The notes under the pieces are model-generated. The model ran no database searches, was not told the DNA's origin, and saw only the letters and a list, made by a program, of their open reading frames with translations. From IMG/VR virus record IMGVR_UViG_3300011116_000567, positions 1-43,645 of that record: 43,645 nt of DNA. One strand, given 5' to 3'. Both the position numbers and the translations under genes were made by a program. Shown in pieces: positions 1-43,645 of the stretch. Positions within the stretch are counted from its first letter, which is position 1, and every line of letters begins with the position of its first letter. This DNA is from a virus.

Positions 1-127
1 AATGCTATTGGAACTGTAGCAAATAATCCAGGTGTTGCCAATCTAGGTACAATTGGACGATTCCTTACGTCTGACTCTCTATCGCGCACAGGTGATATTA
101 TAGGTCGAGCTATGAGTGGAGATACGA
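1..127. repeat. Terminal direct repeat, left copy
   Basis: These 127 bases are identical to 43519-43645. They lie inside one continuous reading frame that crosses the join, so they look like the overlap left when a circular genome is assembled, not a physical terminal repeat. The length equals a commonly used odd assembly k-mer (127), which favours that reading (inference). Confidence 0.97.
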
Positions 128-1059
128 CTCGCACTGATGTTAATGACATTGGTCGAGATATGACCTCAGTGGGTGCAATCGCTCGCAATCCTAACTTGTC
201 AGATGCAGGTAAAGTAGTTGACATTGCATCATCTAAATCACCCACTGAAGCCGCATTCAAGGTGGCGGACGCTGCGACTGGTAATGTGGTATCTAAAGTT
301 AAGAATTTTGGTAATGCTGTGATTGCTGGAGACACTCAAGCTGGCATCAATGCAGTAGCGTCTTTTAACCCACTATCAAGATTATATAATGCAGTTGCAG
401 GATTGTTTGATTCATCTCTAGGTGAACAAGCAACTGTGGGACTGTCTAATATAAAAGGTGGTGATGCATTAGATAATTATCTCTCACTGAGAGGTCTTGG
501 CCCATCTTCTGTAGGTGATAATTCACAAGTACAGAGAGATCAAGAATCAGCTAGAGTTGCTGCTGAGAAAGCTGCATCTGACAAGGCTATTGCAGATCAG
601 GCAGCTAAAGATGCAGCAGACCAAGAAGCTGCTGATCAAGCTGCTGCTATTGCTGCAACTGCTCAAAGTGCTGGTACTCCGATTGCTTCTAATACTGTTG
701 CACCTGCCGTGAGCGGTGGAGGTGGAGGCGGTGGAAAAGGTTATGCATTTAAACCCGGACCTGATAAAGGATTTGGCCCAACTGATCAAGCTGGCTTAGG
801 TACAATGGGTGGCGGTGGTTATGGTACTGAAAGTGACGGAGAAGGAAATAGCGGAGGAAATGATCTCGCTGATGGCGGAGATGTAGATGGCCCTGGAGGT
901 CCAATTGGAGATAAAATCCATGCAATGTTATCTGATGGTGAATATGTTCTATCCGCAGACACAGTGCAGGCAATCGGAGTACACAATCTAGACGCTCTTC
1001 AGGCTAAATATCATACACCTGCAGCAGTTCAGAAGTTAAAATCATACGCAAAGCGTTAG
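1..1059 (+). CDS. Virion/ejection-type protein, C-terminal part (gene continues from 42424 across the circular join)
   Basis: This is the C-terminal 352 residues of a 717-aa protein whose start is at 42424. The frame is open from base 1, and 112 is only an internal ATG. Visible parts are an Ala/Asp/Lys/Gln-rich helical stretch (bases about 540-660), a Gly-rich linker with a run of seven Gly (about 715-890), and a C-terminal domain with the motif DKIHAMLSDGEYVLSADTV, a pattern seen in many phage virion proteins. It ends nine bases before the next virion gene, whose ribosome binding site overlaps its stop codon. A role as internal/ejection or tail-associated protein is inferred from position ahead of two giant virion genes. 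Exact function is unknown. Confidence 0.8.
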   Translation, partial: NAIGTVANNPGVANLGTIGRFLTSDSLSRTGDIIGRAMSGDTTRTDVNDIGRDMTSVGAIARNPNLSDAGKVVDIASSKSPTEAAFKVADAATGNVVSKVKNFGNAVIAGDTQAGINAVASFNPLSRLYNAVAGLFDSSLGEQATVGLSNIKGGDALDNYLSLRGLGPSSVGDNSQVQRDQESARVAAEKAASDKAIADQAAKDAADQEAADQAAAIAATAQSAGTPIASNTVAPAVSGGGGGGGKGYAFKPGPDKGFGPTDQAGLGTMGGGGYGTESDGEGNSGGNDLADGGDVDGPGGPIGDKIHAMLSDGEYVLSADTVQAIGVHNLDALQAKYHTPAAVQKLKSYAKR

Positions 1060-1067
1060 GAGATAAT

Positions 1068-2675
1068 ATGGCAACAGCAGGCCCCGGCTCTAATCCTGTA
1101 TTAGACTACGTAGCACAATCTGCGCGCACAGCTGCAGATAATACAGAAACAGCATTGCAGATTCATCAGGCTATGGATCAGAGGGATGATGCATATAATG
1201 CTGCAATGATTGCTAACTCTGCAATGGGCGGAGCAGAGCAATCTATTATCTCACAGAAAAACGCTCTAGCTGCTGCATCAGATGCTAAGGTAGATTCAGT
1301 GCGAGTAGCTTTTGGAGCTGATCCGACTGCACAAGGTTCAGAATCTAACTATTGGTTAGGTGAGATGAAAGCCAATGCACACAAAGCATATGAGGCATTA
1401 GACTCAGTTAATGCGAAAAAAGCTATTAATCCTCTCTCCGACCCCTTGGGTTATGTGGCAGCTCAATTCACACTGCCCTCTGACATTGCAACATTCAATT
1501 ACTATGCAGAAAAACATAATGTTGCGGAGAGCAGTCTGAATGAAATAACACAAGCATCCGATGCGAATGTTATTGCAGCTAGGCGCGCCTCCGCAACTAC
1601 CTCCACTGAGCTCGCACTTGCTGAGTCAGATAAAGCAGCACAACAGACTCTGCTTGCGAATGCAGAACTTAAAGAGAAATCTGCAGGTGCCCGAATTGTC
1701 GGATTGAATGAACTTAACAATCTAAACAATCAGCAATTGAATATTGCATTCCAGTTGCACTCTGCTCAGAACTCAGATAAGAGTTTGGAAATGCAACGTC
1801 AGGTCCATCAGGACATGATGGATCAACGCGCGGAGAGATTGAAAGCAAAAGCTGATAGTGAAGCTGCAATTGAGATGGAGCGTCAAGCTTATAATGCGGG
1901 TGCGCGCCGAATGAATAAGGCAACCATCGAGGATAATGTTACATTTAAAAACATCTACTCTCGCTCATACGGGAAAGATGCAGCATTTATGGCAACATTA
2001 GGTCAGGGTCAGGATATTCAACTCAATGGTGGTGTAACTAATGGAATCCCAGTTGCATCTAATGCAGGTGAAGCTGCTTTGGTTATGGCCACCGGTAATA
2101 CAACTTCCGACAAGGTTGGATCATTCCTAGTTAAACAGCTTGCAACTGAGAAACAATCTCCCACTGCACCTAAGGATAGGGCAGCTCTGGTAGATGTAGT
2201 CAATCAGGCCGCAGTAAAAGCTGCAACTGGCCAGAAGAACTATATTACTGATCCTACTAATATTTATGCAGCTCCTCCACCCTCTGTGGTTATGAAAGCT
2301 GTGGGCGCTGCATCTGATCCATTCCTACAAGAAACACTTGCAGATGTAATTAAGGGTGACCCTAAGGCTTCTATTCCTGATGGTGTACTATTTGGTAAAG
2401 CACTTGATTGGGCCAAGAAGCCTGGTGGTCTTAACATGGCAGTAGATGGATTGACAACTTATTATAAACTTGCAGTTCTTCAGAATGATACTTTGAATCA
2501 GTATCAGGAGAAAGGATTGCCACCTCAGAGAGGTTCGTATAATGCGGTGATTGATGGTAAGGTTATTAATCTCACTGACCCAACTGCAGTTCGTACTGCT
2601 CTCCTAATGGCGAAGACTAAACAAATGATTGCTGAAAACCCAGGCTTCTCTACAATGCTTGGAGGAAATAACTAA
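1068..2675 (+). CDS. Probable internal virion (ejection) protein, 535 aa
   Basis: The protein is mostly alpha-helical in character, rich in Ala, Gln, Asn and Lys, with a long coiled-coil-like segment around residues 150-290. It has no signal peptide, transmembrane segment or catalytic motif I can recognise. A strong site (TTAGGAGATAAT) precedes the ATG, and the stop overlaps the next start as TAATG, so the two are translationally coupled. In podoviruses two or three long, helical, Ala/Gln-rich proteins encoded together at the end of the late operon are usually ejected into the host with the DNA. That context, not direct homology, is the basis of the call. A peripheral tail protein is the alternative. 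Confidence 0.6.
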   Translation: MATAGPGSNPVLDYVAQSARTAADNTETALQIHQAMDQRDDAYNAAMIANSAMGGAEQSIISQKNALAAASDAKVDSVRVAFGADPTAQGSESNYWLGEMKANAHKAYEALDSVNAKKAINPLSDPLGYVAAQFTLPSDIATFNYYAEKHNVAESSLNEITQASDANVIAARRASATTSTELALAESDKAAQQTLLANAELKEKSAGARIVGLNELNNLNNQQLNIAFQLHSAQNSDKSLEMQRQVHQDMMDQRAERLKAKADSEAAIEMERQAYNAGARRMNKATIEDNVTFKNIYSRSYGKDAAFMATLGQGQDIQLNGGVTNGIPVASNAGEAALVMATGNTTSDKVGSFLVKQLATEKQSPTAPKDRAALVDVVNQAAVKAATGQKNYITDPTNIYAAPPPSVVMKAVGAASDPFLQETLADVIKGDPKASIPDGVLFGKALDWAKKPGGLNMAVDGLTTYYKLAVLQNDTLNQYQEKGLPPQRGSYNAVIDGKVINLTDPTAVRTALLMAKTKQMIAENPGFSTMLGGNN

Positions 2676-5600
2676 TGGACTACTCTTCCGCACCTGATTA
2701 TCTCACAGCCGCAGATCAACATAATATTGCATCTGAGAATGTGTCATTCTTTTCTGACCCTGCATCCTATACAGGTTCTAAGTTAGATGATGCTGGTAAT
2801 TTCATTGCCAAAACTCCTGCATTTGCACTCACTTCGATTGCATCAGGAATTAATTCAATCTATAATTCTGCAGTGTCTGTAGGTAACTTCTTTGGAATCA
2901 CAGATGCACAACAGAACGACCTAGAGAAAACATTAGGTTCTTTTGATTCAGATCTTGCACAATACTATGGAGCTCACAAGCAAGCTGTTGATATTGGCGG
3001 ATTCATCATTGGATCATTTGTTCCGGGTATTGGTGGAATTAAACTATTTCAAACAGGTCAGAGAGTCCTCACAGGAGTTCTTGAAACTGGTGGAGTTGCT
3101 CGCACATTAGCACAGGGCACTGGACTTATTCCTACACTTACTGCCGAGGGTAAGACACTTGCACAAGTTGCAGGCGAAGCATTAGCACAGGGACAGCAGA
3201 CATTTAAACTAATGGATGCAGGAGTTCTGAAAGCTATTGGCTCTGGATTTGCACAAGCTGCCTGGGAGTCCGCTGCATTTGAATCAATGGTGCAGGCCAC
3301 TATGTTTAAGTCTCCAGTTCTGGAAGGACAAGACTTTAAAGATATTGCATCTAATATTCTTTTGGGCGGCGCCACTGGTGGAGTTATCGGAGGTGCAATC
3401 AATTCTGCAACTACATACGGAGTTATTAAGGGAGCTATTAAAGAGGCCGATTTAGTTCAGAAAATTCACACACTCCGGTCGTCTCAATTTGCACTCTCTG
3501 ATCCTGCTAATAAAATCATTGTCGCTGCAAGTGACTTGGAGGCAACTGCTGCATCAACTGATTCTATCTCCGAAGCATTACGGTCTCAGAGAGTTACTGC
3601 ACTTAATAATGAAATCAGATCTAATATCAATGCGCTTGTAGGTAAGTCTGATTCTGATCTTGGTAATGTTATTGCAGATGCATTTTTAGGTGGAGACAAT
3701 GAGACTCTTGCAAGATCAATTCAAGGCGCAAAACTGATTCGTAGGCCTGCAACTATGGGTGAGGCCAATGAAGGTTATACTGTAGGCCACGTGAAATTGT
3801 ACGGTGCCGATATGGGTAAGGTTACATTTGACCCAATTCCAGAATCACAACTCACGCTCGCAGATAAAGTACCTGGAGGCCGTGCTGCTATTCTTGACAC
3901 TGTAAATTCCTATATCCCAGGTTGGAGGAAATCTGGTGTCGTGTGGAATCCAATTACAGCTTCTGGCATGGATGAGGTCGAAGCTAGATATATTTGGGCG
4001 GAGAAGATTGCCAAATATGAAGATGGCATGACTGTATACAAACATGATATTCCTCTTCTAGAGGGTGCCAGAAGAAATAATATATCAGTTAATATTACAG
4101 ACGGAGTGCATGAATATACTGTAGGACCAGTTGACCTAGCTAATGAACTTAAGATAGCTAAATTAGAGGTTGCCAATGAACTTGGCGATGCAAAGAATAA
4201 AGCATGGGGATTTAAATCTTCAGGGGAGGCCGCACAGGATGTAAAGACAGGCGTTAAAACTATTACATCCGATGACATTGCGCGAATTGCAAATGTATCT
4301 CCTAAGTTAATTGAGAATGATGCTGGTGCATCTATGTTTGCTCGTCAGGATGCGCAAGCTGCATATGATGAAATGAGGCAAGCTAAGGGAATCACTCGAG
4401 GTGAGTCTGATCTATCTTTCATACCTAAACACGCTGCTGTTGCTTACGATACGGCGGGTATGATGGATGCCTCTGGGAATCTTGCATCTGCATTGGTCAA
4501 TGTTAAGCAAGTTCAGAAGGTTGCACAAGCTGCGATTGATAGGGCTGTCACAGGTATATTCGGTGATGAACTTGCATCACAACTATATCATCCAGGTGAT
4601 AAGGCAATTTTGCACTCAGATCGTTTCGGTGCTGGTGCAGGTCTTGTTACATTCTCAAATGGTACTGCGGGTACTTTGGCTTCTTGGTCTGAGAATGTTG
4701 GTGCAGTAACAGCACGCTTGCAGCAAAGACTCGCAAAGAATACTTCTGACTTACTTGATTCGGTGGCGCTCCGCCTTCGTACGGATCAGAAAGCTGCAAT
4801 CGAATTTGATAAGATTAATAATCTAGTGTCTTCCACAACTGAGAAATACATACTCAATGAGGCAGGTGATGGACTGATTGCGAAAAAGCTAGTTGAGTAT
4901 ACTAAGAGAGTGCAAGCTGGAGAGAAAGGAGTTGAGGCTCCTATATTGCAGAATGGTGCACCTGACACTATTCCATTCTCTTCACCTCTGGTAGGCGAGG
5001 CGATTGAAGCTCGCATATCTAGTAATGGTTCTCGTGTTGTGCATCAGAGAAATCTACGTGCAGCCCAGGGACTTGAGGATGCAAAAGATGAGGCAACTTA
5101 TTATCCTATCAAACCTCAGCCAAGAGATTATCCTTACTTCGCATTCGTAAAAGATGAGACTGTAACTGGTGCAGGTGTGGGTCATACATCTATGATTCAT
5201 GCAGCATCTCAGGAAGAACTGGATGCGATGATTAAGCTTGCAAGAGAGCGCACCGGATTCTCAGTATATACGAAAAAAGATGCTGAAGATTTCTATCGTG
5301 CTCAACAAGATTACTCTTTCGATCGCACCTTGCATGATAATTACATGGATGCATCTCTTAAGAGTGCTGGTGTAAATAACCAATTCTTCCCGAAGACTGA
5401 CCCTAATGCTATCGTAGATGGCTGGTTAGGTTTGGAGAGGCGCGCCGATGATGTACTTACGCGGGAGGCAGTTAGCGCTAAATTTGGTAATGAGTTCGAT
5501 CAACTTCAAACTTTAGGGGAGCAATACACTAATGTCGCGTCGTCTCGTTATGGCGTTACTGCTAAGTCTATTGAGGGTACAACTCAGAATCCTTATAACG

Positions 5601-7429
5601 ACTACCGTAAGACGGCTCTCAACATTTCTAGATTATCTGAGTATCCTCTTCTATCTGCTTTTAATAGGAATCTTGAAAGTGCTGTGGACAATGTGGTACA
5701 ACGTGTTGTTAATGTATGGAAGCAGGCTGAAGAAGTTAACGATTTACAAAAAGTAAATGCAGCTCTCGAAGCCGCAGGTATATCTTCGCCTTATAAGAGT
5801 GCTGCTGATATTGTACTGGCAAATCACTCTGCACCTAAACCGTACCTAAGTAATTTTATTCGAGGTGCTAATGCAATTCTCTCGAATACATTCCTACGAC
5901 TCGATCCTCTTAATGCTTTGAATAATGCATTGGGTGCTCAGGTGCTTTTGGGTGCCGAAGCTAACTCACAGGTTAAGAGTATTCTGAGAGGGTTGGATCA
6001 GGCAGGTGTAACTGTACCTGGAACACAAGATACCATTCTCTCACCATCTAAATTGATTGCAAAAGCTAATATTAATTATTGGAAGGCGCTCAGAGGTGAT
6101 CCTGAGTTTGCAGAGTTGAGAGCCTATTACCGAGCCAATGGTTGGAGTTCCACAATCTCTGACCAGCATAAACAAATGCTAGATGCACTGGCACTGCAAG
6201 GTACTGAGAATCCTGCGCTGCTCAATAATAAGCTTGCACAAGGTATGAGGATTGCGAAAGGACTTACAGAAAAAGGTGAGACGTGGACTGGTAATAAGTT
6301 GGCAGAAGAGTATAACCGATTTGTATCCGCTGATGTTGCAAATCAAATGGCTGAGATTCAAATCAAAGCTGGCATGATGACAGAAGATGCTAGGACCTCT
6401 TACATCTCTACTTTCGTCAATCGTACTCAGGGTAATACTCTGGCTTCTCAGCGCCCACTTATATTCCAAGGTCCTGTGGGTCAAGCAGTTGGTTTGTTTC
6501 AGACATTCCAATTTAATACAATGCAACAACTCTTTAGGAATATAGCTGAGGGCGGAGCCAAAGATGCTGCTATGATGATGGGTCTACAGGGGACTATGTA
6601 TGGTCTGAATGGTCTGCCTGGATTCCAGTTCATTAATCAACACATCATAGGTACTGCATCTGGTAACCCTAATCACAGAGATGCATACTCTACTCTGTAT
6701 GGTGCAGCTGGTCAGACTGCCGGTGATTGGTTGATGTATGGCATTCCATCTAATATGCTCCAAACAAATATCTATTCGAGAGGTGATATTAACCCGAGAA
6801 CTCTGACTGTGATTCCTACGAATCCTGCTGACATTGTTGCAGTGTCTGCGTTTGCTAAATTCGCAGGAAACATTAAAGAGACTGTAGGTAAGATAGCAGG
6901 TGGAGGTGATGTGTGGCAATCAGTTCTACAGGGTTTAGAGCATAACACTTTGTCTCGCCCTCTTGCGGGTCTGGCTCAAACACTACAAGCAGTTAATGGA
7001 GGTAAGGTTTACTCCACAACTTCTCAAGGTGACATTAGTTTTGTGAATGACTTTATGTCTCTATCAACAATGTCTCGACTTGCTGGAGGTAAACCTTTAG
7101 ATGAAGCAATTGCGAATGATGAAATCTCCAGGGCAATTGTATATAAAGCTGCCGATAGAGCTAGGATGAAGTCTGCATCTGAGACATTTAAAACTCATGT
7201 GATTGGCCCAGATGCTGATGTAAGTCCAGAGGCTGTACATAATTATTTAGATGCCTATGTACATAATGGGGGGCAAGCTCAGGACTTTAATAAGAATGTA
7301 CTTAATATAATCACAAGGACTAATACCCCTAAAGCTAATCAGATTATGGCTACATTAAAAGGCCCGTATGCTGAGAGAATGAAAACGCTTATGGGAGGTA
7401 CGTTAGAAGATTTACAAAGCGCGCAGTAG
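2675..7429 (+). CDS. Giant internal virion/ejection protein, 1584 aa
   Basis: This is the largest gene of the genome and the last of the late arm. It starts in a TAATG overlap with the preceding gene, with GGAGGAAATA as ribosome binding site. The first 300 residues contain Gly/Ala-rich hydrophobic stretches that could insert in membranes (about 108-125 and 228-245). The middle is long and polar. The C-terminal third (from about residue 1240) resembles the ends of podovirus internal virion proteins, with a region containing VGLFQTFQFNTMQQLF and then Gly-rich hydrophobic segments. I see no lysozyme, transglycosylase or peptidase active site. Likely role (inference): part of the core ejected through the cell envelope during infection. 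It ends 31 bp before a bidirectional terminator. Confidence 0.65.
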   Translation: MDYSSAPDYLTAADQHNIASENVSFFSDPASYTGSKLDDAGNFIAKTPAFALTSIASGINSIYNSAVSVGNFFGITDAQQNDLEKTLGSFDSDLAQYYGAHKQAVDIGGFIIGSFVPGIGGIKLFQTGQRVLTGVLETGGVARTLAQGTGLIPTLTAEGKTLAQVAGEALAQGQQTFKLMDAGVLKAIGSGFAQAAWESAAFESMVQATMFKSPVLEGQDFKDIASNILLGGATGGVIGGAINSATTYGVIKGAIKEADLVQKIHTLRSSQFALSDPANKIIVAASDLEATAASTDSISEALRSQRVTALNNEIRSNINALVGKSDSDLGNVIADAFLGGDNETLARSIQGAKLIRRPATMGEANEGYTVGHVKLYGADMGKVTFDPIPESQLTLADKVPGGRAAILDTVNSYIPGWRKSGVVWNPITASGMDEVEARYIWAEKIAKYEDGMTVYKHDIPLLEGARRNNISVNITDGVHEYTVGPVDLANELKIAKLEVANELGDAKNKAWGFKSSGEAAQDVKTGVKTITSDDIARIANVSPKLIENDAGASMFARQDAQAAYDEMRQAKGITRGESDLSFIPKHAAVAYDTAGMMDASGNLASALVNVKQVQKVAQAAIDRAVTGIFGDELASQLYHPGDKAILHSDRFGAGAGLVTFSNGTAGTLASWSENVGAVTARLQQRLAKNTSDLLDSVALRLRTDQKAAIEFDKINNLVSSTTEKYILNEAGDGLIAKKLVEYTKRVQAGEKGVEAPILQNGAPDTIPFSSPLVGEAIEARISSNGSRVVHQRNLRAAQGLEDAKDEATYYPIKPQPRDYPYFAFVKDETVTGAGVGHTSMIHAASQEELDAMIKLARERTGFSVYTKKDAEDFYRAQQDYSFDRTLHDNYMDASLKSAGVNNQFFPKTDPNAIVDGWLGLERRADDVLTREAVSAKFGNEFDQLQTLGEQYTNVASSRYGVTAKSIEGTTQNPYNDYRKTALNISRLSEYPLLSAFNRNLESAVDNVVQRVVNVWKQAEEVNDLQKVNAALEAAGISSPYKSAADIVLANHSAPKPYLSNFIRGANAILSNTFLRLDPLNALNNALGAQVLLGAEANSQVKSILRGLDQAGVTVPGTQDTILSPSKLIAKANINYWKALRGDPEFAELRAYYRANGWSSTISDQHKQMLDALALQGTENPALLNNKLAQGMRIAKGLTEKGETWTGNKLAEEYNRFVSADVANQMAEIQIKAGMMTEDARTSYISTFVNRTQGNTLASQRPLIFQGPVGQAVGLFQTFQFNTMQQLFRNIAEGGAKDAAMMMGLQGTMYGLNGLPGFQFINQHIIGTASGNPNHRDAYSTLYGAAGQTAGDWLMYGIPSNMLQTNIYSRGDINPRTLTVIPTNPADIVAVSAFAKFAGNIKETVGKIAGGGDVWQSVLQGLEHNTLSRPLAGLAQTLQAVNGGKVYSTTSQGDISFVNDFMSLSTMSRLAGGKPLDEAIANDEISRAIVYKAADRARMKSASETFKTHVIGPDADVSPEAVHNYLDAYVHNGGQAQDFNKNVLNIITRTNTPKANQIMATLKGPYAERMKTLMGGTLEDLQSAQ

Positions 7430-7460
7430 AGTTTATATGGTTGGTTAATTTGCAGACGTG

Positions 7461-7501
7461 AAAAAGCCCACAGACCCTAGTTGGAATGTGGGCTTTCTTT
7501 T
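7461..7501. terminator. Bidirectional rho-independent terminator between convergent arms
   Basis: AAAGCCCACA (7463-7472) pairs perfectly with TGTGGGCTTT (7487-7496) around a 14-base loop. On the + strand the stem is followed by CTTTT. On the - strand it is followed by TTTTT. It lies between the stop of the giant virion gene (7429) and the stop of the last early gene (7510), so it ends transcription from both sides. Confidence 0.9.
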
Positions 7502-7509
7502 GTCGATTA

Positions 7510-7899
7510 TTATTTCAATACCTTGTCTATGGCTGCGATGGCGTCACGGGCATTTTTAAGTGAGCCCGGAGAATTGGGAACGGTTTGTACCTCCGAAATA
7601 TCGCAGCAATTCAAAACACGTTCCAGCGCTTCCCACGCCTGTGTCAATAGTGCCTCATACTTGGCCCGCTCTGCTGCGAGTTGATCAGCGGTGTAGAGGG
7701 TGCGAAGTTCGTACCTGTACCCCTGTCCTATGTAACTTTGAAATTCTGCAACACGGTCTTGCACTGTGTCGGTGTACCTGTTTCGCGGCACGACACGCTC
7801 CCACTCTGACCATGTACCTGAAGTTACTGTTTGTGGGTGTGTGTCAAAGAATCGAGACTCCCAAGCGTAAGGCTCAGGCAGCGATGTGGTTTCACTCAT
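7510..7899 (-). CDS. Hypothetical protein, 129 aa
   Basis: Function not recognised. The central segment YELRTLYTADQLAAERAKYE begins a coiled-coil-like helix, and the LYTADQL pattern recurs in small accessory proteins of proteobacterial phages, usually without known function. The start is set by GGAGTAAGAA just upstream. It is the promoter-distal gene of a four-gene cassette (7510-8716) whose base composition is visibly more GC-rich than the surrounding early genes, which suggests separate acquisition. It ends against the bidirectional terminator. Confidence 0.75.
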   Translation of the reverse strand: MSETTSLPEPYAWESRFFDTHPQTVTSGTWSEWERVVPRNRYTDTVQDRVAEFQSYIGQGYRYELRTLYTADQLAAERAKYEALLTQAWEALERVLNCCDISEVQTVPNSPGSLKNARDAIAAIDKVLK

Positions 7900-7902
7900 T
7901 TC

Positions 7903-8094
7903 TTACTCCGCGTTATAGGTTAGGCAGTTCCACTTAATCATTTCAAGCACTCCCACTAGCGTACTGATGTAGATGTGGTCGTACTTGGATGTTTTAGTTA
8001 CAGCGGTAATTTCTTCCATAAGTTGGCAGCTTAAAGATTCTTGGCTGGCGGCTAACTTCAACTGCACTGGCAGCGGTGTGGTTTCGTTGGTCAT
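7903..8094 (-). CDS. Hypothetical small protein, 63 aa
   Basis: Unknown function. The ATG overlaps the stop of the upstream XRE-type gene as ATGA, so it is translated by coupling. The opening residues MTNET are shared with the gene starting at 8716, hinting at duplicated start regions within this cassette. It is mostly helical in character with two Cys, and shows no clear domain. Confidence 0.65.
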   Translation of the reverse strand: MTNETTPLPVQLKLAASQESLSCQLMEEITAVTKTSKYDHIYISTLVGVLEMIKWNCLTYNAE

Positions 8095-8288
8095 TTCAGT
8101 TCCTTATAACGAGGTATTGCCTCAAGTCCCAGCTTTGCCAACGTGTCTGCGCTCGGGCTAACTTTCTTTCCGTTCATCAGGCGGGATATAAAGGACTTGT
8201 CCACACCTGTTGCAGTTTCTGCCGCACGAACGCCACCATGCTTTTTGACAATGCGTTGCACTGCCTCTTCAAGTGTTAATGTTTTCAT
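8091..8288 (-). CDS. XRE/Cro-like helix-turn-helix protein, 65 aa
   Basis: A compact DNA-binding domain makes up nearly the whole protein. GGVRAAETATGVDKSFISRL (residues about 18-37) reads as the two helices of a Cro/CI-type helix-turn-helix, followed by a third helix around SADTLAKLGLEAI. It is linked to both neighbours by ATGA start-stop overlaps, with GGAGTAAGAA before the start. With no integrase or large repressor in the genome it is unlikely to be a lysogeny switch. It more likely regulates its own cassette or a host/phage promoter (inference). Confidence 0.8.
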   Translation of the reverse strand: MKTLTLEEAVQRIVKKHGGVRAAETATGVDKSFISRLMNGKKVSPSADTLAKLGLEAIPRYKELK

Positions 8289-8716
8289 TTCTTACTCCTT
8301 TGTGCGGCGAGGATTACTTTGTTGAGCATCTCAATGTTGGTAAAGAAAATGTTTCCATCGCGATGCACAATGCCGCCAACGGCACGAACATCCTCATCCG
8401 TCAGTTCAGGTACTGTCTGGTGCTCTGCTTGGGATTGCTGCTGCACTTCCTTTGCGGCTGCGGGTTTGGTGGTTACTTCTTTTTGATTTACGTCTTCCTG
8501 CCACGCCTCAAAACAGGCTTCAACGTCACATGCTGCGAGTGGTGGCAAATCAAAATCACCTTTGCGCCAATCCTGAATAAACTCCGCAAAGTTCACAATG
8601 AATCGTTGCGACACAAGGTTGTACCCTGCACTGCGAACAACCATCTTTGCTAGGTCAACATCCGTGTCAGGCTCACTCACTGCGGCTTGCATGTTGGTGA
8701 TGGTTTCATTGGTCAT
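8285..8716 (-). CDS. Hypothetical protein, 143 aa
   Basis: Unknown function. I chose the start at 8716 (MTNETITNM) rather than the longer frame because GGAG sits at the right distance and the ATG overlaps the upstream stop as ATGA. The protein has an N-terminal alpha-helical region, a central low-complexity linker rich in Ala, Gln, Lys and Glu (residues about 82-105), and a C-terminal segment ending in a Lys-rich tail. It is the first gene of the GC-richer cassette. Confidence 0.7.
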   Translation of the reverse strand: MTNETITNMQAAVSEPDTDVDLAKMVVRSAGYNLVSQRFIVNFAEFIQDWRKGDFDLPPLAACDVEACFEAWQEDVNQKEVTTKPAAAKEVQQQSQAEHQTVPELTDEDVRAVGGIVHRDGNIFFTNIEMLNKVILAAQRSKK

Positions 8717-9012
8717 GGTGTTTCTCCTACTCCAAATTTCCAAGCTTCTTTAGTCCAATCATCTGATAATCCTACGATTGCAGCTTTAATACTCATACCT
8801 CGCAACTTCTCAATCAGTGTATCTGCGAGTGCTGCAAGTTGTTCGCCATCTAATTCTGCGTTGATTGCATAACCACAGTAGTGGCAAGTCTCTGCAAAGA
8901 TTACTTCAATACCTAATCCTGCATGTTTCTGTAGACGCTGAACTAACAGAGGATGATGGCCTATCTCAAGTTGCAGTTGAATGAACTCCTCCGGGAAATA
9001 TTCATGGTACAT
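8713..9012 (-). CDS. Hypothetical protein, 99 aa
   Basis: Unknown function. The start at 9012 (MYHEYFPEE) is chosen because it overlaps the exonuclease stop as TGATG and has GGAG eight bases upstream. It contains one CHYCG knuckle, not enough for a complete zinc site within the chain, followed by an acidic helix. Codon use is like the early replication genes, not like the cassette downstream. Its coupling to the exonuclease suggests a role in nucleotide or DNA metabolism, but that is only context. Confidence 0.65.
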   Translation of the reverse strand: MYHEYFPEEFIQLQLEIGHHPLLVQRLQKHAGLGIEVIFAETCHYCGYAINAELDGEQLAALADTLIEKLRGMSIKAAIVGLSDDWTKEAWKFGVGETP

Positions 9013-9584
9013 CAGAGTTGCTCCAATCCATAACAAGCAAAAATAGTATTCATCAATCTAGCCTCATATCTTGCATCACCTAATGCCGTGTGCTTAACTT
9101 CATTAACTGGGTCTGCTATAATCTCAATAGGGAACAATGCTTTGAGAGTTCTAAGATCACGATTATTACGGAAGTTCCAGAGATTGTGATAGCCAAGAGA
9201 ATCAAGAGAGTATGATAGAAGCCTATTATCGAAGTCTGATCCATTTCCCCATATCGCGAGATCAGCGCCACCACTACGTAGAGAATCAAACCAGAACTTA
9301 AGTTGATCAAAAGCATCCACATAAGAGTCTTGTCCAGAGAACACGTTAGCTCGTGCAAGTGCATTTTGTCTCTCCCACCATTCCATGGTTGTATGATCTT
9401 TGTGAAACTCAGAACTTAAGCAGTCTTCATACTTGATTGTTGCCTCGAATTCACATGATAAACCTATAGGTACATTGCGACGATCGAAGTTAGGAATGCA
9501 ACATCCGATTTGAATGATTGCTGCATCCTCCCGCGTTGAGAGAGTTTCCAGGTCGAGTGCAATATTGATTAGTTTTGAGCTCAT
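9012..9584 (-). CDS. DEDDh 3'-5' exonuclease, Rv2179c-like family
   Basis: The 190-residue protein has the four-part DEDDh active site: ALDLET (D11, E13), an aspartate in GNGSDFDN (D117 or D119), and HTALGDA (H165, D170). The MEWWERQ motif after the first block is characteristic of the Rv2179c-like exonuclease family, which includes phage DexA-type enzymes. It probably degrades single-stranded DNA or RNA 3' to 5', using two metal ions. It overlaps MazG as ATGA upstream and the 99-aa gene as TGATG downstream, placing it in a nucleotide-recycling block beside the polymerase genes. Family assignment is strong. The substrate is not visible from sequence. Confidence 0.88.
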   Translation of the reverse strand: MSSKLINIALDLETLSTREDAAIIQIGCCIPNFDRRNVPIGLSCEFEATIKYEDCLSSEFHKDHTTMEWWERQNALARANVFSGQDSYVDAFDQLKFWFDSLRSGGADLAIWGNGSDFDNRLLSYSLDSLGYHNLWNFRNNRDLRTLKALFPIEIIADPVNEVKHTALGDARYEARLMNTIFACYGLEQL

Positions 9585-10042
9585 TCTAGAAAACTCCCAC
9601 AGTCGTAGCAGAAATCAGCATCAATGTTTCGTGCATCACATACTTTACACACTTTAACTTCCACAGCCGTGGGGTGGAATGTCTCTTCCTGATGTGCTTT
9701 GTCTGCTCGTGCAATTGCAGCTTCATCAGAATAAGTCAGCCCTTCATACCTCTGAGCTAACTTAGCCATGTTAATTGCAATTACTTCCTCTCGTGTAAGT
9801 TGCAATAGATTCCGCATTGCTTGCATGTAGAATTCTAGGTCACCCAATTCCTCAATTACATTGGCAATGTCAAGTTCCTTTCCGTATGCCCAATGTTTCT
9901 TAACTGCATCAAGTAGCTCACCTGATTCGCCTGAGATACCCACTGCTGCGCGAAGAATATTAAGGGTGGGTGTGCCCATCTCTTTGAGAAGTGCTGCTAC
10001 GAATTCTGGGTAATCTGGGTAATCTGGGTAAGTTGGTGTCAT
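9581..10042 (-). CDS. MazG-like nucleotide pyrophosphohydrolase with C-terminal zinc ribbon
   Basis: The N-terminal domain (residues about 12-105) has the all-alpha NTP-pyrophosphatase signature: GISGESGELLD (E39, E42) and IEELGDLEFY (E64, E65, D68), the four acidic Mg-binding positions. A linker leads to a C-terminal zinc ribbon with C132, C135, C145 and C148. Phage MazG-like enzymes hydrolyse (d)NTPs or alarmones and are thought to tune host nucleotide metabolism. The zinc ribbon may bind nucleic acid or a partner (inference). It overlaps the exonuclease gene downstream as ATGA. Three near-identical TAYPDYPD-type codons at the N-terminus come from a short tandem repeat (10013-10035). Confidence 0.88.
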   Translation of the reverse strand: MTPTYPDYPDYPEFVAALLKEMGTPTLNILRAAVGISGESGELLDAVKKHWAYGKELDIANVIEELGDLEFYMQAMRNLLQLTREEVIAINMAKLAQRYEGLTYSDEAAIARADKAHQEETFHPTAVEVKVCKVCDARNIDADFCYDCGSFLE

Positions 10043-10047
10043 AATTT

Positions 10048-11292
10048 CTATCCTTTAACTGTTAGTTCTTCCATTGTTAGGTAAGACAGATCAATCATGC
10101 CTGTCTTATCCTCTAATCCCTTTTTCCGCATTGGGAGAAAGAGTCCTGCTACACTCTGAATCTTATCTGCCATTGATAGTTTCCGTATAATATCTCCTAT
10201 GTCTGAGGGTTTCTCCAGGTCTGCACTTACAAGTTTAATCAAATCTTTCAATACTACTCCATCATTGGCTTCAATGTAAGAGAGGATTTTGTGAGTGACG
10301 TCTGAGTTTTTTGACTTTCCAAATTCTCCGAGGGCTTTTGGCATAAGTCCCTCAATGTATGAAAGATACGTGTTAGCTTCGATGACTGTGCGTTCGTCAA
10401 TGCTCTTCGAGAGAGTACCTGCAGCGCATACGATGCAGAGTTTAAGTAAGTGAGTAAATCGTCTGTTGCAGTAAGAGTCGAATCTGAGGTCACTGATTGG
10501 TGAGAAGGATTGGTAGATGTGTTCGAGGAGGTATCTTGCTGTGTCTGTGTAGTCGAGTTGTCCGAAGTGGTAGGATTTGATTCGCTGTAACGAGGTGACA
10601 ATGTTGGCTGTTTCTGCTGGGTCTGGCGTTCTTGGGAATGTGATCTTTTTTCCGTTGGGTTCGCCATATACGAGAAGTAATCTACTGAAAAACCCTTGTC
10701 CAAGAATGTCTGAAGGGAAGGCAATCGAGAATCCAGTTGGAGTATTTCCTGCGAGTATTGTAATAGTTGGATTAGGTATAGATACTGATTTACCTGTCTT
10801 AATACGATTAGCATATGGGGCGCCATTCCAGTCCCAAAGCGAACCGAGGATACTAAGGAATTCAAGATTTCCAATTCCGAAGAAATCATTGGCTTCGTCT
10901 GCGCCGATGAACATTGGTCTGTGTGTTGATTCATTATCTACTCCAAAAATATTGCGGTCTAAGATATTATCATCCTGCGGGGCGTCATCATCGTGACCCG
11001 CCAAGTCTAACAAAAATTTCTCCTTTGATGTTCTCTCTGCACTAATACTATTGTATCCTGCCTTAACTAAAATACTCTTCATTAATTTGATAGCAGTTGA
11101 CTTACGTGTTCCTGCTGTACCAATTAACATTATGTATGGATTAGGAAAGATGTGGGAGTGACCATGTGGGATAAATAGATTACGTTCGAGAATTGCTCCA
11201 ATTCCTGCAATGGCAGACCACCGATGAAAGGAGATTGGAACCTCGCTATCAGAAGTGTATGAGAGATAGTCATTGAAGAAACTGGAGGTCAT
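10048..11292 (-). CDS. DUF3987-like P-loop ATPase, putative replicative helicase/primase component
   Basis: This 414-aa protein has a Walker A motif, GTAGTRKST (residues 58-66), and a Walker B-like FIGADEAND (D132, E133). TILAGNTPTGF further on resembles the sensor region of DUF3987 proteins. DUF3987 domains occur at the C-terminal side of phage primase-helicases, usually beside a polymerase gene as here. No zinc or TOPRIM primase domain is visible, so it may be the helicase half of a split system. The start lacks a clear ribosome binding site but follows the upstream stop by one base, consistent with coupling. The alternative is an unrelated AAA+ loader. Confidence 0.72.
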   Translation of the reverse strand: MTSSFFNDYLSYTSDSEVPISFHRWSAIAGIGAILERNLFIPHGHSHIFPNPYIMLIGTAGTRKSTAIKLMKSILVKAGYNSISAERTSKEKFLLDLAGHDDDAPQDDNILDRNIFGVDNESTHRPMFIGADEANDFFGIGNLEFLSILGSLWDWNGAPYANRIKTGKSVSIPNPTITILAGNTPTGFSIAFPSDILGQGFFSRLLLVYGEPNGKKITFPRTPDPAETANIVTSLQRIKSYHFGQLDYTDTARYLLEHIYQSFSPISDLRFDSYCNRRFTHLLKLCIVCAAGTLSKSIDERTVIEANTYLSYIEGLMPKALGEFGKSKNSDVTHKILSYIEANDGVVLKDLIKLVSADLEKPSDIGDIIRKLSMADKIQSVAGLFLPMRKKGLEDKTGMIDLSYLTMEELTVKG

Positions 11293-11293
11293 G

Positions 11294-11509
11294 TTATAGT
11301 AGGTCTAAGTTGTCGGATAGTTCAAGCAACTCGTTTGGTACATCTGGCCAAGTATTGAGAGCGCGTTGAAATAGTAGTTTAACATCTGCAAGGTTACATC
11401 GAGATACTATAATACCTCTCTCTGTGATTACCTGCAAATATACGAATGATTGCAGAGCTCTTGCTGTCTCTGCAAATTCATGCATACTTATTGGGCGGTC
11501 AGTGACCAT
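11294..11509 (-). CDS. Hypothetical small protein, 71 aa
   Basis: Unknown function. AGGAGGATTCCC before the ATG is one of the strongest ribosome binding sites in the early arm. It overlaps the upstream gene by 22 bases and is directly followed by the DUF3987-like ATPase, so it may help in replication. The C-terminus is acidic (ELLELSDNLDLL). Confidence 0.65.
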   Translation of the reverse strand: MVTDRPISMHEFAETARALQSFVYLQVITERGIIVSRCNLADVKLLFQRALNTWPDVPNELLELSDNLDLL

Positions 11510-11745
11510 GGGAATCCTCCTGTTTTAGATTGAACTATGTCGTACACAAAAGATACTGAGTCACCGTCTGAGCTGATAGAGAATAGTTTGACTCGTGTGA
11601 CTGGTTTGTTATGTAGCAGTCCTGTCTTTATGCACTCTAGTGCGGCTTCAATTGTAACATCAAGAGACACCCAAATATCTGGGAGTGCTTCGAATTGGCA
11701 ATCAAAACTATAGACCGTTCCAAGGTGTTGACTTGAGAGATTCAT
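11488..11745 (-). CDS. Hypothetical small protein, 85 aa
   Basis: Unknown function. A TTAGGAA site precedes the ATG. It overlaps the AP2 gene upstream by 38 bases and the 71-aa gene downstream by 22 bases. The chain alternates short hydrophobic and polar segments compatible with a small beta-rich fold. No motif is recognised. Confidence 0.6.
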   Translation of the reverse strand: MNLSSQHLGTVYSFDCQFEALPDIWVSLDVTIEAALECIKTGLLHNKPVTRVKLFSISSDGDSVSFVYDIVQSKTGGFPWSLTAQ

Positions 11746-11971
11746 TTATATTCCTAATATATGCAGGTGAGTGGGAAGTCTTTGGACCCGGCTTCCACTT
11801 CGGGTTTGCTAATCTAAATTCTTCGTATGCTTTTGATGCTTCTTCGATTGAGTGATAATATCCTATGTACTCCTTTGTTCCATTTCTACTTGCTATTACT
11901 CTATATGTTCCACTTAGTTTACCTGGGAATACACCAGTGGGTAGGCCATTTGATTTAGGAGATTTTGTCAC
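11708..11971 (-). CDS. AP2-domain protein lacking an HNH nuclease, 87 aa
   Basis: Residues about 20-56 (GTYRVIASRNGTKEYIGYYH, then SIEEASKAYEEF) match the beta-strand and helix layout of the AP2 DNA-binding domain found at the C-terminus of phage HNH homing endonucleases, two of which are in this genome. No HNH motif is present, so it is either a stand-alone DNA-binding protein or the remnant of a homing endonuclease. It begins with GTG, overlapping the polymerase stop as GTGA, with GGAG upstream, so it is translated. Confidence 0.68.
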   Translation of the reverse strand: MTKSPKSNGLPTGVFPGKLSGTYRVIASRNGTKEYIGYYHSIEEASKAYEEFRLANPKWKPGPKTSHSPAYIRNINESLKSTPWNGL

Positions 11972-14205
11972 AGTTCACTCCAGTATTTCTTACCACATTT
12001 GAGAGCTGCTGGCACTGTGAACTCTCGTTGTATTCCTTTAATGTCTTTGATTGTGACTGGGATTTCCATAAGCTCTTTTACTTTCTCAGCTAAATGTTCG
12101 TGCCCGATTCGGTATTGGAAAAGGATTGAATCGTGAATCTGGGCAAGGAGTTTGAAGTCATTTGGGTTGGGTAATGCGACCTGGAGAAATACTGCTATAA
12201 AAGCTTTATTCAATGTGATTGCATTAAGAGATTGTGGGCAATGTGCAACATATGCATTCAATGCTGCCTTGCTTTTGGAGGGGTCTCCGAAACAATACCT
12301 TGTCCAGCCTGTTGCACCTGAGAGCAATCTGTCTTTTGCAATTTTGAATTTAATCCAATCTTGATAGCCAATCCGAACATCAGGATAAGTAAGAGTGAAT
12401 ACGTTAAGTAAATGCTCAGCAATTTCCCGTAGTGTGTAGTGCTTAGGTAGACCCAGAAGTTTCTGAGCTTCTCGAATCTTATCTTCCCCCATCGTGTCAA
12501 TGAGGACTGACCATCCCATGTTATAGTTAGCACCATGGTTAACTCGCTTGGCAAGATCTCGTAGCTTTTTATCTTTAGTCTTTCCGGTGAGATCATCGTA
12601 GATGTCTTCGTAAGGTACACCAAAAAAGCTAGCTGCATTTGTTGAATGGAAGTCTCGCCCACTTGATACCGCTGCAATGAGATTCTTATCTCCTGTGATA
12701 TACGCTGTATCTCTGGACTCAGCTTGCTCAAGGTCTGCCTCACCGAGATAAAATCCAGGGTCGGCACATAGAGTTGATTTAACTTCGTCACCTCTGGGAA
12801 TGTTTTGGATTTGTAGGCCGCACCAGAAATGATGCTCTTTACTTGCCAATCTTCCCGTGTCAGTTCCGTGAGGGTTAAGTGAATATAAGATTCGGCCATC
12901 GAGTTCTTTTGCACCTTTCTTAGAAGTCTTAGTTATGTCTTCGTCAGTACGTAGATAAGTAGAGATAAGCTTACGGTCACCGCGAATATCAAGAATACGA
13001 TTGAGGATGCGCGAATTAAGTGGGTGTCGGAGAATAGCTTTCTTAAGGTCAGTTTCATCCGTAGATTCCAGATCACCACAGCCAAGTATTTTAAGTAGAG
13101 ATTTAACTTGAGGCGGCGAATTCGTATTAAAGTTCGGTACCCCAACCATTGTTCTAAGTTCAGCATATTTGCTTTCTATGTTATGATTGATTACTTTACG
13201 CTGGGATTCTTGGGCTGCGAAGTCTCTTTTAATACCAGTAAGTTCAGACTGAATACATGGGAATAGAACCGGAAACTCCAGACAATAGTTACGTCTAGCC
13301 CAATCTGGCGCTTCGTTGATCCAGCCCAGAAGAACGAGTGCTGTCTGATGCGTGTCCTTAGCGTTATAAAGATAATATGTTTCAAGATCATTTGTTTCCG
13401 CCAAATCTTTCCAGTACATAGACTCTCTCACAAAGAATGATGAGAGCGAGGCAAGGTCTTTAGGTAGCTCCGTATACCAGCAATGCATTAGTGTTGCTGT
13501 ATCCCATGCATAATTTCTTAGGATTAATCCATATCGCATTAGGTAGTTAATGTCATACTTACCATTTTGCAGAATCTTTTGCGCTGGGAGATCAATGAAT
13601 TTCTGACACCATGCTAGAGCGAACTCAGAATCCAAAGGCAACACAAGAGAACGAGATACATAAATCCCATTGACCAGATTAAGAGTAGTAAATCCCACGC
13701 ATCGTATTGCCAGATTTTCTTTATATGTTTCAATATCCACAGCCATAAGTATGGAAGAAGAGGCAAGATTGTATTCATGTTCTATGTTAGATTCGCGAAG
13801 TATAGTCCAGTTAAAATGAGGGGCAACTGGCCACTTATCTTTATACACCAGCTTGGAGACATACCTTTTAAGCAGAAAGGTTCCATACGGTACTGTGATT
13901 GTTTGTTCCAGTGGGTGGACAATAACATATTCGATCTCATTACGCGTAAAAAGTGAGCCTGCATAATTGTCAATACTTGGCGCTTTTGATGAGCCGGATT
14001 GAGGCAGTAACTTAGATAATAGAGTCGCTGAGGTGGTGATAACTCCTGTGATTCCTCGCTTCTTACAATAAGATTCCACTTCGAACAGTGTTTGTATAGG
14101 CTCTGTGGAAAGGAAACATTTAGCTGATCCGACACAACTCTTAAGTTTAGGAAGGAAAGACTTATCGGAAGAAGTTCCGAGGAATAATAAGGAATCATGA
14201 TTCAT
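11968..14205 (-). CDS. polA: Family A DNA polymerase with 3'-5' proofreading domain
   Basis: A 745-aa replicative polymerase. The proofreading exonuclease motifs are intact: VDIET (D157, E159), NGKYD (N214, D218) and YNAKD (Y280, D284). Polymerase motif A is GEADLEQAES (D491, E496). Motif B is RDLAKRVNHGANY (R549, K553, Y561). Motif C is QIHDS (H691, D692). There is no 5'-3' nuclease domain, as in T7. Two oddities: the motif B position equivalent to Pol I Phe762 reads His557, and the residue after the motif C aspartate is Ser, where Pol I has Glu. It lies in the middle of the early arm with overlapping genes on both sides (ATGA upstream, GTGA downstream). Confidence 0.95.
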   Translation of the reverse strand: MNHDSLLFLGTSSDKSFLPKLKSCVGSAKCFLSTEPIQTLFEVESYCKKRGITGVITTSATLLSKLLPQSGSSKAPSIDNYAGSLFTRNEIEYVIVHPLEQTITVPYGTFLLKRYVSKLVYKDKWPVAPHFNWTILRESNIEHEYNLASSSILMAVDIETYKENLAIRCVGFTTLNLVNGIYVSRSLVLPLDSEFALAWCQKFIDLPAQKILQNGKYDINYLMRYGLILRNYAWDTATLMHCWYTELPKDLASLSSFFVRESMYWKDLAETNDLETYYLYNAKDTHQTALVLLGWINEAPDWARRNYCLEFPVLFPCIQSELTGIKRDFAAQESQRKVINHNIESKYAELRTMVGVPNFNTNSPPQVKSLLKILGCGDLESTDETDLKKAILRHPLNSRILNRILDIRGDRKLISTYLRTDEDITKTSKKGAKELDGRILYSLNPHGTDTGRLASKEHHFWCGLQIQNIPRGDEVKSTLCADPGFYLGEADLEQAESRDTAYITGDKNLIAAVSSGRDFHSTNAASFFGVPYEDIYDDLTGKTKDKKLRDLAKRVNHGANYNMGWSVLIDTMGEDKIREAQKLLGLPKHYTLREIAEHLLNVFTLTYPDVRIGYQDWIKFKIAKDRLLSGATGWTRYCFGDPSKSKAALNAYVAHCPQSLNAITLNKAFIAVFLQVALPNPNDFKLLAQIHDSILFQYRIGHEHLAEKVKELMEIPVTIKDIKGIQREFTVPAALKCGKKYWSEL

Positions 14206-14447
14206 AGCAGTGAGAGTTGTGCAGAATTTGAGAGAGGTAAATGTACTGGAATATTTGTGTGATCTACTTTTGCCTTGCCGGGAACCACTGTGAACTGTTG
14301 GTCTGATACCCGCATTGCAAATACATCACCACGATTAACTACTTCATGTACCATACTTGATCGAAACATGGATTTTGATGGTACTAATCGAATGTATAGA
14401 TCACCATTGTAGTAGAATGATTTGAGGAGTTGTGATGGGAGAGACAT
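14202..14447 (-). CDS. Hypothetical protein, 81 aa
   Basis: Unknown function. AAAGGAAATAAT sets the ATG, and its stop overlaps the polymerase start as ATGA. The sequence is rich in short beta-prone segments (DLYIRLVPSK, DVFAMRV, QFTVVPG), suggesting a small beta fold. Tight coupling to the polymerase makes a replication accessory role plausible, but unproven. Confidence 0.65.
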   Translation of the reverse strand: MSLPSQLLKSFYYNGDLYIRLVPSKSMFRSSMVHEVVNRGDVFAMRVSDQQFTVVPGKAKVDHTNIPVHLPLSNSAQLSLL

Positions 14448-14462
14448 ATTATTTCCTTTGTA

Positions 14463-14810
14463 TTATCTTGAACTTGGAGGTTGCTTCTTGCACCAAACAT
14501 ATAATGATTCAGGAAAGAACCACTTAGCCTGGTCAACATTCTCAAATACCCAAACTATATAGCCCGGGTTTATGTCTGCAACATCCGATGGAAGATTATC
14601 TTTGTATTTACCAAATGAGAAAGGTAACTCATCATCGCTTGACTTAGAAGGGGTTATTAGATCATCTAACATTGGTTTACCTTTCACTTCTGATTTATCT
14701 GCACGTGCAATCAGAGGATTGATTCTTTGTATGACTGTTCTATCATCATCGTAGTCTTGATATGGAATCATACCTGCGTCCCATAATGATAGTGCGTAAT
14801 GATTTGGCAT
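14463..14810 (-). CDS. Protein with ExoX-C/DUF3820-like domain, about 115 aa
   Basis: The C-terminal half has SFGKYKDNLPSDVADINPGY followed by IVWVFEN, the conserved pattern (FGKYKG...VAxxDPGYLxWL) of the small domain at the C-terminus of exodeoxyribonuclease X and of DUF3820 proteins. It has no nuclease motifs of its own. I set the start at 14810 (MPNHYAL) because the longer start at 14834 would lie within a terminator stem. Neither has a strong ribosome binding site, so the start is uncertain. Confidence 0.65.
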   Translation of the reverse strand: MPNHYALSLWDAGMIPYQDYDDDRTVIQRINPLIARADKSEVKGKPMLDDLITPSKSSDDELPFSFGKYKDNLPSDVADINPGYIVWVFENVDQAKWFFPESLYVWCKKQPPSSR

Positions 14811-14820
14811 AATATTAATG

Positions 14821-14850
14821 TAAAAAGCCCCCACCCTTTTGAGGTGGAGG
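14821..14850 (-). terminator. Rho-independent terminator
   Basis: On the - strand CCTCCACC pairs with GGTGGGGG (one G-U) around a 7-base loop and is followed by CTTTTTA. It lies just downstream of the 145-aa gene, so it probably reduces read-through into the polymerase block. Confidence 0.85.
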
Positions 14851-14868
14851 ATTCTTTAAGCGAGGAGA

Positions 14869-15306
14869 TTAGATGATTTGTACTTTTACAATATCAATCG
14901 AATCGCGACCTTCATACTCACCCTTGCCTACGCGAATCTTGGTGAGCACTACAACTTCTGCATCCTTAGAGTTTGCGAGAACTTCAGTGGTTGTGGAACC
15001 TCCGAAAGTTTCTTGCAAGACTTTGACAACTTCTTTGAGTGCGCCTTGTGCATACTCATTAGCTGTTCCGTCTTTCTTTTTCAGGTTATAGAAGATTGTA
15101 TTCTTATCGCCTGCTGCCGGTGCAACTGAGGTAGGGTCTGCGAATTCAACTGGCTCAATGTAGTGCAGTGTGAGTTGTACAGACTGTTTCTTTGTATCAA
15201 TCTTGCTTTCCAACTTAACCTTGTGGGCTCCGTTAGGAAACATTTGGATTGATGGCATATCTGCCAAGTCGTCGAGAGTTGCGTCGAGAAGATTGTCGAT
15301 GGACAT
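14869..15306 (-). CDS. Conserved early protein, possibly ssDNA-binding, 145 aa
   Basis: No firm family. The layout resembles phage single-strand-binding-like proteins found next to Sak4-type ATPases: strands MFPNGAHKVKLESKID and SVQLTLHYIEPVEF, a loop, a helix (YAQGALKEVVKVLQETFG), then AEVVVLTKIRVG. TTTAGGAAATC precedes the start, and a strong terminator directly follows the stop, which suggests high expression. A general ssDNA-binding role is inferred from position and size only. Sequence comparison would be needed to confirm it. Confidence 0.5.
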   Translation of the reverse strand: MSIDNLLDATLDDLADMPSIQMFPNGAHKVKLESKIDTKKQSVQLTLHYIEPVEFADPTSVAPAAGDKNTIFYNLKKKDGTANEYAQGALKEVVKVLQETFGGSTTTEVLANSKDAEVVVLTKIRVGKGEYEGRDSIDIVKVQII

Positions 15307-15339
15307 GATTTGATTTCCTAAAAATATAAAGAGATGAGA

Positions 15340-15696
15340 TTACGAGGTTGAGATATTGTCTTGCTTAGGTTGCTTGTCTTGGGTGCTTTCTTGAATAAGT
15401 CCTTTCATTAAAAATAGGTAGTTGATAAGATCATTGATTCGTCCTTCGATAGGTTCTGATAGATGCTGGTCGAAACCTGCGGCATCTTTCTTAATGTAGG
15501 TGGAGAGAGAGTCGTAATGCTTTGACATATAGATAAAGCAACATTGTAGAGGTGTAGTTCCTGTGAGTGAGGCGCCTCGTTTAAAGTTAGCAAGTCGGTC
15601 TGTCGAACCTGCATACTCTTGTCCTTTGGAGATAAGTAGGGCAGATGTATCACGAACTGTTTGATCTACGAGTGCTGTGAATTCTTTATTGTCCAT
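15340..15696 (-). CDS. Nmad1/DUF1599-like phage protein, 118 aa
   Basis: The sequence SKGQEYAGSTDRLANFKRGA followed by TTPLQCCFIYMSKHYDSL matches the layout of a small helical family common in phages (nucleotide-modification-associated domain 1, also called DUF1599). The family was named for its genomic association with base-modification genes, and its biochemistry is not established. The ATG overlaps the upstream 51-aa gene as TAATG. No base-modifying enzyme is seen in this genome. Confidence 0.55.
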   Translation of the reverse strand: MDNKEFTALVDQTVRDTSALLISKGQEYAGSTDRLANFKRGASLTGTTPLQCCFIYMSKHYDSLSTYIKKDAAGFDQHLSEPIEGRINDLINYLFLMKGLIQESTQDKQPKQDNISTS

Positions 15697-15851
15697 TACT
15701 TACTCACTTTCTTTTTACCTTGTAAATGTTTGCGGCCTGGGCCTTTCTTAGTGTGAGAGTCAGAGAGTTCCTTGTAATGTCCGAGAAGGAGTTTCATTCT
15801 ATCTACACCAAGAAAGACGTAGATTTGTTGGGCTTTGTTAAGAGTGAACAT
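15696..15851 (-). CDS. Small basic protein, 51 aa
   Basis: The frame runs from ATG at 15851 to a TAA that overlaps the next start as TAATG. It fills the only gap between the Sak4-like gene and the Nmad1-like gene, and the start has GGAAAG upstream. The N-terminal half is hydrophobic/helical (QQIYVFLGVDRMKLLLGHY). The C-terminal half is very basic (KKGPGRKHLQGKKK), so it may bind nucleic acid. The gene is easily missed because of its length. Confidence 0.65.
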   Translation of the reverse strand: MFTLNKAQQIYVFLGVDRMKLLLGHYKELSDSHTKKGPGRKHLQGKKKVSK

Positions 15852-15854
15852 GGG

Positions 15855-16700
15855 TTATTTCTTTCCAAGAAGAGAGGTGAGGGCAGAAGTTGCAACTTGT
15901 TTCTGTGATGGTGCAGAGATTGGTGGATCACGAAACAAAGTTATGAGAGGACTATCTGTGATGCTTTCCAAAGCAATACCAGTTCTACTGCCAGTATTAA
16001 GATTAGAAGCTGAAGTAGTAGAAGAGTAAAAATTATGTTTCTTATTCTTGACTTCCGCGTATACCACATGCGAGAAATACTTCGCAGTATTACGAGAAAA
16101 AGCTTTTGTTCCTGCTACTGGAACAATCTTCATTTTACCGTCTTCCATCTCTGCCTCAGTTTCATGTGATATGCACACAACATTAAATGGAGCTTGCTGA
16201 ACATGAGAGAGAAATATATCCATTAACTTGCCTAGGTTACCCCAATCATCATAGTTTAATTTATAATCATCTGGTTGGCCTTTTGTAATGTGTGCAATTG
16301 CAGAGTTAGTAAGTTGAGTTAGAGAGTCAAATACAACTACTGTTTCATTGTCTAGTTTGTTAAGCTCTACTTTTGTGAATTGCTTGTTATCTCGCTTACA
16401 AATTGGACAGCTAGATTTACCGTGCTCTTCGCAGACTTCTACTGGCCCCCCTTTTATAAGTTTCAGACAAGTTTCTATTGCAACTGGAAATGAGCGTGTA
16501 TCTGGGATAGATATAATTTCAATGCGCTCTTTCCACTCTTGTGGAAACTTGAGTAGAGTTGAGTAACCATTCTCCATATCTATCCAAATGAGATTTTTAA
16601 ACTCTGAGAGAGTACCTGCTAGTTGTGACTTACCTACTTTTGGTGGGCCATATATCAGTACTGATGTTACAAGAGATGCTACTTTATCGGTAAGTTTCAT
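15855..16700 (-). CDS. Sak4-like RecA-fold recombination ATPase with inserted zinc knuckle
   Basis: A 281-aa P-loop protein with Walker A YGPPKVGKS (about 17-25), an acidic segment DMENGYSTLL after strand 2, and Walker B VVVFDS (D124), the layout of phage nucleotide-binding (AAA_24/Sak4) proteins. These are RecA-related ATPases acting in single-strand annealing or recombination during phage replication. Between the two motifs lies a four-ligand cluster (C89, H92, C97, C100) that could bind zinc. It overlaps the HNH gene upstream as ATGA and is followed by the small basic 51-aa protein. Confidence 0.8.
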   Translation of the reverse strand: MKLTDKVASLVTSVLIYGPPKVGKSQLAGTLSEFKNLIWIDMENGYSTLLKFPQEWKERIEIISIPDTRSFPVAIETCLKLIKGGPVEVCEEHGKSSCPICKRDNKQFTKVELNKLDNETVVVFDSLTQLTNSAIAHITKGQPDDYKLNYDDWGNLGKLMDIFLSHVQQAPFNVVCISHETEAEMEDGKMKIVPVAGTKAFSRNTAKYFSHVVYAEVKNKKHNFYSSTTSASNLNTGSRTGIALESITDSPLITLFRDPPISAPSQKQVATSALTSLLGKK

Positions 16701-17122
16701 GCTAGTTCCAGATTAAAATTTAGGTAGGAGAAATCTTTATGGTATTTCTTTGCTGCTATGTCGTAGTTTAATGCTGCTTGCTCCTCAGAGTTATAGTATC
16801 CTATATGAATCTGCTGTTTATCTACATAGATTATAGCCTGCCATTTGTTATGTGATTTGCGCCATGATACACCCTTATACTTTGACGTTTTCTTTTCGCT
16901 CGTCTTAGGTCTGTTATAAGTATTTTGTGCTTGTACGCATATACGAAGATTAGACTTTCTATTATCTAGAATGTTTCTATTTATATGGTCTACCACTTTA
17001 CCTTCAGGTGCTGACATTAGAAATCTATGGAGATATATTCTATTAATAGTGAGATAACCATTAGATGTTGACACAAGATTTCTTAGATATTCATCTTCAG
17101 GGTCTAGAAGGAAATGTGACAT
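16697..17122 (-). CDS. HNH homing endonuclease with AP2 domain, 141 aa
   Basis: The N-terminal half has the HNH core VVDHINRNILDNRKSNLR and a downstream QNTYNR. The C-terminal half is an AP2 DNA-binding domain (KYKGVSWRKSHNKWQAIIYV, then IGYYNSEEQAALNYD). Such free-standing enzymes cut cognate phage genomes lacking the gene and spread by repair. It is inserted between the Cas4-like nuclease and Sak4-like genes without disrupting either, with an ATGA overlap downstream. Confidence 0.92.
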   Translation of the reverse strand: MSHFLLDPEDEYLRNLVSTSNGYLTINRIYLHRFLMSAPEGKVVDHINRNILDNRKSNLRICVQAQNTYNRPKTSEKKTSKYKGVSWRKSHNKWQAIIYVDKQQIHIGYYNSEEQAALNYDIAAKKYHKDFSYLNFNLELA

Positions 17123-17124
17123 GA

Positions 17125-18123
17125 TTAGGATACCTTCGAGAGTTGTGAGTTGATTAAATCATCCAATGTAATCTGAATCTGATATGCATCATTTGCCGTT
17201 TCGATTTGCTCCACTTGTTCAGGTGTGATAGGAGAGACTAGTTTGGTTGTGTCCATCTGACATAGGCCCATGTATTGGCATTCTCGAAAATAGGTAAAGC
17301 AGGATTCTCCTCTCATCGGAAACAAGTCATGATCTATGTAGGATGTGATTGCTTCCGTGTCTAGGACAAGTTCTCTGATCCACCTTGCTCGCTGGAGATA
17401 AGATTTTGTGAATTCGAATTGATCGTATTGGAGAGACTTTGTTCCATAGACAAGATATAAGACTCTGTAACTTGAAAGAGAGGGGAAGATTGCATCAAGC
17501 ACAATAGAGTATCCAATTGCCTGAGCTGAATTTTTGTATGTTGCAGGGTTGAGATTAACTGCGGATGATGTTTTGCATTCAAGAACAACAACTTCTCCTG
17601 TGTTGTCATTCTGTAGAACTGCATCAACAAATCCGCGATACTTGAATTTATTTGGCAGAGTGATGAGAAAAGAAAGTTCGCAGGCAGGTTTACCATTATA
17701 ATATACCAGTGAGTAGCCATCGAGATAGCCAGAGAGTCGCATTGAGATGAACTTATCTACTGCGAATACTGCGGCTGCAAATGATTTGTTTTGTTTGGGA
17801 TTTTGTGCAAAGAGTTCTGGCTTCCATCCGAGAAACATAGCCCACATAATATCTTCATATGGTTTGTTTTCGAGTGCCATTTGAATTCCGAGTCCTACGA
17901 TTTGACCGTATGAGAATGTAATTGATTCTTCAATTGACTCGGAAGATTCTCTGATTGAGTTGCGCCGGTCGAGTTCGTATTTTCGAGGGCAAGAGTGCAG
18001 AGTTAGGAGAGATGAGTAAGATAGATTGTAGAGTCGTGGGTCATTCACCATTACAATATTATTAGATGCTTGCGGTATGAAAGATGTTAGTGGATCATTT
18101 AGGAAGTCTTGGGAGGTGAACAT
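17125..18123 (-). CDS. Cas4/AddB-like PD-(D/E)XK nuclease with probable Fe-S cluster
   Basis: The 332-aa protein has the RecB/Cas4 nuclease layout: SYSSLLTLHSCPRKYELDRR (C45) near the N-terminus, GFVDAVL (D167) and VVVLECKTS (E182, K184) as catalytic residues, and a C-terminal CFTYFRECQYMGLC (C275, C282, C288). One early Cys plus three late Cys is the arrangement that holds a 4Fe-4S cluster in Cas4 and AddB. It probably processes DNA ends for recombination together with the Sak4-like ATPase. AAGAGAAATACT precedes the ATG. There are no CRISPR repeats or other cas genes, so it is a phage recombination nuclease. Confidence 0.87.
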   Translation of the reverse strand: MFTSQDFLNDPLTSFIPQASNNIVMVNDPRLYNLSYSSLLTLHSCPRKYELDRRNSIRESSESIEESITFSYGQIVGLGIQMALENKPYEDIMWAMFLGWKPELFAQNPKQNKSFAAAVFAVDKFISMRLSGYLDGYSLVYYNGKPACELSFLITLPNKFKYRGFVDAVLQNDNTGEVVVLECKTSSAVNLNPATYKNSAQAIGYSIVLDAIFPSLSSYRVLYLVYGTKSLQYDQFEFTKSYLQRARWIRELVLDTEAITSYIDHDLFPMRGESCFTYFRECQYMGLCQMDTTKLVSPITPEQVEQIETANDAYQIQITLDDLINSQLSKVS

Positions 18124-18449
18124 AGTATTTCTCTTATGATATTTGATTGTTCAGAGTCTGTGTAATTTGTTTCAAGTATTGTTGTGAATAGATATAGATT
18201 TAATATGTCTGATTGTGTGCGAGGTGGTATGCAGAGTGCTGATTCTCTCAGTGTGCGATCTGCTGGTTGTATGTAATTGTAACAACCTAACCATTCACAA
18301 AGAGTTTTATAAGTCGCAGTACTTAATGAATTCCTGTATGTGCAGACTGCAAGAGCTTCGGAGAGGGTTAGTTTGTTAGCTGATTTCCATATGCATGCTA
18401 ACTCTATACCTTCTCTAATCTCTTTCCTGATTTGATTTATAGTTGCCAT
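18099..18449 (-). CDS. Hypothetical protein, 116 aa
   Basis: Unknown function. Helical, Cys-rich (six Cys, scattered), without a recognisable metal site. It overlaps the nuclease gene downstream by 25 bases, which supports it as a real coupled gene. The start has no good ribosome binding site. Confidence 0.6.
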   Translation of the reverse strand: MATINQIRKEIREGIELACIWKSANKLTLSEALAVCTYRNSLSTATYKTLCEWLGCYNYIQPADRTLRESALCIPPRTQSDILNLYLFTTILETNYTDSEQSNIIREILCSPPKTS

Positions 18450-18458
18450 ATACGTGGC

Positions 18459-18722
18459 TTAGATGTCGTCCACTGAGATCTTCTTGAAGGACTTACCTTT
18501 GGAGCCTGAAACGACACTAGCAATGATGGTAGTTTGTGTTTGTTTACTGAGACCTGATACAATAACAGAAACTTGCTCTGGCGAAAGTAGTGTGACAAGC
18601 TCGGGGTCCTGTCTGAGATTGGTGTGAATGTCACGTAAGATTGTTGGCATGTTTGGGAGAGTCTGTTGAACTGAGTCATATAGTTCCTGAATTTTCAGTG
18701 AGATGATTTCGTGAGGTGTCAT
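18459..18722 (-). CDS. Hypothetical small helical protein, 87 aa
   Basis: Unknown function. The first two thirds look helical (HEIISLKIQELYDSVQQTL, LLSPEQVSVIVSGLSKQTQT). The C-terminus is a short basic then acidic tail (SKGKSFKKISVDDI). AAAGGCAAATCAA precedes the ATG. Similar small helical proteins are common beside phage recombination genes, but none is assigned here. Confidence 0.62.
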   Translation of the reverse strand: MTPHEIISLKIQELYDSVQQTLPNMPTILRDIHTNLRQDPELVTLLSPEQVSVIVSGLSKQTQTTIIASVVSGSKGKSFKKISVDDI

Positions 18723-18735
18723 TTGATTTGCCTTT

Positions 18736-18984
18736 CTATATAGAATCCAATGTGATGAGAGGTTTTTTAACTAGTCTAAACTTAATGATTGAACCCTCTC
18801 TCTTATGATAGAGGAGGGTTCTTATTGGTGGATATGCTTCTGTGCACTCCAACTTATAACCTAAATCCATGTCTTTTTCTTTTGTGATCGCTTTGACGAT
18901 TCTTTTGTGATAAGCCCTATGCGCGGATATATTACAAAATCCGTTAAGCTTAATCTCCAACCAAACAGGCTCGTATTGACGCAT
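18736..18984 (-). CDS. Hypothetical protein, 82 aa
   Basis: Unknown function, basic and beta-prone. It lies immediately downstream of the second HNH-AP2 gene, and its ATG has no visible ribosome binding site. Insertion of the homing endonuclease may have separated it from its original leader, or translation may depend on coupling (inference). A TATAAT-like hexamer overlaps the gap just before its start. Confidence 0.6.
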   Translation of the reverse strand: MRQYEPVWLEIKLNGFCNISAHRAYHKRIVKAITKEKDMDLGYKLECTEAYPPIRTLLYHKREGSIIKFRLVKKPLITLDSI

Positions 18985-18988
18985 GATA

Positions 18989-19426
18989 TTATACTAATGC
19001 GTTGATGTAAGCGAACTCGCCAAAGTGTTTCAGCGCTGCTTTATTATATGCATATGCTGCTTCCTCTTTGGTTATATAAGTACCTAGATGAATCTTTTTG
19101 CCCTTAACTTTTATGTGGGCTGACCAGCTCGGCCCATTTTTGTGAACACTTTTATATCCTGAAGAATTAATAACCATAGAACGGTTTGCCATATTCTGAC
19201 TTTGTGTGGCATAGCGTAAGTTTTCTCTGCGATTGTCTAATCCATTATGATTAATGTGATCTACGTTACACTCTTCTGTAAGAATTAATTTATGTAAGTA
19301 TATAGTTTTTCCATTAATCTGTGTGCGTGCATATCCATGATCTTCCCCGAACGGAAAATTCTCTAATAGATACAGATCTTGAGGAGATACAAGAAAACCA
19401 CGCTGCAAATTAATTTTTAGGTACAT
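18989..19426 (-). CDS. HNH homing endonuclease with AP2 domain, about 145 aa
   Basis: The HNH core is NVDHINHNGLDNRRENLRYA, followed by an AP2 domain (YKSVHKNGPSWSAHIKV, HLGTYITKEEAAYAYN). The layout matches the enzyme at 16697-17122, though the two differ clearly in sequence, so they are separate acquisitions or old duplicates. I use the ATG at 19426. An in-frame GTG at 19456 would add ten residues, and neither has a strong ribosome binding site. A 200-bp non-coding leader with several predicted stems precedes it. Confidence 0.88.
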   Translation of the reverse strand: MYLKINLQRGFLVSPQDLYLLENFPFGEDHGYARTQINGKTIYLHKLILTEECNVDHINHNGLDNRRENLRYATQSQNMANRSMVINSSGYKSVHKNGPSWSAHIKVKGKKIHLGTYITKEEAAYAYNKAALKHFGEFAYINALV

Positions 19427-19454
19427 ATTGACTTTTATACTGTCGCATAAGTAC

Positions 19455-19622
19455 ACACACTAGATTTCTGCATTGACCTAGATAGAGAAGGAACTATTGG
19501 GTGATAAGGCCAAGAGATCTAGTTACCAGCTAATGTGTGCGCTTATGAGAAGTAATGAGCAGTTTTACATCATGCTCAGGATACACCACGTTAAGACTCT
19601 ATATCTATGGGCGTAGTGGTGT
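19455..19622 (-). other. Structured intergenic segment upstream of the HNH gene
   Basis: Read as - strand RNA, four stems are visible: 19583-19589 with 19616-19622 (ACACCAC type, 7 bp), 19556-19561 with 19573-19578 (TGAGCA, 6 bp), and a 9-bp stem with one G-U (19455-19463 with 19530-19538) enclosing a 6-bp stem (19478-19483 with 19517-19522). No tRNA T-arm or group I intron core could be convincingly traced. It could be a structured leader or an intron remnant. Confidence 0.4.
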
Positions 19623-19626
19623 TAGG

Positions 19627-20304
19627 TTACAATCCCAGATTATCTTCCAGGCTTTCTTCCTTAGCTGCAATCAACTTGTCTGCTTTCTTAAACAGGAAGT
19701 CGATAACTTCTGCGAACTCTCCAGCCTTGGAGGAATGTTCTGCATACATAGACAAACGCAGTTTCAGCTTTGCGATCACATCTTTCTTAGACTTAATGGG
19801 TGTGAACTTACCTGCGAAAATCTTAGCTGCATTAGCTGCCTGTTCCTTAGAGGTGCCAGAAACAGCAGGCATAACTTCCACATAATCCAGTGCAAAATCT
19901 TCCCAAGTTTCTTTGGAGATACCAGAACGGCGATCTTCTTTTTCCAGATTAGCGATTGCATTCCAATCAACCAAAGAATAATCAAAGTTATCTGAGGTGA
20001 TGGTTTCGTTTTCGTTAATTACATCACGGGCGCGTGTAATAACTACATCGGCAACAGCTTCCAACAGAAGATCAAGAGCTTTTCCGCCAGCTTCCAAGAT
20101 AGCTACAATACCTTCTACAGATGGGATAGGCAACTTGGTTAGTTCAACTGTGGCGCGCTTTGTTTCAACACCGGTTTCAGAATCTTTAACTTTACGGAAT
20201 CCAAACTTGGCTTCTTTATAGTCCAGTTTGTTATCGAAGTTAACTACGATTGGAGCTGCGGTGGTGGAGGGTGCAGAGTTTGCAGAGTTTGCGGTATCAT
20301 TCAT
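19627..20304 (-). CDS. Strongly promoted early protein of unknown function, 225 aa
   Basis: Function not recognised. After an Ala/Ser/Thr/Asn-rich disordered N-terminus (1-20) it has a beta-prone part (about 20-65), a long helix around GKALDLLLEAVADVVITRAR, and a helical C-terminal half rich in Lys. It has its own consensus-like sigma70 promoter, a 5' stem-loop and a good CTAGGAAA site, so it is probably abundant. The overall plan resembles the 213-aa protein at 25574-26215, suggesting a distant paralogue. An abundant DNA-binding or host-takeover protein is conceivable, without direct evidence. Confidence 0.7.
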   Translation of the reverse strand: MNDTANSANSAPSTTAAPIVVNFDNKLDYKEAKFGFRKVKDSETGVETKRATVELTKLPIPSVEGIVAILEAGGKALDLLLEAVADVVITRARDVINENETITSDNFDYSLVDWNAIANLEKEDRRSGISKETWEDFALDYVEVMPAVSGTSKEQAANAAKIFAGKFTPIKSKKDVIAKLKLRLSMYAEHSSKAGEFAEVIDFLFKKADKLIAAKEESLEDNLGL

Positions 20305-20336
20305 GATTCAATTTCCTAGAAAGGTTAAAAGTTTTT

Positions 20337-20367
20337 AAAAACACACTTGGATGAAGTTTTCCGAGTG
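20337..20367 (-). promoter_or_regulatory. 5' stem-loop followed by a T run at the start of the 225-aa gene transcript
   Basis: On the - strand CACTCGG (20367-20361) pairs with CCAAGTG (20350-20344) with one mismatch, followed by TGTTTTT. From the promoter spacing, transcription should start at about 20368, so the stem would form the very 5' end of the mRNA. It may protect the messenger or act as a weak attenuator. Confidence 0.5.
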
Positions 20368-20374
20368 AAGGATC

Positions 20375-20403
20375 AGTGTACCCTATGCGGTTTCAGTTGT
20401 CAA
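20375..20403 (-). promoter_or_regulatory. Sigma70-type promoter for the 225-aa gene
   Basis: On the - strand TTGACA (20403-20398, perfect -35) is followed by a 17-base spacer and TACACT (20380-20375, 4 of 6 for -10). It lies in the 164-bp gap between the helicase stop and the 225-aa gene and reads toward that gene. Confidence 0.8.
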
Positions 20404-20468
20404 CCCCCTATTAGATGTAAGATAGAAATAATTTAGGGGAATGATATGTATCCCCCACTTTTTGTAGC

Positions 20469-22178
20469 TTAAGATTGCAAATCTCCTGATTCTTTCTTAC
20501 CCTTGAAGTACTCTGCTTTCTCAGCTAATGTGTTACCTTTGATACGTTGCGATTTAATTCCATTGGTGAATGTATCAGGCTCACAGATTATAAATAGTTC
20601 TTTCTTCGCACGAGTTACTGCGGTGTATAGAAGTTCTCTTTGTAACATAGTTGCATGAGAATTGTGGAATAGTAGAAACACTTTATCCCATTCAGAGCCT
20701 TGGGATTTATGTACTGTAAGTGCATAACCTAAGATAAGCGCATTTACTTCTGCTGCTTTTGTGATTGTTTTCTCTGAGTCTGAATCTTGCATCAGAAGTT
20801 TGATGTGGTGAGAGGATTGGGTTACCCTATCTTCATCATCTGCTGCAACTTGTGCGAGAAGGAAATCTACATCATCCTCACTATAGGTTGTATCTGAGTC
20901 TGATTTTGCACTGTCAGAATTATGGCCCCAATAGTCTAAGAATACTGAGGCGCCCTGGGGTGATACACCTGTGTAAGATGGGTTAGGGTAAATGTCTAGA
21001 ATGATTGCATCCTCGCGATCATATAATACTTTATCTCCGATTGAGAAATAATGTTTTATGAATCCTGCGATCACCTCATGTACGATGCGTTGATGTTTCT
21101 TTGCCATATGGGTTGCGAGAGATTTATTAATCTCAAGTGTGCCATATGATTTATTAAATGGAATTAGAATGATGTCATTTTCTGGGTTGTATTTACCTTC
21201 CTCGTATAGTTTATTGAATAGTTTTTCTGTAACTGTGAGTGCGTTTTCTGCTTCTATTTTCTTTTTCCATGGAGTCACACTTAGTCCTGGTACGTTCCAT
21301 TCTGGAAGTTCTTTAGAGGAAATTGGATTACCTGATAGAATTCTGTGAGCAAGTCGTATGATAGGGGATTCGAGAGCTTGACGATATACCTCAGTTAATT
21401 CGATTGTAGGTAATTCTGAGAGTTTGAATCCTAGAATCGCTGGCCCGAAGACTGGAGGTAATTGTTGTATATCACCTAGGAAAATGATTTGAACAGAATG
21501 ACCTAAAGCGTCTATGATCTCCTGATATAGAGTTGTGGAAATCATAGATGATTCTTCAAATATGATCGTAGTTATTCCGCGCGGTAATGGATTGATTGCA
21601 TTACGTTGAGGTGAGAATTTCATTGAAGTTTTCTCTTCTCCTTTATCATTTATAACTTGGAAATACTCCGGCCCATATTCGAGGAGTTTATGAATTGTGA
21701 TGCAATTATCTTTCATAGATGCATCCATATTTCTCCGAATATTATTGGTTGCGCGCCGTGTGTATGCACAGATTACAATTCCGGGCACACCTTGTGGAAG
21801 ATATTTATGGTCATGATTGGCCAGAATTCCAGTGAATGATTGTTGGATTAGATTCTGAACTGTGCCTTTCATACAAGTTGTTTTACCTGTACCTGCGGCG
21901 CCTATTAGACAACATGACTTACCTGAGCCGGATAGATCAATAAATGATTGTTGTGCATGATTATAGGTAATTGAATTACCATATTTATCTGTTGTTGATG
22001 ATAGGAATGCTGCTTTGTCATCTTCTATTTGGATGATTTTGGCTGCAAGTAGTTGTTCTGAAATTGCGGTGAGTTCAGATGGCGGCTTAGATATGATAGT
22101 TTGTGGAGATTGTGATTCCGCTGCTAGCTTACGTGCGCGAGCTAGAGCTAGTATCTCTGCAAATTTGGAGGATGACAT
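20469..22178 (-). CDS. Superfamily 1B DNA helicase (RecD/Dda/Pif1-like), 569 aa
   Basis: Helicase motifs appear in order: motif I GAAGTGKTT (93-101), a Tyr-rich CAYTRRATNNI segment (Ia), motif II IIFEESSM (208-212; Glu in place of the usual Asp at the first acidic position), motif III LGDIQQLPP (234-242), a C-terminal VHKSQGSEWD (motif V) and YTAVTRAKKEL (motif VI). This is the RecD/Dda arrangement, 5'-3' helicases that support replication or recombination. No RecB or RecC partner is present, so it acts alone as Dda does. It follows the 355-aa unknown gene by 20 bases. Confidence 0.9.
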   Translation of the reverse strand: MSSSKFAEILALARARKLAAESQSPQTIISKPPSELTAISEQLLAAKIIQIEDDKAAFLSSTTDKYGNSITYNHAQQSFIDLSGSGKSCCLIGAAGTGKTTCMKGTVQNLIQQSFTGILANHDHKYLPQGVPGIVICAYTRRATNNIRRNMDASMKDNCITIHKLLEYGPEYFQVINDKGEEKTSMKFSPQRNAINPLPRGITTIIFEESSMISTTLYQEIIDALGHSVQIIFLGDIQQLPPVFGPAILGFKLSELPTIELTEVYRQALESPIIRLAHRILSGNPISSKELPEWNVPGLSVTPWKKKIEAENALTVTEKLFNKLYEEGKYNPENDIILIPFNKSYGTLEINKSLATHMAKKHQRIVHEVIAGFIKHYFSIGDKVLYDREDAIILDIYPNPSYTGVSPQGASVFLDYWGHNSDSAKSDSDTTYSEDDVDFLLAQVAADDEDRVTQSSHHIKLLMQDSDSEKTITKAAEVNALILGYALTVHKSQGSEWDKVFLLFHNSHATMLQRELLYTAVTRAKKELFIICEPDTFTNGIKSQRIKGNTLAEKAEYFKGKKESGDLQS

Positions 22179-22198
22179 TTCGATCTCACTATTTTGTG

Positions 22199-23266
22199 TT
22201 AGAATGGTGCATCTTCGATTGGAGATTGTGGAGATTGTGGAGATTGTGTGGGCGGATTCAGTGAAGGAGATTGAAGGATTTTGTAATTCTGTGCAATATT
22301 CCAGCGTGCTTTTGCTTTAATGTAAGAGATTGTATCAGGGTACTGATTACGTTGTGGCTCATTTTGCGGTGCAGTGTCGATCATATTTTGTATATTGGCA
22401 TCTTCTGCCGATTCAGTTGGTTTAAGGATTCTATAAGATGTGAGAGAATTGCGAGATAGGTCAATGTCTCCGAGACCTAAATAATTCCTCTGCATCTCTG
22501 CACCTTTTCGTAGATATTTCATAAGGGCCATTGCGTAGATAGAACCATCAATTACTATGTTCTCTTCGCAATGTTCTATGAGTTCTCTTAGGTCTGATTC
22601 AGGGATTTGAAATATTGTCTCTGCGCGTGCACATTTGATAATGATAGATTCCCAATATTCGTCAAGACTTGTTTTCACGCCTCTAATAGTGACTGAGAAT
22701 GTAGGAAAATCACCTGCGATTCTTGCCCAATTTGCTAGAATCTTAGGGTAATCTTCTATGTTTTTATGAGATGATTTAATTAGTTTTTGGAGGCTATTTT
22801 CACGGCGTAAGAGTTCTTGGTCATTTTCGTGAGATTTGATATTATCAAGCCAATCATTGTAGTTTTGATTCCAGATTTGAATCCAATGATAGGTGTTTTC
22901 AAGTGTTGCAGTATCTGGAGAGATTACGAAATGAGGCAATATAAATGATGGATGTTTTATAATGTCGATTTTGCCTACAATGTGGATTAGTTGTTCCATA
23001 TTGTTTGCTACGATTGATGCAGTCTTAGGTGTATAAGATGCAGGTACACGCCATTCGATAAGAGAAGTTGAGTGGAGCAGGGAGAGATAGGTGAGATAGG
23101 ATTCTGTAGGTGTTAGTTTACCATTGGACCACAGACCTGCTAAAGCTATTAGTTTTTTCTTAGATACATGGAATAGTGGATGTGTAACTTCGCGAGATGA
23201 GATTGCGAATGGTAGATGTTCACAAGAGAATTCCACACTACTGTATGCACATATGATTTTTGCCAT
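22199..23266 (-). CDS. Hypothetical early protein, 355 aa, with Pro/Ser/Gln tail
   Basis: Function not recognised. The protein is mainly helical with many Trp (for example NTYHWIQIWNQNYNDWLDNI). The C-terminal 25 residues are low-complexity with SPQSPQSP, coded by three tandem GGAGATTGT units (about 22220-22246). The acidic ending IEDAPF resembles the protein-interaction tails of single-strand-binding proteins (inference). GAAAGGAAATTGT precedes the ATG. Located directly before the helicase, it is a candidate replication or loading partner. Confidence 0.65.
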   Translation of the reverse strand: MAKIICAYSSVEFSCEHLPFAISSREVTHPLFHVSKKKLIALAGLWSNGKLTPTESYLTYLSLLHSTSLIEWRVPASYTPKTASIVANNMEQLIHIVGKIDIIKHPSFILPHFVISPDTATLENTYHWIQIWNQNYNDWLDNIKSHENDQELLRRENSLQKLIKSSHKNIEDYPKILANWARIAGDFPTFSVTIRGVKTSLDEYWESIIIKCARAETIFQIPESDLRELIEHCEENIVIDGSIYAMALMKYLRKGAEMQRNYLGLGDIDLSRNSLTSYRILKPTESAEDANIQNMIDTAPQNEPQRNQYPDTISYIKAKARWNIAQNYKILQSPSLNPPTQSPQSPQSPIEDAPF

Positions 23267-23278
23267 ACAATTTCCTTT

Positions 23279-23569
23279 CTATAGACCCATTATTTTAGAT
23301 TCGTATGCCGCTTCTTCTTCTTGTGTCATAAGATTATTCTCATATCTCTGACGCTCTGCGACTTCAGATTGTTTAATCAGATGGGTCTCAGATAGTTTAT
23401 ATGCGGGTGATATTGCACCTACTTCCACTTTTGCTACCAATGGAATTAATACTTTTCTAACTGAAATATCATCAGGTGATTCTGTGATTCCAGTCAGTTG
23501 TATTATATGTTTAATTTGGGATAATGTGAGTACAGGGCGAAATTTAGTGAGTGAGTGAGAGGTTGTCAT
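23279..23569 (-). CDS. Hypothetical protein, 96 aa
   Basis: Unknown function. The first half has FRPVLTLSQIKHIIQLTG followed by VRKVLIPLVAKVEVG, which looks like two helices and a strand. The second half is charged and helical. GGAG lies upstream of the start. It is part of the run of short early genes upstream of the helicase, with spacings of 1-12 bases. Confidence 0.62.
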   Translation of the reverse strand: MTTSHSLTKFRPVLTLSQIKHIIQLTGITESPDDISVRKVLIPLVAKVEVGAISPAYKLSETHLIKQSEVAERQRYENNLMTQEEEAAYESKIMGL

Positions 23570-23570
23570 T

Positions 23571-23822
23571 TTATAACTGCTCCAAGTGTGCTGCCACTAT
23601 AAGTAAAAACATTGTGACTTGTTCTTTCATTTCGGGTGAAACATAGAAATGTGGGTTCATCTCAAAGAACCACTCATCACTCAGTGTGTATTCATAGGTT
23701 GATTCATAACAATTATAAGGTTTAAAATGTGCTGGTAAAATGATTGTCTCAGTGCAGTTGAAATAATCTTCTGCTAGTTTTCTGTAATTAAGTGAGTTAA
23801 TTGGATTGGGTGAGATTGTCAT
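23571..23822 (-). CDS. Hypothetical acidic protein, 83 aa
   Basis: Unknown function. I chose ATG 23822 (MTISPNP) because it directly follows the upstream stop; an in-frame start seven codons earlier would overlap that gene. Rich in Tyr, Phe and Glu, with a hydrophobic C-terminal helix (VTMFLLIVAAHLEQL) too short and polar to call transmembrane. Confidence 0.6.
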   Translation of the reverse strand: MTISPNPINSLNYRKLAEDYFNCTETIILPAHFKPYNCYESTYEYTLSDEWFFEMNPHFYVSPEMKEQVTMFLLIVAAHLEQL

Positions 23823-23823
23823 A

Positions 23824-24075
23824 TTAGTTCTCTGCTTTCTCATTTATATATAATTTAACTTGATTTGCAATGGTTGATTTTGTAACCCCGAATTCAGAGT
23901 ATTGATTCATACAATATGTGTATAGAGAATCAATACTCCAATTAGGATTCTCTCGAAGGAAATTATATATTAGAACTTCGGCGTGGGTGCCCTGATAGGA
24001 TCGCATTTTTGGTCGATTAGATAGGCGAAGCCGGGAAATATCTCGCATTGATGCATAGTCTGTTGGATGTGCCAT
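23824..24075 (-). CDS. Hypothetical protein with possible DNA-binding fold, 83 aa
   Basis: Unknown function. The N-terminus is basic (MRDISRLRLSNRPKMRSYQG). The rest reads as helices with a turn (NWSIDSLYTYCMNQYSEFGV, TKSTIANQVKLYIN), which could form a small helix-turn-helix, but I cannot assign a family. GGAGAGTAATTTATC precedes the ATG. Confidence 0.6.
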   Translation of the reverse strand: MAHPTDYASMRDISRLRLSNRPKMRSYQGTHAEVLIYNFLRENPNWSIDSLYTYCMNQYSEFGVTKSTIANQVKLYINEKAEN

Positions 24076-24081
24076 GATAAA

Positions 24082-24255
24082 TTACTCTCCGGTTGTTGCG
24101 ATTGTGTAAAGAAAAAGCCACATATATAACTCTGCGCGCTTATTAGAATTGTGGAATTTTGTATCTTCCCATTCATCAAATGTTATGAGAGCTTGCTCCC
24201 AATAATAATTTGGATGATTTGGGAGAGATTTACAGGTGTGGTGCTTTGAGGCCAT
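24082..24255 (-). CDS. Small protein, 57 aa
   Basis: An open frame from ATG 24255 to TAA 24082 fills the gap between two early genes with gaps of six bases on each side, a normal spacing for this operon. The product is rich in aromatic residues (YYWEQALITFDEWE, LYMWLFLY). GGAG lies 14 bases upstream of the start, which is far but similar to its neighbours. Function unknown. Confidence 0.55.
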   Translation of the reverse strand: MASKHHTCKSLPNHPNYYWEQALITFDEWEDTKFHNSNKRAELYMWLFLYTIATTGE

Positions 24256-24261
24256 GATAGA

Positions 24262-24432
24262 TTAGAATTCTCCAATGTTAGTTGCTATGTGAGTGATGAA
24301 TTCTTCATAGCTCATATGATTATCTTCTATGAATTGGTCATATTTGGATGTGTATTTCACCTGTGTGAAGGCACAACCACCCAATAATGCACATAGAGTG
24401 ATTGAGATAACAGAAATGATTATGGTGCGCAT
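24262..24432 (-). CDS. Small predicted lipoprotein, 56 aa
   Basis: The frame starts at ATG 24432 with AGAGGT ten bases upstream. The N-terminus is a short signal peptide, MRTIIISVISITLCALLGGC, with a lipobox ending at C20, followed by a 36-residue polar tail (AFTQVKYTSKYDQFIEDNHM and an acidic end). It should be lipidated and anchored in the envelope. Early expression and small size fit a superinfection-exclusion lipoprotein. A spanin subunit is less likely because it is far from the lysis genes and not proline-rich. The role is inference; the lipobox is visible. Confidence 0.7.
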   Translation of the reverse strand: MRTIIISVISITLCALLGGCAFTQVKYTSKYDQFIEDNHMSYEEFITHIATNIGEF

Positions 24433-24529
24433 GATATGTATTACCTCTAAATGTGTGAGAGATTCTAGGTTTCTTAACTCATTTACGAATTAAGAATATA
24501 AAATCCTCTGGTCTGACCTCTGGCACGCC

Positions 24530-24558
24530 AACCAGTCTGCCACAATGCCACAATGCCA
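24530..24558. repeat. 8-bp-period TGCCA iteron array 1
   Basis: TGCCA begins at 24538, 24546 and 24554, exactly 8 bases apart, within two tandem CCACAATG units; a degenerate copy (AACCA) lies one period upstream at 24530. Confidence 0.75.
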
Positions 24559-24715
24559 AACCCCTGTCAACCCCCCCCCTGAAGGCACCATACAATTCAT
24601 CTAATATAACTATATGCAATCCGAAGGATTGTGAGAGATAGTAGGTATGTTATATAGAGCATCTAACGGTATATTTAGGGGGTATCAAAATTATTTATAT
24701 AAAATATAATAGGGG

Positions 24716-24781
24716 ACTATATTAACTATCCTATACCTATACACTTAATCTAACTATGATGTGTAGGATAGTTAATATAGT
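24716..24781. repeat. 21-bp inverted repeat in AT-rich DNA
   Basis: The left arm 24716-24736 and right arm 24761-24781 are inverted copies with one mismatch, core AACTATCCTA / TAGGATAGTT, separated by 24 bases. There is no T run after either side, so an operator, origin element or cruciform is more likely than a terminator. Confidence 0.8.
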
Positions 24782-24849
24782 TGGGTGGAGTTAATATAAG
24801 TATATAGTGTTGTATTTATGCCACACCTAGGCACCCTTCACCCAACATC

Positions 24850-24895
24850 TGGCATTCTGGCAGATTGGCATTCTGTCACCTGTGCCAAAGTGCCA
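24850..24895. repeat. 8-bp-period TGGCA/TGCCA iteron array 2
   Basis: TGGCA begins at 24850, 24858 and 24866, with a variant TGTCA at 24874, all 8 bases apart. The inverted form TGCCA follows at 24883 and 24891, again 8 apart. The array lies just downstream of the 74-aa gene's stop. Confidence 0.8.
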
Positions 24896-24910
24896 TAGTA
24901 GAATCTAATA

Positions 24911-25135
24911 TTAAAATGAATCACACCTATAAATAAATTGTGCTTTATCATTAGCATCAAATAGAACAGCGCATTCATTAGGTGTGAGAGCTAATTTAAT
25001 AGAATTTATCTCTTTCCTGCTTGGATGTCTGTGCCCCATATATAGAATATTATTCATACCACATGGGCGCTTAGTATCTTGCCAGTTAATTGCAATATTG
25101 GATAATTTGAATCTTGATACTATTATATTTGACAT
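24911..25135 (-). CDS. Hypothetical small protein, 74 aa
   Basis: Unknown function. I use ATG 25135 (MSNIIVSRF), which has TAGGGG seven bases upstream; a GTG 14 codons earlier lacks a site. The protein is mixed alpha/beta with several Arg/Lys, including HRHPSRKEINSIKLALTPNE. It sits between iteron arrays 2 and 3, so it is a candidate for the protein that binds them (context only). Confidence 0.6.
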   Translation of the reverse strand: MSNIIVSRFKLSNIAINWQDTKRPCGMNNILYMGHRHPSRKEINSIKLALTPNECAVLFDANDKAQFIYRCDSF

Positions 25136-25215
25136 AATAACCCCTATAAATTGCGAAGCATGGACAAAATCATCCACCGATTACACTAGAATCTAATCTA
25201 ATGCAATCTAGTATG

Positions 25216-25261
25216 ATTCTGGCAGTCTGACATTGTGTATGGTGTGCCAGACTGCCAGAAT
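25216..25261. repeat. Palindromic 8-bp-period iteron array 3
   Basis: TGGCA (25220) and TGACA (25228) are followed by inverted TGCCA at 25245 and 25253. The same bases form a 14-bp perfect inverted repeat, ATTCTGGCAGTCTG with CAGACTGCCAGAAT (17 bp with one mismatch). It lies upstream of the 74-aa gene and downstream of the 64-aa gene. No T run follows, so it is probably an operator. Confidence 0.8.
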
Positions 25262-25278
25262 TGTAGAATAAAAAATAA

Positions 25279-25473
25279 TTATCCTTTGCACAGTGAAGCA
25301 TAGAGTTTACTATTCTCTCGCGCCATTTGCTCTAACTGTCTTTGAACTAATTTAATGGAATTCAATTTCTCTTGTCTTGTCATAGAATCATTCGCAACTA
25401 TATTACGCATACGTGCAGCTACCAGAGAAAATCCTATAGTCTGATGAGGCAAGCCCAAAGTTTTAACACGCAT
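25279..25473 (-). CDS. Hypothetical small helical protein, 64 aa
   Basis: Unknown function. ATG 25473 is chosen for the GGAG upstream (TTGGAGAATTGTATC). It is basic and mostly helical (FSLVAARMRNIVANDSMTRQ, EKLNSIKLVQRQLEQMAREN), of a size and charge compatible with a small DNA-binding protein, but no ribbon-helix-helix or helix-turn-helix signature is convincing. Confidence 0.6.
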   Translation of the reverse strand: MRVKTLGLPHQTIGFSLVAARMRNIVANDSMTRQEKLNSIKLVQRQLEQMARENSKLYASLCKG

Positions 25474-25503
25474 GATACAATTCTCCAAAATAAATTAATT
25501 AAC

Positions 25504-25551
25504 TTGGCCTAGTCAAAATCAACTAGCCAAACCCGACTAACTGTAATCGGG
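25504..25551 (-). terminator. Two tandem hairpins after the 213-aa gene
   Basis: CCCGA/TCGGG (25532-25536 with 25547-25551) and TTGGC(C)TAGT-type arms (25504-25513 with 25522-25530, one bulged base) stand back to back 22 bases past the stop of the 213-aa gene. T runs are weak, so this may be a partial terminator or an mRNA 3' protecting structure. Confidence 0.5.
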
Positions 25552-25573
25552 AATGGTTAGCAGATGTAGCCTA

Positions 25574-26215
25574 TTAGAATCCCAAATCAAGCAATTCTGA
25601 CACTTCGGGTGGATTAAGGCGATTATAGAATCGCTTATAAATTGCATCTCCGCCCATATCACCCTCAGCCAATCGTAACAATTTAGTCAATGCATCAGCC
25701 ACTTTAGTAGGAATCTTCGCTTTCGATCCGAGAGAATCTGCAAACGCCTTACATGTTGCATTTACTCGCTTCTCAATATCCGCATCACTCACGCCATTCT
25801 CCATCAGTTTTTCAGTGTATGGGATTGCGAGATACTCTGTGAACCATCCACTAATCCTTGCGGAATCCCATTTATCGCCTACGGATTCAGAGAATATATA
25901 AGCCACTAATGCATCTTGCCCTATATCCTCTGTTCTAACTTCCTTCTTACCTGACTTCAAATTATCCGCAATGATTCCATTCTGTACAGTCTTGAAATAA
26001 TCAATACAGATACCTTGGATTGTAGGATTCGTAAAATCTACATCTCCCACCGTAAGGTGCGGAATCGAAGTCGCCATGGTTTGTTGCAAAAATTGACCAT
26101 AATTCCCATCTTTATCTTTCTTCGCAATTGTAACAACCAATCGTTGACCATCGAATGGCTTAGATTTTTTAGCGTCATAGACTTGCGCAGTGTGAACATT
26201 AGATACTACTGACAT
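25574..26215 (-). CDS. Early protein of unknown function, 213 aa
   Basis: Function not recognised. I use ATG 26215 (MSVVSNV), which has CGAGAA upstream, over an ATG six codons earlier. It has a beta-prone first half with a KKDKDGNYG turn, then a helical half ending with PTKVADALTKLLRLAEGD and an acidic tail. Order and spacing of segments resemble the 225-aa protein at 19627-20304, so they may be diverged paralogues. A palindrome and an inverted repeat lie in its leader, and tandem hairpins follow the stop, pointing to separate regulation and high expression. Confidence 0.68.
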   Translation of the reverse strand: MSVVSNVHTAQVYDAKKSKPFDGQRLVVTIAKKDKDGNYGQFLQQTMATSIPHLTVGDVDFTNPTIQGICIDYFKTVQNGIIADNLKSGKKEVRTEDIGQDALVAYIFSESVGDKWDSARISGWFTEYLAIPYTEKLMENGVSDADIEKRVNATCKAFADSLGSKAKIPTKVADALTKLLRLAEGDMGGDAIYKRFYNRLNPPEVSELLDLGF

Positions 26216-26246
26216 GATATATTCTCGATTCATAAAATGATGGTTT

Positions 26247-26260
26247 AGGGAATATTCCCT
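26247..26260. promoter_or_regulatory. 14-bp perfect palindrome, probable operator
   Basis: AGGGAATATTCCCT reads the same on both strands. It lies 31 bases upstream of the 213-aa gene start and touches a second inverted repeat. A dimeric repressor site is the simplest reading. Confidence 0.65.
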
Positions 26261-26295
26261 GATAATATACTAAGCATTTCCTAATATATTATCAG
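26259..26295. repeat. 11-bp inverted repeat in the leader of the 213-aa gene
   Basis: CTGATAATATA (26259-26269) and TATATTATCAG (26285-26295) are exact inverted copies 15 bases apart, between the 47-aa gene's stop and the 213-aa gene. It overlaps the palindrome at 26247-26260 by two bases. Confidence 0.7.
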
Positions 26296-26309
26296 TGAGT
26301 ATTATTTAA

Positions 26310-26453
26310 TTATCTAATAGTTACTCTGCCTTGTGCATCATAAACAACTAACCCAAAACTAGCGAAACCAACGACCCAATAATCAGCGCCTCGCATGGCT
26401 GCATTATTAGTGGCAATTTTAACTGCAATTTTGATTTGATCTAAGTTAAGCAT
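26310..26453 (-). CDS. Small early protein, 47 aa, first gene of the left arm
   Basis: The frame from ATG 26453 to TAA 26310 has a strong AAAAGGAAATC site and lies about 40 bases after a likely early promoter. The product begins with a helix (MLNLDQIKIAVKIATNNAAM) followed by strands (YWVVGFASFGLVVYDAQGRV), a plausible compact alpha/beta peptide. As the first gene expressed it could act on the host, but its function is unknown. Confidence 0.7.
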   Translation of the reverse strand: MLNLDQIKIAVKIATNNAAMRGADYWVVGFASFGLVVYDAQGRVTIR

Positions 26454-26496
26454 TTTTAGATTTCCTTTTCGTTTAAAACAATCATTCCAGCCCTAT

Positions 26497-26527
26497 ATTA
26501 TAAGCAACTCTCATGCCAACCCATCAA
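26497..26527 (-). promoter_or_regulatory. Probable early promoter
   Basis: On the - strand TATAAT (26502-26497, perfect -10) is preceded by TTGATG (26527-26522) with a 19-base spacer, which is long. The start would be near 26490, giving a short leader with a strong ribosome binding site before the 47-aa gene. Confidence 0.6.
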
Positions 26528-26628
26528 CCCGCCAAAATCTTCTTTAAAATCAACCACTTACGCGCACACTGTATATAACCCCATATGTGTACTGTAAAGA
26601 ATCCCATAAAAACAACACAATTCTCCCG

Positions 26629-26846
26629 CATTGTGAAATATTTAGGCTTGTTTTGTCGGTGGATTTTACATTTCATATTGTGATATTTTGGTGCATTCTA
26701 TCCTACATGTTAGTTAGTGCTTACTAACTTAGCCTATTTAGTTCAGTTATTTTCCTTTGTGTGTGAGTGCTGACTAACTTTATGTGGTTCATCGGGTTTG
26801 TAATTAAATCAATCTTATTTACTTAATCCATTTCACATTATGAAAT
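26629..26846. repeat. Repeated TTTCA-N5-TGAAA type operator sites
   Basis: Three related sites: CATTGTGAAATATTT (26629-26643), TTTCATATTGTGATATTTT (26671-26689) and the perfect ATTTCA-CATTA-TGAAAT (26830-26846). A weaker fourth, TCACAATCTGAAATG, lies at 26956-26970. Repetition within one intergenic region suggests a dedicated regulator. Confidence 0.6.
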
Positions 26847-26909
26847 ACTTAAATGCACCACTCTGGCCTAATAACTTAACTCAATTGATTTACTTTAATC
26901 AGTTAGTGC
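26712..26909. repeat. Repeated AGTTAGTGC operator sites
   Basis: One full palindrome, AGTTAGT-GCTT-ACTAACT (26712-26729), a close second copy, GTGAGTGCTGACTAACT (26763-26779), and a half site, AGTTAGTGC (26901-26909). Confidence 0.6.
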
Positions 26910-26914
26910 CCACA

Positions 26915-26933
26915 TGTAATGAGAATCATTCAC
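26915..26933. promoter_or_regulatory. Fur-box-like site
   Basis: TGTAATGAGAATCATTCAC matches the classical 19-bp Fur consensus at 14 of 19 positions, including the AATGA-n3-TCATT core. In AT-rich DNA such a match may be chance. Confidence 0.35.
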
Positions 26934-27144
26934 ATCTACATTATGATAAGTTATCTCACAATCTGAAATGGGAGGGGGTAAGGCCTTTTACGTTCCGCAC
27001 GTGGCTGTTATCCTAAACCACCTCTCATATTTTACTAAAATTTTTCAAAACGCACTTCACAACTCAGCTAACCCAAATCAACAATCCCTGCTCACTTAAC
27101 TAACACATCCACTGTAATATTACCTTAAATAGTTAGGAAATTCC

Positions 27145-27735
27145 ATGGCCACCTCCACCACCACAAACACAGAAGAACGCGCTCTCACACTATTAGGACA
27201 AGGTGTACCTCCGCAGGCAGTTGCCAATGCACTCGGAGTTGACATATCTCGCATCTCCCAACTACTTTCACAAGATGATTTCGCAGCCAAAGTTGTAGAA
27301 AAGAAGTTCGAATCTCTCTCAAAATACAATGAGCGCGACTCTCACATAGATGACCTAGAGGATAAACTAATTAAAAAGCTGCATGATTGCTTACCTTTCA
27401 TGACGCGCCCAATGGAAATATTAAAATCATTCCAAGTATTAAATGCAGCAAAACGCAGAGGAGCAAGCGCGCCAGAAGACCTAACACAAAAACAGACCAT
27501 CATAAATCTCAATATTCCCAAAATTATCATTGACAAATTCCAAACCAATATTCACAATCAAGTAGTCCAAGTCGGGCAACAGACCCTTGTTACCTTACCA
27601 TCTGGACAAATGTTAAAACAACTGGAGGCCTCAAATGCCGCCAAACTCTCCCACCAAGAAACTCCCCACAATGACCTCTACACAGTTAGCACACCAGCAG
27701 AAACAGTTAGAACTCAACAAGCAAGTGGCAGCTAA
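27145..27735 (+). CDS. Probable terminase small subunit, 196 aa
   Basis: The N-terminal region has a helix-turn-helix, ERALTLLGQGVPPQAVANAL followed by GVDISRISQLLSQDDF (residues about 11-46), as expected for the DNA-recognition domain of small terminases. A central helical and beta region fits oligomerisation, and the tail is polar. It is the first gene of the late arm, directly before the large terminase, with a TTAGGAAA site. Together they select and cut concatemeric DNA for packaging. Assignment rests on the helix-turn-helix plus position. Confidence 0.75.
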   Translation: MATSTTTNTEERALTLLGQGVPPQAVANALGVDISRISQLLSQDDFAAKVVEKKFESLSKYNERDSHIDDLEDKLIKKLHDCLPFMTRPMEILKSFQVLNAAKRRGASAPEDLTQKQTIINLNIPKIIIDKFQTNIHNQVVQVGQQTLVTLPSGQMLKQLEASNAAKLSHQETPHNDLYTVSTPAETVRTQQASGS

Positions 27736-27808
27736 AATGCTCCACTCTTTACGAGCCCACTTAACTGCATCCTCTGTGTCTGTTATAACTGTCTCAGATA
27801 AAAAATGA
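27671..27808 (+). CDS. Small overlapping gene between the terminase subunits, 45 aa
   Basis: A frame shifted by one base opens inside the end of the small terminase gene (ATG 27671) and ends at TGA 27808, which overlaps the large terminase start as ATGA. The product is helical and Gln-rich (TSTQLAHQQKQLELNKQVAA). The large terminase has no ribosome binding site of its own, so translation of this frame may deliver ribosomes to it. The start site is weak; a second ATG at 27737 is possible. Confidence 0.45.
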   Translation: MTSTQLAHQQKQLELNKQVAAKMLHSLRAHLTASSVSVITVSDKK

Positions 27809-29316
27809 CCATTCCTTCACCAAACTCAGAACTCCCAGATGTTGAGCGTGGATCATATGACAATGCATATCAGATCAATGAGGTGCAGGAATCAGCACGT
27901 AATTCTCTCGATTTCCTAGCAGCACTTGCCACACCAGACACATTTAAATATCTATTCCCTCCAGTATATCAATCAATCTGGTTGTGGCTTCTAACTTATG
28001 TGCACAAAACCAGAGACTTCTCTCAACTCGCTCTCGGGCTGCCTCGCGGATTCGCCAAAACATCTCTAATTAAACTATTCCTACTATACTGCATACTTTT
28101 TACAACTAGAAAATTCATTGCAGTGATGGCAGAGAACTCCACCAAAGCAGTCAATATTGTCTCAGACGTAATGGATATGCTCTCGGAATCCAATATTCGC
28201 AAAGTATTTGGAGATTGGAGAGTTGGAGTTGAGACAGATAGGCAAGACCTAAAAAAGTTTGGATTCCGAGGGCGCAATATTACAATTCTCGCCGGCACAG
28301 TTGAGACAATTCGAGGTATTAATCTTAAGAATTCTCGCCCAGACGTAATGATATTCGATGATATACAATCTAGATCAATGGCGGAATCTCAACAAGTCTC
28401 AGATGCACTAGAACGAGAAATGTATGGTACAGCCATGAAAGCTAAGTCACCTGAGGGGTGCCTTTTTGTATTTATTGGAAATATGTATCCTACAAAATGG
28501 TCTATCCTCCGACACCTTAAGACAAATCCTAATTGGATTAAATTCATTGCAGGCGGAATTCTCTCAGATGGCACATCTCTATGGGAAGAACTCCAGCCAA
28601 TTACACAACTCCATCGCGAATTCCAAAACGATCTTGCAGCAGGTCACCCAGAAATCTTTTACTCAGAAGTTCTAAATGACGAAAACGCATCTGCAAACAC
28701 TGCAATCGACATAACTAAGATACCAGAGTACCCATTCGAAGACAATGATATTCCTGCGGCCAAATTCATTATAATTGACCCAGCGAATGACAAACAAAAG
28801 TCTGATGCAGTTTCCATAGGTTACTTCGAAGTACATAATGCATACCCTTGTCTTATAGAAGTCGTAGAAGGTAGGCTATCCCCAGGTGATACAATACGGG
28901 AAACGCTTAAACTCTGCTTCACTCATGGCGTAACATTAGTTGCAATCGAGTCCAATGCATTCCAGTACTCTCTGCTCTATTGGTTCAATTTCATCACAGC
29001 ACAAATGGGAGTGCACGGAATTGAACCAGTAGAAATATACTCAGGCTCCACTAATAAAATATCTCGAATTCTCAGTATGTTCTTACAACTCCTTAAGGGA
29101 GAAATATACATACATAAGAAAATAAGAGCAGCAGTGACATTGCAAGCATCTCAGTTTAATCCACTAAAGCGGGATAACACTGATGGAATTTTGGATCTTT
29201 TAACTTATGCACCCAAAGTATTGGAATTATATGGACACATTCTTGCTTCCCAGGCCACCATTCTGGAGCAAGAATATGGGAGCTCCGAAGTTCTAGATTA
29301 CAACTCGCCTTTCTAA
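27805..29316 (+). CDS. Terminase large subunit, 503 aa
   Basis: The ATPase domain has a Walker A-like GLPRGFAKTS (residues 78-87) and Walker B VMIFDD (181-186), and GNMYPTKWS probably marks the coupling region. The nuclease domain has FIIIDPAND (D325), VAIESNAFQ and DGILDLL, the acidic residues of the RNase H-like fold that cuts concatemers. The size is normal for podovirus enzymes. It powers packaging through the portal encoded next. The start lies in an ATGA overlap with the small upstream frame. Confidence 0.93.
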   Translation: MTIPSPNSELPDVERGSYDNAYQINEVQESARNSLDFLAALATPDTFKYLFPPVYQSIWLWLLTYVHKTRDFSQLALGLPRGFAKTSLIKLFLLYCILFTTRKFIAVMAENSTKAVNIVSDVMDMLSESNIRKVFGDWRVGVETDRQDLKKFGFRGRNITILAGTVETIRGINLKNSRPDVMIFDDIQSRSMAESQQVSDALEREMYGTAMKAKSPEGCLFVFIGNMYPTKWSILRHLKTNPNWIKFIAGGILSDGTSLWEELQPITQLHREFQNDLAAGHPEIFYSEVLNDENASANTAIDITKIPEYPFEDNDIPAAKFIIIDPANDKQKSDAVSIGYFEVHNAYPCLIEVVEGRLSPGDTIRETLKLCFTHGVTLVAIESNAFQYSLLYWFNFITAQMGVHGIEPVEIYSGSTNKISRILSMFLQLLKGEIYIHKKIRAAVTLQASQFNPLKRDNTDGILDLLTYAPKVLELYGHILASQATILEQEYGSSEVLDYNSPF

Positions 29317-29348
29317 ATAGACTAACTCACCCAAAATAAGGAAATAGT

Positions 29349-31409
29349 GTGGCATCTAACACTCCAATGATTCTCCCAGAAAAAGCCCAAGCAGGCATTC
29401 TGGAATTCAATAAACAAGCCTATAATATGCTGGGTGCATCCTGGAATATTAGGGAGCAAATGCGCCAAGTTGACCTCTCATATATGCGAGAGAAAGATCG
29501 GACGGAGGCGCAACAAAAAGCTAAGCTTGCAAATAAATACGGTGACGCAAACAAGTTCCAGAATATAACAATTCCAGTTGTGCTTCCCACAGTGGAGGCC
29601 GCAGTCACCTATCAATCTTCTGTTTTTCTATCGGGCAATCCAATATTCGGATGTGTTGCCAATGCAGCCTATGAAGATGCAGCACTCCAAATGGAAGCGC
29701 TAATTGAAGACCAGCAGAAAAAGAATGGTTGGATTCGCAACATTCAAATGTTCTTCCGAGATGGGTTTAAATACAATCTCTCCGCACTTGAAGTGTGTTG
29801 GGAAGATAAAGTAGTTGCAGCACTTGACACAGATTCCACATTCGCACAAGGTAAAGTAGGCAAGCCACGAGAAGTTATCTGGTCAGGTAACAAAGTAACT
29901 CGTCGCGACCCATATAATCTTATATTCGACACTCGAGTTTATCCTACAGAAATCTCAGAAAAAGGAGAATTCGCAGGGTACACGGAGTTAATGTCTCGAA
30001 TCGCGCTCAAAATGTTTATTGCCTCCCTTCCTAATAAGATGGTAGATAATATAACTCGCGCATTCGAATCTGGTTCCTCAGGCAATACAATTAACACATC
30101 CTCGATTGCCTCATATTATATTCCACCAATCAATCAAGACTCTCTAGTTAATGTAAACATTCGAGCCGGTACAGATTGGATGGCTTGGGCAGGCGTATCC
30201 CAAACTAATTCCAAAATCCAGTATCGTAATGTATACGAAGTCACAACATTGTATGCACGAATTCTTCCAATTGATTTTGGCCTCCGTGTGCCTGCTCCTA
30301 ACACACCACAAGTGTGGAAATTCATTGTAGTAAACCACCAAGTTATTATATATGCAGAGCGCCAAACCAATGCACATAACCGAATTCCAATGCTGTTCGG
30401 AGTCCCACTTGAAGATGGTTTAGGTTTCCAGACCAAATCACTTGCACAGAATGTACAACCAATTCAGGAAGTTTCATCCGCAATGATGAATTCTGTAATT
30501 GCAGCGCGTCGTAGAGCTATTTCTGACAGAGGACTGTATGATCCATCACGAGTTGGCGAAGCGCAAATTAATAGCGACAATCCGTCAGCTAAGATACCTG
30601 TTAGACCAGCAGCTTATGGAAAACCACTTTCAGAAGCATACTATCCAATCCCATTTAGGGACGACCAGTCTTCTACGATCATGCAAGAAATTGGTGCAGT
30701 TATCAAACTATCAGAGCAAATTGCAGGTCAGAATCCAGCAAGACAAGGACAGTTTGTAAAAGGAAATAAGACACAAACTGAGTACTCTGATGTGATGGCC
30801 CACTCCAATGGGCGAGACCAAAACACATCTATATTGTATGAGGATCAAGTATTCACACCTCTGAAAGAAATCCTGAAACTGAACATATTACAATATCAGG
30901 GCCCCACCTCAGTATATTACAAAGGTGAGAATCAGGATGCACAACAGGTTGATGTTGATCCAGTTAAATTGCGTAATGCAGTTATCTCATTCAAAATGTC
31001 AGATGGCCTCTCACCGACTGCAAAGCTAATCAATTCTGACTCATTCCAGACGGCATTGCAAGTAATTGGTTCTGCACCCCAAATTGGCTCCTCTTACAAT
31101 ATTGGCCCAATGTTCTCATATCTCATGAAAACACAAGGTGCACTGATCTCTGATTTTGAGAAATCCAAAGAACAGGTGGCTTATGAATCTGCAGTGAATA
31201 ACTGGAATCAAATGGCTCAATTAGCTCTCTCCAAAGGGCAACCTTGGAACAACCCACAACCTACACCGCAGCAGTTTAACTATCTAGTCCCAGGCCAGCA
31301 AGAGCAACCTAAGCCTGACCCACTAACTACATTTATATCAGGACTGCAGGCTAAGACTGATCAGACTGCGGTTCATGATGTAGGTAATGTCCAACCAGGA
31401 GCACAATAG
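29349..31409 (+). CDS. Portal protein, 686 aa
   Basis: A large, mixed alpha/beta protein of typical podovirus portal length, directly after the large terminase. The C-terminal tail is Pro/Gln-rich, as in many podovirus portals. The start is a GTG with AAGGAAATA upstream. A dodecameric ring at the capsid vertex is the known role of the family. Assignment rests on length, gene order and general composition rather than a short motif. Confidence 0.85.
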   Translation: MASNTPMILPEKAQAGILEFNKQAYNMLGASWNIREQMRQVDLSYMREKDRTEAQQKAKLANKYGDANKFQNITIPVVLPTVEAAVTYQSSVFLSGNPIFGCVANAAYEDAALQMEALIEDQQKKNGWIRNIQMFFRDGFKYNLSALEVCWEDKVVAALDTDSTFAQGKVGKPREVIWSGNKVTRRDPYNLIFDTRVYPTEISEKGEFAGYTELMSRIALKMFIASLPNKMVDNITRAFESGSSGNTINTSSIASYYIPPINQDSLVNVNIRAGTDWMAWAGVSQTNSKIQYRNVYEVTTLYARILPIDFGLRVPAPNTPQVWKFIVVNHQVIIYAERQTNAHNRIPMLFGVPLEDGLGFQTKSLAQNVQPIQEVSSAMMNSVIAARRRAISDRGLYDPSRVGEAQINSDNPSAKIPVRPAAYGKPLSEAYYPIPFRDDQSSTIMQEIGAVIKLSEQIAGQNPARQGQFVKGNKTQTEYSDVMAHSNGRDQNTSILYEDQVFTPLKEILKLNILQYQGPTSVYYKGENQDAQQVDVDPVKLRNAVISFKMSDGLSPTAKLINSDSFQTALQVIGSAPQIGSSYNIGPMFSYLMKTQGALISDFEKSKEQVAYESAVNNWNQMAQLALSKGQPWNNPQPTPQQFNYLVPGQQEQPKPDPLTTFISGLQAKTDQTAVHDVGNVQPGAQ

Positions 31410-31417
31410 GATCTTAT

Positions 31418-31693
31418 ATGTCTTACACCCTTCCCACATCATTTACTAAAACCCACCTATCTCAGGAGGAATTGCAAAGTGCGATAACATTCTCACCCTC
31501 TAACCTTGCATTTATTCAGAACCTAATTGCACAAACAGCGGAGGAAATATTAGGTCTCAAATATGACCCATCTTCTCCACTCTATTTTGTGCAACGTGAT
31601 GCTGAATTAAAAGGCCAACTAGGTATACTTAATTATCTAGTGTTTTGCGCTACCAACCCTTCGTCTTTTCTTAACTCTTCTTCACAGGAATAA
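31418..31693 (+). CDS. Hypothetical protein between portal and scaffold, 91 aa
   Basis: Unknown function. Helical, starting eight bases after the portal stop and ending seven before the scaffold start. Segments such as AFIQNLIAQTAEEILGL and ELKGQLGILNYLVFCA suggest an oligomerising helical protein. Small genes at this position are often head assembly factors, but nothing specific is visible. Confidence 0.65.
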   Translation: MSYTLPTSFTKTHLSQEELQSAITFSPSNLAFIQNLIAQTAEEILGLKYDPSSPLYFVQRDAELKGQLGILNYLVFCATNPSSFLNSSSQE

Positions 31694-31699
31694 CTTAAC

Positions 31700-32395
31700 A
31701 TGTCTCTCTTTTCTAACATTTTTGGTCAATCTACAACTCCCACCACAACTGTGGCCCCCGCTGCGTCTGCTGCACCTAATCCACCAGCTCCAGCAGCGAC
31801 TAATACTACACCAGTTGAGCCGGCATCCCCAATGGATCAATTTAATGACCTCTGGCAACCTGCAACTACTCAAACAGGAGTAGACGCAACACTTCCTTCT
31901 AATATGTTCGCAGGTACTGATCCTGCTAAAATGTTAGAATCCGCTCGCAAAGTTGATTTCGCTAAACAGATTCCGCCTGAAGTTCTTGCTAAGATTACCT
32001 CAGGTGGGCCAGATGCAGCAGCAGCTTTTGCTCAGGCAATTAACGATGTTGGTCAACGCTCCTACGCTCAATCGTCATTCGCTGCAACTAAAATAGTTGA
32101 AGCTGCACTGGCAAAATTTCAAGAAGGTCTGGACGCCCGGCTCCCTTCACAAGTCAAGAACTTCCAAGTTCGAGAAACCCTCCGCGATTCTAATCCAGCA
32201 CTAACTCACCCGGCAGCAGCTCCAATTATGGAAGCCCTGCAAGCTCAATTAACAGTAAAGTATCCAAATGCTTCTGTTAAAGAACTTCAGGACATGTCTT
32301 CCCAGTATCTTGCAGCGTTCACTGGAATCGTATCTCCGAAACCAAAAGCTGATGCAGTTCCTGAATCTGAAAACTGGGATAAATTTTTCAGTTAA
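31700..32395 (+). CDS. Probable capsid scaffold protein, 231 aa
   Basis: The first 50 residues are low-complexity Ala/Pro/Thr. The body is helical and charged, and the C-terminus is short and polar, ending in ENWDKFFS. Position between portal and capsid genes, together with an Ala/Pro-rich N-terminus and helical body, is typical of podovirus scaffolds, which guide shell assembly and then leave. No protease gene is present, so the scaffold is presumably released intact or degraded by other means (inference). Confidence 0.75.
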   Translation: MSLFSNIFGQSTTPTTTVAPAASAAPNPPAPAATNTTPVEPASPMDQFNDLWQPATTQTGVDATLPSNMFAGTDPAKMLESARKVDFAKQIPPEVLAKITSGGPDAAAAFAQAINDVGQRSYAQSSFAATKIVEAALAKFQEGLDARLPSQVKNFQVRETLRDSNPALTHPAAAPIMEALQAQLTVKYPNASVKELQDMSSQYLAAFTGIVSPKPKADAVPESENWDKFFS

Positions 32396-32425
32396 ATCAT
32401 TTTATTAATTTTATAGGAAACTATC

Positions 32426-32824
32426 ATGGCATTTAAACGAATTACAGTTCAGGAATCTGGACTTACTCGCGTTATGCGTGCAGGTGATAACTGGGATAAT
32501 CCAGCTATTTCAACTGTGACAGCAGACGCCAATGCAACACTCTCTGCTTCGCAAGTTGCAGCTGGTGTTATTATGTTCACTGGTTTTACAGCAGGTCGAA
32601 ATCTCACAGTTGACACAGCTGCTAACTATCTTGCAGTGTTCCCAGAAATGGATATTGGTGACTCTTATGGATTCACTGTATCTATTATTCCAGCTTTCGC
32701 AGGTACTTTTGTAGCTGCAACTGGTGTAACTCTGGCAGGACGCGCAACCTGTCCAGCAGCCACAGCGGTAACAGTTTATCTTACTCGTACAGGTGCAGCT
32801 ACCTTTACTTGGACTGTTCTGTAA
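32426..32824 (+). CDS. Probable capsid decoration protein, 132 aa
   Basis: A beta-rich, Ala/Thr/Gly-rich chain (TVTADANATLSASQVAAGVI, GYFTVSI-like strands, AFAGTFVAATGVTLAG) with few charges, directly before the major capsid gene. This composition and position are usual for head decoration proteins that bind the outside of the shell. ATAGGAAACTATC precedes the ATG. A minor tail or fibre protein is the alternative. Confidence 0.6.
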   Translation: MAFKRITVQESGLTRVMRAGDNWDNPAISTVTADANATLSASQVAAGVIMFTGFTAGRNLTVDTAANYLAVFPEMDIGDSYGFTVSIIPAFAGTFVAATGVTLAGRATCPAATAVTVYLTRTGAATFTWTVL

Positions 32825-32868
32825 ATCTCTCCACTTTCACAACTCCCTCAAAATAGGAAACATATATT

Positions 32869-34104
32869 ATGTCTACAGGTATTTTTAATACAGCAGTATT
32901 AACCACTGATCTTGCTAGGAAATCATTCGCAGGGATGATTACTCGCTTGATGCCCAATGGTATGGCTCCTCTCTTTTGTATGACCGCAATGTTGCAGTCT
33001 GAAACCGCTGTTGCAACTGAACACGGCTTCTTCACTAAAACAATGCTTCTGCCTCAAGTTACTTTCACAGGTGCTGGTCAACTTATCTCTGATACCACAT
33101 TCACAGTTGTATCCACTGCTAACGTGTTGCCAGGTATGATCATGCGGATCAATAACTCTGCATCTTACGAGAATTTCATCGTAAACAGTGTTATCTCTGC
33201 AACTCAAATGACTGTAACTCGTGCAGTTGGTACTGTTGTAGCTGCCGCAGTTCCTGCTTCCGTTGATGCTTACCAAGTTGGTAATGCTTTCGAAGAAGCT
33301 TCTCTGCGTCCTAACTCTTTGATTATCAATCCAGTTCGGATCACCAACTTCACTCAGATTTTCCGTAATACTTGGGCAATCTCCGACACAATTCGTCAGA
33401 CAATGATGATTGCAGGCGATACCAATATTGCTGAATCTCGTACTGATTGTGCTGCGTTCCACGCTGCTGATATTGAGAAAGCATTGTTCTTTGGTCAGAA
33501 ATCCCAAGGTACTCGCAATGGTCAACCTTTCCGCACAATGGATGGTTTGATCAATATTGTCGGTACTGCAGGTAACTACCCATCGTACTATGCTGGTGTG
33601 ACCAACGTGTATACCGCAGGTGGTACAACTACTTACCCACAATTGGAAGGCTTCCTCGATCCGTTGTTCAATCAGACAACTGACCCCAAAGTTGGTAATG
33701 AGCGAGTCCTGTTCGTAGGTGGTTTGGCCAAGAAAGTAATTACCAACATTGCTCGTTTGGCAACTGGCTCTTTCTACCAAATCGTAGATGGACAAACTTC
33801 CTGGGGTCTGCAATATTCCACAGTTAAAACATCTCGTGGTGCATTCCAGATGATTGAGCACCCACTGTTTAACTCCAATACTACTTGGGCTAAGATGGCA
33901 GTTGGTGTTGATTTGTCTACTTTCCGCACCGCATATCTGGGTGATCGCAAGACTCAGAATAAAGAGTTTAACAATGATGCAGATGCCAATGACAATGGTA
34001 TTGATGCAGTTGGTGGAACTCTGACAACTGAGGTAACTTGTGTTGTTAAGAATCCTCCTGCTAACGGTGTGGTTTACAATCTGACTGCAGGCGCAGCAGG
34101 CTAA
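32869..34104 (+). CDS. Major capsid protein, SU10/DUF5309-like HK97 fold, 411 aa
   Basis: The layout fits DUF5309 capsid proteins. An N-terminal arm is followed by a beta-rich insertion (about 60-130) with VTFTGAGQLISDTTFTV and strands typical of an Ig-like insert, then the conserved ADIEKALFFGQKS helix (about 200-212), the RTMDGLINIV segment, VLFVGGLAKKVITNI and a C-terminal beta region. Surrounding genes are portal, scaffold and decoration. ATAGGAAACATATATT precedes the start and a hairpin follows the stop, consistent with high expression. Confidence 0.9.
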   Translation: MSTGIFNTAVLTTDLARKSFAGMITRLMPNGMAPLFCMTAMLQSETAVATEHGFFTKTMLLPQVTFTGAGQLISDTTFTVVSTANVLPGMIMRINNSASYENFIVNSVISATQMTVTRAVGTVVAAAVPASVDAYQVGNAFEEASLRPNSLIINPVRITNFTQIFRNTWAISDTIRQTMMIAGDTNIAESRTDCAAFHAADIEKALFFGQKSQGTRNGQPFRTMDGLINIVGTAGNYPSYYAGVTNVYTAGGTTTYPQLEGFLDPLFNQTTDPKVGNERVLFVGGLAKKVITNIARLATGSFYQIVDGQTSWGLQYSTVKTSRGAFQMIEHPLFNSNTTWAKMAVGVDLSTFRTAYLGDRKTQNKEFNNDADANDNGIDAVGGTLTTEVTCVVKNPPANGVVYNLTAGAAG

Positions 34105-34124
34105 TCCGTCCACTACCTTCTTTT

Positions 34125-34160
34125 CTGGTTCTCCTGGTGGAGAAGGGTGCAGATTTTATT
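34125..34160 (+). terminator. Hairpin after the capsid gene, possible partial terminator
   Basis: TTCTCC (34129-34134) and GGAGAA (34139-34144) form a 6-bp stem with a TGGT loop. A T-rich stretch (ATTTTATT) begins about nine bases later. The distance is too long for a strong terminator, so it may only stabilise or attenuate the message. Confidence 0.45.
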
Positions 34161-34243
34161 ACAATGGTTTGCTGCTAAACTAAATCTATGTTCCTACCTT
34201 TCTCAGTCCACCACCACGCACAGCGTGATCTTAGGAAATTAAA

Positions 34244-34684
34244 ATGTCAGAACTTCGTCTCTTTAAATCCCGTGCAGATACAATGGGATATGTGTTTAAA
34301 ACAGGTAAGATGATCCACTTTCTGAATGGTGAGTATGCCACAGCAGCCAAAGATGAAATTGAAGAACTCACAACTGAGTGTGAGAATGGCCATCCGAACT
34401 ATTATATTGATGCAAATCAAACAGTTGTAGATTCTGAGCAGCGTGACCCAATGGCAGTTCTCCGCGCTCGCATTCGTGAAGAAGAGCGCGCAAAACTTAT
34501 GGCAGCAGTCGGAAATCCACTACGTGATATGGGCGAAACTGCTCAAGGTAAGCTGGAAGGAATTGCTAATTCTCACAGTATTACTGGAATGCAGGCCGCC
34601 TCCGAAGCTCAAGCCGTAGCAGCTCAGACCCCAATTGCACCCTCCGGCCCGAAGATTACAATCGGCCCAGTAACTAAGAAATAA
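34244..34684 (+). CDS. Conserved head-region protein, 146 aa
   Basis: Unknown function. A beta-type first half (MGYVFKTGKMIHFLNGEYAT) resembles small proteins often encoded directly after the capsid gene in related phages. The second half is helical, then Ala/Gln/Pro-rich and disordered. TTAGGAAATTAAA precedes the ATG. Possibly a head completion or assembly protein. Confidence 0.62.
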   Translation: MSELRLFKSRADTMGYVFKTGKMIHFLNGEYATAAKDEIEELTTECENGHPNYYIDANQTVVDSEQRDPMAVLRARIREEERAKLMAAVGNPLRDMGETAQGKLEGIANSHSITGMQAASEAQAVAAQTPIAPSGPKITIGPVTKK

Positions 34685-34699
34685 ACTAGACATACTACC

Positions 34700-35293
34700 A
34701 TGAGCACCTCATTCGCCAGTATTGTATCCGATGTATATTCTCTCACTAATCGGCCCGATCTGGTGAATGAGACAGCATTGGCTGTAAAAGCAGCAACACT
34801 AAAAGCACATCAGATAGATGATTGGATTAGAGACTTCAATGAAAACTCTATTCAATTCTCAACAGCAGATTATTACCAGACTCTTGACTTTAAGAGTCTT
34901 TTTCCATTGTGGCGTAAACCTCGATACATTCGAATTCTCGACTCCTCCGGAACTCCAAGCACCATTCTTACCTACATAGAGCCAGAAAAAGTAGTAGATA
35001 ATTATGGTGCAAATCGGGTAGATGTATTCTATGTTGCAGGTGCAGAGATTCAAATTCGCACTCTTGCACAACAACAATATTTCGCGCTCGGATATTACGC
35101 AAATCCGAATGTCACAACCACCGCTTATAACTCTTGGATCGCAGATGATTACCCATTTGCAATCACTTATGAGGCAGTCTCGATACTATTTAAAACAATT
35201 GGATATGATGAACAAGTGCCAGTTTATAGGCAAATGGTTGCAGATCAGTATCAGATTCTAAGACAACATGCAATTACCGGAATAGGAATGTAA
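34700..35293 (+). CDS. Probable head-tail adaptor (tail accessory) protein, 197 aa
   Basis: Helical N-terminal region (FASIVSDVYSLTNRPDLVNE, LKAHQIDDWIRDF), a beta-rich middle and a C-terminal helix. Size, fold pattern and position between capsid and fibre genes match the podovirus adaptor class (P22 gp4/T7 gp11-like in role), which docks under the portal. Direct family membership cannot be proven by eye. Confidence 0.65.
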   Translation: MSTSFASIVSDVYSLTNRPDLVNETALAVKAATLKAHQIDDWIRDFNENSIQFSTADYYQTLDFKSLFPLWRKPRYIRILDSSGTPSTILTYIEPEKVVDNYGANRVDVFYVAGAEIQIRTLAQQQYFALGYYANPNVTTTAYNSWIADDYPFAITYEAVSILFKTIGYDEQVPVYRQMVADQYQILRQHAITGIGM

Positions 35294-35297
35294 TATT

Positions 35298-37166
35298 ATG
35301 GTCGCTTCTATTTGGAACCCAGGTTCAAACACAACTCAGACAACTCCTGCATCAGTACCTTTTTCGTTCGTAAAAGGGACAGTAGGTAATCCAGGTATCA
35401 ATTTTGTGGGAGATACAGATACTGGAATCTGGTCACAGGCAGATGGGTATTTGAATTTTGCTGTGAATGGTGTTAATAAACTTACCATTGCTCCCACAGG
35501 TGAGATAATTGCTAATGAGTTTGTGTCAGGAGCCGAAATTGCGGCAGCCTCCGCTGCAACTGTTGATATTGGAGCAGTGCAATCTAACTCAGTTAACATC
35601 ACCGGCACATCTAATATCTCCTCATTTGGTACAAACTACCAGGGACCTAAGTATATTAGATTCTCAGGTGCACTAACTCTTGCAAACTCCGGTTCACTGA
35701 TTTGCCCCGGAAATTCCAATCTTGCAATCTCTGCTGGAGATACAATGATTGTGACCCCTAAGGCAACTGCTGGTGTAAGTGATGGCTGGGTTGTTATTTC
35801 ATATATTAAATCAGTAGCTGCAACCGATCTATCCAATACAGTACGGGTGGATGTTGCAGCTTCTGGCACGCCTGTAATTCTTTACACTAATATTAGTTCG
35901 CGAAATATCAGACTTACAGGCTCTGCTACGATTACGAAATTTACAGCAGACACAGGCGGATTATATTTTATTACTTTCGGGGGCGCCTCGACGCTAGTAA
36001 ACTCCACAGATATTGTAACTAACACGGGCGGTAATATACTCACCCAAGCGGGTGATACTTGCATTTTGCGAGCTACTGCATACAGTGTTGTTGAGGTGTT
36101 GAGTTATTCATCAGTTGCAGGAGTTGCCCAAGCCGTTAGTGGATTAATGTATGGTAATAGAGTGATTAATGGAGCACAGGAGATTGACCAAACTAATAGT
36201 GGGGCCGCAGTTGTAAATACTGTGGGGTCGTTACCCGGTGTGGATATGTTCGCACTATTCGGAAACGTGGCTAATAAGTTTTCTGCACAACAGGTCATAG
36301 ATGCACCCGCTGGCCTAAAGAATTCAACTAAGTTCACCGTAACAAACCAGTATTCCCCGGCAGCCGGAGATTATTTTGGTTTTGCTGTCGGTATTGAGGG
36401 CAAGGATGTTATTGATTTTCAGTTAGGTACTGCCGGTGCCGCTACTATCACTTTAAGTAATTGGATAAAGGGTAGTGTAGCTGGCACTTACTCTGTTGCA
36501 CTATACAACGCAGCCGTCAATCGTTCTTACATAGGTACAGTTTCTGTAACAACGTCGTGGACTCAGGTCAAGATTACCCTACAGGGAGATATTACAGGAA
36601 CATGGGCAACTGATAATACTGCCGGATTGTGGATTAGATGGGACCTAGGTTCTGGTTCTAACTACAACGGAACTGCTGGGGTGTGGCAAGCTGGTTCATT
36701 CCTCCGTACTGCTGGCTCCGTCACCTTCGTAAACCAAGTAGCTGGTTCTACCCTTAATATTACAGGCGTGGATTGCAGACTTGGCTCTGTTGCTCCTACT
36801 GTGTTTGAGCGTAGGCCAAATGAATTGCAACTATGTCAGAGGTACTTTGCGAAAACATTTCCTCAGGCCACTGCTCCGGCACAAAATGCTGGAACTTCTG
36901 GATCTCTGTATACTGTCGCTATGGTTACTAACTTTCCTGTTACTGTTACATGGAACTTACCAGTGACTATGCGAGCTACTGCCCCAGTCATCACCTCGTA
37001 TAATCCTAGCGCCGCTAATGCTAATTGGTCAGCTAATCCAGCATCTCCAGTACCTACCGTAGCTAACACTTCAGATAGTAGCGTAACTATTTCAAGCACC
37101 AGTGCCAACACCTCGGCTGGAAGTGGGTACTACATACATGCAACTGCATCGGCAAGGCTATTCTAA
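35298..37166 (+). CDS. Tail fibre or spike protein, 622 aa
   Basis: The N-terminal region has GINFVGDTDTGIWSQADGYL with FAVNGVNKLTI, a motif common near the base of phage fibres. A long repetitive beta-rich part follows. From about residue 290 a second region starts with GNRVINGAQEIDQTNSGAAV and ends with a carbohydrate-binding-like fold and an ELQLCQRYFAKTF stretch, typical of receptor-binding C-termini. No chaperone or enzymatic motif is seen. It probably binds cell-surface polysaccharide. Confidence 0.85.
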   Translation: MVASIWNPGSNTTQTTPASVPFSFVKGTVGNPGINFVGDTDTGIWSQADGYLNFAVNGVNKLTIAPTGEIIANEFVSGAEIAAASAATVDIGAVQSNSVNITGTSNISSFGTNYQGPKYIRFSGALTLANSGSLICPGNSNLAISAGDTMIVTPKATAGVSDGWVVISYIKSVAATDLSNTVRVDVAASGTPVILYTNISSRNIRLTGSATITKFTADTGGLYFITFGGASTLVNSTDIVTNTGGNILTQAGDTCILRATAYSVVEVLSYSSVAGVAQAVSGLMYGNRVINGAQEIDQTNSGAAVVNTVGSLPGVDMFALFGNVANKFSAQQVIDAPAGLKNSTKFTVTNQYSPAAGDYFGFAVGIEGKDVIDFQLGTAGAATITLSNWIKGSVAGTYSVALYNAAVNRSYIGTVSVTTSWTQVKITLQGDITGTWATDNTAGLWIRWDLGSGSNYNGTAGVWQAGSFLRTAGSVTFVNQVAGSTLNITGVDCRLGSVAPTVFERRPNELQLCQRYFAKTFPQATAPAQNAGTSGSLYTVAMVTNFPVTVTWNLPVTMRATAPVITSYNPSAANANWSANPASPVPTVANTSDSSVTISSTSANTSAGSGYYIHATASARLF

Positions 37167-37176
37167 ACAATATACC

Positions 37177-37500
37177 ATGATCGACCTACTTCTTCTCTGT
37201 CTTCCTCAAGCACTAGCATATGTAGGAAACACCCCCACTAAGAAATGGTGGGGGTTTGTACCTACACTAATTGGATACTTTGCAGACCTTATAGTTGCAA
37301 ATTACTGGATGCCTCATTTCGTAGGTCGCGGCCCTCAGAACGGAGAGAAAACTGTATCTGATATGTTAGAGAATCTATGCTTCGCAGGTACAAATAATGA
37401 TGTATTTGCTCAATGGGTAGGCAATCGAATTAACACTGTTGCAGGTTATGCACACATTAAAGTATTAGGGTATAAAACCAATGTCCCAAATAGTCTATAG
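37177..37500 (+). CDS. Small conserved phage protein, 107 aa
   Basis: I use ATG 37177 (MIDLLLLCLP), not an earlier frame overlapping the fibre gene. The first 50 residues are hydrophobic (LLLLCLPQALAYVG, FVPTLIGYFADLIVANYW), possibly membrane-associated. The centre has GEKTVSDMLENLC, a pattern found in small proteins of other podophages. Function unknown. A strong hairpin (37231-37255) lies inside the gene. The last 20 bases overlap the next start. Confidence 0.65.
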   Translation: MIDLLLLCLPQALAYVGNTPTKKWWGFVPTLIGYFADLIVANYWMPHFVGRGPQNGEKTVSDMLENLCFAGTNNDVFAQWVGNRINTVAGYAHIKVLGYKTNVPNSL

Positions 37501-39064
37501 AGGTAACCTCTCCGCCAAGGCGTTTCCGTTCTTAACTGATTTTCAAGGCCAAACAATTATCGTTCCAGGTTCTGATAATACATTTAACCGCTCTTTGGTA
37601 TCATCTGAAGATGTGGATCGAGATGTAGGCGTGCCTATCATTTTCTACTGTCACAATGTATTACCAGCACCTTACGGATTTACTTCGGTAGGTTATGAGT
37701 CAATCATTCCAGCTCTTACACCCGCAACTACCTCATTTAAGTCTGCCAACCTACTCCGCTCTAACGCTTTAGTATCAGGTCTGAATGGCCCACGATTCTA
37801 TTTCTCTCCTACAGTATCTGGAACTCATTACACTTACATCTTGGGCGGAACTAAGTGGACTGCAATCACTACAACTGTTGCAATAACATCCTCCACTAAA
37901 GTATCATTTGCAACAGTTCAAGGTATATCTTACATATTCTTCTCTAATCTGGGCTGTTATAAGTGGGACTCAGTTCTAAATACTCTAACCTCTGTAACTC
38001 TCACATCTCTTACACCTGCGAATATCCTCGGTATAACCGCATACCAAGGGTATCTAATCGCATTTGATACAGACACAGTATATTGGAGCTCTGTACTTGA
38101 CATTGATCCGACCACTAATTCAGTAGATTTCACGCCCTCCCTCACATCTGGTGCAGGCTCACTATCTCCAGAAGGTGCGCGCGGTCCCATTACTTTTGTT
38201 GTGCCTGCAACATTCGGAATTACAATCTACACCACATCTAATATTGTGTCAGGTGTGTACTCAGGTAACTCACGGTATCCATTTAACTTTAAAGAGGTTG
38301 TCTCCTCAGGTGGTTGCTCCACATCTGATTACGTAACATATGATGCGAATACAGGTAATCAGTACGCATATACAACATCTGGATTCCAGACTGTAACTGC
38401 AACTGCAACTCAGACTATCTTCCCTGAGATGACAGACTTTCTGGCAGGTTCTGACTTTGAAGATTTTGACGAATCAACTCTGCAATTTACCGGACAAACT
38501 CTTACTTCCCCAATGAAGAAAAAGATTGTCTCGATTGCAGATCGCTACATGGTTATATCATATGGAGTAACTTCTCTGACTCATGCAATTGTGTATGATA
38601 TGACTCAGAAGAGATATGGTAAACTTAAGCAAGATCATGTGGACTGTTTTGAGTATGAGTACCTTGATCCTACTCTTGCAGATGCGCCTCGTAGGTCTAT
38701 TGCATTTTTGAAATCTGATGGGTCAGTTAATCTCGTGAATCCGTCAGTGCAGTTTGCACAATCAAATGGTGTGATTCTCCTAGGTAAGTTCCAGTATGTG
38801 CGGTCTCGCTGGTTATCTATGGAAGAGTTCGTATATCAATCAACTCACCCAACTCAACAATCTAATGCATATCTCCTAACTTCAGAGTCTGGAGGTAACT
38901 TAGAGTCTTGCTCCTATAGTCAGTTCTATGATGTTACACCCTCAGGTGAATCTCAGAGAATGTACAAATGCCACAAGACAGGACATAATCACTCAATCCT
39001 TCTAATTGGTGGATTCTCTCTGTCTTCTTTTGTTCTTACATTCCACGTTAATGGGCGCCGCTAG
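37481..39064 (+). CDS. Tail (stabilisation/knob-like) structural protein, 527 aa
   Basis: The N-terminus IVYRGNLSAKAFPFLTDFQG fits the opening of podovirus tail structural proteins, and the rest is almost wholly beta-rich with many Thr/Ser/Tyr, as expected for a beta-propeller or barrel in the tail. It overlaps the preceding gene by 20 bases. Likely role: sealing or extending the tail below the adaptor, comparable in position to P22 gp10/T7 gp12 (inference). Confidence 0.72.
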   Translation: MSQIVYRGNLSAKAFPFLTDFQGQTIIVPGSDNTFNRSLVSSEDVDRDVGVPIIFYCHNVLPAPYGFTSVGYESIIPALTPATTSFKSANLLRSNALVSGLNGPRFYFSPTVSGTHYTYILGGTKWTAITTTVAITSSTKVSFATVQGISYIFFSNLGCYKWDSVLNTLTSVTLTSLTPANILGITAYQGYLIAFDTDTVYWSSVLDIDPTTNSVDFTPSLTSGAGSLSPEGARGPITFVVPATFGITIYTTSNIVSGVYSGNSRYPFNFKEVVSSGGCSTSDYVTYDANTGNQYAYTTSGFQTVTATATQTIFPEMTDFLAGSDFEDFDESTLQFTGQTLTSPMKKKIVSIADRYMVISYGVTSLTHAIVYDMTQKRYGKLKQDHVDCFEYEYLDPTLADAPRRSIAFLKSDGSVNLVNPSVQFAQSNGVILLGKFQYVRSRWLSMEEFVYQSTHPTQQSNAYLLTSESGGNLESCSYSQFYDVTPSGESQRMYKCHKTGHNHSILLIGGFSLSSFVLTFHVNGRR

Positions 39065-39074
39065 GTGATTTAAC

Positions 39075-39620
39075 ATGGCAGGATTTAAATCATCGATTAA
39101 CACAGGCCTACCTAATCTACCTGATCCACCTGATCCAGCCTTCTTTGCTGAATTTGTACGAATATACAATGCGATTCGAAACATCCAAATTGCAGTAGAT
39201 TCCTACACAGGTGCATTACCACAAGACGCCGCCTACTACTCTCAGACTCTTGCAACTTCGACAATACTAACTCAGAATACCCAGAGACTCTATGTTAAAT
39301 TCTCTGAGGCCGCAACCTACGGTGCAACCATTAATCTCTGGAATAATGCAAGTGTTCTCAATGCAAGACTCTCATCCGCATCTGCTGCTGGTAAACCTAT
39401 TCATGCTTGGTGCTCAACTGCCGGTGGAGTAGCTTCTGGCGCTTACGGCGAAGTAATGTTGGGTGGACTCTGCACTGCAATCGGAGGATTAACAATTGGT
39501 GCAACTTACTATGCAGGCAATACTGCTGGAACCATTGCACCCACAGCAGGTACAGTTCCACAGAAAATAGGTTACGCAATTGGCGCAGCTCTTTTAATCT
39601 TTAATCCAGACCTAATTTAG
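39075..39620 (+). CDS. Tail-associated structural protein, 181 aa
   Basis: A Pro/Asp-rich start (GLPNLPDPPDPAFFAEF) leads to a helix, then a small beta/Gly/Ala-rich domain ending in KIGYAIGAALLIFNPDL. This ending is frequent in short fibre- or tail-tip proteins. AGGTGATTTAAC precedes the ATG. Function not established. Confidence 0.6.
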   Translation: MAGFKSSINTGLPNLPDPPDPAFFAEFVRIYNAIRNIQIAVDSYTGALPQDAAYYSQTLATSTILTQNTQRLYVKFSEAATYGATINLWNNASVLNARLSSASAAGKPIHAWCSTAGGVASGAYGEVMLGGLCTAIGGLTIGATYYAGNTAGTIAPTAGTVPQKIGYAIGAALLIFNPDLI

Positions 39621-39629
39621 GAAATATAA

Positions 39630-40100
39630 ATGGCAATCGAACTCTCCGCTCACTTTACACTTGAAGAGGCTACAATCTCTGGAACCGCGTCTCGCTTAGG
39701 AATTGATAACTCATCTCCATCTCCACAAGTTATCACAGCAGCATCTCGTACAGCAGTATGGATGGAGCAGGTAAGAGATATATTACATAATCCAATTATT
39801 GTAAATTCCTGGATTCGTTGTCCTCAACTGAATCGAGCACTTGGCTCTAAAGATTCCTCACAACACATCCTGGGTGAGGCAGTTGACTTTATCTGCCCTA
39901 AATTCGGTACACCTGCTGCAATCTGTCATGAGTTGTTAAGTTCTGGTATTGAATTTGACCAGTTAATTCTAGAACACACTTGGGTTCATATATCTTGGAA
40001 CTCTATCCCCGGTGCTCGTCAACGTAAACAGGTATTATCATTGCTCTCAAATGGTTCCTACACTTCTGGCCTAACTGATTCTAAAGGATTTGCAATATGA
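39630..40100 (+). CDS. Endolysin, M15A-type peptidase, 156 aa
   Basis: The zinc-peptidase signature of M15A enzymes is complete: RCPQLNRALGSKDSSQHILG followed by EAVDF (H79, D86) and EHTWVHISW (E115, H120). These enzymes cut the peptide cross-links of peptidoglycan. There is no signal or anchor sequence, so release needs a holin, and two candidates follow at 41782 and 42041. TTTAGGAAATATAA precedes the start; the end overlaps the esterase gene as ATGA. Confidence 0.9.
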   Translation: MAIELSAHFTLEEATISGTASRLGIDNSSPSPQVITAASRTAVWMEQVRDILHNPIIVNSWIRCPQLNRALGSKDSSQHILGEAVDFICPKFGTPAAICHELLSSGIEFDQLILEHTWVHISWNSIPGARQRKQVLSLLSNGSYTSGLTDSKGFAI

Positions 40101-41338
40101 CTTCATTCGTGACAGCTAAATATGATTCGTCTAGGAATCAGATTTTAGATCCTAATTTAAATTTATCACCAGCCTCTTATTTCACCGACTCCAGCGGCAA
40201 CGTAACTGGGCTTGTGGGGCCGAGTGGTCAACTACTAAAAGGCGTAGGAATTAATCAGCAGCTTCCGCAATTCAGCTATGCACTGAGCCAAGTAAAGGCA
40301 GGTGTCCGCAATGCGAAGATACTTTGCTACGGAGACAGCACAACTGCTGGCGCTTATGCATCTGGAAGTAATTGGGCTGGCGGCAGGGCGCTATCCTCGC
40401 CAAACATTCTCGCTTCTTCACTGTCTCCGCGTTGGAGCGCCTATATAGGCAACACACTTGGTGATCCATCGCAACAAACTTCTGGCGTTTTCTTTCAATC
40501 GTATGACCCGCGATGGGTTCTGCAATCAGGCTGGGGAACTTCAGCGGTTATTTCTATTGGAAGCGGTTCACTCAACTGCTCAACAGCCGCAAAAACAGCA
40601 TCATTCACGCCAGCTCAAGCATTTGACACGGTTGATATTTATTACATACAGAACGCTGGTTATGGATCATTGAATGTCAACGTAGACGGTGGCGCAACAA
40701 TCGGTGCCGCAATTGCGTTCAACGGTACGTTGTCTTTGAAGAAGGCCACTCGCACGTGCGCTTTGGGCGTGCACACACTGAACCTTGTTACTGTGGACGC
40801 CAACCAAGTGATAGTAATCGGCGTGTCAACTTACAACTCTAACGCAAAAGGCATTGAAGTTTTCAACGCAGGCACTGGCGGTATGACTTCTGCCCTTGGC
40901 GCAGCCAACACAAACATTTGGGATGCATGTTACGTAACTGGTAACAATGGGCCTCTTGGACTCATTCAGCCAGACCTGACAGTCATTAACTTGGGTATCA
41001 ACGACTGGGGAACGGCTGTGACTCCGGCGACTTACAGAACAAATATGTCTGTGATTATCGCAGCCGCAAAGCTTTACGGAGACGTCATATTGCAATGTCC
41101 CACTCCAACATCATCAAGCTCCACGTCGCTCGCAACGCAATTGGGTATTTCTACTGTGTGTAGACAGCTAGCCGCAGAAAATGGCGTTCCGCTAGTGGAC
41201 ACGAATGCAATCTTTGGCAGCTATGCAATTGCTCAAGGTCAATTGGGCTATTACCTTCCCGCCAATGACTTAATTCATCCAGGAGCAACTGGATATGCAG
41301 CAGTTGGAAATGCGGTGGCGGGCACTTTGGGCATATAG
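40097..41338 (+). CDS. SGNH-family hydrolase (esterase/deacetylase), 413 aa
   Basis: All four SGNH blocks are visible: CYGDSTTAG (S81), the Gly block near NAGTGGMTS (about 257-265), NLGINDW (N302) and the catalytic D391/H394 in DLIHPG. A beta-rich insertion (about 150-250) could bind carbohydrate. The first 55 residues look like a phage structural anchor and keep the AT-rich base use of the genome; the enzyme part is more GC-rich, suggesting it was acquired. Likely a tail-linked enzyme that removes acyl groups from surface polysaccharide. The ATG overlaps the endolysin stop. Confidence 0.88.
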   Translation: MTSFVTAKYDSSRNQILDPNLNLSPASYFTDSSGNVTGLVGPSGQLLKGVGINQQLPQFSYALSQVKAGVRNAKILCYGDSTTAGAYASGSNWAGGRALSSPNILASSLSPRWSAYIGNTLGDPSQQTSGVFFQSYDPRWVLQSGWGTSAVISIGSGSLNCSTAAKTASFTPAQAFDTVDIYYIQNAGYGSLNVNVDGGATIGAAIAFNGTLSLKKATRTCALGVHTLNLVTVDANQVIVIGVSTYNSNAKGIEVFNAGTGGMTSALGAANTNIWDACYVTGNNGPLGLIQPDLTVINLGINDWGTAVTPATYRTNMSVIIAAAKLYGDVILQCPTPTSSSSTSLATQLGISTVCRQLAAENGVPLVDTNAIFGSYAIAQGQLGYYLPANDLIHPGATGYAAVGNAVAGTLGI

Positions 41339-41400
41339 CCGCCATGCCCTGCATCACCACAGTCTACTATTATTTCACTTTAACAGGAATTTAATACATC

Positions 41401-41760
41401 ATGTCAACTAATACATTTAACCCACTTGGTCCAACCTTTGCTCGTACAGTGACTACTGCATCTACAACTCTCACACCTACGCTAACTAATCCTCCAGCAG
41501 CAATTGCACCTTTTGCTTGTGCGCTTGATCTTCAGATCGTTAATGTGGGAACTCAAACTGTATTTCTTGCTTACTCTTATGCAGGTGCAGCAGCTCCAAC
41601 AGCAACACTTTTAACTGATGGTGCAAATGGAGCAGTATTAGGCATTTCTCCTAACACAACTAGGACATTTGAATTTCCTTATGGCACTCAATTTGCAGTA
41701 ATCGCAGCCGCTGCTGGCTCCGGAGTTTATGCAACTTGGGGCGCAGGCGCAAACAACTAA
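41401..41760 (+). CDS. Small beta-rich structural protein, 119 aa
   Basis: Ala/Thr/Gly-rich with regular beta segments (ALDLQIVNVGTQTVFLAYSY, TTRTFEFPYGTQFAVIA) and almost no charged residues after the start. The VNVG...FLAY pattern recalls small fibre- or decoration-type proteins. AGGAATTTAATACATC precedes the ATG. It may work with the fibre or decorate the tail. No motif gives a function. Confidence 0.58.
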   Translation: MSTNTFNPLGPTFARTVTTASTTLTPTLTNPPAAIAPFACALDLQIVNVGTQTVFLAYSYAGAAAPTATLLTDGANGAVLGISPNTTRTFEFPYGTQFAVIAAAAGSGVYATWGAGANN

Positions 41761-41781
41761 TAATATATTTGGGAGTTTACC

Positions 41782-42039
41782 TTGACGCCAGAGGAACTAG
41801 CAATGCAGGCACAAATCATTGAATTACGTGGACGTGTTGAAAGTATTGAGACAACCCAAAAGACTCATATGGATCAGACCAATTCAATTAAGTCTGACAC
41901 CGCAGAGCTTCTGGAGACATTTCAGGCACTCAAGGGTGCTTGGACTGTTTTGAATTGGATAGGCAAATTAGCTAAACCAATCGGAATAATTGCAGCATTC
42001 TTTGGCACTTGGTATGCCATGAAACCTGGAGGTAAGTAA
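41782..42039 (+). CDS. Holin-like protein with a C-terminal membrane segment and possible dual start, 85 or 78 aa
   Basis: Residues about 10-55 form a coiled-coil-like soluble part, followed by one hydrophobic segment, WIGKLAKPIGIIAAFFGTWY, and a short basic end, an XhlA-like layout. Two starts both have good sites: TTG 41782 (GGGAG upstream) and ATG 41803 (AGAGGA upstream). It precedes a three-segment holin. It may be a holin partner or antiholin. Confidence 0.7.
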   Translation: MTPEELAMQAQIIELRGRVESIETTQKTHMDQTNSIKSDTAELLETFQALKGAWTVLNWIGKLAKPIGIIAAFFGTWYAMKPGGK

Positions 42040-42040
42040 A

Positions 42041-42424
42041 ATGGCACTAGACCCACTAACAGCAGTAACTGACCTTGCTACTACAGTAATTGGTAAAATC
42101 TGGCCTGATAAGACAGAACAAGAAAAGCAGCAATTGGCTGCTGCCGTTGCTTTAGTTCAGGGCCAAATTGACACCAACAAAGCAGAGGCCACAAATCCTA
42201 ATGTATTTGTATCAGGTTGGAGACCTTTTATTGGTTGGATCTGCGGCACTGCATTAATGTACACTTACATTGGTTACCCAATTGCAATTTGGGCTACAAC
42301 CATTTGGTTTCCTGGAGTTGTTCCACCTAAACTAGGCAATGATGGGATGTTATATGAACTCCTGTTTGGTATGCTATGTATGGGTGGACTGAGAACATTT
42401 GAGAAAGTTAAAGGAGTAGCATAA
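42041..42424 (+). CDS. Holin of the three-segment GTA type, 127 aa
   Basis: An amphipathic N-terminal half (about 1-50) with many Gln/Lys is followed by NVFVSGWRPFIGWICGTALM, the conserved signature of the GTA_holin_3TM family, and hydrophobic segments at about 62-82, 84-96 and 106-120. GGAGG lies before the ATG. The stop overlaps the next start as TAATG. It forms membrane holes that release the endolysin at 39630. Confidence 0.85.
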   Translation: MALDPLTAVTDLATTVIGKIWPDKTEQEKQQLAAAVALVQGQIDTNKAEATNPNVFVSGWRPFIGWICGTALMYTYIGYPIAIWATTIWFPGVVPPKLGNDGMLYELLFGMLCMGGLRTFEKVKGVA

Positions 42425-43645
42425 TGGGAATAAATACACTACCAGAGCAACAGTCAGGCCTACGAAATATCCAAGACTTGTATGATCTTATCAATGGTAA
42501 AACTACCACTACTTCAGGTGGAACTGTAACTCAATCTGGAGGTACATCTACTCAGACTACCTCTGAAGGAATCTCACAAGATTCTATGAATGAGATGCTG
42601 AAGAGTGCTCTTGAGGGAACCGCCGGCCTTGCTAGTGTTGCAACTGGTCAGCGTGTTGCTGGAGGTTACAACTCTGCAACCAACAGACTTCTAGTGAATG
42701 ATCTCCTAACTAGAACTGCCTCTCAAATTGCACAGCAAAACAAAAATAAGACTGTTGTAACTACAACTCCTGATATTGTAAAAACTACATCTCCCACAAC
42801 AGTACAAGTTGGTGGAGTTGATGCGGGCGGATTAGGTAAGTCTGCAGCTCTGATCTATGGTGGCCAAGTTGCATCTAATATTGCACAAGGCAAGAATATT
42901 CTGGATGGAATTTCTGGCCTTACAAACTCGATTGGCTCATTCATAAAAGGCCAGTCGGGCCCATCTGATCCTTTCATTACTGGAATTGATGATTCGCATC
43001 TTGGGGCTATGACCTCTGAGAATGCTAATATGACAACTGCGGATCAGTATGCATCTTATGGTGCAGGTAAAGGTATTGCTGAAACTGCAATGGAAGATAC
43101 CGGCCCAACTGCTGGACCTGATATTGCAGACTTTGCACAAATGGATGCGCCAACTCAACAAGAGGAAGAAATTCCTGAGTTTGCTAATGGGGGACTCGTA
43201 ACAAAAAAAGGGTCAACCGTTCTTGGAACTAATCAATTCAATCGAGTAATTGATCCGAGAACGGGCCTCATAGGTGGTGGGTCTGGTTTTAATGATGCAC
43301 AAATAGCACAAGGAGGATCGAATGGACAAGTTGTTTCTAATCCCGGTGTTAATACTCCTAGTTCTAATAGCAACGGAAGTGGTGGAACCGGAAACAATAT
43401 TCCTACTTCTGGCGGCGGTTCTCATATAGTGAGCACTGAGGGAGGCAGGGATGTTAGTGTAGGCCCAGTTGGTGTAGGTAATGTAAGAGGTGATCTGAAC
43501 TCTCTATCCACTCTTACTAATGCTATTGGAACTGTAGCAAATAATCCAGGTGTTGCCAATCTAGGTACAATTGGACGATTCCTTACGTCTGACTCTCTAT
43601 CGCGCACAGGTGATATTATAGGTCGAGCTATGAGTGGAGATACGA
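42424..43645 (+). CDS. Virion/ejection-type protein, N-terminal part (gene continues at 1 to 1059)
   Basis: The frame starts in a TAATG overlap with the holin and is open to the window end. Because the last 127 bases repeat the first, it continues in frame at base 1 to a stop at 1059 and makes a 717-aa protein. The N-terminal part has Thr/Gly-rich stretches, a Gly/Ala-rich hydrophobic region (about 130-160) and EFANGGLVTKKGS, a phrase common in phage tail and internal virion proteins. No enzymatic motif is visible. Confidence 0.8.
   Translation, partial: MGINTLPEQQSGLRNIQDLYDLINGKTTTTSGGTVTQSGGTSTQTTSEGISQDSMNEMLKSALEGTAGLASVATGQRVAGGYNSATNRLLVNDLLTRTASQIAQQNKNKTVVTTTPDIVKTTSPTTVQVGGVDAGGLGKSAALIYGGQVASNIAQGKNILDGISGLTNSIGSFIKGQSGPSDPFITGIDDSHLGAMTSENANMTTADQYASYGAGKGIAETAMEDTGPTAGPDIADFAQMDAPTQQEEEIPEFANGGLVTKKGSTVLGTNQFNRVIDPRTGLIGGGSGFNDAQIAQGGSNGQVVSNPGVNTPSSNSNGSGGTGNNIPTSGGGSHIVSTEGGRDVSVGPVGVGNVRGDLNSLSTLTNAIGTVANNPGVANLGTIGRFLTSDSLSRTGDIIGRAMSGDT
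43519..43645. repeat. Terminal direct repeat, right copy
   Basis: Identical to 1-127. Joining the two copies keeps the 717-codon frame intact, supporting a circular map of about 43,518 bp. Confidence 0.97.

Follow-up and report, generated by a model that had tools for sequence, protein, structure and literature searches.

Mirror-image arrays of short repeats around an unstable core in a distant relative of Pseudomonas phages PaP2 and 119X: a candidate replication origin and early control region

The locus, its arrays and its early promoter

The window, by which we mean the whole analysed stretch of 43,645 nucleotides, represents a closed assembly of 43,518 bp, since the contig ends (1-127 and 43519-43645) are identical over 127 bases, an assembly overlap. 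At the DNA level it matched none of the phage records, and a prophage/host search of genome contigs found no relatives. The capsid protein belongs to the SU10 family. Major capsid protein and helicase are each 35% identical to those of PaP2/119X (Fredfastierviridae, Jamesmcgillvirus). Early genes run leftward from the gap studied here and encode the 355-aa protein, a Dda-like helicase, a PD-(D/E)XK nuclease, a Sak4-like protein, polA and a DUF3987 primase. Late genes run rightward, beginning with the small terminase at 27145. The features of the locus are collected in Table 1.

Table 1. Features at and around the repeat arrays (positions of the window; strand given where it applies)
Feature	Position	Strand	Remarks
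Dda-like (RecD/UvrD-type) helicase	20469..22178	-	
355-aa protein, no fold match	22199..23266	-	gene directly upstream of helicase gene in relatives
96-aa protein, KFRPYxT family	23279..23569	-	best candidate reader of the arrays
83-aa protein	23824..24075	-	sequence resembles winged helix-turn-helix
Array B (array 1, proximal)	24521..24558	-	TGGCAttgTGGCAttgTGGCAgacTGGTTggcgTGCCA on minus strand
-10-like CATTGT, putative	24542..24547	-	inside array B, 17 bp from -35
-35-like TTGACA, leftward early promoter	24565..24570	-	
Conserved core	24660..24710		minus strand: AT-rich run, TTTTGATA, CCCCC, TAAATATACCGTTAGATG
Least stable 100 bp of whole 43.6-kb genome	24683..24782		unwinding-element candidate
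Imperfect inverted repeat	24716..24781		arms 21 nt, 95% complementary, 24 nt between
Array A (array 2, distal)	24850..24895	+	TGGCAttcTGGCAgatTGGCAttcTGTCAcctgTGCCAaagTGCCA, inverted relative to array B
Array C (array 3)	25216..25261		17-nt inverted repeat, two units per arm
219-aa protein, no fold match	25574..26233	-	family in 65/69 loci, nearly always just upstream of array A
Small terminase	27145..27735	+	helix-turn-helix almost constant although array words differ between loci

An earlier note, made from the letters alone, had described three sets of TGGCA/TGCCA at an 8-bp period. The positions of the first two were confirmed, with TGCCA at 24538, 24546 and 24554, TGGCA at 24850, 24858 and 24866, TGTCA at 24874 and TGCCA at 24883 and 24891. 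For the third, TGGCA at 25220 and TGCCA at 25245 and 25253 were found as described, but the word at 25228 is TGACA, with one mismatch. This third set, array C, is an extra one and does not occur in the nearest relative, L003. The shuffle check proposed in that note also came out in its favour: the pattern TGGCA-N3-TGGCA matched six times in the 43.6-kb window, every time within 24538-25257; 100 dinucleotide shuffles gave 0.12 matches on average and never as many as six. Period-8 repeats of 5-mers numbered 78 in the whole window, 20 of them in this 800 bp, and none of 1000 shuffles of this region yielded an inverted array pair of equal strength.

Three properties had been missed. Arrays A and B are mirror images about the conserved core, each carries an inverted half-site on its outward side, TGG[CT][AT]-N4-TG[AC]CA, and array B coincides with a promoter. 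Array B consists of three period-8 units with the half-site at its outer edge. The outward half-site was present in both arrays at 5 of the 8 loci of the window's clade.

The hexamers at the proximal array suggest a sigma70-like early promoter (TTGACA-N17-yAnnnT) lying under array B. In 34 of the 41 loci scored, TTGAC preceded array B by no more than 70 bp, and TTGAC-N17(±1)-yAnnnT was found in 31 loci, the background being 1.3% per 85 bp. Array B covers the -10 element in the window's clade, whereas it begins just past it in other lineages. Its position on the early promoter suggests autoregulation.

Conserved layout with changing word and period

The comparison covered this locus in about 60 related viral contigs, which are distantly akin to the Pseudomonas phages PaP2/119X; homologues of the helicase came from 43 viral contigs and those of the 355-aa protein from 79 loci. 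All close relatives that reach the gap (L003, L004, L006-L009, L028) carry A and B in mirror orientation, so the comparison with relatives proposed in the earlier note came out in its favour too. Read along early transcription, array A is TGACAnnnTGCCAnnnTGCCA.. in these relatives and array B is TTGACA-N6-[TGGCANNN]2-4-TGGYTggnnTGCCA. In the wider set, two inverted arrays often occur at the same place, usually 220-440 bp apart, and an unbiased scan revealed that word and period differ by lineage while the layout is kept in distant relatives. Next to TGGCA/8 of the window lineage, we found RGTCT, RGTCA, CCAATTAA and TCCTATTA at a period of 8 bp, AGTCT, GTTAA and GTCAC at 7 bp, CAGTCTGCA at 9 bp, and GTGCTACTAT, TACCATCAAT and AGCAC at 10 bp. 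The note had taken the fixed 8-bp period as a pointer to a protein of the met-box type. This was not supported: with periods of 7, 8, 9 or 10 bp at the same place in relatives, the period alone does not point to such a protein.

In PaP2, 119X and PaMx41 the corresponding place is occupied by ACCTTG arrays with a period of about 10 bp, which in PaP2 enclose the 100 bp of lowest stability in the genome. These phages differ from the window in word and period and in that no TTGACA promoter was seen at array B, and PaP2 has no detectable member of the 96-aa family.

Strict inverted pairs between the flanking genes were present in 24 of 57 non-redundant loci, whereas none of 47 control stretches (real downstream DNA of equal length) and none of 285 shuffles had one. 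Relaxed scoring let 41 of 65 loci pass, a few of which (L029, L037, L111) appear spurious. The direct-orientation control gave 17 of 71 matches in the first scan and, when limited to the interval between the flanking genes, 9 of 57 versus 24 inverted; the latter count of direct matches arises in part because the arrays contain units in both orientations. Placed on the tree of the 355-aa protein, the array classes required 17 changes versus 27 with shuffled labels, indicating that the word drifts with the lineage, and the TGGCA class formed a single clade. One relative, L065/L007 (IMGVR_UViG_3300033060_000001), carries seven perfect TGGCATTC units in the array A that lies upstream of its 355-aa gene, apparently a recent expansion.

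The spacer between the arrays is conserved as well. A core of about 25 AT-rich bases, CCCC/GGGG, an A/T-rich stretch and approximately ACCGTAAG was recognized in 30 of 34 spacers and lies nearly midway, with about 105-290 bp to array A and 107-240 bp to array B. The AT-rich character that had been ascribed to this DNA was borne out locally, the least stable 100 bp of the genome falling in the spacer, but not in the mean, as the A+T content of spacers in relatives equals that of their surroundings (60.2% vs 59.6%). With windows of 60 and 100 bp, under 5% of random stretches equalled the spacer minimum in 85-91% of the 34 relatives; with 30-bp windows this applied to 76%. Kuura has its genome-wide stability minimum between the arrays with 60-bp windows. 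Inverted repeats are enriched in the spacers of relatives, and an Rfam search of the spacer hairpin returned sub-threshold miRNA matches only. The frequencies of DnaA boxes and IHF sites were not raised in spacers. One spacer, that of L135, contains two perfect inverted DnaA boxes (TTATCCACA / TGTGGATAA), the sole case among 34.

Candidate readers of the arrays

Early proteins of 64, 74 and 83 aa had been proposed as binders of the arrays. We do not favour any of them: for the first two, the relatives contain no convincing homologue, and the third, possibly a second regulator to judge from its sequence, is confined to the TGGCA clade. Nor did the early proteins scanned match a ribbon-helix-helix family in Pfam/PHROG. 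Operators of that class share with the locus the short units of 7-8 bp over a promoter; a unit period constant across the family was not found here.

Two families adjoin the locus almost throughout, the 219-aa protein (65 of 69 loci) and, before the helicase gene, the 355-aa protein (67 of 69). Neither matched a known family or fold, nor did the 355-aa protein match a known initiator. Structure prediction for both yielded no reliable fold match; the one significant viral structure match was to an unnamed protein with a TM-score below 0.3. The 355-aa protein is a candidate initiator or helicase loader. No conserved gene separates its gene from array B in L126/L127.

A better reader candidate than the three proposed proteins, and the best lead we have, is the 96-aa protein. 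Its family, marked by KFRPYxT and 96-130 aa long, has no known fold. It was encoded near the gap in 49 of 69 loci and, according to a whole-contig search, elsewhere on the contig in three further loci; the same search did not find it in the near-complete contigs with 10-bp arrays (L032, L033, L036, PaP2, Kuura) or in L127, which has 7-bp arrays. Between RGTCT and RGTCA phages, the KFRPYxT protein showed 18 separating columns, above all but one of 209 other splits, and the 355-aa protein showed 0. Within the RGTC group, a 20-column window of the KFRPYxT protein covaried with the array word (family-wise permutation p = 0.0065, corrected for the 355-aa protein, with five families tested; p 0.011-0.017 with other word lengths), whereas the 219-aa, the 355-aa and two terminase proteins did not (p 0.21 or more). 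Only this covariation indicates that the family would read the arrays, and linkage is a possible cause of it, the gene being often near them. When all loci are taken together, the terminase, 355-aa and 96-aa proteins each correlate with the word, because proteins and word both follow phylogeny. The small terminase seems an unlikely array reader, as its recognition helix (SRISQLL) changes very little between loci whose words differ.

Possible functions of the locus

We propose that 24521-24895 is a replication origin combined with the control region of the leftward early operon, a reading to which we give a probability of roughly 45%. The earlier note had suggested an undescribed operator/origin system. 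Several observations strengthen this suggestion: relatives keep the arrays, chance does not account for them, array 1 overlaps the promoter and the core resembles an unwinding element. The protein type deduced from the 8-bp period and the proposed binders were not supported.

An origin is favoured by the recurrence of inverted arrays at a single syntenic position across many relatives despite changes of word and period, together with the stability minimum, the enriched inverted repeats, the promoter at the proximal array, the adjacent genes for the 355-aa protein and the helicase, and the DnaA boxes of L135. Tandem short sites beside a local stability minimum, a trait of iteron-type origins, are present here. 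The conserved mid-spacer core argues in the same direction, as an operator alone would not need it. We also count in favour that the PaP2-like phage Shea persists as an episome (PMC13348215). Against an origin stand the lack of enrichment of DnaA boxes and IHF sites in spacers, the 355-aa protein without resemblance to known initiators or folds, and the mapped genome terminus of Kuura between its arrays, which fits packaging equally. Unstable AT-rich DNA is, moreover, found at promoters too. In the window, cumulative GC skew reaches its maximum at the locus, as is usual for a terminus, but in PaP2 the minimum lies close to it; with opposite sense in the two genomes, the skew is uninformative and was dropped as an origin indicator.

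Mechanistically, a phage-encoded protein may bind the short units cooperatively, starting at the inverted half-sites on the outside and extending inward over the direct units. Once both arrays were filled, the DNA between them would be strained and the AT-rich core at 24683-24782 would open, and the products of the replication genes that follow immediately downstream (355-aa protein, helicase, primase, polA) could load. On array B, the same protein would cover the -10 element and the transcription start and in this way limit early transcription.

The nearest documented parallel to such an array-core-array locus would be oriL/oriR of SPP1, where direct repeats and an AT-rich unwinding element are served by the gp38 initiator, the gp39 loader and the gp40 helicase (PMC6316719). 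The likeness lies in the tandem initiator sites next to an AT-rich unwinding element and in an early region that holds the genes for initiator, loader and helicase. Here, however, two mirror-image arrays flank the core, the units measure 7-10 bp with a word of 5-6 bp, array B lies over a promoter, and the phage encodes no known initiator.

Short units that follow one another without spacing, in direct and inverted orientation and over promoters, are familiar from the met boxes of MetJ. The heptad sites of omega (ParB) on pSM19035 are built alike, and the 7-8 bp units of our arrays resemble these omega operators (PMC9499535). Such likeness brings up the reading of the locus as a bipartite operator and nothing more: a phage repressor on A and B would loop out the 220-440 bp between them and shut the early promoter, and motif turnover would reflect immunity groups, as in superinfection-resistant pseudolysogeny. 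Shea does show superinfection resistance (PMC13348215), and in 31 loci array B lies over the promoter or immediately behind it. We nevertheless find this reading rather unlikely. It accounts for the promoter but predicts neither the mid-spacer core nor the genome-wide stability minimum, and the A-B distances are without firm helical phasing (Rayleigh p 0.04-0.15). From omega and MetJ the locus is also set apart by its period of 7-10 bp, by arrays split by a conserved core and by the absence of an identified ribbon-helix-helix protein.

It seems less probable still that the arrays flank a terminase cleavage site, as do pacL/pacR of SPP1 or the short repeats SRL/SRR beside the terminal repeat of T7. 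The hint in favour of this packaging junction comes from a distant relative, Caulobacter phage Kuura, with a 606-bp terminal repeat by PhageTerm (PMC9959647): its GGGCA (GGGCAGT) array pair, of about 10-bp period, flanks the left boundary of that repeat (L140 43025-43290), so that the arrays enclose, as in pacL-pacC-pacR, a short interval that in Kuura holds the genome terminus. Furthermore, 14 of 34 loci have the C-rich GACCCC after array A (background 0.9%), and pac of SPP1 overlaps promoters (PMC6316719). The records of PaP2, 119X and PaMx41 open inside the spacer, but a record start of the PaP2 type may be convention, and TF17 and Neko open elsewhere. The difference from SPP1 pac and T7 SRL/SRR lies in the small terminase, whose SRISQLL helix does not follow the array word and which shows no covariation within the RGTC group. 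A centromere-like site, at which a ParR/omega-like protein would act in partition and so maintain the episome, is highly improbable in our view: short-repeat arrays around a promoter are typical of such sites (PMC9499535) and a PaP2 relative persists as an episome, but no ParA-, ParM- or TubZ-like ATPase/GTPase was present among the genes scanned, a set that took in part of the small genes.

Word and period might be re-specified in each lineage together with a small reader (96-130 aa, KFRPYxT) while promoter, core and mirror geometry stay fixed. The locus would then be an origin/immunity module that diversifies itself into mutually orthogonal versions and is served by a new DNA-binding family, a reading that we regard as doubtful. 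For a phage group that is widespread but almost unstudied, and to which the cultured Pseudomonas phages PaP2, 119X, PaMx41 and Shea belong, a previously unexplained repeat now offers a candidate replication origin and early switch that can be put to the test. One fixed architecture with at least a dozen words and four periods constitutes a natural experiment on the co-evolution of specificity and array, and word turnover could account for compatibility or immunity groups and for the reported episomal carrier state.

Two minor observations concern the early genes as such. The window encodes among them a 155-aa protein (18989-19456, minus strand) that resembles an HNH homing endonuclease and has homologues in only 3 of the 43 helicase-matched loci. 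Long alanine-rich stretches of low complexity occur in early proteins of L118, L130, L027 and other relatives.
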